A model generated the notes under the pieces. The model did no database searches and was not told where the DNA came from. It worked only from the letters and a program-made list of their open reading frames with translations. From contig JAGMCR010000003.1 of NCBI GenBank assembly GCA_023129115.1, forward strand, positions 1-64,000: DNA of 64,000 nucleotides. Reading direction: 5' to 3'. The translations under genes and the position numbers were made by a program. Source of the DNA: Candidatus Iainarchaeum sp. (GTDB taxonomy: Archaea > B1Sed10-29 > WALL01). Below are positions 1 to 64,000 of the stretch, piece after piece. The first letter of the stretch is position 1. Each line of letters begins with the position of its first letter.

Positions 1-606
1 GGCGAGGACAATTACTTGATTGCGACGAGCGAGCACCCGCTCGTGGCGATGTTCATGGGCGACGTTATTCCGGAAGAGGTATTGCCGCTGAAGCTCGCGG
101 GGATAAGCGTGAACTTCCGCCGCGAGATTGGCTCGCATGGCGTGGACACGCGTGGCCTGTTCCGGGTGCACCAGTTCAACAAGGTCGAGCAAGTCGTCTT
201 CTCGAAGCCGGGCGAGTCGTGGAACTGGCACGAGCGCTTGATTGGTAACGCGGAGGACTTGTTCCAGCAGCTCGAGCTGCCCTATAGAATAGTGAACGTC
301 TGCACTGGAGACATCGGGACCATGGCCGCGAAGAAGTACGACCTCGAGGTGTGGTCGCCGCGGCAGGGCAAGTACGCAGAGGCAGTGAGCTGCTCGAACT
401 GCACTGACTACCAGGCGAGGCGGCTCAACATCAAGTACGGCAAGCGCGGGGGGGAGACGCGGCTGGTGCACACCTTGAACAGCACGGCGATTGCGACGTC
501 GAGGGCGATGGTCGCGCTGATTGAGAACAATTACGCGGACGGCGTTGTCAAGCTGCCGAAGGCGATTAGGCCTTACATGAACGGAAGGGAAGCGATTGGC
601 GATTGA
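1..606 (+). CDS. serS: Seryl-tRNA synthetase, C-terminal part (5' truncated by window)
   Basis: Class II aaRS motifs: IATSEHPL...NFRREIGSHGVDTRGLFRVHQFNKVEQ...YDLEVWSPRQGKYAEAVSCSNCTDYQARR. Confidence 0.95.
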   Translation, partial: GEDNYLIATSEHPLVAMFMGDVIPEEVLPLKLAGISVNFRREIGSHGVDTRGLFRVHQFNKVEQVVFSKPGESWNWHERLIGNAEDLFQQLELPYRIVNVCTGDIGTMAAKKYDLEVWSPRQGKYAEAVSCSNCTDYQARRLNIKYGKRGGETRLVHTLNSTAIATSRAMVALIENNYADGVVKLPKAIRPYMNGREAIGD

Positions 607-1165
607 CTATAAGCCGCGCCTCAAGAAAAAGGGCCGCGTGAAACTGAAGCAGCGCCTCAAGCTTGTGGAAAAGGACTGGCCCAAGGACTACGACGTCACA
701 GGACACGATCTGTGGATTCCTGGGATTACGATTAAGCGGTACGACGTACGCTTCCAGTGGACAAACGGAAAAAAAGAAAACGTGACAGCGGTCCCGCCCA
801 TAACCGTGCTTGTTGGGACTGCCAAGGACTTCAACGAGGGTTTGGGGACGCGGGGGGAAAGGAAATTAATTGAGTCGGCTTCCCTGAAATGGAACCAGAA
901 AGTCGCTTTCATTGACGAGTTTTTTCATGAGCCAGTCCTCCCAAAGAAGATGATGGGGCTTGGCGTTGGAAGCGGGGCCATGGATTTGTTGCTAAAAAAA
1001 TTGCACAAAGAGAATGTTCGTCTTGTCGTTATTAACCCGACGCTCCGCAGCAACCAAATAATCAAGGACAGGGGCTTCAGCCAAACGCCTGGCGACTTCA
1101 GGTACCGCATACTCAATCACAAAGGGCTGCTTGAGCAGATAAAGCGGATTGAGGAAGAGGATTAG
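596..1165 (+). CDS. GNAT-like N-acetyltransferase family protein (tentative)
   Basis: LGVGSGAMDLLLKKLHKENVRLVVINPTLRSNQIIKDRGF resembles the GNAT acetyl-CoA loop and C-terminal pattern; TTG start overlapping serS. Confidence 0.5.
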   Translation: MAIDYKPRLKKKGRVKLKQRLKLVEKDWPKDYDVTGHDLWIPGITIKRYDVRFQWTNGKKENVTAVPPITVLVGTAKDFNEGLGTRGERKLIESASLKWNQKVAFIDEFFHEPVLPKKMMGLGVGSGAMDLLLKKLHKENVRLVVINPTLRSNQIIKDRGFSQTPGDFRYRILNHKGLLEQIKRIEEED

Positions 1166-1416
1166 ACAGCCACAACGTCAAAGCCACTTGCCAACGGAAT
1201 GTCTGAACTGATGCGGGGCTGGGGCTCAGGCCAAGCATGTGGGCATATAACCCAAAAAACCCCAATTGGTCAATTTGCTATTCTGTAGCAATACGAGGTG
1301 AAGAACAAATACAAAGGTGAATGAAAACTATTGGGACATCAAACCCAAAAAACAAGAAAAAATACCTGAAATGGAGGAGCACTAATAAAAACAGAAGCCG
1401 TTAAAAATTTGTGTGT

Positions 1417-1525
1417 GGGCCCGTAGCTCAGTCTGGCTAGAGCACTAGATCTGGTGGGGATTCTGTCCCCGCCGGAGGTGAAGCTTTTAACCTAGGTGTC
1501 GGGGGTTCGAATCCCCTCGGGCCCG
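1417..1525 (+). tRNA. tRNA-Lys(UUU) with a 34-nt intron (1449-1482) between positions 30 and 31
   Basis: Acceptor GGGCCCG/CGGGCCC, D-arm GCTC..GAGC, T-arm GGGGG TTCGAAT CCCCT. Removing ATCTGG...GGTGAA restores anticodon stem CTAGG/CCTAG around loop CTTTTAA. Confidence 0.9.
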
Positions 1526-1538
1526 CTCCGGTGATAAA

Positions 1539-3089
1539 ATGCATTGGGCGGACCAATACGCGGAACAAATAGTGAAGAAAAGCCCTGGCAAGGGCGAGTA
1601 TGTCGTAGAGTCAGGCATAACCCCCAGCGGCATAGTCCACGCAGGGAACTTCCGGGAGGTCATGAGCCAGGAATTCGTGTACAAGGCCCTGCTGAAGAAA
1701 GGCGTGAAGGCGAGGTACCAGTACGTCTGGGACGACTTCGACCGCTTCCGCAAGGTCCCTAAGGGCATCAGCGCGGAGTGGGGGCAGTACATCGGCATGC
1801 CCGTGTCAAAGACGCCGGACCCGTGGGGGTGCCACGAAAGCTATTCAGAGCACTTCGCGTCAAAGCTCGTCGAGGAAAACGAGAAGTGCGGCGTGCACGC
1901 CAGCTACGTAAAGATGAGCGAGCAGTACGGCAAGTGCGAGTTCGCTGAAGAGATGAAGACCGCGCTCGAGAAAAAAGGCGTGATAAAAGGCATTTTGGAC
2001 GACTACCGCAAGGAGCCGTACCCAGAGGACTGGATGCCGGTGCGGGTGTACTGCAAGAAGTGCTGGAAGGACACTACAACGGTTGAATACCTGGGCGATT
2101 ACAGCCTGAAGTACACGTGCGAGTGCGGAGGCAGCGGGGAGTTCGACTTCCGCGAGAAGGGCCTGGCAAAAATGCCGTGGCGCGTGTGCTGGGCGCAGCG
2201 GTGGAAGCACTACGGCGTTGACTTCGAGAGCAGCGGCAAGGACCACCACGCGGCTGGCGGCAGCTGGGACACCGGCACGAGGATAAGCCTCGAGGTGTTC
2301 GGCCACGACCCGCCCATCGGGCCGATGTACGAGTTCATCTACGCCAAGGGGCAAAAGGAAAAAATGAGCTCGTCCGAGGGAAACGTGTTCACTGTCAGCG
2401 ACCTGCTCGAAGTGTATGAGCCGGAAATCGTTAGGTACATCTACACAGCCAAGATCAACCACGCGATTGAAGTCCCGTTTGACATGGGCGTCCTGAATTA
2501 CTACAGCTATTACGACAAGGTCGAGCGCGTCTACTTCGGCAAGGAAAAAGTGGACACCGAGCGCGAGAAGGAAAACGCGGAAGCAATTTACGGGCTCAGC
2601 CAAATTGGCAGCCCGGTGGAGCGGGTGCAGCCACCGTTCGGGTTCTGCGCGAGCATCACGCAAATCGCGGGTGACTTGGGGCAGGCAATCGGCATAATGC
2701 AGAGGACTGGCCACTTGCCGAAGGCGCTTACCCCGGAAGACCAGGCGAGGGTTGAGCTGCGGCTCAAGCTCGCGAAGAGCTGGGTCGAGAAGTACGCGCC
2801 CGAGGAAGTCAAGGTCAATGTGCTCGAGGAAATGCCGGCTGTTGAGCTGAGCGACAGGCAGAAGAAGGCGCTCGCGATGGTTGCTGCAGAAGTGGAGAAT
2901 GCAAAGTCAGCGGACGGGCTTGCGGAAAGAATAAAAGCAGTGACAGAGGAACTTGGCATGCAGCCAAAGGAATTATTCGAGGCGGGGTACTTGGTCTTGC
3001 TGGGGAAGAAGCGCGGCCCACGGCTCGCGCCGTTCCTGCTCTCGCTCGACAAAGAGTTCGTCGCAAAGCGGCTGAGGCTGGAGGGATGA
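1539..3089 (+). CDS. lysS: Class I lysyl-tRNA synthetase
   Basis: HAGN (HIGH-like) motif and KEKMSSSEGN (KMSKS-like); class I LysRS layout with Cys-rich insertion. Confidence 0.95.
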   Translation: MHWADQYAEQIVKKSPGKGEYVVESGITPSGIVHAGNFREVMSQEFVYKALLKKGVKARYQYVWDDFDRFRKVPKGISAEWGQYIGMPVSKTPDPWGCHESYSEHFASKLVEENEKCGVHASYVKMSEQYGKCEFAEEMKTALEKKGVIKGILDDYRKEPYPEDWMPVRVYCKKCWKDTTTVEYLGDYSLKYTCECGGSGEFDFREKGLAKMPWRVCWAQRWKHYGVDFESSGKDHHAAGGSWDTGTRISLEVFGHDPPIGPMYEFIYAKGQKEKMSSSEGNVFTVSDLLEVYEPEIVRYIYTAKINHAIEVPFDMGVLNYYSYYDKVERVYFGKEKVDTEREKENAEAIYGLSQIGSPVERVQPPFGFCASITQIAGDLGQAIGIMQRTGHLPKALTPEDQARVELRLKLAKSWVEKYAPEEVKVNVLEEMPAVELSDRQKKALAMVAAEVENAKSADGLAERIKAVTEELGMQPKELFEAGYLVLLGKKRGPRLAPFLLSLDKEFVAKRLRLEG

Positions 3090-4093
3090 AGATGGACGTC
3101 AAGGAAATACTGGAGAGGCGCAAGGCCCCTGTAATGGAAAAAGTGCTGGAGTTCATCGGCGACGGCGAGCCCGCTTTCCTGTACGAGATGATGCGCGACT
3201 ACCCGCAGCGGCCAGCCAAGGGATTGCGGCCGGCGCTCGTAATGATTGCCACCGAGGCCTATGGGCGGGACACGTCGCAGTCAATAATCACTGCCGCGGG
3301 ACTGGAGCTGTTCCAGAACTGGGTCTTGATTCATGACGACATCGAGGACGAGAGCGACGAGCGCAGGGGCAAGCCGTGCCTGCACCATTTGCACGGGATT
3401 CCGCTCGCGATTAACGCGGGGGACGCATTGCACATAAAGATGTGGGAGGCGCTTGACCGGAACAGCGAAATCATGGGCGACGAGAAGGACAAGGCCATCA
3501 AGGCAAAGATGGCCGAGATGGTGACCCGCGTCGTCGAGGGCCAGACCATGGAGCTCTCGTGGGTGCACAACAAGGAGTGGGACGTTTCGGAAGAGGACTA
3601 TTACACCATGATTTACAAGAAGACCGCGTGGTACACCACAATTGCGCCCATCCAGTTCGGCGCATTGATTGCGGGCGCGGGGAACCTGCAGGCAATCCAT
3701 GACTTCGGGGACGCGCTCGGCAGGGCCTTCCAGCTGCAGGACGACATACTGAACCTGACGGCGGGCAAGAAGTACGGCAAGGAAATCGCGGGCGACATCT
3801 ACGAGGGCAAGAGGACGCTTATTCTGATTCACTTGATGAAGAGCTGCACAAAAGCCGAAAAGAAAAAAGTCGTGGCGATAATGAACAAGGACCGCGCCGA
3901 CAAGACAAAAAAGGAAGTGGAGTACGTGCTCGGGCTGATGAAGGAGCGCGGCAGCATCGACTACGCGATTGGCGCGGCAAAGGGCTACGCCGACACGGCC
4001 ACGAAATTGTTCCCCACGCTCAAGCTGCAGGACGGGCCGGCAGCGCAGGAGCTGAAGGCGCTGGTTGATTATATTGTCGAGAGGGAATTCTAG
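3086..4093 (+). CDS. Polyprenyl (geranylgeranyl/farnesyl) diphosphate synthase
   Basis: First Asp-rich motif IHDDIEDESDERRG, second motif FQLQDDILN; ATGA overlap with lysS. Confidence 0.9.
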   Translation: MKMDVKEILERRKAPVMEKVLEFIGDGEPAFLYEMMRDYPQRPAKGLRPALVMIATEAYGRDTSQSIITAAGLELFQNWVLIHDDIEDESDERRGKPCLHHLHGIPLAINAGDALHIKMWEALDRNSEIMGDEKDKAIKAKMAEMVTRVVEGQTMELSWVHNKEWDVSEEDYYTMIYKKTAWYTTIAPIQFGALIAGAGNLQAIHDFGDALGRAFQLQDDILNLTAGKKYGKEIAGDIYEGKRTLILIHLMKSCTKAEKKKVVAIMNKDRADKTKKEVEYVLGLMKERGSIDYAIGAAKGYADTATKLFPTLKLQDGPAAQELKALVDYIVEREF

Positions 4094-4112
4094 AGTCAAA
4101 GATGAATGTCTC

Positions 4113-4138
4113 TGGGTGGCACCAATTGGTGCCACCCA
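4113..4138. repeat. 26-bp perfect palindrome TGGGTGGCACCAATTGGTGCCACCCA
   Basis: Read directly; lies between convergent genes. Confidence 0.9.
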
Positions 4139-4197
4139 AGCCTAACGTGCTGTACCGTGAATCCCAACGGATTTGCGGTTGTTCTGAGTTTCAGGCG

Positions 4198-4947
4198 CTA
4201 GACACTGAACGCTTCTTCCGGGTTCACTAGCTTGATGCCGGTCGTGCTTATCTGGAGTGGGATTATGTCCTCGACGTGCTTGGTGCCGCGCATCTTGCGG
4301 ATGTAAAGGGTGCGGTTCGTGTCAGTGCCCATGCCAATGTAGTGCAGGAGGATGACCGAGTCGGCAACGTATTCCTCGACGCCGTACTTCGAGAATTTCA
4401 TTGGCCCCGCGCCCATGGTCTGCTCCGGTATTTCAGAGATGAGGACCGCTGTCAAGTCGCTCTTGCGAATCATGTACGTGAGCTTCAGAATCATGTTCCG
4501 GACTTCCATCTCGTCCTTCATCCTGATGCCCAGGGCCGGCACCGAGTCGATTACGAGCCGGCGCGCGCCGATTTCTCCCGCGGTCTGCATAATCTTTAGC
4601 ACGAGGCGGTCGATGTCCATGGCAGAGCTCATGGAATACTTTTCCTCGCTCTGGACGCCGGTCTTGGTGCCGGTCAGGTCGAGGATGACTAGCTTGCCCT
4701 CGTCCTCGAGCTTTTTGATGTCCCACCCGAACCGAAGCATGTCCTGCCTCGTCAATTCGGGCCGCTCGTCAACAGTGACGTAGAGCCCGGGCTCGCCGTG
4801 GAGGGCAGCGCCCTGGTAAAGGAACTGCATCCCGAAGATTGACTTGCCTGTGCCGCAGCCGCCGCTCAAAAGCACGGTCCTGCCGCGCGGGAAGCCCCCC
4901 TCAATCATGTTGTCGAGGCCTTCAATGCCTGTTGGTACACGCTCCAT
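4198..4947 (-). CDS. KaiC/RAD55-like single-domain RecA-superfamily ATPase
   Basis: Walker A SGGCGTGKSIFG; RVPTGIEGLDNMIEGGFPRG KaiC-type N-terminus. Confidence 0.85.
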   Translation of the reverse strand: MERVPTGIEGLDNMIEGGFPRGRTVLLSGGCGTGKSIFGMQFLYQGAALHGEPGLYVTVDERPELTRQDMLRFGWDIKKLEDEGKLVILDLTGTKTGVQSEEKYSMSSAMDIDRLVLKIMQTAGEIGARRLVIDSVPALGIRMKDEMEVRNMILKLTYMIRKSDLTAVLISEIPEQTMGAGPMKFSKYGVEEYVADSVILLHYIGMGTDTNRTLYIRKMRGTKHVEDIIPLQISTTGIKLVNPEEAFSV

Positions 4948-4993
4948 GTTCTCACCGATTCAACTACTTCGTTGCACATTAAAATACTTTACT

Positions 4994-5347
4994 TTAACTG
5001 AGGCTGGCGACCGCGCCGACAAGCTCTTCCGAAGAAAATGGCTTCTGTAGGAAGACAAGGCCGGGCGTTATCTTCTTCAGGTCTGCCTCGACGCCGACCT
5101 CGCGCGACACCGCCGTCACGACAACCACTGGCTTGTCGATGCCCCTCTTCTTCATTTCCTTGAGGACGGCGTCGCCGTGGAGCCGCGGCAGTATTATGTC
5201 CAGCACCACGAGGTCCGCGCGCCCAAGCCTGTCGAGGGCTTCCTTGCCGTCCTTCGCCACGTCAACGGTGTGGCCCGCTTTCTCGAGCACCATTTTCATG
5301 GACTTGGCCTCGTCCGGCTCGTCCTCAACCAGTAAAATCCTGCTCAT
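4994..5347 (-). CDS. Response regulator receiver domain protein
   Basis: ILLVEDEPDEAKSMKMVLE...DLVVLDIILP...VVVVTA...FLQKPF. Confidence 0.9.
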   Translation of the reverse strand: MSRILLVEDEPDEAKSMKMVLEKAGHTVDVAKDGKEALDRLGRADLVVLDIILPRLHGDAVLKEMKKRGIDKPVVVVTAVSREVGVEADLKKITPGLVFLQKPFSSEELVGAVASLS

Positions 5348-6297
5348 TTCTTTTTCCTCACAGCCGGCAGGGTGAAAAAGGCCGTGGTGCCCTTCCCCCT
5401 CTGGCTCTCAATCCAAATCTTGCCCCCGTGCTCCTCAATCACTTTCTTGCTGGCCCACAGGCCAACGCCGGAGCCGGGGACGTGTGTCTCCAGCTTGATG
5501 AACTTGTCGAATATTTTGGAGAGGTCTTTCTTCCTGATGCCCCTCCCAGTGTCCTTAATGCTTACGAGGATATAATCCTTTTGCTTTTTCGCGGAAATGC
5601 GGACATAGCCCTTGTCCGTGAACTTGACGGCGTTTCCCACGAGGTTCGTAATTGCGCGGGTGAGCCACCTCTTGTCCCCCCGCACGTAAAAGCCCTTTGG
5701 CACCTCGGCCTTGAGGGCAATCCCCTTGACCTTGGCCTTCGGCCTCTCGCCGTCGGCAATCTCGAGAATCAGGGCGCGCAGGTCCACCCGCTTGTTCTCT
5801 ACCACTGCCTTGCCCGCCTCAATGACCGAAAAGTCCAGGATTGCGTCGACCGTGGCCTGCAGCCGCCGGATGTTCCGGTACAGCATCTCAAGAATTTCCT
5901 TTTTCTTGGCCGGGTTTTTCTCCTTCTCCAGCAGGTCGAAGCCCAGCCCAAGTGTTGTGAGGGGTGTCCTCAGCTCGTGCGACACGTTCGTCACGAAGTC
6001 CGACTTCATCTCGTCCAGGTCCTTCAGCCGCTCATAAGAGTCGGTCAAGTCGTCCATCGCGTGCAGGAGCGCTTCCTTTGTCTTCTCGAGCTCTTTTGCG
6101 TGCGCGGAGTCCTCTGCCTCCTTTTTCCTGAGCCTCTGCAGCGCCTTCCTCAGTACGCGCTCGTGGGCCCGGGCCTCGTCCTCCACCCTCCTCTGCCAGA
6201 GGTTGACGACTATCAGGGCAAGGATTAGGGAAAACACTACCACGAAAGTCAGCACGAGCCCTGTTGCCTGTACCTCCAAGAGAACCACGAGCCCCAT
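5344..6297 (-). CDS. Membrane histidine kinase (HisKA + HATPase)
   Basis: N-terminal TM, coiled coil, FVTNVSHELRTPLTTL, NLVGNAVKFTDKG, DTGRGI, GSGVGLW; ATGA coupling to the downstream RR. Confidence 0.92.
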   Translation of the reverse strand: MGLVVLLEVQATGLVLTFVVVFSLILALIVVNLWQRRVEDEARAHERVLRKALQRLRKKEAEDSAHAKELEKTKEALLHAMDDLTDSYERLKDLDEMKSDFVTNVSHELRTPLTTLGLGFDLLEKEKNPAKKKEILEMLYRNIRRLQATVDAILDFSVIEAGKAVVENKRVDLRALILEIADGERPKAKVKGIALKAEVPKGFYVRGDKRWLTRAITNLVGNAVKFTDKGYVRISAKKQKDYILVSIKDTGRGIRKKDLSKIFDKFIKLETHVPGSGVGLWASKKVIEEHGGKIWIESQRGKGTTAFFTLPAVRKKK

Positions 6298-6320
6298 AAG
6301 GCACTATGCGCTTATAAGGA

Positions 6321-7031
6321 TTACGCGAAGAAGTCCGACACTTTTATCTCGACGCCAGCCGCCCCAAGCGAGAACGGAATCCACTTGAGTGGGTGCACTG
6401 TGTTGAACATCCTCTTCACATAGATGCCGCGCTTGTTCCCCTCGAGCCTGAAGTGGATTGTCCCGTCGCAGATGTAGCTGATGGTCGCCACGTGCCTCGG
6501 CTCGTGCAGGCCCTCCTCGAGGACCACGACCGCCGCGGCCTGCGAGCCCTTCACCATCCCCACAAAAAGCTGGAGGAACTTGAACACGCTCGGCGACTCT
6601 GCGTAGAGCAGCATATCAGAAATAGAGTCAATCACGATTCGCGCCCCGCCGCCAAAGCCGCTAATCTCTTTCTTCAGCAGCCGCGTCAGCTCGTTCAGCT
6701 CGGTCAGCGACTGCATCACGTGCACGTTGGCCGGCTGCTCTGGAATCTCGCCGGAAACCCGCCATGAGTACCCGTCGATGAAGCAAATTTTGTCCAGGTC
6801 CTTCACGCCGAGCGCCTCGAGCCCGGCAATGGTTTGGGCCACAGGCTCCGACGTCACGACGTAGACACACCGCTGGTTTTCCAGCATGCCCTCTTTCGCG
6901 AACTGCCTGCAAAAAGTTGTCTTGCCAGTCCCGGGCGGAGCCTCAAGAAGAACCGTCGACTTTGCGGGGAACCCGCCGGCAAGGACGTCGTCGAGCCCGG
7001 GAATGCCTGTCCTTATCTTCATTTCAACCAC
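6321..7031 (-). CDS. KaiC/RAD55-like ATPase
   Basis: TGIPGLDDVLAGGFPAKSTVLLEAPPGTGKTTFCRQF. Confidence 0.85.
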   Translation of the reverse strand: MVEMKIRTGIPGLDDVLAGGFPAKSTVLLEAPPGTGKTTFCRQFAKEGMLENQRCVYVVTSEPVAQTIAGLEALGVKDLDKICFIDGYSWRVSGEIPEQPANVHVMQSLTELNELTRLLKKEISGFGGGARIVIDSISDMLLYAESPSVFKFLQLFVGMVKGSQAAAVVVLEEGLHEPRHVATISYICDGTIHFRLEGNKRGIYVKRMFNTVHPLKWIPFSLGAAGVEIKVSDFFA

Positions 7032-7087
7032 AAAGCATTCCTCCTAGGGCGGGGCATTGTTATTGACTAGGTGCAGGGCATTATTAA

Positions 7088-7828
7088 TTATTTTGGGTAA
7101 ACCACTGCCCTGAACTGGCAATAGTCGTCCCCCCGACCCCAGCAGTTCTCTTCCTTGACGTCGACGTTCTCTAGCTCGTAAAACGCGACGTACGCGCCCC
7201 GCAAAAGCCCGCGCACGAAGTGGCAGTAGGCCGCGTTGATGACTGGCATCCCCGCCGCGAACGCGCTCTCCTCGAGCCGCAGAATCTGCGCGGGGTAAGT
7301 GCTCTTCTCAACTTTTTCCTCCTTGAACGACGCGACGCCGACCCCGGAGTCGGCCATGAACAAGACGAGTGACTTGTTGAGGCTCTTGACGTCCTTCGGC
7401 TGCGTCTGCTTGACAATCCTCCGCCCGGCGTTCTCGCCGGCCTGGACCTCGTTGCGCTCCAGCTGGAACTGCTGCGCCACCTCGTAGGGCGCGTAGGCCA
7501 CCTCCCTGAGCAGGTCAACGCTCACTCCTTTGAAGCTCGGGCGCACGCCCTCCGGCGCGAGGTAGTCGAACGGCATTACCTGCCCGGCCGACATCACGGC
7601 CTGCTCGTCAATGCTGTAGCCCGCCTTCTTTATGCTGGCGATGATTTCCATTATCTTCACGCTCGACGCCACAAGCGCGGCCTGGAGCTTGTCCAGTTCC
7701 TGGCCCGGCGCGAACGCCCTCATCTCGCCATTCGCGAAGACCTGCACCACCACGTCGCCAAGCCTGGCCTCCATTAGCCCGAGCTTGCCGACCTGCTTGA
7801 GGGACTCTACCTTCGCCAGCTTCTTCAT
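7088..7828 (-). CDS. V4R (4-vinyl reductase) domain sensor protein
   Basis: C-terminal ...YELENVDVKEENCWGRGDDYCQFRAVVYPK typical of V4R domains. Confidence 0.7.
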   Translation of the reverse strand: MKKLAKVESLKQVGKLGLMEARLGDVVVQVFANGEMRAFAPGQELDKLQAALVASSVKIMEIIASIKKAGYSIDEQAVMSAGQVMPFDYLAPEGVRPSFKGVSVDLLREVAYAPYEVAQQFQLERNEVQAGENAGRRIVKQTQPKDVKSLNKSLVLFMADSGVGVASFKEEKVEKSTYPAQILRLEESAFAAGMPVINAAYCHFVRGLLRGAYVAFYELENVDVKEENCWGRGDDYCQFRAVVYPK

Positions 7829-7869
7829 GTCCAGCTTTACGCCAAGGTTGTACTGGTAGCAGGCGGTCT

Positions 7870-8550
7870 TCAGATTATCTCCTCCCGGTAGACAACAATT
7901 CCGGACTTGGTTATTTTGAAGGGGTACATTGCGTTCGAGTGCCGGACGCCACGCATCTTCACGACTTCCAATGCACGGCGGCGCTCGTTCTTGATTGGGA
8001 TGTTGTAGAGCGAAATGACGCCGTCAACCATGAACTCCTCAAGCGAGTATTCCGCGCCCTCGCGCGTTGCATAAGGCGCTTCCGCGGTGAAGAGGACCGT
8101 GCAGTCAAGGCCCTCCAGAAACCCAATCAGGCCAACTATGTTGCGCCTGAACTCAAACGGGTCCTCGGTGTTCATCTTCAGCAGTGTGAGGGTGTCGATT
8201 ACCACGCGATTCACGTTGTGGCGCGTGACGTAGGCCTGGAGCGTGTCGCTCAAGCGCTCCCAGTTGAAGCAGTCTACCGACACCAGGACTATGCTGCCGT
8301 TGTCAACCTGCTCCTGCAGCTTCCAGTCAAGGCCCTGGGACATGTTCTCGATTAGCTTCTCCGGCTTTTCCTCGAGCAGGACCATGAGGCCCTTGTCGCC
8401 AAGCAGCGCCCCGCGGTAAAGGAACTCCAGCCCGAAAGTCGTTTTTCCTGTCCCGGGCCCGCCGACGACCATCACGTGCCTCTTCTTGAGGAAGCCGCCG
8501 CCGAGCATCTCGTCAAGGCCCTCTATCCCAGTGGGGACTCTATCAACCAT
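7870..8550 (-). CDS. KaiC-like ATPase
   Basis: MVDRVPTGIEGLDEMLGGGFLKKRHVMVVGGPGTGKTTFGLEFLYRGA. Confidence 0.88.
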   Translation of the reverse strand: MVDRVPTGIEGLDEMLGGGFLKKRHVMVVGGPGTGKTTFGLEFLYRGALLGDKGLMVLLEEKPEKLIENMSQGLDWKLQEQVDNGSIVLVSVDCFNWERLSDTLQAYVTRHNVNRVVIDTLTLLKMNTEDPFEFRRNIVGLIGFLEGLDCTVLFTAEAPYATREGAEYSLEEFMVDGVISLYNIPIKNERRRALEVVKMRGVRHSNAMYPFKITKSGIVVYREEII

Positions 8551-8591
8551 TATACCACCAAGGGAGGTAACTCCCACTACCTATAAAAGGA

Positions 8592-9227
8592 TTACTTCGC
8601 CCTCAAGCGGAAGCCGCCGTCGCTGATTTCGTAGAAAAAGTCTTTTGCCGGAGTGGAGGTGCCCCGCATCTTGAGGATGCGCATGCCCTTCGCGGGGTCG
8701 AGGTGGATGACGCCGTCGCACAGCGAGCGGAAAGTGTTCTCTGCGTCGCTGTGGTAGGTCCCGAGGTCCAGCGTGAACAGGATGATTGACTGCTTGGCCT
8801 TTGTTATTGCGATTACTTGCTGCATGAAGCGCTCGATTTCCTCTTCGGCGCTGTAGAGCACGAGCGGCGTGAGCGAGTCGAACAGCACAATGGAGCCCTC
8901 CTCCAGGGCGTCCTCGATAAGGAAAGTGATTTTGCTCAGGTTGGCGAGCGAGTCGACCGCGGCCTTTCCGCCGCTGAGCCACGAGTAGCAGTCGATGAAC
9001 ACTGCCTCGAAATTGCTCTTGCCGCCGGACATTCCCGTCGTTATCTCGTCCGGCGTGTTGTTCGTCAGCACGACGACGCGCTTCACTTTTTCGGTGGTGC
9101 CCATCAGCGAAAGCGAGAAAGCTGTCTTGCCTGCGCCCGGCGCGCCCTGGACCAGCACGGCAGACGGCGAGGGCAAGCCTGGAACGATTTTGTTGAATTC
9201 CTTGAGTCCTGTCTTGAACGGGGGCAT
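8592..9227 (-). CDS. KaiC/RAD55-like ATPase
   Basis: TGLKEFNKIVPGLPSPSAVLVQGAPGAGKTAFSLSL. Confidence 0.8.
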   Translation of the reverse strand: MPPFKTGLKEFNKIVPGLPSPSAVLVQGAPGAGKTAFSLSLMGTTEKVKRVVVLTNNTPDEITTGMSGGKSNFEAVFIDCYSWLSGGKAAVDSLANLSKITFLIEDALEEGSIVLFDSLTPLVLYSAEEEIERFMQQVIAITKAKQSIILFTLDLGTYHSDAENTFRSLCDGVIHLDPAKGMRILKMRGTSTPAKDFFYEISDGGFRLRAK

Positions 9228-9261
9228 CCTGTATCACTCGCGGCGCTTTTCCGCCAACGCT

Positions 9262-9280
9262 TATACTTATATATTATATA
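9262..9280 (+). promoter_or_regulatory. TATA-rich promoter region for the pilus/adhesin operon, possibly leaderless
   Basis: ttatacttatatattatata just upstream of ATG 9296. Confidence 0.5.
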
Positions 9281-9295
9281 CCCTTTTATTGAGTC

Positions 9296-12037
9296 ATGCG
9301 CGGGCAGGCAGCCACAGAGTTCATTTTACTGCTGGCATTTATATTGCTTTTGATACTTCCCGCAGGGTATTACATATTCACCAACACAAGCGAGTCCACG
9401 CGCGTGCTCCAGGGAGACCTTGCGGTAAACACGCTCGCCAAGACAGCGGACTATGTCTATTACCAGTCGCCCGGCGCAAAACAGGTCGTGACCGTGTTCC
9501 TGCCGGGTGGGGTAGAATGGAGCGAGAGCTATATTGGCCACCCCACCGAGAGCGGCGGCGAAGAAATCAACCTCGCGCTCTACACCCAAACCGGGGAAAA
9601 GACGCACATCTTTGTTGGGACAGAGGGCGAGGTCCGCGGCACGTGGCCCGACAGCAACGGCAACTTCCGGTTCATGGTCAGGAAGACCGCGGCGGGATAC
9701 GTCATAATCGGGCCGTACGAGCAGACCTTCCTCCTCGAGCCGCAGTCCTACACCACCACAATGATTGCTGGGAGCGTTGACTCGTTCACACTCACCGCAA
9801 CCGAGCTGGACGGCTCGCCACGCACCCTGACGCTCACCCCCAACGGGGAAATCGCGGACTGGCTCTCCCTCGGGACAACCTCGCTCTACCTTGGCGCAGA
9901 CGCCCAGAACACCACCACCGTGACCATCACACTCCCAGTGAACACGAGCGCGGGCGTTTACACCGGCACCGTAGACGCGACCGATGGCGAGGTGGAGGAT
10001 GTCGTCTACATCACTGTTATTTCGCTGGGCCCGGTCACCCCGCCCGGCGGCATCCAGGGCGGGCTGCTTGTGGAAATAATAGAGCCGACCAACAGCACTT
10101 ACACAGAAATCCCTGTCGACCTCGAGTATACTGTGAACATGACCCCCAGCTGGTGCGGGTACTCGCTCGACGGCTCAGCCCTTACCACGGTATCCGGCAA
10201 CGTCAGCATGTTCCCCACCAACGGCCCCCACCACGTCAAAGTGCTGTGCGTCTCGTCGGACGGCAAGTCCGGGTGGGACGAGGAGTGGTTCACCACCGAC
10301 TTTGGGCTCGAGCCGTGGTGCTTCAACCTGACCATGCTCTGGGCATACAACAGCACTTACCATGACGTCATGGCTGAAATCAGCACGAGCAACAACGTAT
10401 ATGCCAACGAAATGCAGATAGTGGAGGACCAGCTCAGCTTCATTGACGTCACTTTCGAGTTCGCCATCAACCCTGATGCCGGGGGCTTTGTGATACACAA
10501 CATGTCGCAGGGGTGGGAGCACTACGAGTCAGACTCGCAGATAGACCCCATCCTGCAGTGGCAGATGAACAACGGGTGGGGCGCCACAGTATGCCAGCTG
10601 CCGGCGTACCAGAACCCTGGCCAGGAAGCGCTTGACATTTGCACGCTCTCGAAGGGCGAGGTGCCCGACACGCCGGGCGAAGTGCTGTTCCTAAGCACGA
10701 GGATATACTACCTGTCGCAAGCCTCGTCGGCACACGAGTCACACGTCGACTGGACTTACCTCACGGTCTGCTATGGCGAGGCAATCAAGAGGCTCACCAT
10801 AGAGTCGCCGCTGGATCCGGAGTACAACCAAAGCTGGGTCTGGTTCAACGTCAGCTCCAACGCGCTGATGGACTACGTGTGGTACTCGCTCGACGGCGCG
10901 GCCAACGTCACGATGCCTGGAGGACGGTATGCAACCTCTTCCAATGTGTCAGTGTCCCTCGGCCCGCACATGGTCACGTTCTACGCCAATGACTCGAACG
11001 GCAACATTCTCTCGAACTCGACCAGCTTCAACATCACTATTGCTGACACCACGCCGCCGGTCATAACAATAGTGTCGCCACTCAATGCGACATACACCAC
11101 GACCTGGGTGTGGATGAACATCACGCTCGACGAGAGCGGCAGCTGGGCGGGGTACTCGCTCGACGGCGCGGCCAACGTCACGATGTCAGGCAGCGGCACG
11201 GCATGGTACTACAACGCGAGCGGCTTGGCAGAAACGGGCCACAACGTCACGTTCTACGCCAATGACTCGTCAGGCAACATGGGCGCTTCAGCGACGCGCT
11301 GGTTCACTGTGGACACGACTGTATCTGCGTGCCCGTTCACCATTGACCTGTGGGAGCTGGGCGCGGACAAGCCGCAGCCAATTGAGTTCACCAGCGGGCT
11401 GAACACGACCGCGAATACGTTTGGAATCACCGGCGCGAGCGACGGCTGGGACTGGGCATGGAACGTGTACGACACCGGGAGCACATGCGTGTTCTTCAAC
11501 GGAGAGCAGTACGTGGACTCGACTGACCCGACTGCTGGCGAGGTAAACACCGGCGTGAACGCGGCGGATATGCAGCGTGTGAGTATCGGCGACAACACTG
11601 CGTACGGCGGCAACGTGTGCAACAACGATGGCCACGGCAGCGGGGCGTACGCCGTCGAGCTAAACGTGACGAGCGCCATGTACAGCGAAATAGCCAGCGG
11701 CGGGACCGCGACGCTGTACTTTGACTGGATTGTTGACGACAATGGCCTGGACAACAACGACGACGTTTGGGTCAAGGCACGGTTCGGGAACAGCACGACA
11801 ATGACGTACCTCGGCACGCAGGTCGGCGGCGGCAACGACGACGCGTACGCGGACATACTGTACGACCAGAACCCCAACGACCAGAGCGGCTCGGAAGCGA
11901 TTGACGTGTCGAGCCTGATTACCGCGGCCGGGGACTACTACGTAGAACTCGGCGGAAGGGTCAGGGACTGGGACAACAACGAGGGCGCGGACTTTGAGTT
12001 CGACAACGTGAACCTCAACATAACTTGCGCACCGTGA
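9296..12037 (+). CDS. Large class III-signal (pilin-like) surface protein with Ig-like repeats
   Basis: MRGQAATEFILLLAFILLLILPAGYY class III prepilin signal; repeats ..YSLDGAANVTM.., ..VTFYANDS.GN..; many NxS/T sequons. Confidence 0.8.
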   Translation: MRGQAATEFILLLAFILLLILPAGYYIFTNTSESTRVLQGDLAVNTLAKTADYVYYQSPGAKQVVTVFLPGGVEWSESYIGHPTESGGEEINLALYTQTGEKTHIFVGTEGEVRGTWPDSNGNFRFMVRKTAAGYVIIGPYEQTFLLEPQSYTTTMIAGSVDSFTLTATELDGSPRTLTLTPNGEIADWLSLGTTSLYLGADAQNTTTVTITLPVNTSAGVYTGTVDATDGEVEDVVYITVISLGPVTPPGGIQGGLLVEIIEPTNSTYTEIPVDLEYTVNMTPSWCGYSLDGSALTTVSGNVSMFPTNGPHHVKVLCVSSDGKSGWDEEWFTTDFGLEPWCFNLTMLWAYNSTYHDVMAEISTSNNVYANEMQIVEDQLSFIDVTFEFAINPDAGGFVIHNMSQGWEHYESDSQIDPILQWQMNNGWGATVCQLPAYQNPGQEALDICTLSKGEVPDTPGEVLFLSTRIYYLSQASSAHESHVDWTYLTVCYGEAIKRLTIESPLDPEYNQSWVWFNVSSNALMDYVWYSLDGAANVTMPGGRYATSSNVSVSLGPHMVTFYANDSNGNILSNSTSFNITIADTTPPVITIVSPLNATYTTTWVWMNITLDESGSWAGYSLDGAANVTMSGSGTAWYYNASGLAETGHNVTFYANDSSGNMGASATRWFTVDTTVSACPFTIDLWELGADKPQPIEFTSGLNTTANTFGITGASDGWDWAWNVYDTGSTCVFFNGEQYVDSTDPTAGEVNTGVNAADMQRVSIGDNTAYGGNVCNNDGHGSGAYAVELNVTSAMYSEIASGGTATLYFDWIVDDNGLDNNDDVWVKARFGNSTTMTYLGTQVGGGNDDAYADILYDQNPNDQSGSEAIDVSSLITAAGDYYVELGGRVRDWDNNEGADFEFDNVNLNITCAP

Positions 12038-12600
12038 TGAAAATGGACGAGCTTGACAAGAGCATTGTGGCCCTTGAGGAGACGAGGAAGAAGATGACTG
12101 TGAAGCAGCCTGGCTTGTGGAAGCCGCTGATTGTCATAGCAGTGGTATTGCTTGCCGTGGCAGCGCTCGTCGCGCTCTCTGTTATAGTGGTGGAGAGGAC
12201 AGGGATAACCCCCCCATTTGAAGTGCCGGCCATTGGGATGCCGGAGGTTGAACTGCCCGGCTTGGAAGCACCGACCGCAAGCCCGACGCCTTCTGCCGGC
12301 GCCTTCCCGCTCACTGGGTCGTACGTGTGCACTGTCGGCGGCAGGGAGTACCAGGTGTACGAGGAGTCGTACTTCTATCTGGACGGGGACAACCTGAGAG
12401 TGGTGTCGGACGGCAGGGAGACCACGGTCACACCGGCGGGCGACGAGTCCACTGAAAATATCGCGACGGACTTCTTCGTGTCCGCGCCCGGGGCGTCGTG
12501 CGTGGAGGACAGCGGGCCCGGGGGGATAATGGAGGATGCGTCAGAGACCGGCGTACTCTCGCTCGGCGGAACGGACTACGTCATCGAGGCATGGAAGTAG
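12037..12600 (+). CDS. Single-TM, mostly extracytoplasmic hypothetical protein in pilus operon
   Basis: N-terminal cytosolic segment, TM LIVIAVVLLAVAALVALSVIVV, Pro/Thr/Ser linker; TGATG overlap with upstream gene. Confidence 0.6.
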   Translation: MKMDELDKSIVALEETRKKMTVKQPGLWKPLIVIAVVLLAVAALVALSVIVVERTGITPPFEVPAIGMPEVELPGLEAPTASPTPSAGAFPLTGSYVCTVGGREYQVYEESYFYLDGDNLRVVSDGRETTVTPAGDESTENIATDFFVSAPGASCVEDSGPGGIMEDASETGVLSLGGTDYVIEAWK

Positions 12601-12604
12601 TGCG

Positions 12605-13015
12605 ATGAGGGGGCAAATCACTTTCGAGTTCATTGGGACGGTCGTGGTGGCGATGCTGATTTACGCCATATTCACCGCGTACATATTTGTCCAGTTTGGG
12701 GCCTTACTCCCGTGGCAGAACCAGAACTACGAGGCGAGGTTTTACGCAGAAAGGGTTGCGGGGGCAATTGACGCCGCTTACTTCGGGGGCGACGGCTATT
12801 ACTCGACTTTCGAGCTGCCGGAGAAGATACGGGGGAGAGAGTACAATGTTGAGTACGGGGGCGGCGTTGTAGAGGTGGACATTGTGGACCTGGGCGAGGT
12901 GGACAGCTACGGCATTGCGTATTCCATGGCGCCGGAAATTGGCGCGTTCGACGCGGGCAACGGGACAAACCACGTGACAAACTCCAACGGCACAGTGGGG
13001 GTGTGGGGGCAGTGA
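12605..13015 (+). CDS. Pilin-like protein with class III signal
   Basis: MRGQITFEFIGTVVVAMLIYAIFTAYIFVQF. Confidence 0.75.
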   Translation: MRGQITFEFIGTVVVAMLIYAIFTAYIFVQFGALLPWQNQNYEARFYAERVAGAIDAAYFGGDGYYSTFELPEKIRGREYNVEYGGGVVEVDIVDLGEVDSYGIAYSMAPEIGAFDAGNGTNHVTNSNGTVGVWGQ

Positions 13016-13443
13016 GGGGCCAGGTCTTCACCATTGACTTGTTCACCGCGTACACGGTCTTCATGATTGTGATGCTGGTGATAACACTTATGGCGCTTTG
13101 GGTCGGGAGTGCAATCCAGGCAAAGGAAAAAGTGGACTCCATGAGCCTCAGGGCGATTGCTGGCCTGGACTACCTGTGCTATGGCGACAACTTCACTGAA
13201 GAGCCGTACAAGCTGGAGAAAGGCCCTGTCGACTGGTTCTTTAGCCAGAGCAACGCAGAAGTGCGGGATACACTGCGGCCGGGATGGAACTATTCGCTGA
13301 AACTGAACATGCTAAACGGCACAACAATGCTATCCGCTGGGGGGGAGTTGGCAAAGGCTGACACAGTAGTGTCGTTCGAGCGGCTCGTGTACTACAACAA
13401 CACCCGCAGCAAGCTGTTGATGAGCATATGGGAGGAACGGTAG
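13012..13443 (+). CDS. Pilin-like protein
   Basis: GTG start, (M)RGQVFTIDLFTAYTVFMIVMLVITLMALWV; overlaps upstream stop. Confidence 0.7.
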   Translation: MRGQVFTIDLFTAYTVFMIVMLVITLMALWVGSAIQAKEKVDSMSLRAIAGLDYLCYGDNFTEEPYKLEKGPVDWFFSQSNAEVRDTLRPGWNYSLKLNMLNGTTMLSAGGELAKADTVVSFERLVYYNNTRSKLLMSIWEER

Positions 13444-13910
13444 TGGGGCGGACTTCGAGCGCAGGTAGGCGCCAGGGGCCCCGGGGGTTTTACATGAGCA
13501 TAGACATCTCGATAGCCGTGGCCATCACGTTCCTAATCCTTATGGTGCTCATGATTACTTTGGGGAACATCCCGCGCTCCGTCGTTGTGGAGGTGGGGAA
13601 CTACAAGGTGGGCGAAAGCGCGCTCTACCTAATGAAGCACGACGGCACGTTCAACGAAATGACCATGCACCTGGAGAACGGGAAGCAGGGCCGCGCGAAG
13701 GGAAAGGCGGTTTCGGCTATGGCCAATTACAATTTGGTCATGAAGTCACAGGTCACGCTTACTGTGTACAACAGCTCGCTCTCGCCCACTTATGCCGCCA
13801 CTGGCAAGAGGGGGGCAATCAAGGAAAAGGCGTACTCGATGAGCCTTGCCTTCAAGACGAACAGCAGTGCTAACCCGTTCGGGATAGCGACGATGGTGGT
13901 GGGGAAATGA
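13428..13910 (+). CDS. Pilin-like protein
   Basis: GFYMSIDISIAVAITFLILMVLMITLG hydrophobic N-terminus; syntenic with pilins (start uncertain, GTG 13443 possible). Confidence 0.65.
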   Translation: MGGTVVGRTSSAGRRQGPRGFYMSIDISIAVAITFLILMVLMITLGNIPRSVVVEVGNYKVGESALYLMKHDGTFNEMTMHLENGKQGRAKGKAVSAMANYNLVMKSQVTLTVYNSSLSPTYAATGKRGAIKEKAYSMSLAFKTNSSANPFGIATMVVGK

Positions 13911-14920
13911 GGAGGGGTTATGTTTTCTCGCTGCTGATTGCCCTCCTGCTTGGGTTCTTTATGCTGACCGCGCACTATTACTTGCTGGAGAGGCCGGAAC
14001 GGGACGTATACCCCCACTTCGTGGCAGCACGGGAAGTTGTTACCGGGAGCATCGCGGCTGACGTTGCAAGCGAGTTCCCGGCAGTAGAAAGAGGGGCGCA
14101 CACGATAATTACTGAAGAGTCGAGCGCGGGCGGGCTGGACACTGCGGTCGCGACGTGGGGCAGTTTTCTGGCGCTGTACGAGAGCGCGACGCTGCATAAC
14201 GCAAGCATTGACGCGACTAACTCGTCGTCGCTGGCGACGAAGCTGTGGCTGGCAGGCAGGGGAGTGGACTACGTGCGGGACGGCAGTTCGTTTACATTGG
14301 GCCACTCCGGGAGTTACTTGCTGGTGAACAACACCATGGGGGAAGTCAACTACTCGTCGTGCCCGCTTGACCTTGCTGGCAGCGTTGAGACAAGGATAAT
14401 AATTGACACGGCCGACACCGGGGCCAAGTACACGAGCCAGGGCACGAGTTACGTGTGCTTCGTTAACTTTACCGGCGGCGGCAGTGTGAACATAACGATT
14501 GACGCGCAGAACCAATTATCTATTGATTACTCCAGTGCGCCGAGCAACTACACACAGCGCATCGGGTTCGACGGGCCGGACAAGCTTTACGTTGTGTTCG
14601 ACAAGTACAATGTTTCGCTTGGCGCGAGCCCGGGGTGGAATGAGACGTTCGCCGGGACAAAAAAGTACGGCACGGCGGGCGGGATTAATTTCGTGGTGGC
14701 GGACACTGACAACGACACGAATTATGACTATGCGTTCGCGGACGTTGATGGCGATGGCGGGTTTGGCGGCGTGGACGACAGGTGGTATTTGAAGGAAGGC
14801 GTGGCCGGCCTGGGCGGGAAAGTGTTTTATATTCGCTTTGATTTAGCTGGTAATTGGCTGGTGCTGTACAACGCGCTTGGCGTGCGCTCCCTCAGCTCCT
14901 GGAGGGGGGTGGTGCTGTAA
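13907..14920 (+). CDS. Pilin-like/extracytoplasmic protein with N-terminal TM
   Basis: MRRGYVFSLLIALLLGFFMLTAHYYL then secreted domain with Asp-rich ADTDNDTNYDYAFADVDGDGGFGG. Confidence 0.65.
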   Translation: MRRGYVFSLLIALLLGFFMLTAHYYLLERPERDVYPHFVAAREVVTGSIAADVASEFPAVERGAHTIITEESSAGGLDTAVATWGSFLALYESATLHNASIDATNSSSLATKLWLAGRGVDYVRDGSSFTLGHSGSYLLVNNTMGEVNYSSCPLDLAGSVETRIIIDTADTGAKYTSQGTSYVCFVNFTGGGSVNITIDAQNQLSIDYSSAPSNYTQRIGFDGPDKLYVVFDKYNVSLGASPGWNETFAGTKKYGTAGGINFVVADTDNDTNYDYAFADVDGDGGFGGVDDRWYLKEGVAGLGGKVFYIRFDLAGNWLVLYNALGVRSLSSWRGVVL

Positions 14921-15132
14921 TGGAAAAAAGAATTGAAACGACGGCCGACGAGTTCCTCATGATGGTGAGGCGGGAAAAAAAGATGAGCCTTCCGGAGCTG
15001 CAGAAGGCCCTGGGCGTGAAGCGGCATCTGCTGGACGAGTGGATTGGGATGTTCGAGTCGCGCGGCATGATTGAGCTCATCTACCCCGCAAACCCGTTGA
15101 GCCCCCCGTACGTGGTGATAAAAAATGGCTAA
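14920..15132 (+). CDS. Small HTH-like protein (71 aa)
   Basis: SLPELQKALGVKRHLLDEWIGMFESRGMIELIY winged-HTH pattern; TAATG overlap. Confidence 0.55.
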   Translation: MEKRIETTADEFLMMVRREKKMSLPELQKALGVKRHLLDEWIGMFESRGMIELIYPANPLSPPYVVIKNG

Positions 15133-16573
15133 TGAAGCGCCTTTAAGGCAGTTCGACGACGCAACCGAGGCAATGGAAAAGAAGATTGCGAAGATGAAGG
15201 AAAAGGGCTATCTCCCGAAGTACCTCGACAAGCTCAAGGACAAGCGCGGCGAATTGGTGTACGCGCTGGAGCACGAGAACGAGGAGAAGGCGGCTGAGAT
15301 AATCGACCTAGCCATCTCGTTCGGCAAGGAAGTCAACAGGATGCGGGTGACGAAGCCCAAGAGGTTTGGCTTCCTGAGCAGGATTGTGCCCAAGCCCACG
15401 AAAAAGATTGTGTCCTCGCCGAAAAAAGAGAAGGAGGCTGTGACGAGGCAGGTCGTGGAGACCGCAAGTGTGTACGACGACGAATTCAGGAGCCTGGCCG
15501 AGGAGCTGGCCAAGAGGGAGGTCGAGCTCGAGGGCCTGAAGGGCGCGTACGCTTCACTGTCGGCCGAGATGGGCGAGATGCGGAGGAAGATGGAGGCCAA
15601 GCAGGCGAAGGACGTCAAGGAGCTGGCGGCGCAAATCAAGGAAGTGAAGGGCGGCATGGACTCTGTACACTCCACGATGAGCAAGGAGTTCGCGTCGAAC
15701 AAGGCGGCGTACCGGGACTTCGGGCTCGAGCTGGTCAGCGTCGCGATAAAGGTGTCCGAGCTCGAGGAATTGATTGAGCGCGGGGACACGGTCACTGAGA
15801 TGGACGTGCTGGAGCTGCACAATTCCGTGGCGCTGCTCGCGAGGAGGCTGATGCTGACAGAGGCGAAGCAGAAGAAGAACCGGCTCGCGCTCATCGAGAA
15901 AATGAAGACGAACCAAAAAAAGATACTCAAGGCGCTGCAGGGCAAGGCGGACACCCAGAAAGTGGTGAAGGCCATTAAGCAGTACGTGAGCGAGCTGAGG
16001 CACGAGCTGGACGAGCAAGACTCAAAGATTGCGGCCGAGATGCACGTCGAGATTAAGAGCTCTTACTACACGCTGGGCCAGAAGCTCAAGAAGATAGAGG
16101 CGGACATCGGGAAGGCGAAGAGCAAGAAGGACCTTGAGGCTGTGCAGAAGAAAGTGGCGGGGCTGACGAGGCACATTGAGGACGTGCGGGAGGGGGAGCT
16201 GAGCCTCGAGCGCGAGATGGAGCAGCAGCACCTGAGCGACCGCGCGCTCATGCAGCGGATTGACTCGATTTCGGACCGCGTGAGGAAGGGCGGGGAGATG
16301 GGCCAGCTCGCGATAGCGGACCTCTACCGGAGCATCGAGGCGCTGGAGCTCCAGATAAGGATTAGCAGTGGCGACGCCAGGAAAGTCAAGACCATGGTGA
16401 AGTCGCTCGGGTCGATAAAGAAGGACTTGTCGAAGATTGAGGAAGAGGCGGGGGGGACTTATCCAGCGAAGAAGAGGGTTGTGAAAAAGGGAAAGAAAAA
16501 AGCTGTGAAGAAGACTAAGAAGAAGAAAAAGGCGGCGAAGAAGAAAAAATTGTTTGGGCTGCTTGGTGGGTGA
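15125..16573 (+). CDS. Long coiled-coil protein with poly-lysine C-terminal tail
   Basis: Heptad-rich sequence; C-terminus KKRVVKKGKKKAVKKTKKKKKAAKKKKLFGLLGG. Confidence 0.7.
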   Translation: MANEAPLRQFDDATEAMEKKIAKMKEKGYLPKYLDKLKDKRGELVYALEHENEEKAAEIIDLAISFGKEVNRMRVTKPKRFGFLSRIVPKPTKKIVSSPKKEKEAVTRQVVETASVYDDEFRSLAEELAKREVELEGLKGAYASLSAEMGEMRRKMEAKQAKDVKELAAQIKEVKGGMDSVHSTMSKEFASNKAAYRDFGLELVSVAIKVSELEELIERGDTVTEMDVLELHNSVALLARRLMLTEAKQKKNRLALIEKMKTNQKKILKALQGKADTQKVVKAIKQYVSELRHELDEQDSKIAAEMHVEIKSSYYTLGQKLKKIEADIGKAKSKKDLEAVQKKVAGLTRHIEDVREGELSLEREMEQQHLSDRALMQRIDSISDRVRKGGEMGQLAIADLYRSIEALELQIRISSGDARKVKTMVKSLGSIKKDLSKIEEEAGGTYPAKKRVVKKGKKKAVKKTKKKKKAAKKKKLFGLLGG

Positions 16574-16846
16574 ATGAAGGAGCTTGCGTACGGCGACACT
16601 GAAAGGGTCGCGGAGGTGAGGGCCTGGCTGAAGCAGGGCATGAAGGTGTCCGAGGTAAAGGCAAAGCTGGAGTCGCTGGGGTACAACGACTACCACGCCG
16701 CGTTCCTGCTGGAGGAGGCTACGGGCAAGAGCTATGTGCCCGCGAAGCCCATAGTCATAATCGACACCACGAGGATTAAGTTCATGCTTATGGCGGCTGC
16801 TGTTGCAGTCCTCGTGTTTATTGGCTGGTGGTACCTAGGGGTGTGA
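16574..16846 (+). CDS. Small C-tail-anchored membrane protein in pilus operon
   Basis: Soluble N-terminus, C-terminal TM FMLMAAAVAVLVFIGWWYLGV. Confidence 0.6.
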   Translation: MKELAYGDTERVAEVRAWLKQGMKVSEVKAKLESLGYNDYHAAFLLEEATGKSYVPAKPIVIIDTTRIKFMLMAAAVAVLVFIGWWYLGV

Positions 16847-16850
16847 GTAA

Positions 16851-18539
16851 ATGGTGACTGTTGACGAGCTGAAAACTGCGCTTGACGAGCTCGAGAAGAG
16901 CAAGAAAAGCATAAAGGGGAGGAAGAAGCCGGCCGCGAAGGAAAAGCCGCTCAAGGACGTGAAGGTGCCGGCAAAGCTCAAGGCCGCGAAGGCACTGGAC
17001 ATGCCGGGCAGCGAGATTTACGTCGCGGCGCACTACGACGGGAAGCTCTTGAACGAGTACTCCATCACGCGCGAAAAGATTCCCGTGAACATCAAAATCG
17101 TTCGGCCAACAATTGGCTACAACCCGATTTACGACATTTACTTGCCCGACATCGGCGAGGGGACGTGGATTGTGCTCGACAAAATCCGCTCGCAGATAAC
17201 CACGGAAGTCGGCGTGCGGGGCCAGGAAGTGCTTGACGTAAAGCTCCAGAAGAAGGTCGAGAAGAGGTTCAGGGACAGCGCGATAGAGAAGCTGAAGCAC
17301 TACATGCCCGGGATTGACGAGGAGACCATCACGGTGCTGAGCGAGTACTTAATCAACGACATGCTTGGGCTGGGGAAGATAGAGCTGTTGCTCGCCGACG
17401 ACGGCCTGGAAGAAATCGTGATTAACTCGTCGAGGGAGCCGATTTGGGTCTACCACAAGATGCACGGCTGGCTCAAGACGAACCTCAAGATTAAGAGCGA
17501 CGAGCAGACGGCTGACTACGCCAACTCAATTGGACGAAGGGCGGAGCGGCAAATCAACACGCTGAACCCGCTCATGGACGCGCACCTCCCGACCGGGGAG
17601 CGTGTCAACGCAACGCTGCTCCCGATTTCGACGGACGGGAACACCATCACCATCCGGAAGTTCTCGCGCGAGCCGTGGACCATTGTCGACTTTATAAACA
17701 ACAAGACTTTGGACGCTACAATCGGGGCGCTGCTTTGGACCGCAATACATTACGAGCTCAACGTTATTGTCGCGGGCGGGACAGCGAGCGGAAAGACGTC
17801 GCTGCTCAACTCGCTGACGCCGTTCCTGCCGCCGAACCACCGCATCGTGTCGATTGAGGACACGCGCGAGCTTCGGCTGCCGAGCTATTTGCAGTGGGTG
17901 CCGATGCTGACGCGCCAGCCGAACCCGGAGGGGAAAGGGGGCGTGACCATGCTTAACCTGATGGTAAACTCCCTGCGCATGAGGCCCGACCGCGTGATTG
18001 TGGGCGAGATTAGGAGGCACGAGGAGGCAGAGGTATTGTTCGAGGCCATGCACACCGGGCACTCGGTGTACTCGACGCTCCACGCCAACACTGCTGACGA
18101 GGTCAGGCGCCGGCTTGTGACTCCGCCGCTGAGCATTCCAGAGACCTTGCTTGAGTCGCTGCACCTGGTGAGCGTGCAGTTCAGGCACCGGAAGAAGGGC
18201 ATCCGCAGGGTGCTCCAGATTGCGGAGGTCCTGCCGAGCGCCGAGGGCACTGTGTCGTTCAGGGACATTTACAAGTGGCGCGCGGGCGCGGACACCTTCG
18301 GCAGGGTCAAGGACTCGGTGCGCGTGATTCCTGAGATACAGCTGTTCACTGGCATGAGCCTTAGGGAGATTAACGACGAGCTGAAGCAGAAGGAGGAAAT
18401 ACTGAACTGGCTCGTCAAGCAGAAGGTCGCCACAACTGAAGAGATTGGCAGGGTAATAAGCGAGTACTACACCAGCGAGGAAGTTGTCGTGGAGGCCATG
18501 CGGAAGAACAAGTCCCCGAAAGAGCTGATAAGCAAATGA
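16851..18539 (+). CDS. Type II/IV secretion system (pilus/archaellum-type) ATPase
   Basis: Walker A IVAGGTASGKTSLLNSL; SIEDTRELRLP; Walker B MRPDRVIVGEIRRHEEAEVLFEAMHTGHSVYSTLHANTADEV. Confidence 0.95.
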   Translation: MVTVDELKTALDELEKSKKSIKGRKKPAAKEKPLKDVKVPAKLKAAKALDMPGSEIYVAAHYDGKLLNEYSITREKIPVNIKIVRPTIGYNPIYDIYLPDIGEGTWIVLDKIRSQITTEVGVRGQEVLDVKLQKKVEKRFRDSAIEKLKHYMPGIDEETITVLSEYLINDMLGLGKIELLLADDGLEEIVINSSREPIWVYHKMHGWLKTNLKIKSDEQTADYANSIGRRAERQINTLNPLMDAHLPTGERVNATLLPISTDGNTITIRKFSREPWTIVDFINNKTLDATIGALLWTAIHYELNVIVAGGTASGKTSLLNSLTPFLPPNHRIVSIEDTRELRLPSYLQWVPMLTRQPNPEGKGGVTMLNLMVNSLRMRPDRVIVGEIRRHEEAEVLFEAMHTGHSVYSTLHANTADEVRRRLVTPPLSIPETLLESLHLVSVQFRHRKKGIRRVLQIAEVLPSAEGTVSFRDIYKWRAGADTFGRVKDSVRVIPEIQLFTGMSLREINDELKQKEEILNWLVKQKVATTEEIGRVISEYYTSEEVVVEAMRKNKSPKELISK

Positions 18540-19420
18540 CTGACTACCTCCCACCAATGCCGATGAAGCGGGACCGGGCGCTGAAGCTAGCCAGGAATCT
18601 GGCGTTCATCGGCTACCAGATAACGAGGCTGCACCCCGCCATAATCGCGGACCTCGCGCAGGCAGAGATGAAGTGGGACCCGGAGGACTATTCCGCGCTG
18701 GCCCTGCTGTCTGCTGCGTTCCAGGGAGTGACCATCTTTGTGCTCCTGCTTGTCGTGATGTACGCCACCGGGAACTGGGCGTTTTTTTGGGGCGGCGTGG
18801 GGATAAGCGTCTTTTTCTTTTTCTTCATGTTCATGCGCTCGATGATGTACCCGACTTTTATGGTGAGGAAGAGGGTGTACGAGATAGAGCGGAACTTCCT
18901 TTACGCGCTTAGGCATTTGCTGATTCAGGTGATGGGCGGGACGCCCGTGTTCAACTCCATGGTCAGTGTCTCGGAGGCGGGGTACGGCGAGATATCGCAC
19001 GAGTTCATGCGCGTAGTCCAGGAAATCAACTCGGGCAAGTCAATGACCAAGGCACTGGAGCGGATGGCGCTGCGGAACCCGTCGATTTACCTGCGGCGCA
19101 CGATTTGGCAGGTGGTCAACGCCCTCAGGACCGGGAGCGACATGGGCCAGACCCTGCGCGTGATTGTGGAGCAGTTCACTGCCGAGCAGCGGGTGCTGCT
19201 CCAGAAGTTCGCGAAGGAGCTGGGGCCGTGGGCCATGATGTACATGATGGTGACCGTGATATTCCCGACGCTGGGGATGACGCTTTTCCTCATCATGTCG
19301 TCCCTCTCGAGCATCACGCTCAACGAGGGCGTCATGCTCTCGTTCGTGCTGATGTCGGTCGTGGTACAGTACTTTTTCATACAGTTCCTGAAGACAAAGA
19401 GGCCGGTGATGAGGTGGTAG
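18536..19420 (+). CDS. Type II secretion F/TadC/FlaJ-like membrane protein 1
   Basis: Multi-TM, GGTPVFNSMVSVSEAGYGEISHEFMRVVQEINSGKS T2SF signature; adjacent to ATPase. Confidence 0.88.
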   Translation: MTDYLPPMPMKRDRALKLARNLAFIGYQITRLHPAIIADLAQAEMKWDPEDYSALALLSAAFQGVTIFVLLLVVMYATGNWAFFWGGVGISVFFFFFMFMRSMMYPTFMVRKRVYEIERNFLYALRHLLIQVMGGTPVFNSMVSVSEAGYGEISHEFMRVVQEINSGKSMTKALERMALRNPSIYLRRTIWQVVNALRTGSDMGQTLRVIVEQFTAEQRVLLQKFAKELGPWAMMYMMVTVIFPTLGMTLFLIMSSLSSITLNEGVMLSFVLMSVVVQYFFIQFLKTKRPVMRW

Positions 19421-19442
19421 CATAGACGACTTCCAGACGCGG

Positions 19443-20447
19443 ATGGCCAACCTGGCGGAGCGGGCCATGCCGAAGTTCTTCGTAGACGCCTCGCGCAACG
19501 CGCTGGTCTACGCCGGCATCAAGATGGAGACGGGCAGGTGGATGATGTTCTCGCTGCTGAACTCCCTGCTCATGGGCGTAGTCATCGCCCTGATTATCCG
19601 GACGTTCCTCGGGGAGGGGGGGCTGATATTCATTGGCGGCACTGCGATGGTGTTCGGAATCGCGTTCGTCGGGATTTTCCACAACGTCCTGATTTATTAC
19701 GGCGGCAGGAGGGCTAGGCAGATTGAGGTCATGCTGCCGGACGCGCTGCAGCTGATTGCCGCGAACATCCGCGCCGACATCCCGATACACAAGGCACTGC
19801 TGCTGGCCGCGAGGCCCGAGTTTGGGCTGCTGGCGGGCGAGCTCGACGTCCTCGGGAACAGCATACTGACCGGGAAGCCCACGAGCATGGCTTTTAAGGA
19901 GTTCGGCGAGCGCGTGAACTCGCCGCTCGTGACGAGGATTGCAACGCTGATGGAGGAGGGGCTGCGCTCGGGCCACAACGTGGCGGGGATGATGGACCAG
20001 ATTGCCTACGACATCCGTGCGTTCAAGATTCTTGACGACGAGGCGAACGCGAACATCGGCTCGTACGTGCTGTTCATAGTCATGGCCGTGCTGATTGTGG
20101 CGCCCGTGCTTTACTCGATTTCGATTTCGTTCATTGACCTGACGAGCCAGGTAAAGGAGACGCTGGACGTCGGGAGCCTGGTCCAGGAGGCAGCAATCGG
20201 CGGAAACTCGCCGCTTATCGGGCTGGTGGCCGGCGAGAGCGGCATCAACGTGGACACCCTGATTTGGTTTTCTGCGCTTAACCTGGCGACGAGCTCGGGC
20301 ATAGCCGCGATACTGGTCTCTGTCCTACAAACAGGGGAGACCATGCAAAAAATGCCGTACATCCTGATGTTCATACTCGTGGCAGAGACGCTGTTCTTTG
20401 TCTCGATAACCGTCCTGCGCATTGTACTGGGCGGATTCTTCACCTAA
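19443..20447 (+). CDS. Type II secretion F/TadC/FlaJ-like membrane protein 2
   Basis: Multi-TM; LPDALQLIAANIRADIPIHKALLLAARPEFG... Confidence 0.85.
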   Translation: MANLAERAMPKFFVDASRNALVYAGIKMETGRWMMFSLLNSLLMGVVIALIIRTFLGEGGLIFIGGTAMVFGIAFVGIFHNVLIYYGGRRARQIEVMLPDALQLIAANIRADIPIHKALLLAARPEFGLLAGELDVLGNSILTGKPTSMAFKEFGERVNSPLVTRIATLMEEGLRSGHNVAGMMDQIAYDIRAFKILDDEANANIGSYVLFIVMAVLIVAPVLYSISISFIDLTSQVKETLDVGSLVQEAAIGGNSPLIGLVAGESGINVDTLIWFSALNLATSSGIAAILVSVLQTGETMQKMPYILMFILVAETLFFVSITVLRIVLGGFFT

Positions 20448-20457
20448 AACCATAATG

Positions 20458-20506
20458 TTTATAAATCGCTGTTCATTAACAGGGGATATTATCCTTTTGG
20501 AGGATT
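20458..20506 (+). promoter_or_regulatory. Promoter (TATA tttataaat) and Shine-Dalgarno (ggagg) for the major pilin
   Basis: tttataaat at 20458-20466; ttggaggattcaat before ATG 20511. Confidence 0.55.
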
Positions 20507-20510
20507 CAAT

Positions 20511-20963
20511 ATGAAGAAACGAGGACAAGGAGCAATGGAATACTTGATGACGTACGGGTGGGCTATACTCGTGGTCATCATCGTGGGAATCGTGCTTTGG
20601 CAGTCAGGTGTGTTCGGCACTGGAGGCGGTGGAGTCAGCGGGTTCAACCGCGTCAGGATTGAGGACTACGTATACTCCTCAAGTGGGATGCAGGTAAGCT
20701 ACGAGAATGCTGCTGGTGGCACCATGAAGAAGGTGAACGTCACGTACGAAGCCGACATCGCCAGTGCCTTCGCCCCATACACTTATGTAAGTGGTGCGAA
20801 CTGGGCGCCGGGCAAGGAGTACAATGTAACCATCAACAGCACGGTCGCTGATAGTTGTCCAGCAGCTGGTGGCGGCTACGCCGTGGACATAACTATTACC
20901 TACAAGTCTGAAGCAAACATAGTCCACACCGAGAGTGGCACAATCCGCGGACAGTGCGAATAA
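20511..20963 (+). CDS. Type IV pilin, probable major pilin
   Basis: MKKRGQGAMEYLMTYGWAILVVIIVGIVLW canonical class III signal. Confidence 0.9.
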   Translation: MKKRGQGAMEYLMTYGWAILVVIIVGIVLWQSGVFGTGGGGVSGFNRVRIEDYVYSSSGMQVSYENAAGGTMKKVNVTYEADIASAFAPYTYVSGANWAPGKEYNVTINSTVADSCPAAGGGYAVDITITYKSEANIVHTESGTIRGQCE

Positions 20964-20997
20964 GCCCCTTAACGGGGCTTAACCCCCTTTTTCTTAT
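20962..20997 (+). terminator. Hairpin plus T-rich terminator after pilin
   Basis: AAGCCCC-TTAAC-GGGGCTT followed by aacccccttttttctt-type tract. Confidence 0.6.
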
Positions 20998-21024
20998 AGT
21001 TTTAAATAGCGTCGAGTGTTAACT

Positions 21025-21699
21025 ATGGCTGTGGAGACTATAGAAACAGGCATCAGCGGGTTCGACAGCGTCGTCGGCGGAGTGCCTAAAGGGCACACCC
21101 TCTTGCTTGCCGGGCCAGTGGGGTCGTACACAGAGCTTTTCGGCCTCGAGTTCCTCTACCGCGGCGCGCTCAACAACGAAAAGGCGATTTACGTCACGTT
21201 CGAGAGGAAGGAAGAGGACCTCATCGCAATGGCGTCCGTGTTCGACTGGGGCCTCAAGGCGGCAATTGATGGCGGGGCGCTGGTTGTGATGAGCATCGAG
21301 CTCTTCAACTATGACAAGTTCCTCTCCAGTTTTGAGGACACGATTTTCTCGCAGAAGGCGACGAGAATAGTGATTGACTCCATAAGCTACCTCGGCGGGT
21401 TCTTTGACGCAAGCTTCAAGTACCGCGCGGCCCTCGGCGAGCTGCGGAGGATGCTGAACCGCCACGACTGCACAGCCATGCTGATTTCCGAGTCCAGGGG
21501 CGAAGAATTGAGCCCGTACGGCGTGGAAGAGTTCCTCGCCGACGGAATAATCCACCTCCACGCCATAAAGAAGGGCGGGCAGGTCGTCCATGCGATTTCT
21601 GTCCCCGAAATGGCGGGAATGAAAGTGAAGCCCCAGCTTTACCCGCTCGAGCTAACGAAAAAGGGCATAAAAGTTCGGAAGCTCCCGCTTGTTCTTTGA
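21025..21699 (+). CDS. KaiC-like protein with degenerate Walker A
   Basis: ETGISGFDSVVGGVPKGHTLLLAGPVGSYTELFGLEFLYRGAL (GK[ST] missing). Confidence 0.85.
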   Translation: MAVETIETGISGFDSVVGGVPKGHTLLLAGPVGSYTELFGLEFLYRGALNNEKAIYVTFERKEEDLIAMASVFDWGLKAAIDGGALVVMSIELFNYDKFLSSFEDTIFSQKATRIVIDSISYLGGFFDASFKYRAALGELRRMLNRHDCTAMLISESRGEELSPYGVEEFLADGIIHLHAIKKGGQVVHAISVPEMAGMKVKPQLYPLELTKKGIKVRKLPLVL

Positions 21700-21745
21700 G
21701 ATTGGTTCGGCAGATGGCTAATAGGGCTAGTGGCCACACACTTTT

Positions 21746-21769
21746 GGGGGGTGCCAATTGGCACCCCCC
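21746..21769. repeat. 24-bp perfect palindrome GGGGGGTGCCAATTGGCACCCCCC
   Basis: Read directly; between convergent genes; right arm partly repeated at about 21783-21791. Confidence 0.9.
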
Positions 21770-21834
21770 ATAGTCACGTTAAGGGCACCCCCCGAGCTTG
21801 TTGTTTAGTTGATGGCACTCCCAGAGATTGCTGC

Positions 21835-23172
21835 TCACATCCAGAAGAAGGTTGCCAGCGTGGCGAGCACCAAAACACTGATTACCGCGAGGACTGTGCC
21901 GGCGAAGGCCATGTCCCGCACCTTGATGTAGCCCGTCGAGTAAGCGATTGCCGACGGCGGCGTGCCCACCGGCACGATGAAGTCCAGGCTCACGCCCAAC
22001 GCCGCGACGATTGTTAAGAGGCGGAGGTCCAGCCCGAGGCCGAGCGCGAGGGGGATTGAGACCGGCACAATGATTGCCGCTGCCGCGGTATTGGAGGCGA
22101 AGATTGTTAGTGCGATTGACGCGGCGGCGACTCCGGCGAACACTATGAACATGGGGTTTCCGTTCAGCACAGCGACGACGAGCGACGCCAGCGCCTGGTC
22201 CAGGCCCACCGTGGTGATTGCCGTGCCCAGCGCCAGGCCGCCGCCGAACAAAATAAGGGTGGGCCAGTGCGCCTTCGAAAAGTCTTTCGTCGCGAGCAGG
22301 CCGAGGAGATAAAGCAGCAGGATTGGCACGATTGAGACCATTGACGACGAGACGCCGTGGATGCTTGTCGTGAGCCACAAGAGCGCTGTCAAGGCAAAGA
22401 CGCCGAGTGTCAGTGATTGCTTGTTGTTGAGCGTCGTGCTCTGCTTCTTTATTTTTAATTCTTTTTTTGGCATGGGGAAGAATTTCGTTAGCAAGAGCCA
22501 GCAGATTGGGAGGAGGATGATGACCATGGGCATGCCGAACGCCATCCAGTCCGTGAAGGAAAGGGCGATGCCCCGGTCGCCCAGGAACTTCGCGGCGATT
22601 GCGTTCGGGGTCGAGCCGATTAAAGTGCCCATGCCGCCGATGGTCGCCGCGTACGCGACGCCGAGCACCACTGCCTTGCCGTACTTGGACTTCAATGGCT
22701 CGATTTTGTTTGCCTTGAGGACGACGACTGCGATGGGGATGATTAGTGCCGTGGACGCGGTGTTCGTCATCCAGAACGAGAGGAACGCTGTGACGGCCAT
22801 GATGCCGAGCAAAAAGCGGCTGGGCGTGTGGCCGAACCGGTTGATGAAAAAGAAGGCGATTTTTTCATCTAGGCCGTGCTTCTGCATCGCGACCGCGAGC
22901 ACGAAGCCGCCCAAAAGCAATACAACAACGGGGTCGAAGAAGGGCTGCGTCGCTTCTGCGGGCGAGAAGCCCGCGAGCACCACGAGCATGAGCGGCACTG
23001 CGAGCGCGGTGACGTGGAGCGGGACTGCCTCGGTAAACCAAAGCGCCCCCGCAAAGGCCATGATGCCGAGCACTGCCTGCATGCTCGGGTCGATTCCGAG
23101 CGGGTAGAGCCAGAAGATTAGGCCGAACACGAGTGAAAAGGCGATGCCGCGCCAGCCCGTCTGCTCCGTCAT
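21835..23172 (-). CDS. DASS/SLC13-type anion (dicarboxylate/Na+) transporter
   Basis: Multi-TM; SFWMTNTASTALIIPIAV, VPVGTPPSAIAYSTGYI. Confidence 0.85.
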   Translation of the reverse strand: MTEQTGWRGIAFSLVFGLIFWLYPLGIDPSMQAVLGIMAFAGALWFTEAVPLHVTALAVPLMLVVLAGFSPAEATQPFFDPVVVLLLGGFVLAVAMQKHGLDEKIAFFFINRFGHTPSRFLLGIMAVTAFLSFWMTNTASTALIIPIAVVVLKANKIEPLKSKYGKAVVLGVAYAATIGGMGTLIGSTPNAIAAKFLGDRGIALSFTDWMAFGMPMVIILLPICWLLLTKFFPMPKKELKIKKQSTTLNNKQSLTLGVFALTALLWLTTSIHGVSSSMVSIVPILLLYLLGLLATKDFSKAHWPTLILFGGGLALGTAITTVGLDQALASLVVAVLNGNPMFIVFAGVAAASIALTIFASNTAAAAIIVPVSIPLALGLGLDLRLLTIVAALGVSLDFIVPVGTPPSAIAYSTGYIKVRDMAFAGTVLAVISVLVLATLATFFWM

Positions 23173-23214
23173 AGTTGCGGTTAGCCGGTAAGGATTATTA
23201 AGCCTAACTGCATA

Positions 23215-24495
23215 GTGGCAATTATGCGCGCGAAAGTGTCGAGAGTCCCGGGGCCCAAGAGCAAAAAAGCGCTGGAGAAGATGCAGAGGCTGAACGGCGG
23301 GTGGGGCTTGCCCCTGCCCATGGTGTTCGAGTCGGGCCAGGGCAGTTACTTCCGGGACGTCGACGGCAATGTGTTCCTGGACTTTGCTTCGCAGGTCGCG
23401 TCGAGCCCGCTGGGGTACAATCACCCCGCGCTGAGCGCGGTCTTGAAGAACTACAGCCGCGCGCCGGTGAAGATTGCGGGCCAGGACTTCATTGTGCCCG
23501 AGCACATGGAAATGATTGAGGAATTGGTCAATGTTTCTCCGCCGGAAATGAACGCCGCGTTTTTGGTGAACAGCGGCGCCGAGGCCGTGGAGAACGCAAT
23601 CAAGAGCGCGCTCCGGCGGTGCCATGGGTATTATGGCGCGTCGTTCGAGTACGCGTTCCACGGCAGGACGCTGGGCGCGTTGTCGTGCACGAACTCAAAA
23701 ATTGTGCACAAGGCCGGGTACTGGACTTTCCCGATCCAGCGCCTGCCGTTCGACGAGCGGGCGCCGGAGCTCCTCGAGGAAATGATTAAGCGCGAGGGCG
23801 GCGCGGAAAACCTGTCGTTCGTCATTGTGGAGGCTGTGCAGGGGGAGGGGGGGTACAACATTGCCCCGGATTCTTTGATGAAGGGCATCCGCAAGGTGAC
23901 GCGGGGCCACGGGATTCCGCTCATCTGCGACGAGATACAGTGCGGCATGGGCCGCACGGGCAAGTGGTGGGCTTTCGAGCACTATGGAATCAAGCCGGAC
24001 GTGTTTTGCGCGGCGAAGGCGCTGCAGGTCGGCGCGACCATTGCGAACCGGAGCTTCTTCCCCCCTGAGCCGTCGTCGATAAGCAGCACGTGGGGCGGCG
24101 GGAGCGTGATTGACCTCGCGATGGGCGCCGCGACAATCAAGGCGATAAAGAAGGAGAGGCTGCTCTCGAACTGCACGAGAATGGGCGGCTACTTGCTGAA
24201 GCGCTTGCACGAATTGGCTGCGAAGCACCCTGAAGTCACTGGCCCGAGGGGGCTTGGGCTCATGTGCGCGTTTGACCTAGCCGACAAGAAGGCGAGGGAC
24301 CATGTTGCCGAGCACTTGATTGCAAATGGCCTGGTCGCGCTGGGCGCGGGCAGGAAGTCCATTCGCTTGATTCCTCCTTACACTGTCTCGGAAAAAGAGA
24401 TTGACGAAGCGGTTGAGATTATTGACAAGTCGCTTGTGGAAGTGCGCAAGGAGCGGAAGCCGCGCGGATTGTCTCCGGTCGAGCACGCGATTTAG
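23215..24495 (+). CDS. Class III aminotransferase (4-aminobutyrate aminotransferase-like)
   Basis: NSGAEAVENAIKSALR, YHGRTLGALSCT-type motif, LICDEIQCGMGRTGKWWAFEHYGIKPDVFCAAKALQ. Confidence 0.88.
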   Translation: MAIMRAKVSRVPGPKSKKALEKMQRLNGGWGLPLPMVFESGQGSYFRDVDGNVFLDFASQVASSPLGYNHPALSAVLKNYSRAPVKIAGQDFIVPEHMEMIEELVNVSPPEMNAAFLVNSGAEAVENAIKSALRRCHGYYGASFEYAFHGRTLGALSCTNSKIVHKAGYWTFPIQRLPFDERAPELLEEMIKREGGAENLSFVIVEAVQGEGGYNIAPDSLMKGIRKVTRGHGIPLICDEIQCGMGRTGKWWAFEHYGIKPDVFCAAKALQVGATIANRSFFPPEPSSISSTWGGGSVIDLAMGAATIKAIKKERLLSNCTRMGGYLLKRLHELAAKHPEVTGPRGLGLMCAFDLADKKARDHVAEHLIANGLVALGAGRKSIRLIPPYTVSEKEIDEAVEIIDKSLVEVRKERKPRGLSPVEHAI

Positions 24496-24551
24496 TCGAT
24501 TTGTGCCTTCTGTAATCGGCTGGAGTAGTCGACGTAAATTGTTTTTACTTC
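24492..24551 (-). pseudogene. Relic/duplicate of ALDH C-terminal coding sequence (QEVKTIYVDYSSRLQKAQID*)
   Basis: Aligned to 25272-25327 without gaps (46/56 nt identical by hand count); intact ALDH ends SEVKTAYVDYSGKLQKAQIDE. Confidence 0.75.
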
Positions 24552-24597
24552 CTGGCTACGGGAAGTTGTGGCGGCATGTGCTTGTCTATGAAGGCGT

Positions 24598-24861
24598 TTA
24601 TCTCGTTTTGTGCCTAGGGTTTAACGAATACCGGTCACAGCCTTTGGCGCCTTTCTTGAACAATAGGTGGCCATCTTTGCGAAGCAATTTCAGGAATTGC
24701 TTCAGGCCAGACGTTCCGAAGCTGAACTTGGCGTATTTGACAAGGCCGTCCTCGTTGATGGGCCTCCTGCCCCAATACCCCCCTCTTGCCATCTTGTTAA
24801 GGATATAGGCAATCACCACCTTTTCTTCTGCACTGAGGCCGGAATACATCAAGGCATTCAA
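24598..24861 (-). CDS. Small hypothetical protein, possible DNA-binding
   Basis: 87 aa ORF, AT-rich divergent promoter; KQFLKLLRKDGHLLFKKG. Confidence 0.45.
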   Translation of the reverse strand: MNALMYSGLSAEEKVVIAYILNKMARGGYWGRRPINEDGLVKYAKFSFGTSGLKQFLKLLRKDGHLLFKKGAKGCDRYSLNPRHKTR

Positions 24862-24937
24862 AAGCCAGGGAAGTACTTAAAACTATTGTATAAAAACAAT
24901 ACATTTAAATATAAGTAATTGTACAATGCAACAGTAG

Positions 24938-25264
24938 GTGGGAAACGTGCCCGAATCATTGTTCCTCGAAGTTGTCGGAAAAACCCCCCAGCTCAGGGTG
25001 ATTGATTTTTTTATAGAGAACCGCATATTTGACTATTCCAAGTCCGAGATTTCTGAAGCTACTGGTGTTTCACGCATGACCCTGGATAAGGTATGGGGCG
25101 AACTAGTCTCTAATGGCATAATCACGGAAACAAGAAAAATTGGGAGAGCGACCATGTACAAGCTTAATGTGGATTCGCCGCTTGTTTTGGGCTTGATTGA
25201 ACTGGACCGGATAGCCAGTAAGGAGTATGCCGACAAAATAACTGAAGTGGCGATTGCCCGTTAA
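24938..25264 (+). CDS. HTH transcriptional regulator
   Basis: DYSKSEISEATGVSRMTLDKVWGELVSNGIITETRKIGRATMYKLN winged-helix pattern. Confidence 0.75.
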   Translation: MGNVPESLFLEVVGKTPQLRVIDFFIENRIFDYSKSEISEATGVSRMTLDKVWGELVSNGIITETRKIGRATMYKLNVDSPLVLGLIELDRIASKEYADKITEVAIAR

Positions 25265-26707
25265 TTACTCATCGATTTGTGCCTTCTGCAGCTTGCCCGA
25301 GTAGTCGACGTAGGCTGTTTTTACTTCAGAAAATTCTTCCAAGCCGAGGATTCCCGCTTCTCTTGTCCCGTTGCCAGTCGCCTTTACCCCGCCGAACGGG
25401 AGGTGGACTTCAGCGCCAATTGTGGGGGCGTTTATGTACGTAATGCCTGCCTCCAAATCACGGATTGCGGTGAACGCGCTGTTCACGTCGCGCGTGTAAA
25501 TCGCGGCGGACAAGCCGTAGCTGGTGCTGTTCGCGACAGTAATGGCCTCGCCCAGGGACTTCACGGTGATTATCGCGAGCACGGGCCCGAAGATTTCTTC
25601 CTGCGCGATGCGTGCGGACGGCTTTACTTTCGTGAAGATTGTGGGCTCGAAGAAATTGCCTTCCAGCGCGTTGCCGCCGCAAAAGAGTTTGCCTTCCTTC
25701 TTGCCGATTTCGACGTAGGCCTTTGTCTTTTCCACGGCTGCCTGGTTCACGAGCGGGCCCACGTCCGCCTTCATGCCGTAGCCGATTGTGAGCTTGCCTG
25801 TCGCCCTCAAGAGCCTTGCCAGGAGAGGCTTTTCGACTGCCTTGTGCACGATTACGCGGGAGGCGGCGGTGCAGCGCTGGCCAGTGGTGCCGAACGCGCC
25901 CCAGATGATTCCGTCCACGGCGAGGTCCAGGTCGGCGTCGCCCATCACGATGATTGGGTTCTTGCCGCCCAGTTCCAGCCCGACTTTTTTCAATCCGGCG
26001 TTTGCGGCGACGAACTCGCCGACTTCGCGCGAGCCGGTGAAGGAAATCGCGTCGATTCCCTTGTGCCTCACGATTGGGGCGCCGACGTTTCTTCCGGAGC
26101 CGGTGACTAGGTTGACTACGCCATCGGGGACTCCGGCCTCGGAAAGGATTTTGACTAATTCGAGTGCGCAGCCCGGCGTGTCGCTCGCCGGCTTGAATAC
26201 TGCTGCGTTGCCTGCGATTAAGCAGGGCGCGAGCTTCCACGCTGGAATTGCGATTGGGAAGTTCCACGGCGTGATTAGGCCGCACACGCCGAGCGGGACG
26301 CGGACTGTCATGGCGAACTTGTCCGGCGATTCGCTGGTGGTGGTGTGGCCGAAGAAGCGGCGGCCCTCGGCGGCCATGTACTCGAAGACGTCGATTGCTT
26401 CCTGGACGTCGCCGAGGCCTTCCGAGATTTGCTTGCCCATTTCGTCGGTGACGCACTTGCCGAGCCGCTTCTTGTTTTTCTTCAAGAGGCGCGCGGCCTC
26501 GAACAGGATTTCGCCGCGGCCCGGCGCGGGGGTGAGGCGCCATTTCTTGTACGCTTTTCTCGCGGCGCGGACGGCGAGGCCTACGTCCTTGGAGTTGCCG
26601 CTTTGGAACGTTCCGATTGTCCCGCCCGTCGCGGGGTTGATGGAGGTGAAGGTCTTGCCGCTTTTGCTTTTGACCCATTTTCCGCCGATGAAGAGCTTTT
26701 CAGCCAT
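25265..26707 (-). CDS. Aldehyde dehydrogenase (succinate-semialdehyde DH-like)
   Basis: ITPWNFPIAIPAWK, FTGSREVGEF, LELGGKNPIIV, GQRCTAASRVIV, EEIFGPVLAII. Confidence 0.92.
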   Translation of the reverse strand: MAEKLFIGGKWVKSKSGKTFTSINPATGGTIGTFQSGNSKDVGLAVRAARKAYKKWRLTPAPGRGEILFEAARLLKKNKKRLGKCVTDEMGKQISEGLGDVQEAIDVFEYMAAEGRRFFGHTTTSESPDKFAMTVRVPLGVCGLITPWNFPIAIPAWKLAPCLIAGNAAVFKPASDTPGCALELVKILSEAGVPDGVVNLVTGSGRNVGAPIVRHKGIDAISFTGSREVGEFVAANAGLKKVGLELGGKNPIIVMGDADLDLAVDGIIWGAFGTTGQRCTAASRVIVHKAVEKPLLARLLRATGKLTIGYGMKADVGPLVNQAAVEKTKAYVEIGKKEGKLFCGGNALEGNFFEPTIFTKVKPSARIAQEEIFGPVLAIITVKSLGEAITVANSTSYGLSAAIYTRDVNSAFTAIRDLEAGITYINAPTIGAEVHLPFGGVKATGNGTREAGILGLEEFSEVKTAYVDYSGKLQKAQIDE

Positions 26708-26922
26708 TTTAAGCCACCAATAGGCAAAACGGGACTGGGTTATTTAAGGTTAATGCAGATGGCTTGCTTGTGATGCACTTTAGCCCGTGGGCCAAGGGGG
26801 GGATATCAACAGACAAGGCCGGGGGAAGCAATGGGGGGGCTCGAGCTGGTGGCCACACCCAAATAGGCGGTTTGGCGGCGCGGCACGCGAAGTGGCCAAA
26901 CCAGGATATGCCTCAAAGCTCA

Positions 26923-26930
26923 TTTATATA
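26923..26930 (+). promoter_or_regulatory. TATA box suggesting a leaderless start at ATG 26953
   Basis: tttatata about 23 nt before in-frame ATG (MARRAPG...). Confidence 0.5.
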
Positions 26931-26952
26931 CATGAAGCTCTTTTTGTGTAGC

Positions 26953-29643
26953 ATGGCAAGGCGGGCCCCCGGGGCAGGGGTGGAAAAAAAGGGCGGCAAA
27001 AAGGCGGGGAAGGCCGTTGGGGTGCATAAAGCTGTTTTTGACAGTGTCACGGACGGCATTGTCGTGCTGGACAAGACCGGCAGGATAACCAAGATAAACA
27101 GGGCAATCACGCAGACTGGCGGGTACACTGAAAAAGACGTGGTGGGAACGCGCTTGGCTGCCCTGAAGATGTTCACCCCCGAGAGCCTTGCGAAGATGCT
27201 CGCGGCGTTCGCCAGGAGAGTGCTCGGGCAGGCCACGCCGCCTTACGCTGTCGAGCTGCGCACAAAAAAGGGAAAAACGATATTTGTTGAAATCCATGGC
27301 TCGCCCCTGCGGGAGGGCGGCAGAATAACCGGGAGCGTTGCCATACTCCGTGACATCACCAAGCGGAAGAAGGCAGAGGAAGCGCTGCGCGAGAGCGAAG
27401 AGAAGTTCAAGGACGTCACCGTGGCATCGGCTGACTGGGTGTGGGAGGTTGACAGGACCGGCAAGTACACTTACGCGTCAGGCAAGGTAAAGCAGATTTT
27501 GGGTTATACGCCTAAAGAGTTGTTGAGGCTGCACTTCTACGACCTAATGCCTAAAGACGAGGCCAAAAAGGCGATGGCGGAATTCAACGCCGCTCTTAAG
27601 ACGGGGGCGCCAATCGTTGACTTAGAGAACCTCAACCTCACGAAAGACGGTGGGGAAATATTCTTCCTCACGAACGGTGTCCCGATTTATGATGACAAAA
27701 GAAAGGTGGTTGGGTATCGCGGGGTTGACAAAGACATCACCGAGCGCAAGAAGGCAGAGGAGGCACTGAAAAAGAGCGAGGAGAGGTACAGGGGGTTGGT
27801 GGAGGGAACCGAGGCCGGGTTTTATACTGCTGCGCTGAACGGCGACGCGCTTTACGCCAGCAAATTCGTCGAGAGGATTGTGGAGGGGTTCAAGGCCGCG
27901 GAGTGGCGCAAGAAAGGGTTCTGGGCAGCCCGCATCCACCAGAACGACAGAAAGGCCGTGCTCAGGGAGTGGTCCAGGGGCGTCAAGTCAAAAAAGCCGT
28001 TCGTCCTGCAGTACCGGTTCGTGTGCAGGGACGGCACCCCAGTGTGGGTGGAGGACCACGCGTTCCCAAGCCCATCGAAGGACATGATTGAGGGGTTTAT
28101 CCTTGACATCACCGAACGCAAGAAGGCAGAGGAGCACCTGGCGCACATTGACTTGGTCCTGCGGGCGGTGCGCAACGTGAACCAGCTCATTGTAAGGGAG
28201 AAAAGCTCTGAGAAGCTGCTCAAAAGCGTTTGCGAGACACTTACCCGGGAACAGGGCTACAACAGCGCGTGGGCATGCCTTTTTGACGGGGGAAGCAAGC
28301 CTGTGATGGCTGCTGAGTCGGGGATTGGGACAAAGTTTAGCGCAATGGAAAAGCTGATGAAGAAGGGAAAGCTTACCAGGTGCGGGGAGAAAGCGCTGGG
28401 CCAAAACCGCGTTGTGGTCACTGAGGACCCGGCCAAGTCGTGCAGGGGCTGCCCGCTCCACTGTTTTTATGCGGGCAAAAACGCGTTGACCGTGCGCCTC
28501 GCGCACGGCGGCAGGACCTATGGCCTCCTTTCTGTGTCAGTGCCCGCGGCCATAGGCGTGGACAGGGAAGAGCAGTCGCTGTTCATGGAAGTCGCTGGAG
28601 ACATTTCCCTGGCGCTCCACTCTATTGAATTGGGGTCCAAGCGCGTGAAGGCAGCGGAAATGCTGCGCGAGAGCGAGGAAAAATACAAAGTGTTTTGGGA
28701 GAACACTGGCACAGCGATGTGCACCGTTGAGGCGGATAAAACTATTTCCTTCGCTAATGAGACCTTCAGTAAGCTATGCGGGTACACACTAAAAGAAATT
28801 GAGTGGAAAAAGAAGTGGACAGAGTTCGTGACCAAAGAGTACCTGAAAAGGATGGAGGAGTACCACACAGAAAGACGGAAGAAAGATGGCGAGGCGCCGA
28901 GCGAATACGAATTTGACTTTGTGGGCAAGAAGGGTGCCGTGAGAAAGGTTTTCCTTAGTGTCCAACTTATCCCGGGCACAAAAAAGTCCATCTGTTCGCT
29001 TATAGACATCACCGAGCGAAAAAAGGCAGAGGAAATGCTGCGAAAGGAAGACAAGCGCCTCGAAGGGCTTACGGCAGACCTATCCTTCCTCTACGAAGTA
29101 ACCAGCATTGCTTTTGCTGCAGAAACAGAGCAGGAACTGCTGGGCAAAGCACTGGAAGAGAGCTGCAGGGCGCTTGGCGCAGAACTTGGTATTGTGTGGA
29201 TGCATGACAAGGAACACGGGGAACTGGTCGCGCGCAAGTGCTTCGGCCTGACAGAGCAGGAATGCGCAGGCATGTCCATGAAGCCCGGTGAGGGGTGCGC
29301 TGGCAAGTCATTCCAGCGACGAGCCCCGCTTATCTCAACCAAGCGGCGGTTGAGGGGGTACAAGCCCACAACTTCTATTTGCGTCCCCCTGACAACTAAG
29401 GGGGGCACCATCGGCGTGGTGGAGGTGCTCTCGCTCTCAACCGAACTGGGGATGGGCGAACAACGGTTGCTCAAAATCGTGGCCGACCAGGTGAGCACAG
29501 CTATTAATGCCCTAAGGGCGCGGGGGGAACTGCAAAAATCCGTCAAGGAACTCAAGAAAATTAACAAGTTCCTTGTGGGAAGGGAAATGCGGATTATCGA
29601 ACTCAAAAACGAGGTGAAAGAGTTGAGGGATAAGTTAAAATAG
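26953..29643 (+). CDS. Multi PAS/GAF sensor protein without kinase domain
   Basis: PAS boxes each ending DITERKKAEE; GAF-like segments; ends in KFLVGREMRIIELKNEVKELRDKLK. Confidence 0.85.
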   Translation: MARRAPGAGVEKKGGKKAGKAVGVHKAVFDSVTDGIVVLDKTGRITKINRAITQTGGYTEKDVVGTRLAALKMFTPESLAKMLAAFARRVLGQATPPYAVELRTKKGKTIFVEIHGSPLREGGRITGSVAILRDITKRKKAEEALRESEEKFKDVTVASADWVWEVDRTGKYTYASGKVKQILGYTPKELLRLHFYDLMPKDEAKKAMAEFNAALKTGAPIVDLENLNLTKDGGEIFFLTNGVPIYDDKRKVVGYRGVDKDITERKKAEEALKKSEERYRGLVEGTEAGFYTAALNGDALYASKFVERIVEGFKAAEWRKKGFWAARIHQNDRKAVLREWSRGVKSKKPFVLQYRFVCRDGTPVWVEDHAFPSPSKDMIEGFILDITERKKAEEHLAHIDLVLRAVRNVNQLIVREKSSEKLLKSVCETLTREQGYNSAWACLFDGGSKPVMAAESGIGTKFSAMEKLMKKGKLTRCGEKALGQNRVVVTEDPAKSCRGCPLHCFYAGKNALTVRLAHGGRTYGLLSVSVPAAIGVDREEQSLFMEVAGDISLALHSIELGSKRVKAAEMLRESEEKYKVFWENTGTAMCTVEADKTISFANETFSKLCGYTLKEIEWKKKWTEFVTKEYLKRMEEYHTERRKKDGEAPSEYEFDFVGKKGAVRKVFLSVQLIPGTKKSICSLIDITERKKAEEMLRKEDKRLEGLTADLSFLYEVTSIAFAAETEQELLGKALEESCRALGAELGIVWMHDKEHGELVARKCFGLTEQECAGMSMKPGEGCAGKSFQRRAPLISTKRRLRGYKPTTSICVPLTTKGGTIGVVEVLSLSTELGMGEQRLLKIVADQVSTAINALRARGELQKSVKELKKINKFLVGREMRIIELKNEVKELRDKLK

Positions 29644-29673
29644 GCAAAAGAGTTAGTAGGAGGATAGGTTGAA

Positions 29674-30786
29674 ATGAAAGCAGGCGTGGGCATAAGCAAG
29701 AACAAAAACTCATTCAAAGCAGGTGAGGAAGCAGCAAAGCAGGCTGTGAAGGGCTCGGGCAAGCCCAACTTTGTGGTGGTGTTCAGCACAGAGCGCTTCC
29801 AGCAAAAACAATTGCTTTCAGGCATAAGGTCTGTCACAAGCAGTGCCAAGCTCGCCGGATGCTGCGGCGCAGGCGTTATAGCAGGAGAAGAGCTCAGCAA
29901 AGACGCTGTTGTGGTCATGGCAATGCGCGGCAGCCCGGCGAGCGTTGGCATCGGCAAGGGCATAAGCAAGGGCCCGCACGAGGCGGGAAGGGATTCTGTG
30001 GCAGGCCTCAAAAAGCCCGGCACAATAATCTTTTTGCCGGACGGCTTGACAGGCAACGTGACAAAAGTTGTGGCAGGCGCACATGAAACACTTGGGGCAG
30101 CCTACCGCCTCGTTGGCGGCGGGGCAGGCGACAACCTGAAGTTCATCAAGACGTACCAGTTCATCAATGATGAAGTGCACTCGGACGCCGTCGTGACTGC
30201 GCTGCTGGGCCAGAAAGTGGGGGTGGGCATAGCGCATGGCTGGACACCCATCGGCGAACCAATGATAGTGACAAAGGCAAAAGGCAACGTGGTGCACGAA
30301 ATCGATGGAAGGCCTGCGCTCGATGCCTACAAGAAGCAGTTCCCGGGCGACAGGATAAGCGCCAAGGGCTTTGCGAAATTCGCCGCGGAGCACCCGCTTG
30401 GCATGCCCCAGAGGACTGGCGAGTACTTAATCCGCGACCCGCTTATGGCAGAGAAAGATGGCAGCATCAAGTGCGTGGCCGAGGTGCCCGAGAACAGTGC
30501 TGTGCGCATCATGCAGGGCGACAAGCAATCCCTCATTGCAGCGGCCGAGCAAGCGGCCCGGCAGGCAATGGCGGGGGTGAAAAAGCCTGGCGCGCTGCTC
30601 GTGTTTGACTGCGTGTCGCGGCTGCTGTTCCTGGGCGATGACGCAAAAACAGAGGTAAAGGCAGTGAGGGATATTGTCGGCAACGTGCCAACAGCCGGGT
30701 TCTTCACGTTCGGCGAAGTTGGGTCCACTGCCGGCCCGCCAATGTTCCACAACAAGACAATCGTGGTGTGCGTGCTGCCGGAGTGA
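29674..30786 (+). CDS. FIST N/FIST C domain sensory protein
   Basis: GCCGAGVIAGEELSKDAVVVMAM, GGGAGDNLKF, GVGIAHGWTPIG, FGEVGSTAGPPMFHNKTIVV. Confidence 0.85.
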   Translation: MKAGVGISKNKNSFKAGEEAAKQAVKGSGKPNFVVVFSTERFQQKQLLSGIRSVTSSAKLAGCCGAGVIAGEELSKDAVVVMAMRGSPASVGIGKGISKGPHEAGRDSVAGLKKPGTIIFLPDGLTGNVTKVVAGAHETLGAAYRLVGGGAGDNLKFIKTYQFINDEVHSDAVVTALLGQKVGVGIAHGWTPIGEPMIVTKAKGNVVHEIDGRPALDAYKKQFPGDRISAKGFAKFAAEHPLGMPQRTGEYLIRDPLMAEKDGSIKCVAEVPENSAVRIMQGDKQSLIAAAEQAARQAMAGVKKPGALLVFDCVSRLLFLGDDAKTEVKAVRDIVGNVPTAGFFTFGEVGSTAGPPMFHNKTIVVCVLPE

Positions 30787-30834
30787 GTGGGATGAAGAAG
30801 CGGTCGGTTGCCACAGGGCTGGAGGAGATGCTTA

Positions 30835-31929
30835 GTGCTAAAGGTTAAACTCAGCGCCAAGCTGTTCGTGCTGTTCCTCCTGGTGTCAATCGTGCCCTTG
30901 TCCGTCGTCATGTTATTTGTGTTTGACTACGGGGAACGCGTAGAAAAAACCGCGCTGGAGCGCAGGCAGAAAATGATGGACACCGCCCTCAACGCCACGC
31001 AGAAGGCCCTGGCACAAGTAGGGGAAAAAGAGATAATGAGGATAGCGGCCTACGCCGCGTCTGGCATCACTACTTACCTGAGATACACCCCGGACGCGAC
31101 AATGGAAGAGCTGCAGGCGAGCGAGGAATTCCAGGGAATTGCGGTGCATCCTGTGGGTGAGACAGGGTACACTGCAGTCCACGACAGGAACGCTATAAAC
31201 TATTTTCATGTCAACCCCGGAATAATCGGGACAGACCTGCACGCACTCGAGGAAAAGCTGCCCGGGTTCTGGGCAGTGCTGTCAGCCAACCTGAATGGCA
31301 CAGAGTCAGCAGGCTACTATGAGTGGGAGGACGCTGACGGCGTCATCAGGGACAAGTACATGTGCTGCGTCGCGGTGGATGAGAGAGACTTGAGGGTGTG
31401 TGCCACGACTTACATGGACGAGTTCACGAAACCGCAGGAAGAGCTCGGGTTGGTGTTCGCAGAAGAGACTAGGAAGAGGACGGCTGAATATGCTGAAGAA
31501 AAAAGGCTGTTGGAGGGGACTATACTGCTCTTCTTTTTTGTTAGCGCCGCGTTCATCGTTCTGGCCTCGTTCCTGATAGCACGGGTCGTCACATCACCAC
31601 TCAAGAAACTGATGGCTGGCATGAAAAAATTCAGCCGCGGGGAGAGGAATAAGCGCGTCAAGCTGGATACCCGCGACGAGATTGGCGAGATGGCGGGAGT
31701 GTTCAACGAGATGGCTGGGGAAATCCAGTCCTACACAAAAAGGCTGGAGAGCACGGTCAAAGAGAGGACAAAGGAACTCGCCAAGAAGACGGTGGAGCAG
31801 GAAAAAGCGTTGGAGTCCCTGAAGAAGACGGCTAAGTTCTTGATTGGCAGGGAAGAAAGAATCATCGGGCTAAAGAAAAAGGTAAAAGAGCTCGAGAAAC
31901 AAGTGGAAGAGCTCAAGCAGGAGCGCTGA
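30835..31929 (+). CDS. Cache-HAMP membrane sensor without kinase, C-terminal coiled coil
   Basis: Two TM segments around an extracytoplasmic domain (GETGYTAV), HAMP segment, C-terminus KFLIGREERIIGLKKKVKELEKQVEELKQER. Confidence 0.78.
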   Translation: MLKVKLSAKLFVLFLLVSIVPLSVVMLFVFDYGERVEKTALERRQKMMDTALNATQKALAQVGEKEIMRIAAYAASGITTYLRYTPDATMEELQASEEFQGIAVHPVGETGYTAVHDRNAINYFHVNPGIIGTDLHALEEKLPGFWAVLSANLNGTESAGYYEWEDADGVIRDKYMCCVAVDERDLRVCATTYMDEFTKPQEELGLVFAEETRKRTAEYAEEKRLLEGTILLFFFVSAAFIVLASFLIARVVTSPLKKLMAGMKKFSRGERNKRVKLDTRDEIGEMAGVFNEMAGEIQSYTKRLESTVKERTKELAKKTVEQEKALESLKKTAKFLIGREERIIGLKKKVKELEKQVEELKQER

Positions 31930-31988
31930 CGCACAGAAAAGGGCTTAAATGCGCGGCGCTTATGGCTCAATCAGGAAACGGTGATGAA

Positions 31989-32954
31989 ATGAAGAAGCTA
32001 AAGGACACGCAACTTACTGGCCTCATGGCCGTGGTGCTGATAATCTCGATTGCGGCGCTGTTCCTCGGCGCAAGCGCGTACCTCAGGGAGCCGGCGCCCG
32101 CCACTGGCGTGCATCTCGCCGAGGCGCCTGCCGGGACAGTTGTCGAGGCATACGAGGGCCCGAAGTACACCGGGACCGGCACGGGCTACGTGATAGAGTT
32201 CGAGAACGGGAAGCGCCTGCACTTCGCCGGCGACACCGCGCTCATCAGCGACTTCAAGTTCGTCATCCGCGACCACTACCACCCGGACATTGGATTGTTC
32301 CCCGCCGACGGGTTCTACTGCATGGACTCGAAGCTGGCGGCTGTCGCGGCCTCGTGGGTGAACCCAGAGTACGCAATCCCTTACCACTACGGCACTTTCC
32401 CGGAGATGCCGCCGAACCCGGAAGAGTTTGTGGCGGCGCTGGACGAGCTGAGGCTCAACAACGAGACCCGGGCAAAGCCGTTCATAGCAGAGCCGGGGAT
32501 TGAGTGGGAGATTGAGGGAATCAGGGGGACCTGGCTCGGCCACGGCTCCTACTTCTTTGTGTCGCCCGGCGGAGTCAGGATTCTTGTTGACCCGTGGCTG
32601 GAGGCGAACCCAATGTGCCCAGCCAAGTTCAAGGACATTGAGCACTTCAGGGAGGCCTACGGCGACATCGACTTAGTGCTCCTGACGCACGGGCACGTCG
32701 ACCACTTCACCATTGGCGAGCTGATAAAAATTTGGGACGCCTACGAGCCAGTGGTAATCGCGCAGTGGGAGCTTGGCGGCTACATCGCCACAGAAAGTGA
32801 TATGCCTGTCTGCCTGATAAACAAGGGCGGAATCGTCACAAAGGAAAAGATATTGCTGCAGGGGATTGTCCCGCCAGAGATAGTCAACGCCAAGAAGCTT
32901 GACGGCATAAAAATAATGATGGTGCAGGCAGAGCACAGCTCTTCCCCGCCATAA
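31989..32954 (+). CDS. Membrane-anchored MBL-fold (UlaG-like) hydrolase with circularly permuted motif order
   Basis: TM N-terminus; order GYVIEFENGKRLHFAGDTAL..IPYHYGTFP then TWLGHGSYFFVSPGGVRILVDPWLEANPMCP..LLTHGHVDHF..VQAEHSSSPP*. Confidence 0.85.
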   Translation: MKKLKDTQLTGLMAVVLIISIAALFLGASAYLREPAPATGVHLAEAPAGTVVEAYEGPKYTGTGTGYVIEFENGKRLHFAGDTALISDFKFVIRDHYHPDIGLFPADGFYCMDSKLAAVAASWVNPEYAIPYHYGTFPEMPPNPEEFVAALDELRLNNETRAKPFIAEPGIEWEIEGIRGTWLGHGSYFFVSPGGVRILVDPWLEANPMCPAKFKDIEHFREAYGDIDLVLLTHGHVDHFTIGELIKIWDAYEPVVIAQWELGGYIATESDMPVCLINKGGIVTKEKILLQGIVPPEIVNAKKLDGIKIMMVQAEHSSSPP

Positions 32955-32967
32955 GCGGTGACTTGGA

Positions 32968-34569
32968 TTGGTAAGGCTTCTCTTCAGGCACAAGGTCACC
33001 ACAACATTTTGCGTCCTGCTGGTGTTCGCCGTCGCGTCTGTCACATACATGACAATTAGCACGCAGCAGGCGCAGCTTATGGCCAACCTAATCGATGCGA
33101 GGCTGTCAGAGGCAAAGATTATAGCGATGAGCGTTTCGTCGGCAGAAGTGAACTTTTCCCCTGCACACAAGCGCACCATAATCAAGGAGATGGGGATTGG
33201 GAAAGGCATTGTTTATTGCAGGCTGGTGAAGCCAAGCGGCGAAATATTCAGCTCAAGCATTCCTGCCGAGCATGGGCTGTTCATCGATGACCCTGCAACC
33301 TTCGCGGCCGAGCCAGTCGTCATCGACGACGTGTGGGAGGGGCAGCGGATTAAGGCCGCGGTCGCGCCAAGCTACCGCGGCTACACGGTTTGGGTTGGCT
33401 TCTCCACCGAGGAAGTCGGGAAAGCCGTGTCAGGAATGGTTTTGTACAACGTGCTCCTTGCTTTGGCCATTGTTGGCGTGGGGGCGGTTGTCTCGTTCTT
33501 CCTCGCCCAGAAGCTAACCCACCCAATCGACGAGCTTGGCGAAGGGGTCATAGCGATTGGCGAGGGCAATATGGGCCACAGGGTGCGCGTCATGTCGCAC
33601 GACGAACTTGGCGACCTGGCACGGGCGTTCAACTGGATGAGCGAACACTTGGAGCAGAGCAAGGCAGGGCTGGAAAAAACTGTGGAGGGGCGGACGGAGG
33701 AACTCACCACGAAGTCGGGAAAGCTCGAGAAGACCGTGGAAGAGCTTGAACAGATGCGCGCCGCCATGGAGAGCGTGATGGAAGACCTTTCCGAGGCGAA
33801 CGAGGGCCTGGAGCACGCGGATGAGATGCGCGAGGCCTTCCTCAGAAACATTGCACACGAGCTCAAGACCCCAATAACCATCATGAAATTGGACATAGAG
33901 CGCCTAATAAAAAGGGAGCGCAAAAAAGTCAAGCCGTACAAGGGGACCAAGGCCATCGGCCAAATGGACAACATAGAAATAATGGAAGACATTTTGGGTG
34001 GGACTGACAGGTTCAGTGTGACAGTCAAGAAAATACTCCACCTCTCGCGCCTCGAGGCTGGCGCAGTCGTGTACACCAAGCACATGCACAGCCCAGAAAA
34101 AATAGTTGATGGCGTGCTGGAGGAGTACCATCCACTTGCAAAGGGGCAGGGCCTATACCTCAAGGAAAAGCTGGGGAAATTGCCAAAAGTCTTTGTGGAC
34201 AGGGAGCAAATAGAGGAAGTCTTCCACAACTTAATCGGCAACGCAATAAAGTTCACCGAGGAGGGGGGCGTGACAGTCAGTGCCATGAAAGCCGGGGAGT
34301 ACGTGCGCTTCGAGGTGGAGGACACAGGCATTGGCATACCCCCAGACGCAATCCCGCACCTATTCACCAAGTTCTTCCAGGTCAGCAGCGGCCTGGCGCG
34401 CACCGCGCCTGGCACGGGCCTGGGCCTCGCGATATCCAAGGCCACTGTCGAGGCGCACGGGGGGAAGATTTGGGTTGAAAGCGAGTATGGCAAGGGCAGT
34501 AAGTTTATATTCATCTTGCCCATAGGTAAAGGGGCGGGCAAGCGCCCAGCAAAAAAGAGGGGGGGCTAA
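32968..34569 (+). CDS. Membrane histidine kinase (sensor domain, HAMP, HisKA, HATPase)
   Basis: FLRNIAHELKTPITIM; NLIGNAIKFTEEGG; DTGIGIPPDAI; GTGLGLAI. Confidence 0.92.
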   Translation: MVRLLFRHKVTTTFCVLLVFAVASVTYMTISTQQAQLMANLIDARLSEAKIIAMSVSSAEVNFSPAHKRTIIKEMGIGKGIVYCRLVKPSGEIFSSSIPAEHGLFIDDPATFAAEPVVIDDVWEGQRIKAAVAPSYRGYTVWVGFSTEEVGKAVSGMVLYNVLLALAIVGVGAVVSFFLAQKLTHPIDELGEGVIAIGEGNMGHRVRVMSHDELGDLARAFNWMSEHLEQSKAGLEKTVEGRTEELTTKSGKLEKTVEELEQMRAAMESVMEDLSEANEGLEHADEMREAFLRNIAHELKTPITIMKLDIERLIKRERKKVKPYKGTKAIGQMDNIEIMEDILGGTDRFSVTVKKILHLSRLEAGAVVYTKHMHSPEKIVDGVLEEYHPLAKGQGLYLKEKLGKLPKVFVDREQIEEVFHNLIGNAIKFTEEGGVTVSAMKAGEYVRFEVEDTGIGIPPDAIPHLFTKFFQVSSGLARTAPGTGLGLAISKATVEAHGGKIWVESEYGKGSKFIFILPIGKGAGKRPAKKRGG

Positions 34570-34573
34570 GCAA

Positions 34574-34939
34574 ATGAAGGTAATGATTGTCGAGGACGAG
34601 CCGGATGTCGCGAAAGCAATCAAGGGCGTGCTCGTGGACGAAGGATTTGGGGTGGAGATAGCCCTCGGCGGCAAGGATTGCCTGGAGAAGCTGAAGAAAA
34701 GCGAGCCGGACGTCATCCTTCTCGACATACTCATGCCCATAATGGACGGCACAGAAGTCCTGCGGCGGCTGAAGAAGGACAAGAAGACCGCGAAAATCCC
34801 GGTGATTGTGCTCACAGCTGTTTCTGCCGAGTCAGAGGTCAAGAAAACGCTTGAGGAAATCGACCCCAAGATTGGGTTCATCGAAAAGCCGTACAGCATC
34901 GACCAGATACTCGCGGAGATAAAGAAGCTCGTGAAATAA
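34574..34939 (+). CDS. Response regulator receiver domain protein
   Basis: MIVEDEPDVAKAIKG...VILLDILMPIMDG...VIVLTA...FIEKPY. Confidence 0.92.
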   Translation: MKVMIVEDEPDVAKAIKGVLVDEGFGVEIALGGKDCLEKLKKSEPDVILLDILMPIMDGTEVLRRLKKDKKTAKIPVIVLTAVSAESEVKKTLEEIDPKIGFIEKPYSIDQILAEIKKLVK

Positions 34940-34949
34940 GGCGGCAGCT

Positions 34950-35720
34950 TCACTTTGCGAGCATGCTGGCCTCGAACTCGCAGTAAGTGTCGCCAAGGCC
35001 CCAGCACTTTGTTTCTTGGACAGTGATGTTGAACGCCCCCATGAAGTGTATGACGGCAGACCTCAGCAGCTCTTTTTCCAGGTGGCAGTACGGCTCGCCA
35101 ATCTGTGGGCATGCCGTGTACGCACAGCCGTACACGCGGGCAACAAAAAGGCCTTTCTTTGTTTTTTCGCACTCGAGTTCGCCGAGCTTCATCTCCGAAA
35201 AAAACTTTTTGAGCGCGGTCAGGAGCTCGTCCAGGCTTTGCGGCCGGGCCTGTTCCACTGCGCACCTCCCAAGTTCGCTGCCCACGAGCTCCATGAGCCT
35301 CTTCGTGGCAAAAGCGCCCTTTAGCTCAAGCGAGGCCAGGTGAATGTGGGGGAACAGCCGGTAGCTGACCCCGCCCTTCTTCACCGCGGGCAGGCTCGAG
35401 TAGTGCTTGGCGTTTGCTTCTTCCTTGGTGTGCGTTGCCAGGACAGCAGAGGCATCGAGGCCTAGGCCAAGTGCCTTGCCCATGTCCACGAGCGCCTGGG
35501 CTATCTTGGCCACTACCTTGGGCAGGCAGGCGGATGGGTCTTCGTGGTCGAGGTACACGACGCGCAGCAAGCCATTCGGAAAGACCTGGAAGCCGAAGCC
35601 ATCAAACGTGGCTTGCGCGAGTTCCGCGCCCCTGACGTTCTTGAAGTAATCAATAGAAGAAACGAGTTTGCTTATGTCAATTGGCTTCCCGAGGTCGTAG
35701 AGTTCCGAGACCGCTTGCAT
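34950..35720 (-). CDS. V4R domain sensor protein
   Basis: C-terminus NITVQETKCWGLGDTYCEFEASMLAK; TATA (tttatata) about 25 nt upstream of ATG at 35720. Confidence 0.72.
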   Translation of the reverse strand: MQAVSELYDLGKPIDISKLVSSIDYFKNVRGAELAQATFDGFGFQVFPNGLLRVVYLDHEDPSACLPKVVAKIAQALVDMGKALGLGLDASAVLATHTKEEANAKHYSSLPAVKKGGVSYRLFPHIHLASLELKGAFATKRLMELVGSELGRCAVEQARPQSLDELLTALKKFFSEMKLGELECEKTKKGLFVARVYGCAYTACPQIGEPYCHLEKELLRSAVIHFMGAFNITVQETKCWGLGDTYCEFEASMLAK

Positions 35721-36132
35721 TAAAAAGATTTCACGCGGACCGTATATAAATGTTTCATGGGGGTGCGAACGAATCGTAAAGCACGAAGAACACCAGGGCA
35801 AGGATTATTTACTGCTGTTGGCCGGCACGGCAAAAGCCTTAAACCCCAAAACCCGATTTTTTAGCATGAGCGAGGGCTCCATCCTGGACCGCATTGACGG
35901 GCTGTGCGAGGACAAGAAGGTAGTGGCAGAGCTGAAGAAGGGGCTCGGCGAGGGGCCGCCAAGGGAAAGAAAGAGCTGGGATTGGAGGGCGGGGAGGACT
36001 AGCGCCGTTTAGGCAATAGCACTCGTGCAAGAGGATTACACCAGATACAAACCCCGATTTTGATATAGAAGTGAGAGCTTGTTTTCAGGCAATAAACCAA
36101 TACAGACTCACCAATGTAAATACGGAGGAGGC

Positions 36133-36705
36133 TTACTCTTTTTCTCTCAGCAAGCAGTCTTGAAAGTGACTTTCATCAAGTAATATAGTCTCATCACAGG
36201 CAGTCAGTATGTGGTTCGACATAGAAAATCGCGAACCCCGGATATAATCGCTAAAGTAGTAAAGAATAACTTTGATCCCTCTGGCAGTTCTTAGTCTATT
36301 CAAAATAGGAACGAAATCAGTATCACAAGCAAGGAGAATAATTGTTTTTGTGTGTTGGGGAATGTCCATAAGATCCATGACGAGCATTGTATCGACCCCT
36401 TTTTGGATGTAGTCATCACCCCCTTTTTGACATCGTCCTTCTCTCACACGAAAGTTGGGTATGCGTGTTACCTTATTAACGAATTTATCGTAGTTTGCCC
36501 TTCTAGTTATCTCATCTTCTGTTGGTGAAGGACTTTGGTAAGGTGGAGCAGTATAGTAGTATACGCCTGCACACCACAAATTCTGCTTTTTTGCTAAACT
36601 AATGGCAAGTTGGTTATAATCGATTTTTAGATATTTTCCTTTACCAAAATGTTTAGATATGTGGGATAGATACCCCGCGTCTATAAAAACTAAAGCATTC
36701 TCCAT
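36133..36705 (-). CDS. NYN (PIN-like/LabA-type) domain protein
   Basis: MENALVFIDAGYLSH...KGVDTMLVMDLMDI...ILLACDTDFVPILNRLR acidic NYN motifs. Confidence 0.82.
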   Translation of the reverse strand: MENALVFIDAGYLSHISKHFGKGKYLKIDYNQLAISLAKKQNLWCAGVYYYTAPPYQSPSPTEDEITRRANYDKFVNKVTRIPNFRVREGRCQKGGDDYIQKGVDTMLVMDLMDIPQHTKTIILLACDTDFVPILNRLRTARGIKVILYYFSDYIRGSRFSMSNHILTACDETILLDESHFQDCLLREKE

Positions 36706-36881
36706 GGAGTAACTCCGGAGAGACATCCAGCATCCCCGTAGGAATGCTGGGGATCATGTTAATATTTGTTGGGGTATCGAAGGTTTATAAAGATTCCTAC
36801 TGACCCCCTTTAAACTACTATTCACTTGAACATCTTCCTTATCGCCTGTATAGCCTCAGTCTTCGAGTATGTATCCCCATG

Positions 36882-37442
36882 TTAAAGCACTACCGGCGGC
36901 CCATGGCCAGGCAAAAGAATGGAGTAGCCGAGGCCGCGGAGCAATGCGAGGGATTTTTCCATTGCGTTTTCGTCGCCGCCGGGAAGGTCGGTTCTTCCGA
37001 AGCCGTCGGCGAACAGGGTGTCGCCGCTGATTAGTATGTTGCCTTTATGGAGGCAGATGGAGCCGGCGGTGTGGCCCGGCGTGTGGATGACAGCCCAGCC
37101 GTGGAATTCTTTGCCGAGCGGCTGGGGGGTTGAGCCAGAGAGTTTTTCTCCGAACATTCCTGAAGCAGTATACTCGGGATCGGCCTTGGCCAGGTAGGGC
37201 AGGTCTGCTCCGTGGATGTATACAGGACAAGAAAAATACTTGTTGCCGCCGACGTGGTCGAAGTGGCAGTGCGTGTTCACGATTGCGTCGATGGGGTGGC
37301 CCGCGAGCTCTTTCTTCAAGTAGTCGATGTTTTCCCCGGTGCCGGTGTCCACGAGGAAAGTGACGTCAGAGACAACGAGGATTGAGTTCGAGTCGTAGCC
37401 GCGGCCGGGGACGAAGTAGACCGAGTCAGTGATTTTGTCCAT
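36882..37442 (-). CDS. MBL-fold hydrolase (glyoxalase II-like)
   Basis: NTHCHFDHVGG, HTPGHTAGSICL, SGDTLFADGFGRTDLPGG, LPGHGP. Confidence 0.9.
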   Translation of the reverse strand: MDKITDSVYFVPGRGYDSNSILVVSDVTFLVDTGTGENIDYLKKELAGHPIDAIVNTHCHFDHVGGNKYFSCPVYIHGADLPYLAKADPEYTASGMFGEKLSGSTPQPLGKEFHGWAVIHTPGHTAGSICLHKGNILISGDTLFADGFGRTDLPGGDENAMEKSLALLRGLGYSILLPGHGPPVVL

Positions 37443-37483
37443 TGGAGGGATTTGGGGGCGTGATGGTTAATAAATGGCGTCTC

Positions 37484-37514
37484 GGGGGGCAGCGCTAATT
37501 GGGCGCTGCCCCCC
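37484..37514. repeat. 12-bp-stem hairpin GGGGGGCAGCGC-TAATTGG-GCGCTGCCCCCC
   Basis: Read directly; between divergent genes. Confidence 0.88.
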
Positions 37515-37606
37515 AATTTTTGGGGGTTCATGATGATTTTTGTGGTTTCATCCTCGGCAAGCCGTATGCCTCTCTTTATAAATGCTGTGGCGGCGTTGCC
37601 ATACGC

Positions 37607-38851
37607 ATGGTCAACGAAGTGCTCGAGAACAGGGACCTGATTGTCGAGAAGCTGGTCGAGGCAGGAATGTCCAGCGATGATGTAGAGGCGGCAATCAAGG
37701 AAAAGCAGGACGAATACGGCGGCCTGCTCACCGAGGCAGGGGCGGCATACTCAATCGCCAAGGAAAAGGGCGTGGACGTTGGTTTGGACCCCGAGCCGGT
37801 CATGGCCAAAATCAACGAGGTCAGGCCTGGTGTCGAGGGCGTGGACGTCGAGGGCGACGTAACGCAGGTCTTCCCGGTCAAGGAATGGGAAAAGGACGGC
37901 AAGTCCGGCCGCGTCGGGAGCTTCATAGTCAAGGACGGCACCGGCGAAATCCGGGTCACGCTGTGGAACAATGCCTGTGACTTGATAGAGAACGGCGAAG
38001 TCCAGCGCGGCGCAAAAGTCAAGGTAATCAACGCGTCCGCCCGCGAGCGCAACGGCATGGCCGAATTAAGCATGGGGTACAGCAGCGAAGTCAAAGTCGT
38101 CGAGAAGGGCGTGCCGCAGCTGACAAAGCTAAGTGATGTTGCGGAGGGGATGAACGACGTAAACTTCGCCGCGAGAATCGAAAGGATTTTCCCGCTCACC
38201 GAGTTCGAGCGGCAGGGAAAACAGGGGAAAGTTCTTTCGATGATTGTGTCTGACGGCACGGAGAGGCGGCTCGCGCTCTGGGACGACAACGCGCGCTGGG
38301 ACGGAAAGGTGAGGGAAGGCGACACAATCCTGGTCGAGGGCGCTTACGTAAGGGTCAACCGCGGGAAGCCGGAACTGAACCTGGGGTGGAGGGGGAGATT
38401 AATCCAGAACCCCGAGGGAATAGCTCTTGCAGGCATTGGAAGGGCAGAGGTGTCACGGCTTGGCGCCGGAGAAAAAAAAGAGATTCGTGCGACAGTCGTG
38501 AAGGTCTACCCGCCCACGGTCTACCAAGTGTGCGAGAAGTGCGGCAAGAAGCACGACGGCGAGTGCTGTGGCCCGGCGAAGCCTGCGATTGTTGTTAATG
38601 CAGAATTGGACGACGGCACGGGCGTGGTGCGGGGCGTGTTCTTCCGCGACCAGGCCGAGAAATTGCTGGGCACCACTGCAGAGGAGTGCGCGAAGGGCGG
38701 CGAGCCCGGTGAGGCGAAAGCGCTGGGCACGGAAATGGTCTTCAGCGGCACGCCGCGGCACAACGAGGCGTTCGGCCGCGACGAGTTCATAGTGCGCGAG
38801 TTCCACGAAGTGAATGTTGAACAGGAAATAGAAATGCTCAAAGGTGAATGA
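37607..38851 (+). CDS. Replication protein A-like ssDNA-binding protein (multiple OB folds + zinc finger)
   Basis: Repeated OB segments (GRVGSFIVKDGTGEIRVTLWNN, GKVLSMIVSDGTERRLALWDDNA), CEKCGKKHDGECC zinc finger; TATA tttataaat upstream. Confidence 0.88.
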   Translation: MVNEVLENRDLIVEKLVEAGMSSDDVEAAIKEKQDEYGGLLTEAGAAYSIAKEKGVDVGLDPEPVMAKINEVRPGVEGVDVEGDVTQVFPVKEWEKDGKSGRVGSFIVKDGTGEIRVTLWNNACDLIENGEVQRGAKVKVINASARERNGMAELSMGYSSEVKVVEKGVPQLTKLSDVAEGMNDVNFAARIERIFPLTEFERQGKQGKVLSMIVSDGTERRLALWDDNARWDGKVREGDTILVEGAYVRVNRGKPELNLGWRGRLIQNPEGIALAGIGRAEVSRLGAGEKKEIRATVVKVYPPTVYQVCEKCGKKHDGECCGPAKPAIVVNAELDDGTGVVRGVFFRDQAEKLLGTTAEECAKGGEPGEAKALGTEMVFSGTPRHNEAFGRDEFIVREFHEVNVEQEIEMLKGE

Positions 38852-38854
38852 AAA

Positions 38855-39802
38855 ATGACTGAAAAAGCGAATGACATTGAAGCGCTGCCCGGCGTTGGCT
38901 CGGCCACGGCAGAGAAGCTCCGCGAAGCGGGCTACAGGGGCGTCGAAAGCATTGCGGTCGCCGCGGTCGGGGAATTGATGGACGCGACTGGAATGGGCGA
39001 AAGCATCTGCAAAAAGCTGATCAAGTACGCCGGCGACTCGTGCGAAATGGGTTTCGAGACCGCGAACCAGTTGATGGAGAAGCGCGCGAGCGTCGGAAGA
39101 ATCACGACAGGGTCCAAGGCGCTGGACGAGCTGCTGGGCGGCGGGATTGAGACTAGGTCAATCAGCGAATTTTATGGGAGGTTCGGGAGCGCAAAGACCC
39201 AGGTTGCGCTGCAGGTGTGCATCAACGCGCAATTGCCCGTGGAGCAGGGCGGGCTCGGCGGCGGCGCGCTCTACATCGACACTGAGGGCGCGTTCAGGCC
39301 AGAGCGCGTCAGGCAAATGGCCGAGGCCGCGGGACTGGACCAGACTGAAGCGCTGGAAAAGATTTTCATCGCGCGCGCGTTCAACTCGGACCACCAGATG
39401 CTGCTCGCGGAAAAGGCATCGGACATGATAGAGGAAAACGACATCAAGCTCGTTGTGGTCGACTCACTGACGAGCGCGTTCCGCGCGGAGTACGTCGGCA
39501 GGGGCACGCTGGCCGGCCGGCAGCAGAAATTGAACCGGCACCTGCACGCCCTGCAGAGGCTGGCGGACCTCAATAATCTGGCGATTATCGTTACGAACCA
39601 GGTCATGGCGAACCCCGGGCTCTTGTTCGGCGACCCGACCACGCCAATCGGCGGGCACATCGTTGGGCACCAGAGCACTTACCGCGTCTACCTGCGGAAC
39701 AGCCAGGGCGAGAAGAGGATTGCGCGGCTCGTTGATTCTCCTTGTCTGGCTGACGGCGAAGTTGTCTTTAAAGTTACTGGGAAAGGCATTGAAGACGCAT
39801 GA
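38855..39802 (+). CDS. radA: DNA repair and recombination protein RadA
   Basis: HhH N-terminus, [16 protein letters not shown] Walker A region, [44 protein letters not shown]. Confidence 0.96.
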
Positions 39803-40473
39803 CGGCTTCCATAAAGGAGTTGGCCCCCAATGACCGCCCCAGGGAGCGGCTGGAAGCAGAGGGGGCCGCCGCCCTAAGCAATTCCGAGTTAGTGGCGATT
39901 ATACTGAATTCTGGCACCCGAAACGAAAACGCGATTGCTGTCGCCCAGGAACTGCTCGGCAAAGAAAAACTCGCGAGACTCCCGGGATTAGGTGTGAGGA
40001 AGCTGTGCGAATCCAAAGGAATTGGCAAAGCAAAGGCGTGCAGGCTAATCGCTGCAGTCGAGCTTGGGAAAAGGGCTCTTTCAGCGCCGGCCGAGGGAGC
40101 AGTCATAAAAAGCGCGGCTGACGCTGTGGGAGTGGCACTGCCTTCACTCGCGAACCGGAAAAAAGAAGTGTTCGTCGGCCTCTACATCGGCACAAAAAAC
40201 CGGCTCCTGAAAAAAGAGGTTATATCGATTGGGAGCGTTGACAAAACTGTTGTCCACGCCCGCGAAGTCTTCAAGCCCGCCATAGAAGAGTCTGCGTCAG
40301 GCGTTGTCTTGCTGCACAACCACCCGTCCGGTGACCCTTCCCCCAGTGAAGAAGACATAGAACTGACAAAAGAGTTAGGGGCGGCAGGAGAACTGATTGG
40401 GATAGAACTTCTTGACCACATAATAGTCGGCAAAAACAGTTACGCAAGCACGCGCGAGTCGGGAATTATTTAG
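39799..40473 (+). CDS. radC: RadC-family (JAB/MPN) protein
   Basis: [50 protein letters not shown]-type motif. Confidence 0.93.
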
Positions 40474-40744
40474 AAAGGCGGCCCTCCCACTCGAGGACCT
40501 CTCTCACGAACTTGTTTCCCTTGGGAGTGAGGGAATAAACCGCGAAAACATCGCCATCTTTTTTCCTTGGCTCTTTAACAACAAGACGATAATCCACTGC
40601 TTTTTTCAGGTTTTCAGACACTGTTTTGTCACTTTTTTCAGTAGTCCTCTTTAATTCGGAATAGCGCTTGCTTCCCTTCTTCAGTGTCACCAGTATCTCA
40701 AAAAATGCTCCAGCAGATGCTTCAGAAACAGCAGTTTTTGTCAT
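40466..40744 (-). CDS. Winged-HTH regulator (HxlR/ArsR-like)
   Basis: ILVTLKKGSKRYSELKRTTEKSDKTVSENLKKAVDYRLVVKEP. Confidence 0.75.
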   Translation of the reverse strand: MTKTAVSEASAGAFFEILVTLKKGSKRYSELKRTTEKSDKTVSENLKKAVDYRLVVKEPRKKDGDVFAVYSLTPKGNKFVREVLEWEGRLSK

Positions 40745-40782
40745 TGCTAAGCATAGACTGGTTTCGTTAAAATACCATTATC

Positions 40783-40820
40783 TTTATATATTATAGAGTG
40801 GACTTTACCACTAGTAAAGT
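40783..40820 (+). promoter_or_regulatory. TATA (tttatatattata) plus inverted-repeat operator ACTTTAC-CACTA-GTAAAGT (40802-40820)
   Basis: Perfect 7-bp arms, 5-nt spacer, at expected TSS position between divergent genes. Confidence 0.65.
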
Positions 40821-40835
40821 AAGAGTGGTGGGCGC

Positions 40836-40988
40836 ATGACCCAAAAGAGCATACGGGACTACGAGAAGAAGCTGATGAAGGAATGCATAGAAGACGCCGA
40901 AAAAGTAATTGGGCCCAAATCCCCGGCAGCAGTTGCGTATATTGCAACTTCTTTTTTCAGGCTGCGCAGAAAATCCAATAACTTTTAA
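40836..40988 (+). CDS. Small hypothetical protein (50 aa), not in supplied ORF track
   Basis: ATG..TAA: MTQKSIRDYEKKLMKECIEDAEKVIGPKSPAAVAYIATSFFRLRRKSNNF; follows TATA and operator. Confidence 0.45.
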   Translation: MTQKSIRDYEKKLMKECIEDAEKVIGPKSPAAVAYIATSFFRLRRKSNNF

Positions 40989-41024
40989 TACTGGGTCTTC
41001 GTCTTGAGTGCGGGGTGTAAACCA

Positions 41025-41579
41025 ATGTGGATTATATTAGGGGCAATACTGCTTGTGCTGGTCGTGGCGGCGATAGCGCTCGTCATGATGTACAACTCGT
41101 TCATCTCGCTCAAGACCCAGATGGAGAACTCGCTGGCGCAGATTGACGTGCAGACCAAGAGGCGGTTCGACCTCGTGCCGAACCTGGTCGAGACCGTTAA
41201 GGGCTACGCCAAGCACGAGAAAAGCACGCTCACTGAAGTGACCAAGGCTCGCGCGGCAATCAGCAAGGCCGGCTCTCCCGGCGAAAAGATGGCTGCGGAG
41301 AACCTGCTGTCCGGCGCGCTCAAGACACTGTTCGCGGTCAGCGAGAACTACCCCAAGCTCCTGGCCAACCAAAACTTTTTGATGCTCCAGGAAGAGCTTG
41401 CCGGGATTGAGGGCAAGATTGCGTACGCGAGGCAGTTCTACAACGACGCGATAATGCGGTGGAACAAGAAAGTGCAGTCGTTCCCAAGCAACGTAATCGC
41501 CGGCGTGTTCGGCTTCAAGGCGCAAGAGCATCTTGAGGCAACTGCCGCGGAGCGCAAGGCAGTCAAAGTGAAGTTCTGA
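41025..41579 (+). CDS. lemA: LemA family protein
   Basis: TM + YNSFISLKTQMENSLAQIDVQTKRRFDLVPNLVETVKGYAKHE. Confidence 0.93.
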   Translation: MWIILGAILLVLVVAAIALVMMYNSFISLKTQMENSLAQIDVQTKRRFDLVPNLVETVKGYAKHEKSTLTEVTKARAAISKAGSPGEKMAAENLLSGALKTLFAVSENYPKLLANQNFLMLQEELAGIEGKIAYARQFYNDAIMRWNKKVQSFPSNVIAGVFGFKAQEHLEATAAERKAVKVKF

Positions 41580-42493
41580 TGCCGCAGGAATACTACGACG
41601 CGATTGCTGCGAACCGGCGCAGCACGTTCTTCCTGTTCGGGGCCTTCCTAGTCCTGATAATTGTTGTTGGCTTCTTTTTCGGGATGTGGATTGGCTCCGA
41701 GCTGGCCGGCATGGTAATTACTTTCTTCCTCGCAGTGGTCTGGGGGCTGGTCAGCTGGTTCGCGGGGGACAAGATTGTGCTTGGGGTGAGCGGCGCGAGG
41801 AAAGTCGAGAAGCGTGAGTACCCGCACTTGTTCCACACGATTGAGGGCCTGGCAATCGCGGCCGGCGTGCCGACGCCCGAGGCGTACGTGATTGACGACG
41901 CCTCGCCGAACGCGTTCGCGACGGGGCGCGACCCGCAGCACGCCAAGATTGCCGTTACGACCGGGCTGCTGAAGATGATGAACCGGCAGGAGCTCGAGGG
42001 CGTTGTCGCGCACGAGATGAGCCACGTCAAGAACTATGACATCAGGACCATGATGGTTGCTGCGGTCTTGGTGGGGATTGTTGCGCTGATTGGGAACGTG
42101 TTTATCCGCATGATGTTCTACAGCGGGAAAAGCCGGGACCGGGAGGGCGGGAACGCGGCGCTGATGGCGATTGGGTTTTTGTTTATTCTCGCCTCGCCTG
42201 TGGTCGCGCAATTGATAAAGATGGCTATTTCGCGGAAAAGGGAGTTCATGGCGGACGCGAGCGCGGTGGAATTGACGCGGAACCCGGACGGCTTGAGGAT
42301 GGCGCTGAAGAAACTGGCTGCGGACCACACCCCGCTGAAGAGGGCGAACGGCGCCACTGCCCATTTGTACATCGAGGATCCGATGGACAAGGAGAAAAAG
42401 GGCTTCTTCAAGTCGCTTGGGGGAATGTTTTCGACGCACCCGCCGATAGGGGAGAGGATTAGCCGGCTGGCTGAGTACGGGATGATTGGGTAG
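41579..42493 (+). CDS. htpX: HtpX-type M48 zinc metalloprotease
   Basis: GVVAHEMSHVKNYDIRTMM, REFMADASAVELT. Confidence 0.93.
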   Translation: MPQEYYDAIAANRRSTFFLFGAFLVLIIVVGFFFGMWIGSELAGMVITFFLAVVWGLVSWFAGDKIVLGVSGARKVEKREYPHLFHTIEGLAIAAGVPTPEAYVIDDASPNAFATGRDPQHAKIAVTTGLLKMMNRQELEGVVAHEMSHVKNYDIRTMMVAAVLVGIVALIGNVFIRMMFYSGKSRDREGGNAALMAIGFLFILASPVVAQLIKMAISRKREFMADASAVELTRNPDGLRMALKKLAADHTPLKRANGATAHLYIEDPMDKEKKGFFKSLGGMFSTHPPIGERISRLAEYGMIG

Positions 42494-42997
42494 TTACTCA
42501 AGCCCCTTGTGCATCCCGGAGTACGCCTCGTCAACAGAGTTGTTCAGGCGGATGAACATTATTTGTGCGACGCGCGCGTTTTGCTTGAAGCGGAGGCCGT
42601 GCGGGTTCTGGACCACGAGGGAGAACTCGCTCTTGCCGTGGAAGCCCGCGTCCCAGAACCCGTGCACAGTGAACGCGCCCATTCGCAAAAGCGAGGAGCG
42701 CGTCTGGGCGAACGCAATTACGTCGTCCGGCAGGTTGACGTACTCGTTCGTCTTTACTTTGTAGATTCCCGGCTCGAGAAGCGCCCACATGTCCTCAAAG
42801 ACAACTGGCTCTGTCTCTGGAAAAACGCGCTCCTTGTTCGAGAAGTCCAAGCTGCCCGCGCCCTTGAACTTGAATAGCTCGTGGCCGGTGAGGTCAAAGC
42901 CGTTGGGCTGGAGCTGGTGCTTCAGGGAGATGTAGTCCTTCACAAGAGGGGGGTCGTTCTTTATCAATTTCTTCAGTTCGGAGTCATGTAGAATCAT
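42494..42997 (-). CDS. dcd: dCTP deaminase/dUTPase family
   Basis: QPNGFDLTGHELF, ARTSRSSLLRMG-type motif (AQTRSSLLRMGAFTVHGFWDAGFHGKSEFSLVV). Confidence 0.85.
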   Translation of the reverse strand: MILHDSELKKLIKNDPPLVKDYISLKHQLQPNGFDLTGHELFKFKGAGSLDFSNKERVFPETEPVVFEDMWALLEPGIYKVKTNEYVNLPDDVIAFAQTRSSLLRMGAFTVHGFWDAGFHGKSEFSLVVQNPHGLRFKQNARVAQIMFIRLNNSVDEAYSGMHKGLE

Positions 42998-43104
42998 GCT
43001 CTAACACCTCGAGCGAAGCGAGTATTTTTTCCCCAGGGTTTTTGCCTCCTGGCAAATCCCAAAGGATTGCCGGGGAAGAGCGAAGCGAAGGGAAAAAGGC
43101 TGTT

Positions 43105-43164
43105 CTTCACCAGAGGTGGGTCACCCTCGATTAGTTTCTTTAGCTCTGCGTCGTGTAAGATCAT
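43105..43164 (-). pseudogene. Partial duplicate of dcd 5' end (MILHDAELKKLIEGDPPLVK...)
   Basis: Compare intact MILHDSELKKLIKNDPPLVK; diverges into non-dcd sequence and stops. Confidence 0.8.
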
Positions 43165-43407
43165 TCAATCACCTCGAGCACAGTCTTGTACTACGCGAAC
43201 ACCATCAAACTGCTTTGTTATCTTTGGCACCATGTGGAAAGGCCCGTTCAAGTCGATGCCCGCCCCACGCAATTTGTTAAGCCCTTCGCGGGTTAAGAGC
43301 TGTGGCAAACTCTTTAGCACGTCCTGCTTATTGTTTTTGTGGAAGAGCCTTAACCCCTCGCCAGTAAAGTGGCTTCTTTGCAGGTCAACTGTAATTTCTT
43401 CTGTCAT
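43165..43407 (-). CDS. Hypothetical protein (80 aa)
   Basis: Complete ORF between epimerase and dcd, same strand. Confidence 0.45.
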   Translation of the reverse strand: MTEEITVDLQRSHFTGEGLRLFHKNNKQDVLKSLPQLLTREGLNKLRGAGIDLNGPFHMVPKITKQFDGVRVVQDCARGD

Positions 43408-43484
43408 CTATGTTTTCAACTCCTTGATTGTCTTTCAACTGTAATTTCTTCTGTCATCTATGCCTTCAGCTCCTTGATTGTCTT
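43385..43484. repeat. 50-bp tandem duplication (two copies, three differences)
   Basis: tcaactgtaatttcttctgtcatctatg[tt/cc]ttca[a/g]ctccttgattgtctt twice. Confidence 0.92.
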
Positions 43485-44360
43485 GGCGAGGCCTTTCTCC
43501 AGCTTGTACTTGGGCTTGTAGCCGATGGACTGGGCTTTGGTTATGTCTACGACGCGGTTTCGGAGGAGGCGGTCGATGCTCGAGGGCAGCATGGTGACAT
43601 TGGACTCGCCGGGCGTCACCTTTGAGCGCGCGAGATAGGCGAGGGAAGCGGCTTTCGCAGCGATGGGGTTGACTTGGTCGGACGGGAAGCGCTTGTGCAT
43701 CAGCTTGCAGATGAGCTTGTAAGTGTCGCGGTACGACAGAACGTCCGGGCCCGCAAGGTTATAGATTTGGTTGCGGGCGTCGGGCTTGAGGCAGAGCAAA
43801 AGGAAGTCGATTACGTCGTCGATGTAGACCAAATGGAAAGAATTCTCGCCGCGGCCAATCATTGGGTAGTTGTTCTCCGCGGCCTTCAGGATTTGCCCCC
43901 AGAAGCGGTTCGGGCCGTAAATGATGGTAGAGCGGACGATTGTGTAGGGGATTTGGTGCTTGAGCCGGTAGTCCATTACAATGCGCTCGGCCTCTTCCTT
44001 GGACTTCTCGTACTTTGTTTTTGGGGCGTACGGGTCGTCCTCTCGCGCTGGGGAGCGGGTCTCGCCGAGCACGCCAATCGGGCCGAGGAGTATAAAGCGC
44101 TCCAAGTCCCTGCGCTTGCAGAGGTCGAGCAGGTTGCGCGTGCCCTCCACGTTCAGCTTCCAGAGTTGCCTGGACTCGTCCAGTTCGGCCGCCAGGTGGT
44201 ATACTACTTCGAAGCGCTTCGAGCGGATGCGGGAGAGGCCGTCCTCTGTCAACAGGTTTGCCTCGCTGCCGAAGCCTATTACGGTGTGGCCCTTCTTTTT
44301 GAGCGCTTGCACGAGGCGCTTCCCCACGAAGCCAGTCGCGCCCGTGACGAGGATTCGCAT
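43458..44360 (-). CDS. NAD-dependent epimerase/dehydratase (SDR)
   Basis: MRILVTGATGFVGKRLVQAL; YEKSKEEAERIV (YxxxK). Confidence 0.9.
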   Translation of the reverse strand: MRILVTGATGFVGKRLVQALKKKGHTVIGFGSEANLLTEDGLSRIRSKRFEVVYHLAAELDESRQLWKLNVEGTRNLLDLCKRRDLERFILLGPIGVLGETRSPAREDDPYAPKTKYEKSKEEAERIVMDYRLKHQIPYTIVRSTIIYGPNRFWGQILKAAENNYPMIGRGENSFHLVYIDDVIDFLLLCLKPDARNQIYNLAGPDVLSYRDTYKLICKLMHKRFPSDQVNPIAAKAASLAYLARSKVTPGESNVTMLPSSIDRLLRNRVVDITKAQSIGYKPKYKLEKGLAKTIKELKA

Positions 44361-44405
44361 GCGGGATAAATAACCCCCTCTATATATAAAAAAGTCCCCA
44401 CTTAA

Positions 44406-45191
44406 ATGTCCACGGAGTTGAGGCAAATGAAAATGGGGAAGGTAGAGAAGTACATCTACGACCACAAGAAGCGCGGTGAGCCGATGCTTTTTATACTCAT
44501 CGACCCCTGCGACCACCCCTCGCCAGAAGACGCTGCAAAGGCGGCAAAGGCAGCCGAGGACGGGGGCTCGCAGCTCATACTGGTCGGCGGCTCAATCGGC
44601 GCGCAGGGCTCGCTCATGGACGAGACCACCCGGCTGATTAAGGAGGCGGTCAGCGTGCCCGTCAACATATTCCCGGGAAACAACGCCTCGATAACCAGGC
44701 ACGCCGACTCAATCTACTTTTATTCGCTCCTGAACTCGAGGAATGCGTACTGGACCACCATGGCCCAGACCACAGGCGCCCCGGTGATAAAGCGGATGGG
44801 GATTGAGCCCCTCCCAACGGGCTATATAGTGGTCGCGCCGGGCGGCACAGTGGGCTGGGTCGCGGACGTCAACTTGGTGCCGCGCAACAGGCCGGGGATT
44901 GCGGCTGCGCTTGCCATGGCCGGGGAGTACATGGGCAACCGCTTGCTGCTCACGGACGCCGGGTCTGCCCCGGAAGAGGGGCACATGCCGCTTGAGATGA
45001 TAAAGGCTGTGAGGCAGGCCATCAGCATTCCGTACATTGTTGGCGGCGGGGTGAGCACGCCAGAGCAGGCCAAGAAAGTAGTCAAGGCGGGCGCCGACGC
45101 CATCCAGGTCGGCACCGCCATCGAAAACAACCAGAAGGTAAGGGACACGGCAAAGAAAATGCTCAGGGCGATGAAGGAAGGAAAGAAATGA
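44406..45191 (+). CDS. Geranylgeranylglyceryl phosphate synthase family
   Basis: IDPCDHPSPEDAAKAAKAAEDGGSQLILVGGSIG; YIVGGGVSTPEQAKKVVKAGADAIQVGTAIE. Confidence 0.92.
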   Translation: MSTELRQMKMGKVEKYIYDHKKRGEPMLFILIDPCDHPSPEDAAKAAKAAEDGGSQLILVGGSIGAQGSLMDETTRLIKEAVSVPVNIFPGNNASITRHADSIYFYSLLNSRNAYWTTMAQTTGAPVIKRMGIEPLPTGYIVVAPGGTVGWVADVNLVPRNRPGIAAALAMAGEYMGNRLLLTDAGSAPEEGHMPLEMIKAVRQAISIPYIVGGGVSTPEQAKKVVKAGADAIQVGTAIENNQKVRDTAKKMLRAMKEGKK

Positions 45192-46447
45192 ACGGGGTTT
45201 TCCTGACCTGGGAATTCATCGAGAAGATAGCTGTCGCCCTCGCCATAGGCGCGCTGCTTGGGATGGAGAGGGAGTACACCAAGAAGCAAGTAGTTGTGGG
45301 CCTGCGGACTTTCGCGCTCATCTCGCTGCTTGGGGCGCTGTTCGTGGAGTTCGCGGAATTGACCGGGGACGGGCTGCAGATTGTGCTCGGCTTCGTCGCC
45401 GTGATGCTGTTGGTCGCGGTGCTCTATGCCTCTAACCTGTTCAAGTTCAAGGCGGTTGGCATGACCACGAGCATAGCGCTGCTGATGAGCTATGTGCTCG
45501 GGGTGTTCGTCGCCTACGGGAGGGTCACGGAAGCAGTATTCGTGGCAATCGCGACCGCGATAGTGATGTTCGCCAAGGACTGGATGCACAAGTTCGTGCG
45601 GGAGCTCTCGAGCAGGGAGGTGCTGGACTTTCTTGAGTTCCTCATCCTGGTGGGCATAATCTATCCGCTGGTGCCCCAGGAGCCAATCGTGCTCTACAGC
45701 GTCGTTATTAACATCATGGACATCTGGCTCCTTGTGTTCATGCTGGCGCTGATTAACTTTGCCGGCTTCGTGGGCTCGAGGTACATAAGTGGGAAGGAGC
45801 AGATGGAGCTCATGAGCCTGCTCGGCGGCCTCGTGAGCAGCACTGCAGTGCTTTACTCAATGACGCAGGCCTATGCCAAGAACAAGGAGAAGGAAGTCAT
45901 CCTGTCGTCCTCTTATATGTTTATAAACGCCTCGATGTTCTTCAGAAACCTCGTCATCCTCGCCGTGCTTCTCCCGGCGAGCGTAGATTACCTGGCGCCC
46001 CCAATCATCGCGAGCTCGCTTTTCCTGATAGCTGCCGGCTACTGGACGGGCAGGGGCAAGGCGAAAGCCATGAAAATCTCGCTTAGTAGCCCCTTCCAGG
46101 TAAAAAAAGCCGCGTCGCTCGTGGTCAAGCTGGCGGTTGTTTTGGTGGCACTTGAAGTTGTGATAGTATATCTTCCGGATATATTTTATATAGCCACGTT
46201 TTTCGGCGGGATTACTAGCTCGGCTTCTACCATGGCTTCTTTCCCTGTGCTGGTTGAAACAGGGCGTATAACGGTTCGCATGGCGGTTATCGGGGCCAGT
46301 ATAGCCGTGCTTGGCGACTTATTGGTGGGAAATATTATTGTTTATTACCTTGGGGGCGCTTGGGAGTCCGCAAAGCGCGCATTGCCCTGGGGGCTCGCCG
46401 CGACGGCGATTTACGGCGTGATACTTGCTTTATTGGTGGGGATTTAG
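45188..46447 (+). CDS. MgtC/DUF4010-type multi-TM membrane protein
   Basis: ALAIGALLGMEREYTKK...GLRTFALISLLGAL MgtC-like N-terminus. Confidence 0.8.
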   Translation: MNGVFLTWEFIEKIAVALAIGALLGMEREYTKKQVVVGLRTFALISLLGALFVEFAELTGDGLQIVLGFVAVMLLVAVLYASNLFKFKAVGMTTSIALLMSYVLGVFVAYGRVTEAVFVAIATAIVMFAKDWMHKFVRELSSREVLDFLEFLILVGIIYPLVPQEPIVLYSVVINIMDIWLLVFMLALINFAGFVGSRYISGKEQMELMSLLGGLVSSTAVLYSMTQAYAKNKEKEVILSSSYMFINASMFFRNLVILAVLLPASVDYLAPPIIASSLFLIAAGYWTGRGKAKAMKISLSSPFQVKKAASLVVKLAVVLVALEVVIVYLPDIFYIATFFGGITSSASTMASFPVLVETGRITVRMAVIGASIAVLGDLLVGNIIVYYLGGAWESAKRALPWGLAATAIYGVILALLVGI

Positions 46448-47584
46448 ATGAAGGCAACAGTTATAGTGGGATGCCAATTCGGGGATGAAGCGAAGGGCAA
46501 GATGGTTGATTACTTCGCGGGTGGAGTAGACGCGGTCGCCCGGTTCCAGGGCGGCAACAACGCGGGGCACACAGTTATTGTCGAGGGGAAGAAGTACGTG
46601 CTGCACTTTATCCCGTCCGGGGTTGTGCGCGGGCTGAAGTGTGTGCTCGGCAATGGAATGGTGATAGAGCCGAGGAAGCTCTTGGAAGAAATAGAGATGC
46701 TCCGCGGGCTTGGCATCGAGCCCGACTTATTGATTGACCAGAAGGCGCACGTCATCACCCAGGAAGAGCTCGACAAGGACGCGAAGGACAGCAAAATCGG
46801 GACCACGAAGAAGGGCATCGGCCCGTGCTACGAGGACAAGGCGGCGAGGACGGGCATCCGCGTGATGGACCTGCTCGACAAGGGCATGGTCAGTGATGAT
46901 TATTACGGGGCGGGGCAGAAGCTCAAGCAGTACATTGGCGACGCGTCGCTCGCGCTGTTTGGGATGAAGAAAGTCCTAATCGAGGGCGCGCAGGGCACGA
47001 TGCTTGACATTGACCACGGGACTTACCCGTTCGTGACGAGCAGCCACACAGTCGCCGGGAGCGCTTGCTCCGGGCTGGGGATTGGCCCCGGGACAATAGA
47101 AAAAGTTGTTGGGATTACCAAGGCGTATACCACGAGGGTCGGCAACGGGCCGTTCCCCACCGAGCTCGAGGGCGCGGACGGTGAAAAGCTGCGGGAAAAG
47201 GGCAAGGAGTTCGGCGCCACGACCGGGCGGCCAAGGCGCTGCGGGTGGTTTGACGCGCTGATAGTCAAGTACGCGATGAGAATCAACGGCATCAATGAAT
47301 TAGTGCTGACCAAGCTCGACGTGCTTGACGGCTTCGACAAAGTGAAGGTTTGCGTTGCGTACGAAAAGGACGGCGAGAGGGTTGAGGACCTGCCGCCGAA
47401 CCTTGACGGGTGGAAGCCTGTTTACGATGAGCTGCCCGGCTGGGAGAACAGCAAGGTCGCGTCGTACGAAGAGCTGCCGAAAGAGGCGAGGGGCTACATA
47501 GAAAAAATCGAGTCGCTTGTTGGGGTAAAAATAACAATGCTTAGCACCGGGCCGGCGAGGGACGAAGTGCTCAAGAGGCCTTGA
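46448..47584 (+). CDS. purA: Adenylosuccinate synthetase
   Basis: VGCQFGDEAKGKMVDYFA; FQGGNNAGHTV; EGAQGTMLDIDHGTYPFVTSSHT. Confidence 0.95.
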   Translation: MKATVIVGCQFGDEAKGKMVDYFAGGVDAVARFQGGNNAGHTVIVEGKKYVLHFIPSGVVRGLKCVLGNGMVIEPRKLLEEIEMLRGLGIEPDLLIDQKAHVITQEELDKDAKDSKIGTTKKGIGPCYEDKAARTGIRVMDLLDKGMVSDDYYGAGQKLKQYIGDASLALFGMKKVLIEGAQGTMLDIDHGTYPFVTSSHTVAGSACSGLGIGPGTIEKVVGITKAYTTRVGNGPFPTELEGADGEKLREKGKEFGATTGRPRRCGWFDALIVKYAMRINGINELVLTKLDVLDGFDKVKVCVAYEKDGERVEDLPPNLDGWKPVYDELPGWENSKVASYEELPKEARGYIEKIESLVGVKITMLSTGPARDEVLKRP

Positions 47585-48158
47585 GCTTTCCGTCGCGCGC
47601 TTTTTTCAGTATTTCGACGAAGCCCTTTACCTCGAGTGCCTGGACTTTTTGCTTGAGCGAGTCCGCGGTGTCATCAGGGGCGATGGGGATGGACTCCTGC
47701 CACGCGATTTCGCCCGTGTCCGCGCCCTCGTCAACGAAGTGGATGGTCGCGCCGGTCTCTTTTTCGCCGGCGTCGAGGACTGCCTGGTGGACGTTCAGGT
47801 CCATCCCACCCGCGAACTTCGGGAGCAAAGATGGGTGGACGTTCAGGCACTTGCCCCACCACTTGTGTACAAACCACGGGGACAAAAAGCGCATGTAGCC
47901 GATGAGGAGGACAAGTTCTGCGCCCGCTTCCACGAGCGCGTTGTGGACGCGCCTGTCATAGTCCTCTCGCGAGAGCGTGCCCGGGCCGATGAAGTACGCG
48001 GGGATGCTTCTTTCGCGGGCGAGGTCAAGTATAGCGGCATTTTTCTTGTTCGAGATTACGACGGATATTTCGATTCCGCTCAACTCGCCGCTGTCGATTG
48101 CGGCAAAGATTCCGGCGAGGTCAGTGCCGCGCGTCGAGCCGAGGACGCCGACTTTCAT
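47571..48158 (-). CDS. purN: Phosphoribosylglycinamide formyltransferase (folate-dependent)
   Basis: MKVGVLGSTRGTDLAGI; LNVHPSLLPKFAGGMD; TGATIHFVDEGADTGEI. Confidence 0.92.
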   Translation of the reverse strand: MKVGVLGSTRGTDLAGIFAAIDSGELSGIEISVVISNKKNAAILDLARERSIPAYFIGPGTLSREDYDRRVHNALVEAGAELVLLIGYMRFLSPWFVHKWWGKCLNVHPSLLPKFAGGMDLNVHQAVLDAGEKETGATIHFVDEGADTGEIAWQESIPIAPDDTADSLKQKVQALEVKGFVEILKKARDGKLKAS

Positions 48159-48622
48159 TTGTTTGCCCCCAACCAATTTTTTAACCTTTGAATGAAACCA
48201 ACATCCTCCAACCACCGGCTCTCCACTTTCCCACTCTTTGAGGTTTGCCCGTTCTTCAAAGTGATTACCCCAACAGCCTCATAAACTCGCCACTGCGTTC
48301 CATTCTGGCCGGCGTCTCTTTTATCAGTTCGTGTTATTTGAAGTTTAGCCACCTTGACTTCTGCTATGTCCCTATTCACTTTCTTTAGTTGCTCAGCTAG
48401 GAACTCATTGTAGAATGCTATGCTTTTTTTGACCCCCATACCCCCCACCCTACTCGGGCTTATGGTTTTCTTCATGAGGTCTATTTCGGCGTTGTCCACC
48501 CCGCACCACGCCATTTCTGATGCCAACTCTTCCATGACATAATTGTGGTTCTTCACATCGTAATTCATGAGGCTCGTGAAGCTATCCGCCACGTTATGAG
48601 CTACACCTTTGAGTTTGCTCAT
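48155..48622 (-). CDS. Hypothetical protein (155 aa) coupled between folD and purN
   Basis: ATGA overlaps on both sides; no recognised family. Confidence 0.65.
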   Translation of the reverse strand: MSKLKGVAHNVADSFTSLMNYDVKNHNYVMEELASEMAWCGVDNAEIDLMKKTISPSRVGGMGVKKSIAFYNEFLAEQLKKVNRDIAEVKVAKLQITRTDKRDAGQNGTQWRVYEAVGVITLKNGQTSKSGKVESRWLEDVGFIQRLKNWLGANK

Positions 48623-49458
48623 TTCCTTCTCTCCTTCGCCGCCTCGAGCGTGTTGCGCATCAGGGAGGCAACGGTCATCGGGCCCACGCCGCCGGGGACT
48701 GGCGAGATTGCGGACGCTTTTTCTTTTACCGCGTCGAAGTCAACGTCGCCGCACAATCCGGAGTCTGTGCGGTTGATGCCTACGTCGATGACGACGGCGT
48801 CTTCTTTCACCATGTCGGCGGTTATTAGTTTTGGCTTGCCGGCGGCGGCGATGAGCAAGTCGGCCTGCCTTGTTTCTTCGGGCAAGTTTTTTGTTTTCGA
48901 ATGGCACACAGTTACTGTACAATTTCTTTGCAAGAGCATAATTGCGAGCGGCTTGCCGACTATGTTCGAGCGGCCGACGACAACTGCTTTGGCGCCATTG
49001 TAATTGAAGTTGATTGAGTCGAGCATGGCGATGACTCCTGTCGGCGTGGAGGGGGTGAGGCCCGGCTGCCCGGAAAGGAGGAGGCCCATGTTGACGGGGT
49101 GGAAGCCGTCGACGTCTTTCGCCGGGTCGATGGCTTTGATTACTGCGCTTTCGGCGATTTGTTTTGGGAGTGGGAGCTGGACGAGCACGCCGTCGACTGC
49201 GGGGTCGGCGTTTAGTTTGGAGACGAGGGAGAGCAGTTCTTCTTGCGTTGTTGTGTCCGGCAAAGAGTGCTTGACAGACTCTATGCCAACTTTTTCGCAC
49301 GCAATGTTCTTCATCTTGACGTAGACTTTTGACGCCGGGTTTTCCCCGACAAGGACTACGTCGAGCCGCGGCTTGAACCCCAGTGAAGAGATTTCTCCGG
49401 CGACTTTGTCCTTCAGCCCTGCGGCCAAGGCTTTTCCATCTATAATTGAAGCAGGCAA
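48619..49458 (-). CDS. folD: Bifunctional methylene-THF dehydrogenase/cyclohydrolase
   Basis: VLVQLPLPKQI, VVVGRSNIVGKPLAIMLL, PVPGGVGPMTVASL; TTG start. Confidence 0.93.
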   Translation of the reverse strand: MPASIIDGKALAAGLKDKVAGEISSLGFKPRLDVVLVGENPASKVYVKMKNIACEKVGIESVKHSLPDTTTQEELLSLVSKLNADPAVDGVLVQLPLPKQIAESAVIKAIDPAKDVDGFHPVNMGLLLSGQPGLTPSTPTGVIAMLDSINFNYNGAKAVVVGRSNIVGKPLAIMLLQRNCTVTVCHSKTKNLPEETRQADLLIAAAGKPKLITADMVKEDAVVIDVGINRTDSGLCGDVDFDAVKEKASAISPVPGGVGPMTVASLMRNTLEAAKERRK

Positions 49459-49472
49459 GCAATCACCCCGAT

Positions 49473-49503
49473 GTATTATAAAGAAAGAAAGAGTTATAAA
49501 AAG
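49473..49503. promoter_or_regulatory. Divergent TATA elements for folD operon (-) and pur operon (+)
   Basis: gtattataaag and gttataaaaag between folD and purF. Confidence 0.45.
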
Positions 49504-49552
49504 CGTTGGGTGTAGGTCGATTGGGCTACTCCCTGATTTTGAGGCAACCGTT

Positions 49553-50920
49553 ATGTGTGGGATAGTCGCCTTAAGCAACGGAGATGTTGCGCACAAGCTG
49601 TATTATGGACTGTACTCAATACAGCACCGGGGCCAGGACTCTTGTGGCATAGCCACTTATGACCCGTCGAACCACCGGTTCCGGATGAAGAAGAAGCCTG
49701 GGCTTGTCCCCAATGTCTTCAGCAAGCAGGCGCTCGAAAACCTTTACGGGGAGATGGGGATAGGGCACGTGCGGTACCCGACAATCGGCAGTGACTTCGA
49801 GCGGGACGCACAGCCGTTCCTCTACGAGAACGAGATGGCGCTGGCGCACAACGGCAACATCGCGAATTACATGGAGATAGTCAAGGGGCTTGACATAAGG
49901 CCTGGCTCGATGTGCGACAGCGAGGCGCTAATGAACCTGCTGTTGCAGGAGATGAAGGCGAACGGGGGATTGCTTCCCGGCGTCGAGTCAGTAATGAACA
50001 AGCTCAACGGCTCTTATTCGGTCGTGGCGCTCGTTCCGGGCGAGGGCCTCGTGATTTTCCGTGACCCGCACGCCATCCGGCCGCTCGTCCTGAGCAAGTA
50101 CGGCGCCGCGTCCGAGAGCGTGGCGCTCGACATAATGGGCGAGGAAGTCGTAGACGACGTGGGCCCGGGCGAGTGCATTACGATAAAGGACGGCAAGATG
50201 GAGAGGAAGACGCTTGTTGAAAAGGAGCCAAGGCACTGCATGTTCGAGTGGGTGTACTTCAGCAGGCCGGACTCGACCATACAGAAGAAGCCTGTCTACG
50301 ACGTCAGGCTGCGGCTTGGGGAAGAGCTGGCGAAGCAGTGGGACAAGGACGTCGACGTCGTGATTCCTGTGCCTGACACCTCACGCGCGACCGCGCTGAA
50401 GTTCGCGAGGGAGATTGGCGCCCCGTACCGCGAGGGGCTGATAAAGAACAGGTATGTTTGGCGGACGTTCATAATGCCCCAGCAGGAGCTGCGCGAAGCG
50501 TCGGTCCGCGTGAAGCTCAACCCAATCATCCACGAAATCAAGGGCAAAAGGGTCGCTGTCGTCGACGACAGCATAGTGCGCGGGACCACGAGCCGCAAGA
50601 TAGTGAAGCTCCTGAGGGACGCTGGCGCGAAGGAAGTGCATTTTGTGGTTGCTTGCCCGCCCATCAAGTGGCCGTGCTTCTACGGCATTGACATGACCAA
50701 AAAGGCTGAGCTCGCCGCCGCGGGGTACGATGACGTGGAGAAGCAGATGGCGAAGCACATAGGCGCGGACTCGGTCACTTACCTTGGGATAGAGGGGCTG
50801 CGCAAGGCAATCGGCCTCAAGGGGCTGTGCACCGCGTGCCTCGACGGCGACTACCCGACTGATGTTTCAAAGCTTTTGGCCATGCAGGGCGAGGAAAGGC
50901 CCTACGAGGTGGATGAATGA
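49553..50920 (+). CDS. purF: Amidophosphoribosyltransferase
   Basis: MCGIVALSNGDVAHKLYYGLYSIQHRGQDSCGIAT; VAVVDDSIVRGTTSRKIV. Confidence 0.96.
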   Translation: MCGIVALSNGDVAHKLYYGLYSIQHRGQDSCGIATYDPSNHRFRMKKKPGLVPNVFSKQALENLYGEMGIGHVRYPTIGSDFERDAQPFLYENEMALAHNGNIANYMEIVKGLDIRPGSMCDSEALMNLLLQEMKANGGLLPGVESVMNKLNGSYSVVALVPGEGLVIFRDPHAIRPLVLSKYGAASESVALDIMGEEVVDDVGPGECITIKDGKMERKTLVEKEPRHCMFEWVYFSRPDSTIQKKPVYDVRLRLGEELAKQWDKDVDVVIPVPDTSRATALKFAREIGAPYREGLIKNRYVWRTFIMPQQELREASVRVKLNPIIHEIKGKRVAVVDDSIVRGTTSRKIVKLLRDAGAKEVHFVVACPPIKWPCFYGIDMTKKAELAAAGYDDVEKQMAKHIGADSVTYLGIEGLRKAIGLKGLCTACLDGDYPTDVSKLLAMQGEERPYEVDE

Positions 50921-52266
50921 AGGTGCTCCTCGTCGGGAACGGCGCGAGGGAGCACGTGATGGGAGAGGCATTGGCCAAGACTGCTGAGGTCTACTGCGTG
51001 ATGGGCGCCAACAACCCGGGCCTGGTGGCGCTGGCGGCGGGGCATGCGACGGGCAAGACAACCAACCCCGAGTTTGTGCTCAAGAAGGCCAAGGAATGGG
51101 GGGTGGACTACTGCGTTGTGGGGCCTGAGGCGCCGCTGGGGGAGGGCGTTACCGACGTACTTGAGGAAAACGGGATTCTGTGCGCGAGCCCGAGCAAGGC
51201 GGCCGCGCAAATCGAGCTCGACAAGAGCTTCTGCAGGGAGCTGATGGAAAAGCACGCGTGCCGCGGCAGGGCGGTCTACAAGGTGTTCGACAACGGGGAC
51301 GACGCCGCGGAGTTTATTGAGGTATACGACAAGCCTGTCGCGGTCAAGCCGCTTGGGCTGACCGGGGGCAAGGGCGTCAAGGTCGTTGCGGACGTGCCGG
51401 GCCAGCTCAAGACACTCGAGGCTGCCAAGAAGTACGCGAAGAAAGTAATCGAGGACGGGATTGGCGGCGGGGCCAGGGTCATAATCGAGGAAAAGCTCGA
51501 GGGGGAGGAGTTCACGATACAGGCGTTTGTTGATGGGGAATACGTTGTGCCGACGCCGGCTGTGCAGGACCACAAGTTCGCGTACGACGGCGACAAGGGA
51601 CCGTTCACCGGCGGCATGGGAAGCTACAGCAACGCGGGGATGCTCCTGCCGTTCATGAAGCAGGAGGACTACGACCAGGCAGTCGATGTTTTGCGGGACG
51701 TCGTGGCTGCGCTGAAGGCGGAAAACACGCCGTACAAGGGAGTGATGTACGGCCAGTTCATGCTTACTGGGGAGGGGCCAAAGGTCGTGGAGATAAACGC
51801 GCGCTTCGGAGACCCGGAGGCCATGAACGTCCTGCCAGTGCTGAAGACCCCTTACTGCGAGGTGTGCGAGGCCATAAACGAGGGCGAGCTCGTGAGCATC
51901 CCCCTGGAGTTCGAGCCGAAGGCGACCGTGTGCAAGTACATAGTGCCCAAGGGCTACCCCCAGAAGCCGGAGTCAGGGAAGAAGGTCAGGATAACGGGAA
52001 AGCCCAAGTCCCGGATGTACTATGCGTCGGTGGACAAGAAAAAGGATGGCATCCACATGTCGTCGAGCCGGGCGCTCGCGTTCGTCGGAATCGGCGACAC
52101 AATTGAGGAGGCCGAGGCCGTCGCCGCCAAGGACCTCTCGCTCGTCAAGGGCAGGGTGCAGTACAGGAAGGACATCGGCACGCCGGAGCTCATCCAAAAG
52201 CGGATAAGGCACATGAATGAGCTCAGGGAAGCCGTTAGGGTTATAAACCGCCCCATCACCAAATAA
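50917..52266 (+). CDS. purD: Phosphoribosylamine-glycine ligase
   Basis: MKVLLVGNGAREHVMGEAL; VKPLGLTGGKGVKV; PFTGGMGSYS; EINARFGDPEAMNVLP. Confidence 0.96.
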   Translation: MKVLLVGNGAREHVMGEALAKTAEVYCVMGANNPGLVALAAGHATGKTTNPEFVLKKAKEWGVDYCVVGPEAPLGEGVTDVLEENGILCASPSKAAAQIELDKSFCRELMEKHACRGRAVYKVFDNGDDAAEFIEVYDKPVAVKPLGLTGGKGVKVVADVPGQLKTLEAAKKYAKKVIEDGIGGGARVIIEEKLEGEEFTIQAFVDGEYVVPTPAVQDHKFAYDGDKGPFTGGMGSYSNAGMLLPFMKQEDYDQAVDVLRDVVAALKAENTPYKGVMYGQFMLTGEGPKVVEINARFGDPEAMNVLPVLKTPYCEVCEAINEGELVSIPLEFEPKATVCKYIVPKGYPQKPESGKKVRITGKPKSRMYYASVDKKKDGIHMSSSRALAFVGIGDTIEEAEAVAAKDLSLVKGRVQYRKDIGTPELIQKRIRHMNELREAVRVINRPITK

Positions 52267-52282
52267 ATAGGGTGAGCCCCAA

Positions 52283-52750
52283 ATGCAAATTACGGTTATT
52301 TTAGGGTCTTCTTCTGACGCCCCAATCGCTGAAAAATGCACGAAAGTGCTTGAGCGGTTTGGGGTGGAGCACGAGGTCAGGGTTGCTTCTGCACACCGCG
52401 CGCCGGAAATTGTCAAGGAGCTTGTGGAGTCCTCGGACTCCGAAGTTTTCATCGCGATTGCTGGTTTGGCTGCGGCATTGCCGGGCGTGGTCGCGTCGCA
52501 CACCACGAGGCCGGTCATCGGAGTGCCGGTCGGCGTGAAGCTGGACGGGCTTGACGCGTTCCTCTCGATTGCGCAGATGCCCCCGGGCATACCGGTGGCG
52601 ACCGTCGGCATCGACAGGGGGGACAACGCCGCGGTGCTTGCGGTGGAGATTCTTGCGGCAAAGGACGACGCATTGAGGCAAAAGCTCGGCGAGTACAGGG
52701 AAGAAATGAAAGAAAAGGTGAAGAAGCAGGACGAGGAGATGAGGAAGTGA
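52283..52750 (+). CDS. purE: N5-CAIR mutase/AIR carboxylase PurE
   Basis: [42 protein letters not shown]. Confidence 0.95.
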
Positions 52751-54057
52751 TCCATCCAATCGAGTACAGGTACAGGTTCCCCGAGATGTACGCGCTGTTC
52801 GACGAGGAGTCGAAGCTGCAGAAGATGCTGCAGGTCGAAGTGGCGCTCGCGAGGGCGCACGCGCGGATTGGGGCGATACCGAAGAAGGACGCGAGGGCGA
52901 TTGCCGCCGCGGCCAAGAGGGTGAAGCTCGAGCGCGTCAAGAAAATCGAGAAGCGGACGCACCACGACGTGATGGCGGTCGCTGACGCGCTGGCCGAGAA
53001 GGCGGGCGCGGCCGGCAAGTGGGTGCACATGGGCGCCACGTCGTACGATATTGTGGACACCATGTGGGCATTGATACTAAAAGACGCCGCTGTTCTGCTG
53101 GCGAAGGACCTGAAGGCGCTCAAGAAAGAGCTGCGCAGGCTCGCGAAAAAGCACAGGAAGACCGTGATGGTCGGAAGGACGCACGGGCAGCACGCGCTGC
53201 CGATTACATTCGGGCTCAAGTGCGCGGTCTGGCTGAGCGAGGTGCAGGCGCACGAGGAGCGGCTTCAGCAGCTCCAGAAGCGCGTGCTTGTCGGAAAGAT
53301 GAGCGGCGCAGTAGGGACGTTCGCGGGGTTTGGCACCACGCGCGTACAAAAGCTTGTGATGAAGGAGCTGGGGCTCGGCGAGCCTGGGGCCACGAACCAG
53401 GTCGTGCAGCGCGAGGGCATGGCGGAGATGGTCGCGTTCACAGGAATAGTCGCGGGGACCGTCGAAAAGATTGCGAAGGAAGTCAGGAACCTCTCGCGCA
53501 GCGAGATAAAGGAAGTCGAGGAGGCCTTCGCCAAGGGGCAGGTCGGCAGCTCGACCATGCCGCAGAAGCGGAACCCGCACAAGAGCGAGAACCTGTGCGG
53601 CGTCGCGCGGGTGATACGGAGCAACGTGATGGTCGCGATGGAGAACATTGCGCTCGAGCACGAGCGCGACCTGACGAACTCAAGTGCGGAGAGGATTATT
53701 CTCCCGGAGAGCTTTGTGCTAACGGACTATTCGCTGAGGCAGATGGCATCGATACTCCATGGGCTGAATGTCTACCCCAAGAGGATGAGGGAAAACCTTG
53801 AGGCGGACGAGTACGTCATGAGTGAGTCCATCATGCTGGCGCTCGTGAAGAAGGGCGTGCCGCGGCAGAAGGCGCACGCCATGGTGAAGAAGGCGGCGAT
53901 GGCTTCGTTCACCAGGGGCAGGGATTACCGGGCCACTGTGGCGAAGGCGGCTTCGGCGTGGCTGTCGGGAAAAGAATTGGACAAGGCAATGGACCCGCAC
54001 TCCTACCTAGGCGAAAGCACGAGGGTTGTCGACAAAGTGCTGAGGGAATGCAGATGA
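52747..54057 (+). CDS. purB: Adenylosuccinate lyase
   Basis: [33 protein letters not shown]. Confidence 0.95.
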
Positions 54058-55076
54058 GCTTGACTTACGCGGAAAGCGGCGTGGACAGGGAAAAGCGTGG
54101 CGCTGCGAAGAGCGTGTTCTCTGCGTTCGAGTCAACTTATTCGCTTTCGAAGTATGGCGCGCCGGTGGCGCTGCCGTACAACACTGTTTATCCGGTTGGC
54201 GATAAGTACAATGTGAAGACTTGTGACGGCGTTGGGACCAAGGTGATGCTGGCCGAGCTTGCTGAAAAGCATGACACGATTGGGATTGACGCAGTGGCCA
54301 TGGTCACGAACGACGCGATAAGGTGTGGCGCCGAGCCGATTGCGCTGACGAATGTCATTGACGTGAAGGAGTCGGCGGCGGAGCTGCTGGCTGCGCTGCA
54401 GAAGGGGCTGCAGAAGGGTTCAGAGCAATCGGGCTGCCCCATGGTCGGCGGCGAGACCGCGGACGTGCCCGAGCTGATGACTGCGCTCTACCACATTAAT
54501 TGTGACTGCGTTGCAGAGGTTGAAAAGAGCAACGTGGTTGACGGGAAGGGCATTGCGGACGGCGATGCTGTTGTTGGGATTCCGAGCAGTGGGCTGCACA
54601 GCAATGGAATCAGCCTCGTGCGGAGGGCATTGTTCAAGAAGTGGGGGGGGAAGTACGGCGCGCACGACAAGCCCGACGGGCTTGAGAGGGAACTGGTGTT
54701 CGAGGCGCTCGAGCCCACGCGGGTTTACGTCAAGCCGGTGCTGAAGGCGATAACAGAGTACAGCGTGAAGGCCGCGGTGCACATAACGGGTGATGCGTAC
54801 CTAAAGTTCGGGGCGCTGTTCAAGTCTTCGCCGGGGATTGGCTTTGCGTTCGACAAGTTTGAGCCACAGCCGATTTTTGGATTGATTCAGGAGCAGGGCG
54901 TTGACTGGAAGGAGATGTTCAGGACGTTCAACATGGGGTGGGGTTTCGCACTTGTCGTGCCCAGTGGAGAGGCAGACGCCGTGGCGCAGCTTGTGGGCGG
55001 CACGGAAATAGGCAAAGCGACTGGCCAAAAGGGGGAGATAAGCGTCAGTCACAACGGGAAGGAAATGAATCTTTAA
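54054..55076 (+). CDS. purM: Phosphoribosylformylglycinamidine cyclo-ligase
   Basis: CDGVGTKVMLAE; GGETADVPELM; HITGDAYLKF. Confidence 0.93.
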   Translation: MSLTYAESGVDREKRGAAKSVFSAFESTYSLSKYGAPVALPYNTVYPVGDKYNVKTCDGVGTKVMLAELAEKHDTIGIDAVAMVTNDAIRCGAEPIALTNVIDVKESAAELLAALQKGLQKGSEQSGCPMVGGETADVPELMTALYHINCDCVAEVEKSNVVDGKGIADGDAVVGIPSSGLHSNGISLVRRALFKKWGGKYGAHDKPDGLERELVFEALEPTRVYVKPVLKAITEYSVKAAVHITGDAYLKFGALFKSSPGIGFAFDKFEPQPIFGLIQEQGVDWKEMFRTFNMGWGFALVVPSGEADAVAQLVGGTEIGKATGQKGEISVSHNGKEMNL

Positions 55077-57988
55077 TGGCCACTAGGATACTCGTGAGGT
55101 TCAGGGGGCAATACCCTGACGCGAGGGCAGGTTACGTCGAGAAGAGGATAAATTCCTATCTTGGGATAAGCGCGTCGGTGGATAGGGTTGACGTCTACAC
55201 GATTGAAGAAGGCCTTGGGGGGGAAGAGCTCGAGAAGGCAGAGAGCCTGTTCGTGGACCCCGTGACGCAGGAGACACTGGCTGACGGCGACTACGAGAGC
55301 CTGGTGGAGGTTGGGTTCCTGCCAGGCGTGAAGGACACTGTTGGCGAGACGTCGAGGAAGGCGCTGTCCGAATTGGCGGGGAGGGATGTGGGCCCGATTT
55401 ACACTTCTGTCCAGTACCGGCTGAGGGGCGCCGGCAAGGAAGAGACGGAGCGCATTGCGGCAGAGCTTCTCGCAAACAGCATGATACAGCACTGGAGGGT
55501 GTTCGGCCGGGGCGAAAACGTGGAGATGCCTATCCCAAAGGTGGAGCTGGGGCACGTCGGCGAGGCAAAAGCCGTCAGCCTCGAGCTGGACGACGCCGGG
55601 CTGGAGAAGCTTAGCGCGGACTGCTCGCTTGCACTGGGCCTGGCCGACATGAAGACGATAAAGGAGTATTACTCGCGCGAGGCGGTGGGGGCAGAGCGCG
55701 CGGAGAACGGTTTGCCGGAGTCGCCCACTGACGTGGAGCTCGAGATAATCGCGCAGACGCAGAGCGAGCACTGCAAGCACAGGATATTCAACGGCAGGAT
55801 AAAGTACTCGGGGCCGGAGGGAAAAGAAGAGATTGACAGCCTCTTCAAGAGCTACATCAAGAAGTCGAGCGAAGAAATCGCGAAGCAGCGTAGGTGGATT
55901 GTCTCGATGTTCTGGGACAACGCGGGCGTGGCGTCGCTGAACGATGAATGGAATTACGTCGTGAAGTGCGAGACTCACAACAGCCCGAGCGCGCTCGACC
56001 CGTACGGCGGGGCGATTACGGGCATAGTTGGGGTGTACAGGGACCCGATGGGCACGGGCCTCGGCAGCAAGATAGTTGGGAGCACTTACGGCTTCTGCAC
56101 CGGGAGCCCATTTTATGATGGCGAGCTTAGGCCGAGGATGCCTCCGAAGCGGCTGCTGGACGGCGTTGTCGAGGGCGTCAAGGACGGCGGGAACAAGAGC
56201 GGCATCCCGACTGCGTGCGGGACAGTGTTCTTCGACGACGGCTGGCTCGGGAAGCCGCTGGTCTACGTGTCTGCGGTTGGCCTGATGCCGAAGGAAGTTG
56301 CCGGCAGGAAATCGCACGAGAAGCACATTGACTCCGGCGACCGTGTGGTGATGGCCGGCGGCAGGGTAGGCAAGGACGGAATCCACGGCGCGACCGAGAG
56401 CAGCCTCGAGGGCGGCGCGTGGATTACTGCTGGCCACGTGCAAATTGGCGACCCGTTCACGCAGAAGAAGGTGCAGGACTTCATACTGGAGGCCCGGGAC
56501 GAGGGGCTGTACAACGCAATAACTGACCTTGGGGCTGGGGGGATTTCTTCTGCGGCTGGCGAGAGCGCGTGCATGAGCAACGGGTGCACCCTGGACCTGG
56601 ACCAGGTCCCGCTGAAGTACTTGGGGCTGGAGCCGTGGGAGATACTGGTGTCCGAGTCGCAGGAAAGGATGCTGCTTGCCGTGCCGCCAAAGAACATGGA
56701 GCGGCTGCGCGAGCTTGCGGAGAGGCATGACGTCGAGATGAGCGACATCGGCGTGTTCGAGGGCACTGGAAAGTTCACTGCGCTGTACGGCGGGAAAAAA
56801 GTGTGCTTCCTGGACATGGGCTTCCTGCACGCTGGGTTCCCGCAGCTGCAGCTAGAGGCCGAGTGGGCGCCGAAGGAGTGGGACGAGCCGACGCTGCCCG
56901 AGGAGGAGCATGGCAGGCTGATTCACGAGATGGTCGCGAGGGAGAACATTGCGAGCAAGGAGTGGGTGCAGAGGCAGTACGACCACGAGGTGCAGGGCGG
57001 CAGCGTGATAAAGCCGTTCATCGGCGCGGGGAACGACGGCCCGGGCGACGCTGCTGTGCTCAGGCCTGTGCTCGACAGGAAGGAGGGGCTGGCGATTGCG
57101 GCCGGGTTCAACCCGAAGTACAGCAAGATTGACGCCTACCACATGGCCGCGCTTTCCCTGGACGAGGCGCTGCGCAAGGTGATTTCTGTGGGCGCGGCCT
57201 TGGGGCACGTGGCGCTGAACGACAACTTCTGCTGGCCCAACTCGGTTTACGACAGCGAGAAGAACCCGGACGGCAGGCACAAGCTCGCGCAGCTGGTGCG
57301 GGCGAACAAGGCGCTTTACGACTACACGACTTACTTTGGGACGCCGTGCATCTCGGGCAAGGACAGCATGTTCATTGATGGGGCGGTCAAGGACTCAAGC
57401 GGAAAGGAGCACAAGGTAAGTGGGCTAGGGGCCGTGATGTTCACTGCGGTCGCCAAGGTGAACGACGTTGAGAAGTGCGTGTCGATGGACTTCAAGGGTG
57501 GGGGGGATTACGTTTACATCGTGGGGGAGACGAACGCGGAGCTCGGGGCAAGCGAGTACTACGAGGCCCGGGGCGCCGTTGGAAATGGGGTGCCGGAGCT
57601 CGACAAGGAAAAGGCGAAGAAGAATTACGAGTCGGTGGAGGCGGCGATTGCAAAGGGGATTGTCAGGTCGTGCCACGGCTGCTACCGCGGCGGGCTCGGC
57701 GTCGCGCTCGTGATGTGCTGTGCCGCGGGGGACGTCGGCGCGGAGATAGGCCTGGACGGGCTTCCCGGTAATGCGAAAACCGTGGTGGAGAGGCTTTATT
57801 CGGAGAGCGGGGCGAGGTTTGTTGTTACTGTTGCGCCGGAGTGCGCGAGTGAGTTTGAGTCGCTTGTCGCGGATGCAAAGCGGATTGGCACGGTTGGCGG
57901 CGACTCGCTGAAGATAACTGGCGTTCTTGACGAGAAAGTGAAGGCGCTGCGCGAGAGCTGGCAAAAGACGTTCAGGGGGTTCTGGTGA
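55076..57988 (+). CDS. purL: Phosphoribosylformylglycinamidine synthase, long PurL with PurS-like N-terminus
   Basis: PurS-like start (MATRILVRFRGQYPDARAGYVEKRI...VEVGFLPGVKDTVGETSRKAL), then AQTQSEHCKHRIFN, CETHNSPSALDPYGGA. Confidence 0.93.
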   Translation: MATRILVRFRGQYPDARAGYVEKRINSYLGISASVDRVDVYTIEEGLGGEELEKAESLFVDPVTQETLADGDYESLVEVGFLPGVKDTVGETSRKALSELAGRDVGPIYTSVQYRLRGAGKEETERIAAELLANSMIQHWRVFGRGENVEMPIPKVELGHVGEAKAVSLELDDAGLEKLSADCSLALGLADMKTIKEYYSREAVGAERAENGLPESPTDVELEIIAQTQSEHCKHRIFNGRIKYSGPEGKEEIDSLFKSYIKKSSEEIAKQRRWIVSMFWDNAGVASLNDEWNYVVKCETHNSPSALDPYGGAITGIVGVYRDPMGTGLGSKIVGSTYGFCTGSPFYDGELRPRMPPKRLLDGVVEGVKDGGNKSGIPTACGTVFFDDGWLGKPLVYVSAVGLMPKEVAGRKSHEKHIDSGDRVVMAGGRVGKDGIHGATESSLEGGAWITAGHVQIGDPFTQKKVQDFILEARDEGLYNAITDLGAGGISSAAGESACMSNGCTLDLDQVPLKYLGLEPWEILVSESQERMLLAVPPKNMERLRELAERHDVEMSDIGVFEGTGKFTALYGGKKVCFLDMGFLHAGFPQLQLEAEWAPKEWDEPTLPEEEHGRLIHEMVARENIASKEWVQRQYDHEVQGGSVIKPFIGAGNDGPGDAAVLRPVLDRKEGLAIAAGFNPKYSKIDAYHMAALSLDEALRKVISVGAALGHVALNDNFCWPNSVYDSEKNPDGRHKLAQLVRANKALYDYTTYFGTPCISGKDSMFIDGAVKDSSGKEHKVSGLGAVMFTAVAKVNDVEKCVSMDFKGGGDYVYIVGETNAELGASEYYEARGAVGNGVPELDKEKAKKNYESVEAAIAKGIVRSCHGCYRGGLGVALVMCCAAGDVGAEIGLDGLPGNAKTVVERLYSESGARFVVTVAPECASEFESLVADAKRIGTVGGDSLKITGVLDEKVKALRESWQKTFRGFW

Positions 57989-58725
57989 TGGTCAAGGCAG
58001 TGGTCCTCACGGGCTACGGGATTAACTGCGACTACGAGACGACCCGCGCGCTTGAGCTGGCGGGCGCGGAGCCGGAGAGGGTTCACATTAGTTCCCTTGT
58101 GTCGAAGAGCCTTGACAGCTACCAGATACTCGTCGTGCCGGGGGGGTTCTCGTTCGGCGACGACATTGCCGCGGGGAAGATGCTCGCGAACAAAATGAAG
58201 CATGTGGCTGGCAGGCAAATCGAAAAGTTCATTACGGACGGAAAGCTCGTGATTGGGATTTGCAACGGGTTCCAGGCGCTGGTGAAGTACGCACTGCTGC
58301 CCGAGGTGGGCGAGCAAAAGGTGACGCTCACGTTCAACGGGTCCGGGAGGTTTGAGGACAGGTGGGTGCCGCTCAAGCCGGTGGGCGACAAGTGCGTTTG
58401 GACACGAGGCATCGAGGAGCTTTACCTGCCTGTGCGGCACGGCGAGGGCAAGCTCGTGGCGCCGCCCGAAGTGCTGAAGGACATAGAGGGCAGGGGCCTG
58501 GTCGCTCTGAGGTACGGCGGCTCGGGCTACCCTGACAACCCGAACGGGTCGCTGAACGACATCGCGGGGCTCTGTGACCCTAGCGGCAGGGTGTTTGGGC
58601 TGATGCCACACCCGGAGGCCTACCTGCACAGGACGAACCACCCTCGGTGGACGCGCGGGGAAAGCGGGACGCTGGGGCTTGAGGTCTTCAGGAACGCGGT
58701 GGACTATGCGGAGGCGGAATTATGA
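57985..58725 (+). CDS. purQ: FGAM synthase glutamine amidotransferase subunit
   Basis: VVPGGFSFGDDIAAGKML; IGICNGFQALVK; LMPHPEAY. Confidence 0.95.
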   Translation: MMVKAVVLTGYGINCDYETTRALELAGAEPERVHISSLVSKSLDSYQILVVPGGFSFGDDIAAGKMLANKMKHVAGRQIEKFITDGKLVIGICNGFQALVKYALLPEVGEQKVTLTFNGSGRFEDRWVPLKPVGDKCVWTRGIEELYLPVRHGEGKLVAPPEVLKDIEGRGLVALRYGGSGYPDNPNGSLNDIAGLCDPSGRVFGLMPHPEAYLHRTNHPRWTRGESGTLGLEVFRNAVDYAEAEL

Positions 58726-59573
58726 TAGTCACCGAGACTGGCCTTGGCTTCCCAAAGAGGCGGGGCAAGGTCAGGGATGTTTATGACCTTGGGGACAAAA
58801 TTCTGCTTGTTGCGACAGACCGTGTGTCTGCGTTCGACGTCGTGTTCAAGGAAGGCATCCCGAACAAGGGGAAAGCGCTGACCGGGATTTCTAATTACTG
58901 GTTCAGACGGATGGGGGGCATCGCGAAGAACGCGAACATTGCGGAGTGGCCGGAAGAGCTCAAGACGCCGGAATTGGAGGGCCGCGCGGTGCTGCAGAAG
59001 AAGGCAGAGGTTCTTCCGCTCGAGTTCATTGTGCGTGGGTACCTGGTCGGGTCGGCGTGGAGGAGCTACAAGAAGGACGGCAAGGTGCATGGTGTTGAGT
59101 TGCCTGCCGGGCTAAAGGAAAACCAGAGGCTTGACGAGCCGATGTTCACGCCCTCCACCAAGGCAGAAGTGGGCCATGACGAGAACATTAGCATTGCACA
59201 GGCGAGGGAAATCAGTGGGTACACGGACGAGGCCATGGAGAAGTCGCTTAGGATTTACGACGAGGCGTACCGGCACGCTGAAGGCAAGGGGATAATAATC
59301 TGTGACACGAAGTTTGAGTTTGGGCTTGTTGACGGGGAGCTTGTGCTGATTGACGAGCTGTTGACGCCTGACTCGTCGCGGTTTTGGTACAAGGAGAGCT
59401 ACGAGGCGGGCGAGCCGAAGTCTATGGACAAGGAGTACTTGCGGGAGTATTTGATGGGCCTGGACTGGGACCGCAGCCCACCTCCGCCGGCACTGCCTGA
59501 TGAAGTGGTCAACGAGCTGAGCAAGAGATATACGGAGATTCACGAGGCAATAACGGGTGAGAAAATTGTTTGA
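58722..59573 (+). CDS. purC: SAICAR synthetase
   Basis: [52 protein letters not shown]. Confidence 0.96.
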
Positions 59574-60519
59574 CGTGAAGAAGTGGATTGCAGAAGAGGA
59601 GGACTGGATTAGGGGGGCTGTCACCGGCGAGGCCGTGATAGCGACTTCGGGGGGGGTGGACTCAACGGTCGCGGCTGTGCTTGCGCACAAGGCACTTGGC
59701 AGGAAGCTGCACTGCATTTACGTCAACACTGGCTACATGCGGAAGGGCGAGGACGAGCACGTCAGGGAATTGTTCAAGGGGCTGGAGATGGAGGTCGAGG
59801 TGGTTGACGCGGGCAAGCGCTTCTACGACGCGCTGAAGGGCGTTACTGACCCGGAGGAGAAGAGGAAGATAATCGGCGAGCTTTTCATAAGGGTGTTCGA
59901 GGAGCGCGCCAAGCAGACCGGCGCCAAGTTCCTGGTGCAGGGCACGATTGCGCCCGACTGGATTGAGAGCGGTGCGGGCATAAGGGACAATATCAAGAGC
60001 CACCACAATGTCGGGGGCCTGCCCGAAAAGCACGGGTTCAAGCTGATTGAGCCGCTTCGCGAGCTGTACAAGGACGAGGTGCGGAAGGTCGGGAAGGAGC
60101 TTGGCATCGCCGAAGAGGTGTACAACCGGCAGCCGTTCCCCGGGCCTGGGTTGGCTGTGCGGATTATGGGGGAGGCGACCCCTGATAAGGTGAAGATCCT
60201 CCAGGAAGCGGTGCACATTGCGGAAGAAGAAATTGAGCGGGCTGCGAGGCGGGGGGAGTGCGAGATTCCGTGGCAGTATTTTGCCGTGCTTTTGCCGACG
60301 AAGACTGTGGGGGTATTGGGGGACAAGCGGGCCTATGGGTATACCATTGGGGTGCGCGCGGTGCAGAGCATCGACGGCATGACCGCAAAGTATTCGGAGA
60401 TCCCACATTCCGTGCTCGCAAGGATTTCTAACAGGATTACGCGCGAGCTCAAGGACCACGTCAACAGGGTGGTTTATGACATTACGTCGAAGCCGCCGGG
60501 GACAATAGAGTGGGAATAA
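59557..60519 (+). CDS. guaAb: GMP synthase, ATP-pyrophosphatase subunit
   Basis: [34 protein letters not shown]. Confidence 0.93.
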
Positions 60520-61091
60520 TGAGGATACTTGTTGTGAATTTTGGGTCGCAGTGGACGCACAGGATTTGGCGGCGGCTGCGCGACATGGGCTGCGAGACAG
60601 AAATAGTTGATGTTAGCACGCCGGTCGAAGAACTTGCGTGTGACGGCATTATTCTTTCGGGCGGTGCGATGAGCATTGGCAGTGGGGGCGAGGGGGAAGT
60701 GGGGCATGCGCACGAGTATCTTGACAAGTTGGATGTCCCGATACTCGGGATTTGCGCGGGGCAGCAATTCATCGCCCTGCACTTCGGCGGGAAGGCGCAG
60801 CCAGCAGAAAACCCGGAGTTCGGCGAGGTCGAGATAATAGTCGAGAAAGAGAATGACTTGTTCAGGGGGGTGCCCAAGCGATTCAAGGCCTGGGCGTCGC
60901 ACAACGACGAAATCACCGAGTGCCCGGGTTTTGAGATACTGGCCAGGTCCACAAAGGGCGTGAACCACGCGATGAGGCACACGGAGAACCCGATTTACGG
61001 GACACTCTTCCATCCCGAGGTTGAGCACACAGAGCACGGCGAGAGGATAATGCAGAATTTCGTCGATGTATGCCGAAAATGGAAGAAATAA
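60519..61091 (+). CDS. guaAa: GMP synthase, glutamine amidotransferase subunit
   Basis: [49 protein letters not shown]. Confidence 0.92.
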   Translation: MRILVVNFGSQWTHRIWRRLRDMGCETEIVDVSTPVEELACDGIILSGGAMSIGSGGEGEVGHAHEYLDKLDVPILGICAGQQFIALHFGGKAQPAENPEFGEVEIIVEKENDLFRGVPKRFKAWASHNDEITECPGFEILARSTKGVNHAMRHTENPIYGTLFHPEVEHTEHGERIMQNFVDVCRKWKK

Positions 61092-61116
61092 ATATAGGCT
61101 CGTTCATAGCTTTTAC

Positions 61117-62526
61117 ATGGGGTTCAAGGAAAAACTTGAGGCGGCGAAGGAGTCCTTCGCTTTTGACGACTTTTTGCTGATTCCTAATTTTACCACTGTC
61201 AATCCGGCAGAGGCCAATACTTCCACCAAGGTCGCCGGCATACGCCTCGCCATCCCAATACTCAGCGCTGCGATGGACACGGTGACAGAGTCGTCCATGG
61301 CCATCGAGCTGGCTCGCAGGGGAGGGCTCGGCGTGGTCCACCGTAACTTCACGATTGAGGAGCAGGTCTCCGAAGTGACGCGGGTCAAGCGCGCGGAGTC
61401 AGTCATTATCCAGGACGTCAAGACCATTCCGCCGGGAATCACGCTCCGCGAAATCCGTGACCTGTCGCGCGAGCTTTCGTTCTCCACTTTTCCCGTGGTG
61501 GACAATGGGAAGCTCGTTGGGATTATAAGCAACCGGGACGTGCAGTTCGAGCGCGACGAGACGAAGAAGGCGTCCGAGCTGATGACCAAGGAATTGATAA
61601 CCGCCGCAGAGGGCACGCCCCTCGAGAAGGTCACCGAGCTCATGCACAAGAACAGGATTGAGAAAGTGCCGGTCATGAAGGGGGAGAGGCTCGTCGGCAT
61701 CATAACCGTGCGCGACATCCTCTCGCGCAAGGAGTACCCCCAGGCAACGCGCGACAAGGAGGGCAGGCTCATGGTCGCGGCCGCCACAGGCCTTGACATG
61801 AAGCGCGTGGAAGCGCTTGTCAAGGCAGAGGCCGACCTGATAGTCATCGACACTGCGCACGGCCACAACACTGCCGTGGTCGAGTTCACGAGGAAAGTGA
61901 AGAAAGAGTTCGGGTGCAAGGTGTGCGCGGGCAACATATCCACGCCCGAGGCAGCCAAGGACTTGATTGCCGCGGGGGCGGACTCCCTCAAGGTGGGCGT
62001 CGGGCCCGGCTCGATTTGCACTACGAGGGTTGTCGCCGGCGTCGGCGTCGCGCAGCTGACTGCTGTGGCAAACGTTGCGGACGTGGCTGGCGACATAAGC
62101 GTGATTGCGGACGGCGGCATAAGGAATTCTGCTGACGTGGCAAAGGCCATCGCAATCGGGGCCAATGCCGTGATGGTGGGCAACCTGCTGGCCGGCACGG
62201 ACGAGGCGCCGGGCGAAATCGTTGTGAGGGACAACAAAAAGTACAAGCGATACCGGGGAATGGGCTCCAGGAAGGCTGTTGCGGACAGGTATTTCCAGGA
62301 GCAGTCGAAGTTCGTGCCCGAGGGCGTCGAGGGGCTGGTGCCGTACAAGGGCCGGGTGAAGGACATACTGAACTCGCTTGTCGGCGGGCTCCGCTCGTCC
62401 ATGGGCTACACCGGCGCGAAGAACCTGAAGGAGATGCAGCAGAAGGCGCGGCTAATCAAAATTACTTCTGCGGGCGTCATCGAGAGCGCGCCGCACGACC
62501 TTGACTATGTGGAGGAAAGCGAATGA
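61117..62526 (+). CDS. guaB: IMP dehydrogenase with CBS domains
   Basis: FAFDDFLLIPNFT; GVGPGSICTTRVVAGVGVAQLTAV; YRGMGSRKAV; AT-rich aaataaatatagg upstream. Confidence 0.96.
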   Translation: MGFKEKLEAAKESFAFDDFLLIPNFTTVNPAEANTSTKVAGIRLAIPILSAAMDTVTESSMAIELARRGGLGVVHRNFTIEEQVSEVTRVKRAESVIIQDVKTIPPGITLREIRDLSRELSFSTFPVVDNGKLVGIISNRDVQFERDETKKASELMTKELITAAEGTPLEKVTELMHKNRIEKVPVMKGERLVGIITVRDILSRKEYPQATRDKEGRLMVAAATGLDMKRVEALVKAEADLIVIDTAHGHNTAVVEFTRKVKKEFGCKVCAGNISTPEAAKDLIAAGADSLKVGVGPGSICTTRVVAGVGVAQLTAVANVADVAGDISVIADGGIRNSADVAKAIAIGANAVMVGNLLAGTDEAPGEIVVRDNKKYKRYRGMGSRKAVADRYFQEQSKFVPEGVEGLVPYKGRVKDILNSLVGGLRSSMGYTGAKNLKEMQQKARLIKITSAGVIESAPHDLDYVEESE

Positions 62527-64000
62527 AGGCGCTGCTCAGCGTTTCGGACAAGACAGGGATAACTGAATTCGCGAAAGGGCTTGTTGCAGCGGGGTACGAA
62601 ATTCTTTCGACTGGCGGCACTGCGAAGGCGCTGCGGGGCGCCGGGATAAAAGTAACTGACGTTTCTGACTACACTGGGTTTCCCGAGATAATGGGCGGCA
62701 GGGTGAAGACATTGCACCCCAAGGTGCACGGCGGCCTGCTTGCGGTGCGCGGGAACAAAGAGCACGAGAGGCAGATGAAGGAAAACGGCATAGACGCGAT
62801 TGGCTTGGTCGCGGTCAATCTCTACCCGTTCGAGGAAACGGTTAAGAAGGGTGGGAAGCTGGGGCAAGTTATAGAGAACATAGATATAGGCGGGCCTTCC
62901 ATGCTCCGGAGCGCCGCGAAGAACTACGAAAGCGTCGTTGTTGTTTGTGGCCCGGAAAGATATGGGCAAGTGCTTGAAGAGATAAAGGCGGGCGGGGTTA
63001 AGCCGGAGACCAGGAAAAAGCTTGCGGTCGAGGCGTTTGCCCACACCGCGAGGTACGACACGATTATCTCGAATTATCTGGGGGAAGAGGAGCTGCCGGA
63101 GACGCTCAACCTTACTTTTGACAAGATACAAAAGCTGCGGTACGGCGAAAACCCGCACCAGAAGGCGGCTTTCTACAGGGAGGCATTTGCTGCGGGGGCG
63201 ACTGTCTCGACGGCGAAGCAGCTGCACGGGAAAGAGCTGTCGTTCAACAATATTTATGACCTGAACTCTGCGCTTGAGTTGGTGAAGGAGTTCGGGGGGA
63301 CGGCGGTCGTGATACTGAAGCACAACAACCCGTGCGGGGTTGGCATTGACAGGAAGCAGGCCGAGGCGTACAGGAAGGCGATGGAGTGCGACCCGGTTTC
63401 TGCGTTCGGCGGCATTGTTGCTGTTAATGCGAAGCTTGAGCTGGCGACCGCGGAAGAGATTACAAAGACATTTATTGAGTGTGTGATTGCGCCGGGGTAT
63501 GACAAGGATGCGCTTGAGCACTTGAAGTCAAAGAAGAAGAACTTGCGTGTTTTGGAAGTGCCGAAGTTCGGGAAAGAGCCGAAGGCGATGACGCTGAAGA
63601 AAGTCGCCGGCGGAGTGCTTTTGCAGGGCCGGGACCAGGAATTGTTTGCCGGGCTGAAGGTTGCCACGAAGCGCAAGCCGGGCAAGGAAGAGATGAAGGC
63701 GCTCGAGTTTGCGATGAAGGTGTGCAAGCACGTCAAGAGCAACGCAATTATTTACGCTATGGGGGACAGGACGATTGGCATCGGCGCGGGGCAGATGAGC
63801 CGGGTTGACTCTGCAGTGGTCGGGGCGATGAAGGCAAAGAACGCGGGGCTGGACACGAGGGGGAGCGTGCTGGCGAGCGACGCTTTTTTCCCGTTCAGGG
63901 ATGCTGTGGACGCGGCGGCGAAGGCGGGCGTGACAGCGATTATCCAGCCGGGCGGCTCGATAAGGGACGAGGAAGTGATTGGCGCGTGCGACGAGCACGG
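62523..64000 (+). CDS. purH: Bifunctional AICAR transformylase/IMP cyclohydrolase (3' truncated by window)
   Basis: KALLSVSDKTGITEFAKGL; STGGTAKAL; GGRVKTLHPKVHGGLL; LRYGENPHQKAAFY; LKHNNPCGV. Confidence 0.95.
   Translation, partial: MKALLSVSDKTGITEFAKGLVAAGYEILSTGGTAKALRGAGIKVTDVSDYTGFPEIMGGRVKTLHPKVHGGLLAVRGNKEHERQMKENGIDAIGLVAVNLYPFEETVKKGGKLGQVIENIDIGGPSMLRSAAKNYESVVVVCGPERYGQVLEEIKAGGVKPETRKKLAVEAFAHTARYDTIISNYLGEEELPETLNLTFDKIQKLRYGENPHQKAAFYREAFAAGATVSTAKQLHGKELSFNNIYDLNSALELVKEFGGTAVVILKHNNPCGVGIDRKQAEAYRKAMECDPVSAFGGIVAVNAKLELATAEEITKTFIECVIAPGYDKDALEHLKSKKKNLRVLEVPKFGKEPKAMTLKKVAGGVLLQGRDQELFAGLKVATKRKPGKEEMKALEFAMKVCKHVKSNAIIYAMGDRTIGIGAGQMSRVDSAVVGAMKAKNAGLDTRGSVLASDAFFPFRDAVDAAAKAGVTAIIQPGGSIRDEEVIGACDEH

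Follow-up and report, generated by a model that had tools for sequence, protein, structure and literature searches.

The question raised by this locus is whether a gene that encodes the two halves of an MBL-fold hydrolase in reverse order makes a genuine protein, and what such a protein would do next to a sensor gene. The gene, here called cpMBL, lies in the window (the whole 64 kb stretch of DNA that was analysed), which belongs to an archaeal draft genome of 1.25 Mb in 19 contigs. RadA and replication factor A homologues are found in the window at 37–40 kb, and a second, unrelated MBL-fold protein, similar to hydroxyacylglutathione hydrolase and in canonical order, is encoded at 36882–37442 (−). 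The gene and its parts are as follows.

31989–32954 (+): cpMBL, a circularly permuted, predicted membrane-anchored UPF0173/UlaG-like MBL-fold protein of 321 aa, assigned by motif order, Pfam and NCBIfam matches and eight permuted homologues
32022–32078 (+): single N-terminal TM helix (residues 12–30), predicted N-in/C-out, with an invariant Ser20 inside it
32166–32519 (+): first half (residues 60–177), equal to the canonical C-terminal half, with the AGDT ligand D82 and the HYG ligand H133; NF001911 positions 117–214; Igni18 D144 and H194
32496–32540 (+): junction at which the old C-terminus runs into the old N-terminus (residues 170–184), equivalent to β14-turn-β1, placed by model strands and the Igni18 sheet order
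32520–32951 (+): last half (residues 178–321), equal to the canonical N-terminal half, with WLGHGS (H185), HGHVDH (H234/H236/D238/H239), E261 and EHSS (H316)
32934–32954 (+): new C-terminus, the permutation breakpoint, right after ligand H316, placed by mapping to Igni18 H118 and PVR5 (117–126)

The motifs occur once each, in the order AGDT (D82), HYG (H133), WLGHGS (H185), HGHVDH (H234, H236, D238, H239) and EHSS (H316). Coordinates, frame and motif order are thus as first described in a sequence-only reading of this DNA, and the ligand set is intact. There is an alternative in-frame ATG at 31962; the start at 31989 has an upstream GGTGA and agrees with the homologues. The canonical order of the family (WLGH – HxHxDH – HSS – AGDT – HYG) is found neither in the window protein nor in its eight homologues, all of which have the halves inverted, and for this reason cpMBL is classed as a permuted variant and not as an ordinary UPF0173/UlaG-like member.

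Profile searches gave the same picture. PF13483 matches cpMBL with 64.6 bits in two inverted pieces, and the half-swapped sequence with 71.7 bits in a single stretch (3–160 of 160); for PF12706 the values are 48.6 bits in two pieces and 59.0 bits in a single stretch (2–200 of 200). The comparison of natural and half-swapped sequence that had been suggested therefore fuses both Pfam matches into single stretches, and the claim of a clean circular permutation holds: the swap gives one full-length match, and the same order is present in eight other genomes. NF001911 (UPF0173/PRK00685, curated cut-off 144 bits) scores 148.2 bits in the natural order, as two pieces with profile positions 117–214 first, and 161.5 bits after the swap. 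Two of the homologues also exceed the cut-off (L032 at 178.1 and L033 at 154.6 bits), while L003 at 122.5 falls below it. Because family searches return an ordinary metal-dependent hydrolase in two pieces, existing annotation hides cpMBL. A profile built in the natural order matches its eight source permuted proteins in one piece at about 400–540 bits, and its match to every full-length canonical relative breaks into two pieces in reverse order; the half-swapped profile behaves the opposite way. The ninth permuted protein, L104, was matched in one piece at 162 bits by a profile built without it.

The draft state of the window genome, with its 19 contigs, might suggest an assembly chimera, or decay into fragments that only look like a permutation. 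We regard either as having a negligible chance of being correct, since eight further genomes, each assembled independently and one a single contig that is 98% complete, carry the same order in one uninterrupted frame, which shows that the order is real and not the product of chance or misassembly. Decay is equally at odds with the absence of remnants: in a six-frame search of the whole 64 kb each half-profile matches once, both times inside cpMBL, as the sequence-only reading had proposed in finding no leftover halves. Misassembly, which that reading had named as a way in which it could fail, and decay are ruled out by nine genomes with one frame each. No canonical UPF0173 gene was found elsewhere in the genome, where a weak match (G000:C18) has no NCBIfam match.

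A search of public genomes for homologues with the same order, as had been proposed, yielded eight genomes: four of ANME-1, two nanohaloarchaeon-like and two CPR-like, against 76 canonical relatives with their halves in the usual order. Their proteins have the same N-terminal helix and are 29–47% identical to the window protein. Within the window's phylum, cpMBL is found in the window genome alone among 19 genomes, and the ANME-1 proteins are found in 4 of the 53 genomes of the order of L032 (‘Methanophagales archaeon’). The two nanohaloarchaeon-like proteins come from an archaeal phylum of 28 genomes, and both CPR-like proteins from one class of small-genome bacteria; the names nanohaloarchaea and CPR/Patescibacteria are our probable assignments for these four genomes. 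No permuted match was found in IMG/VR scans, in phages or in a plasmid search, and a search against viral folds had no match at E ≤ 0.001, so that these searches point to neither a viral nor a plasmid vehicle. The clear conclusion is that cpMBL is a real protein family, recurring in distant archaea and bacteria, and apparently an undescribed one.

Trees of half-swapped sequences were calculated with eight permuted proteins (L104 was found later). Without long-branch rows, the eight form one clade with support 100/99. One canonical, highly divergent UPF0173 protein, L080 (3874 onward; Proteobacteria MAG LacPavin), adjoins the permuted clade in one tree; this placement could be a long-branch artefact or possibly marks a sister of the clade. 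With this neighbour present the support for the clade becomes 92/0, and the drop of SH-aLRT to 0 could be read as a sign that the permuted order arose repeatedly, or by fusion of separately encoded halves, instead of by one event of tandem duplication and trimming. We consider this very improbable, given the single clade at 100/99 and a breakpoint and N-terminal helix that all nine proteins share.

The active site can be compared directly with that of Igni18, whose zinc ligands are H54, H56, D58, H59, H118, D144 and H194 (PMC7846560). In the alignment these correspond to cpMBL H234, H236, D238, H239, H316, D82 and H133 respectively, and all seven, the five His and two Asp of the two-metal set, are invariant in the nine permuted proteins. 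H185 and E261 are also invariant in all nine, and are equivalent to His8 and Glu73' of TM1162, which are second-sphere residues, the Glu73' being contributed by the neighbouring subunit (PMC7846560). The breakpoint falls between H118 and T127/G128 of Igni18, within PVR5 (117–126), a mobile trimer-interface loop adjoining the active site (PMC7846560). UPF0173 proteins form a homotrimer with a trans-subunit Glu near the metal site; in cpMBL the equivalent Glu (E261) is invariant, but the interface loop itself is cut.

One sheet of Igni18 consists of β14 and β1–β6, and the other of β7–β13 (PMC7846560). Given this arrangement, our mapping indicates that the cut parts the two halves at the β6/β7 boundary, and that the fusion connects β14 to its neighbour β1. 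At the fusion, the AlphaFold2 model of cpMBL, calculated from an eight-sequence alignment and of moderate confidence (pLDDT 78.6, pTM 0.75), has strands at 172–175 and 178–184 with a tight turn between them. Foldseek, which depends on chain order, superposes roughly 110 residues of the model on TM1162 (227 residues) at 1.7 Å, the half-length match that is expected for a permuted chain. Fold closure, another point on which the sequence-only reading could have failed, is checked in part by these results, and cpMBL may close into one alpha-beta/beta-alpha fold. It is worth adding that 7E3W, a solved relative, was deposited with bound cAMP, which we take as a lead only.

The N-terminal TM segment that had been recognised in the ORF has a hydropathy of 2.57 and a net charge of +2 before it. 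A hydrophobic N-terminal segment is present in all nine permuted proteins, preceded by net positive residues in eight, and Ser20 within the helix is invariant in the nine. Since positive charge precedes the hydrophobic segment, the MBL domain probably lies outside the cytoplasm (N-in/C-out). Export as such would not be new in the family, as a hydrophobic extension at the N-terminus is found in 6 of the 76 canonical relatives too.

The genes around cpMBL are the following.

30808–31929 (+): kinase-less Cache-like/HAMP membrane protein, upstream of cpMBL and not a conserved partner (HAMP-only match)
32968–34569 (+): membrane histidine kinase with Cache/PAS-like ectodomain, HAMP, HisKA and HATPase, 13 bp downstream of cpMBL
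34574–34939 (+): response regulator receiver protein, separated from the kinase gene by 4 bp

Directly downstream of cpMBL, on the same strand, each of the nine genomes has a gene for a membrane sensor. The gaps are 13 bp in the window, 11, 6, 14 and 14 bp in ANME-1, 34 and 8 bp in the CPR-like genomes and 57 and 47 bp in the nanohaloarchaeon-like ones. The partners are six histidine kinases, one HAMP protein without a kinase (L104) and two membrane proteins without a Pfam match. By comparison, a kinase occurs anywhere in the examined stretch (median 5.5 kb) at 3 of 76 canonical loci, and as the adjacent downstream gene at none, in a control that has related sequences on both sides and used a home-made kinase/HAMP profile which also misses the two nanohaloarchaeon-like partners. 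The signalling or envelope role first suggested from the position of the gene thus stands as regards a signalling neighbourhood and becomes more precise: the partner that is conserved is the downstream membrane sensor, and not the upstream Cache-HAMP gene, which resembles the sensor family in HAMP alone and was rejected.

The window kinase has its ectodomain in common with the four ANME-1 and two CPR-like partners (7 of 9 with the window), on output modules that differ. Pfam has no family for this ectodomain, and it was not detected in the partners of the two nanohaloarchaeon-like genomes. These last two proteins (L095 1468–2517 (−) and L096 8487–9539 (+)), which have no Pfam match, are similar to each other by eye and have a C-terminal cytoplasmic domain of unrecognised kind. 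A model of the shared ectodomain, of low confidence (pLDDT 65, pTM 0.48), resembles the Cache/PAS ectodomains of WalK, CitA and KinD, with WalK providing the top solved structures. Members of the sensor family are also found where there is no cpMBL; on the sensor's side, then, the pairing is optional.

What stands before the other sensors is informative. In ANME-1 a sensor profile gives the kinases of the four cpMBL loci about 260 bits, and seven more distant sensors 59–71 bits. Four of these seven are preceded by the gene of a FIST-domain protein, and one by that of an anchored CARDB/DUF3344 protein; a sensor in a further archaeon (G091) has no partner of the cpMBL, FIST or CARDB type. The three FIST proteins with a complete 5' end have an N-terminal membrane segment or a lipobox-like start, and the fourth gene is cut by the contig end. 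FIST is a ligand-sensing domain, and cpMBL therefore occupies the position of an extracytoplasmic sensory protein of related receptors.

The secreted or membrane-anchored FIST-domain proteins placed directly before HAMP/PAS sensors in ANME-1 (L119, L121, L122, L123) deserve mention in their own right, as a FIST protein outside the cytoplasm may be unusual in itself. The window has a FIST protein too, with a weak NosP-like match and no membrane segment seen, within a signalling cluster that runs in one direction at 26764–34939 (+): a kinase-less multi-PAS/GAF protein, FIST, the kinase-less Cache-like/HAMP protein, cpMBL, the histidine kinase and the response regulator. A C-terminal coiled-coil that ends roughly in GRE-R-I/M-x-ELK is common to kinase-less PAS/HAMP sensor proteins (window 29550–29640 and 31830–31926; L104 515–600; L124 1723–1900) and might be a shared motif for output or for the docking of separate kinases.

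Taken together, we propose that cpMBL is a natural circular permutant acting as a tethered extracytoplasmic metallo-hydrolase that serves the adjacent receptor as an accessory sensor or as a signal-processing enzyme, and we put the probability of this at roughly 0.7. The chain would have been opened in the active-site/trimer-interface loop, just past the His that is the fifth metal ligand, and its former ends joined where β14 and β1 adjoin, so that the half-domains would have swapped order as whole units. The new N-terminus, bearing one TM helix, would keep the domain out of the cytoplasm and tether it near the active-site mouth; entering beside the active-site loop, the tether would bring the metal site close to both membrane and receptor. 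As all ligands are retained, cpMBL most likely binds or hydrolyses a small extracellular molecule at its two-metal site and in this way alters receptor output, either by making or removing a ligand of the Cache/PAS-like ectodomain or through contact between membrane helices. The inverted order, the single clade, the invariant ligands, the N-terminal hydrophobic segment and the gene pairing are direct observations, while fold closure, topology, catalysis, the signal and the partnership with the receptor are deductions; neighbouring genes do not in themselves establish an interaction.

The same intact ligands would also suit a stand-alone extracytoplasmic hydrolase (of phosphodiesters, lactones or lipids, for example) that is merely co-expressed with the sensor and perceives no signal. 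The canonical relatives are promiscuous hydrolases, with esterase, phosphodiesterase, lactamase and other activities reported for Igni18 (PMC7846560), and the six canonical UPF0173 proteins with a hydrophobic N-terminus have no adjacent downstream kinase. We nevertheless think this unlikely: the receptor gene follows immediately in all nine genomes over very distant lineages, the ectodomain is kept across unlike output modules with and without a kinase, and a secreted FIST sensor protein takes the same position in other ANME-1 genomes. An involvement with the receptor could go to the other extreme, with the metal site serving as a non-catalytic metal or ligand sensor and cpMBL as a pure receptor subunit, like YycH/YycI in role. 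Its position and architecture do resemble those of the membrane-anchored WalK accessory proteins (PMC5013275), and WalK heads the solved-structure matches of the partner ectodomain. This is rather doubtful all the same, because seven ligands and both second-sphere residues are strictly kept over very distant lineages, as is expected from catalysis, while a pure binder usually drifts. Returning to the tethered hydrolase, a bolder and more tentative form of the proposal, to which we would give somewhat short of even odds, is that these are the first natural circular permutants of the MBL superfamily, kept in archaea and in bacteria since the permuted order allows the tether to enter at the active-site mouth and makes the protein a catalytic co-receptor that passes a converted extracellular signal to a Cache/PAS-type receptor.

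Few enzyme folds have been studied as much as the MBL fold, and here is a natural circular permutant for which no description was found. The order could have proved standard for a described subfamily, as the sequence-only reading allowed; a full-text search of an open-access library turned up no description of an MBL-fold protein with permuted order, with subscription papers and domain databases such as CDD and ECOD outside its scope, so that priority is not proven. As it is conserved in very distant lineages with a breakpoint that separates the halves, cpMBL is a natural test of whether the halves of the fold are exchangeable units. It also offers a concrete, testable gene pair, a putative membrane-tethered metallo-hydrolase and a membrane receptor, in genomes about whose signals little is known (ANME-1, nanohaloarchaeon-like and CPR-like).

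Several known systems bear comparison. The ascorbate-context MBL family has the superfamily and a broad motif set in common with cpMBL, which differs in order and has no ascorbate context; the model of that family gave a weak match to L032 and L003 only, at about 20 bits against a cut-off of 306. The secreted FIST proteins of ANME-1 are likewise encoded just before a sensor whose ectodomain is related, and where their 5' ends are complete they too begin with a membrane segment or a lipobox-like start, but their fold (FIST_N/FIST_C) is unrelated. YycH and YycI are membrane-tethered accessory proteins in complex with WalK (PMC5013275) and, like cpMBL, are membrane-anchored, with genes next to that of a kinase that has a Cache/PAS-type ectodomain. 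Their arrangement of a single N-terminal helix and an outside domain beside a kinase with a WalK-type ectodomain is also that of cpMBL, as far as a low-confidence ectodomain model and an ‘outside’ placement deduced from charge allow. They are not metallo-hydrolases. The cpMBL domain is MBL-fold by Pfam, and the parallel is in how they may work, with no homology claimed. The closest system is UPF0173/PRK00685 (NF001911; TM1162, 3X2Z; Igni18, 6HRG; 7E3V/7E3W), which is like cpMBL in the sequence of both halves and has in common with it the full set of seven metal ligands, as well as the second-sphere His and the Glu from the neighbouring subunit; cpMBL differs from it in the inverted halves, the breakpoint in PVR5, the N-terminal membrane helix and the sensor linkage. 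We rate the fold and the family as known, and the chain order and the membrane and signalling context as new.
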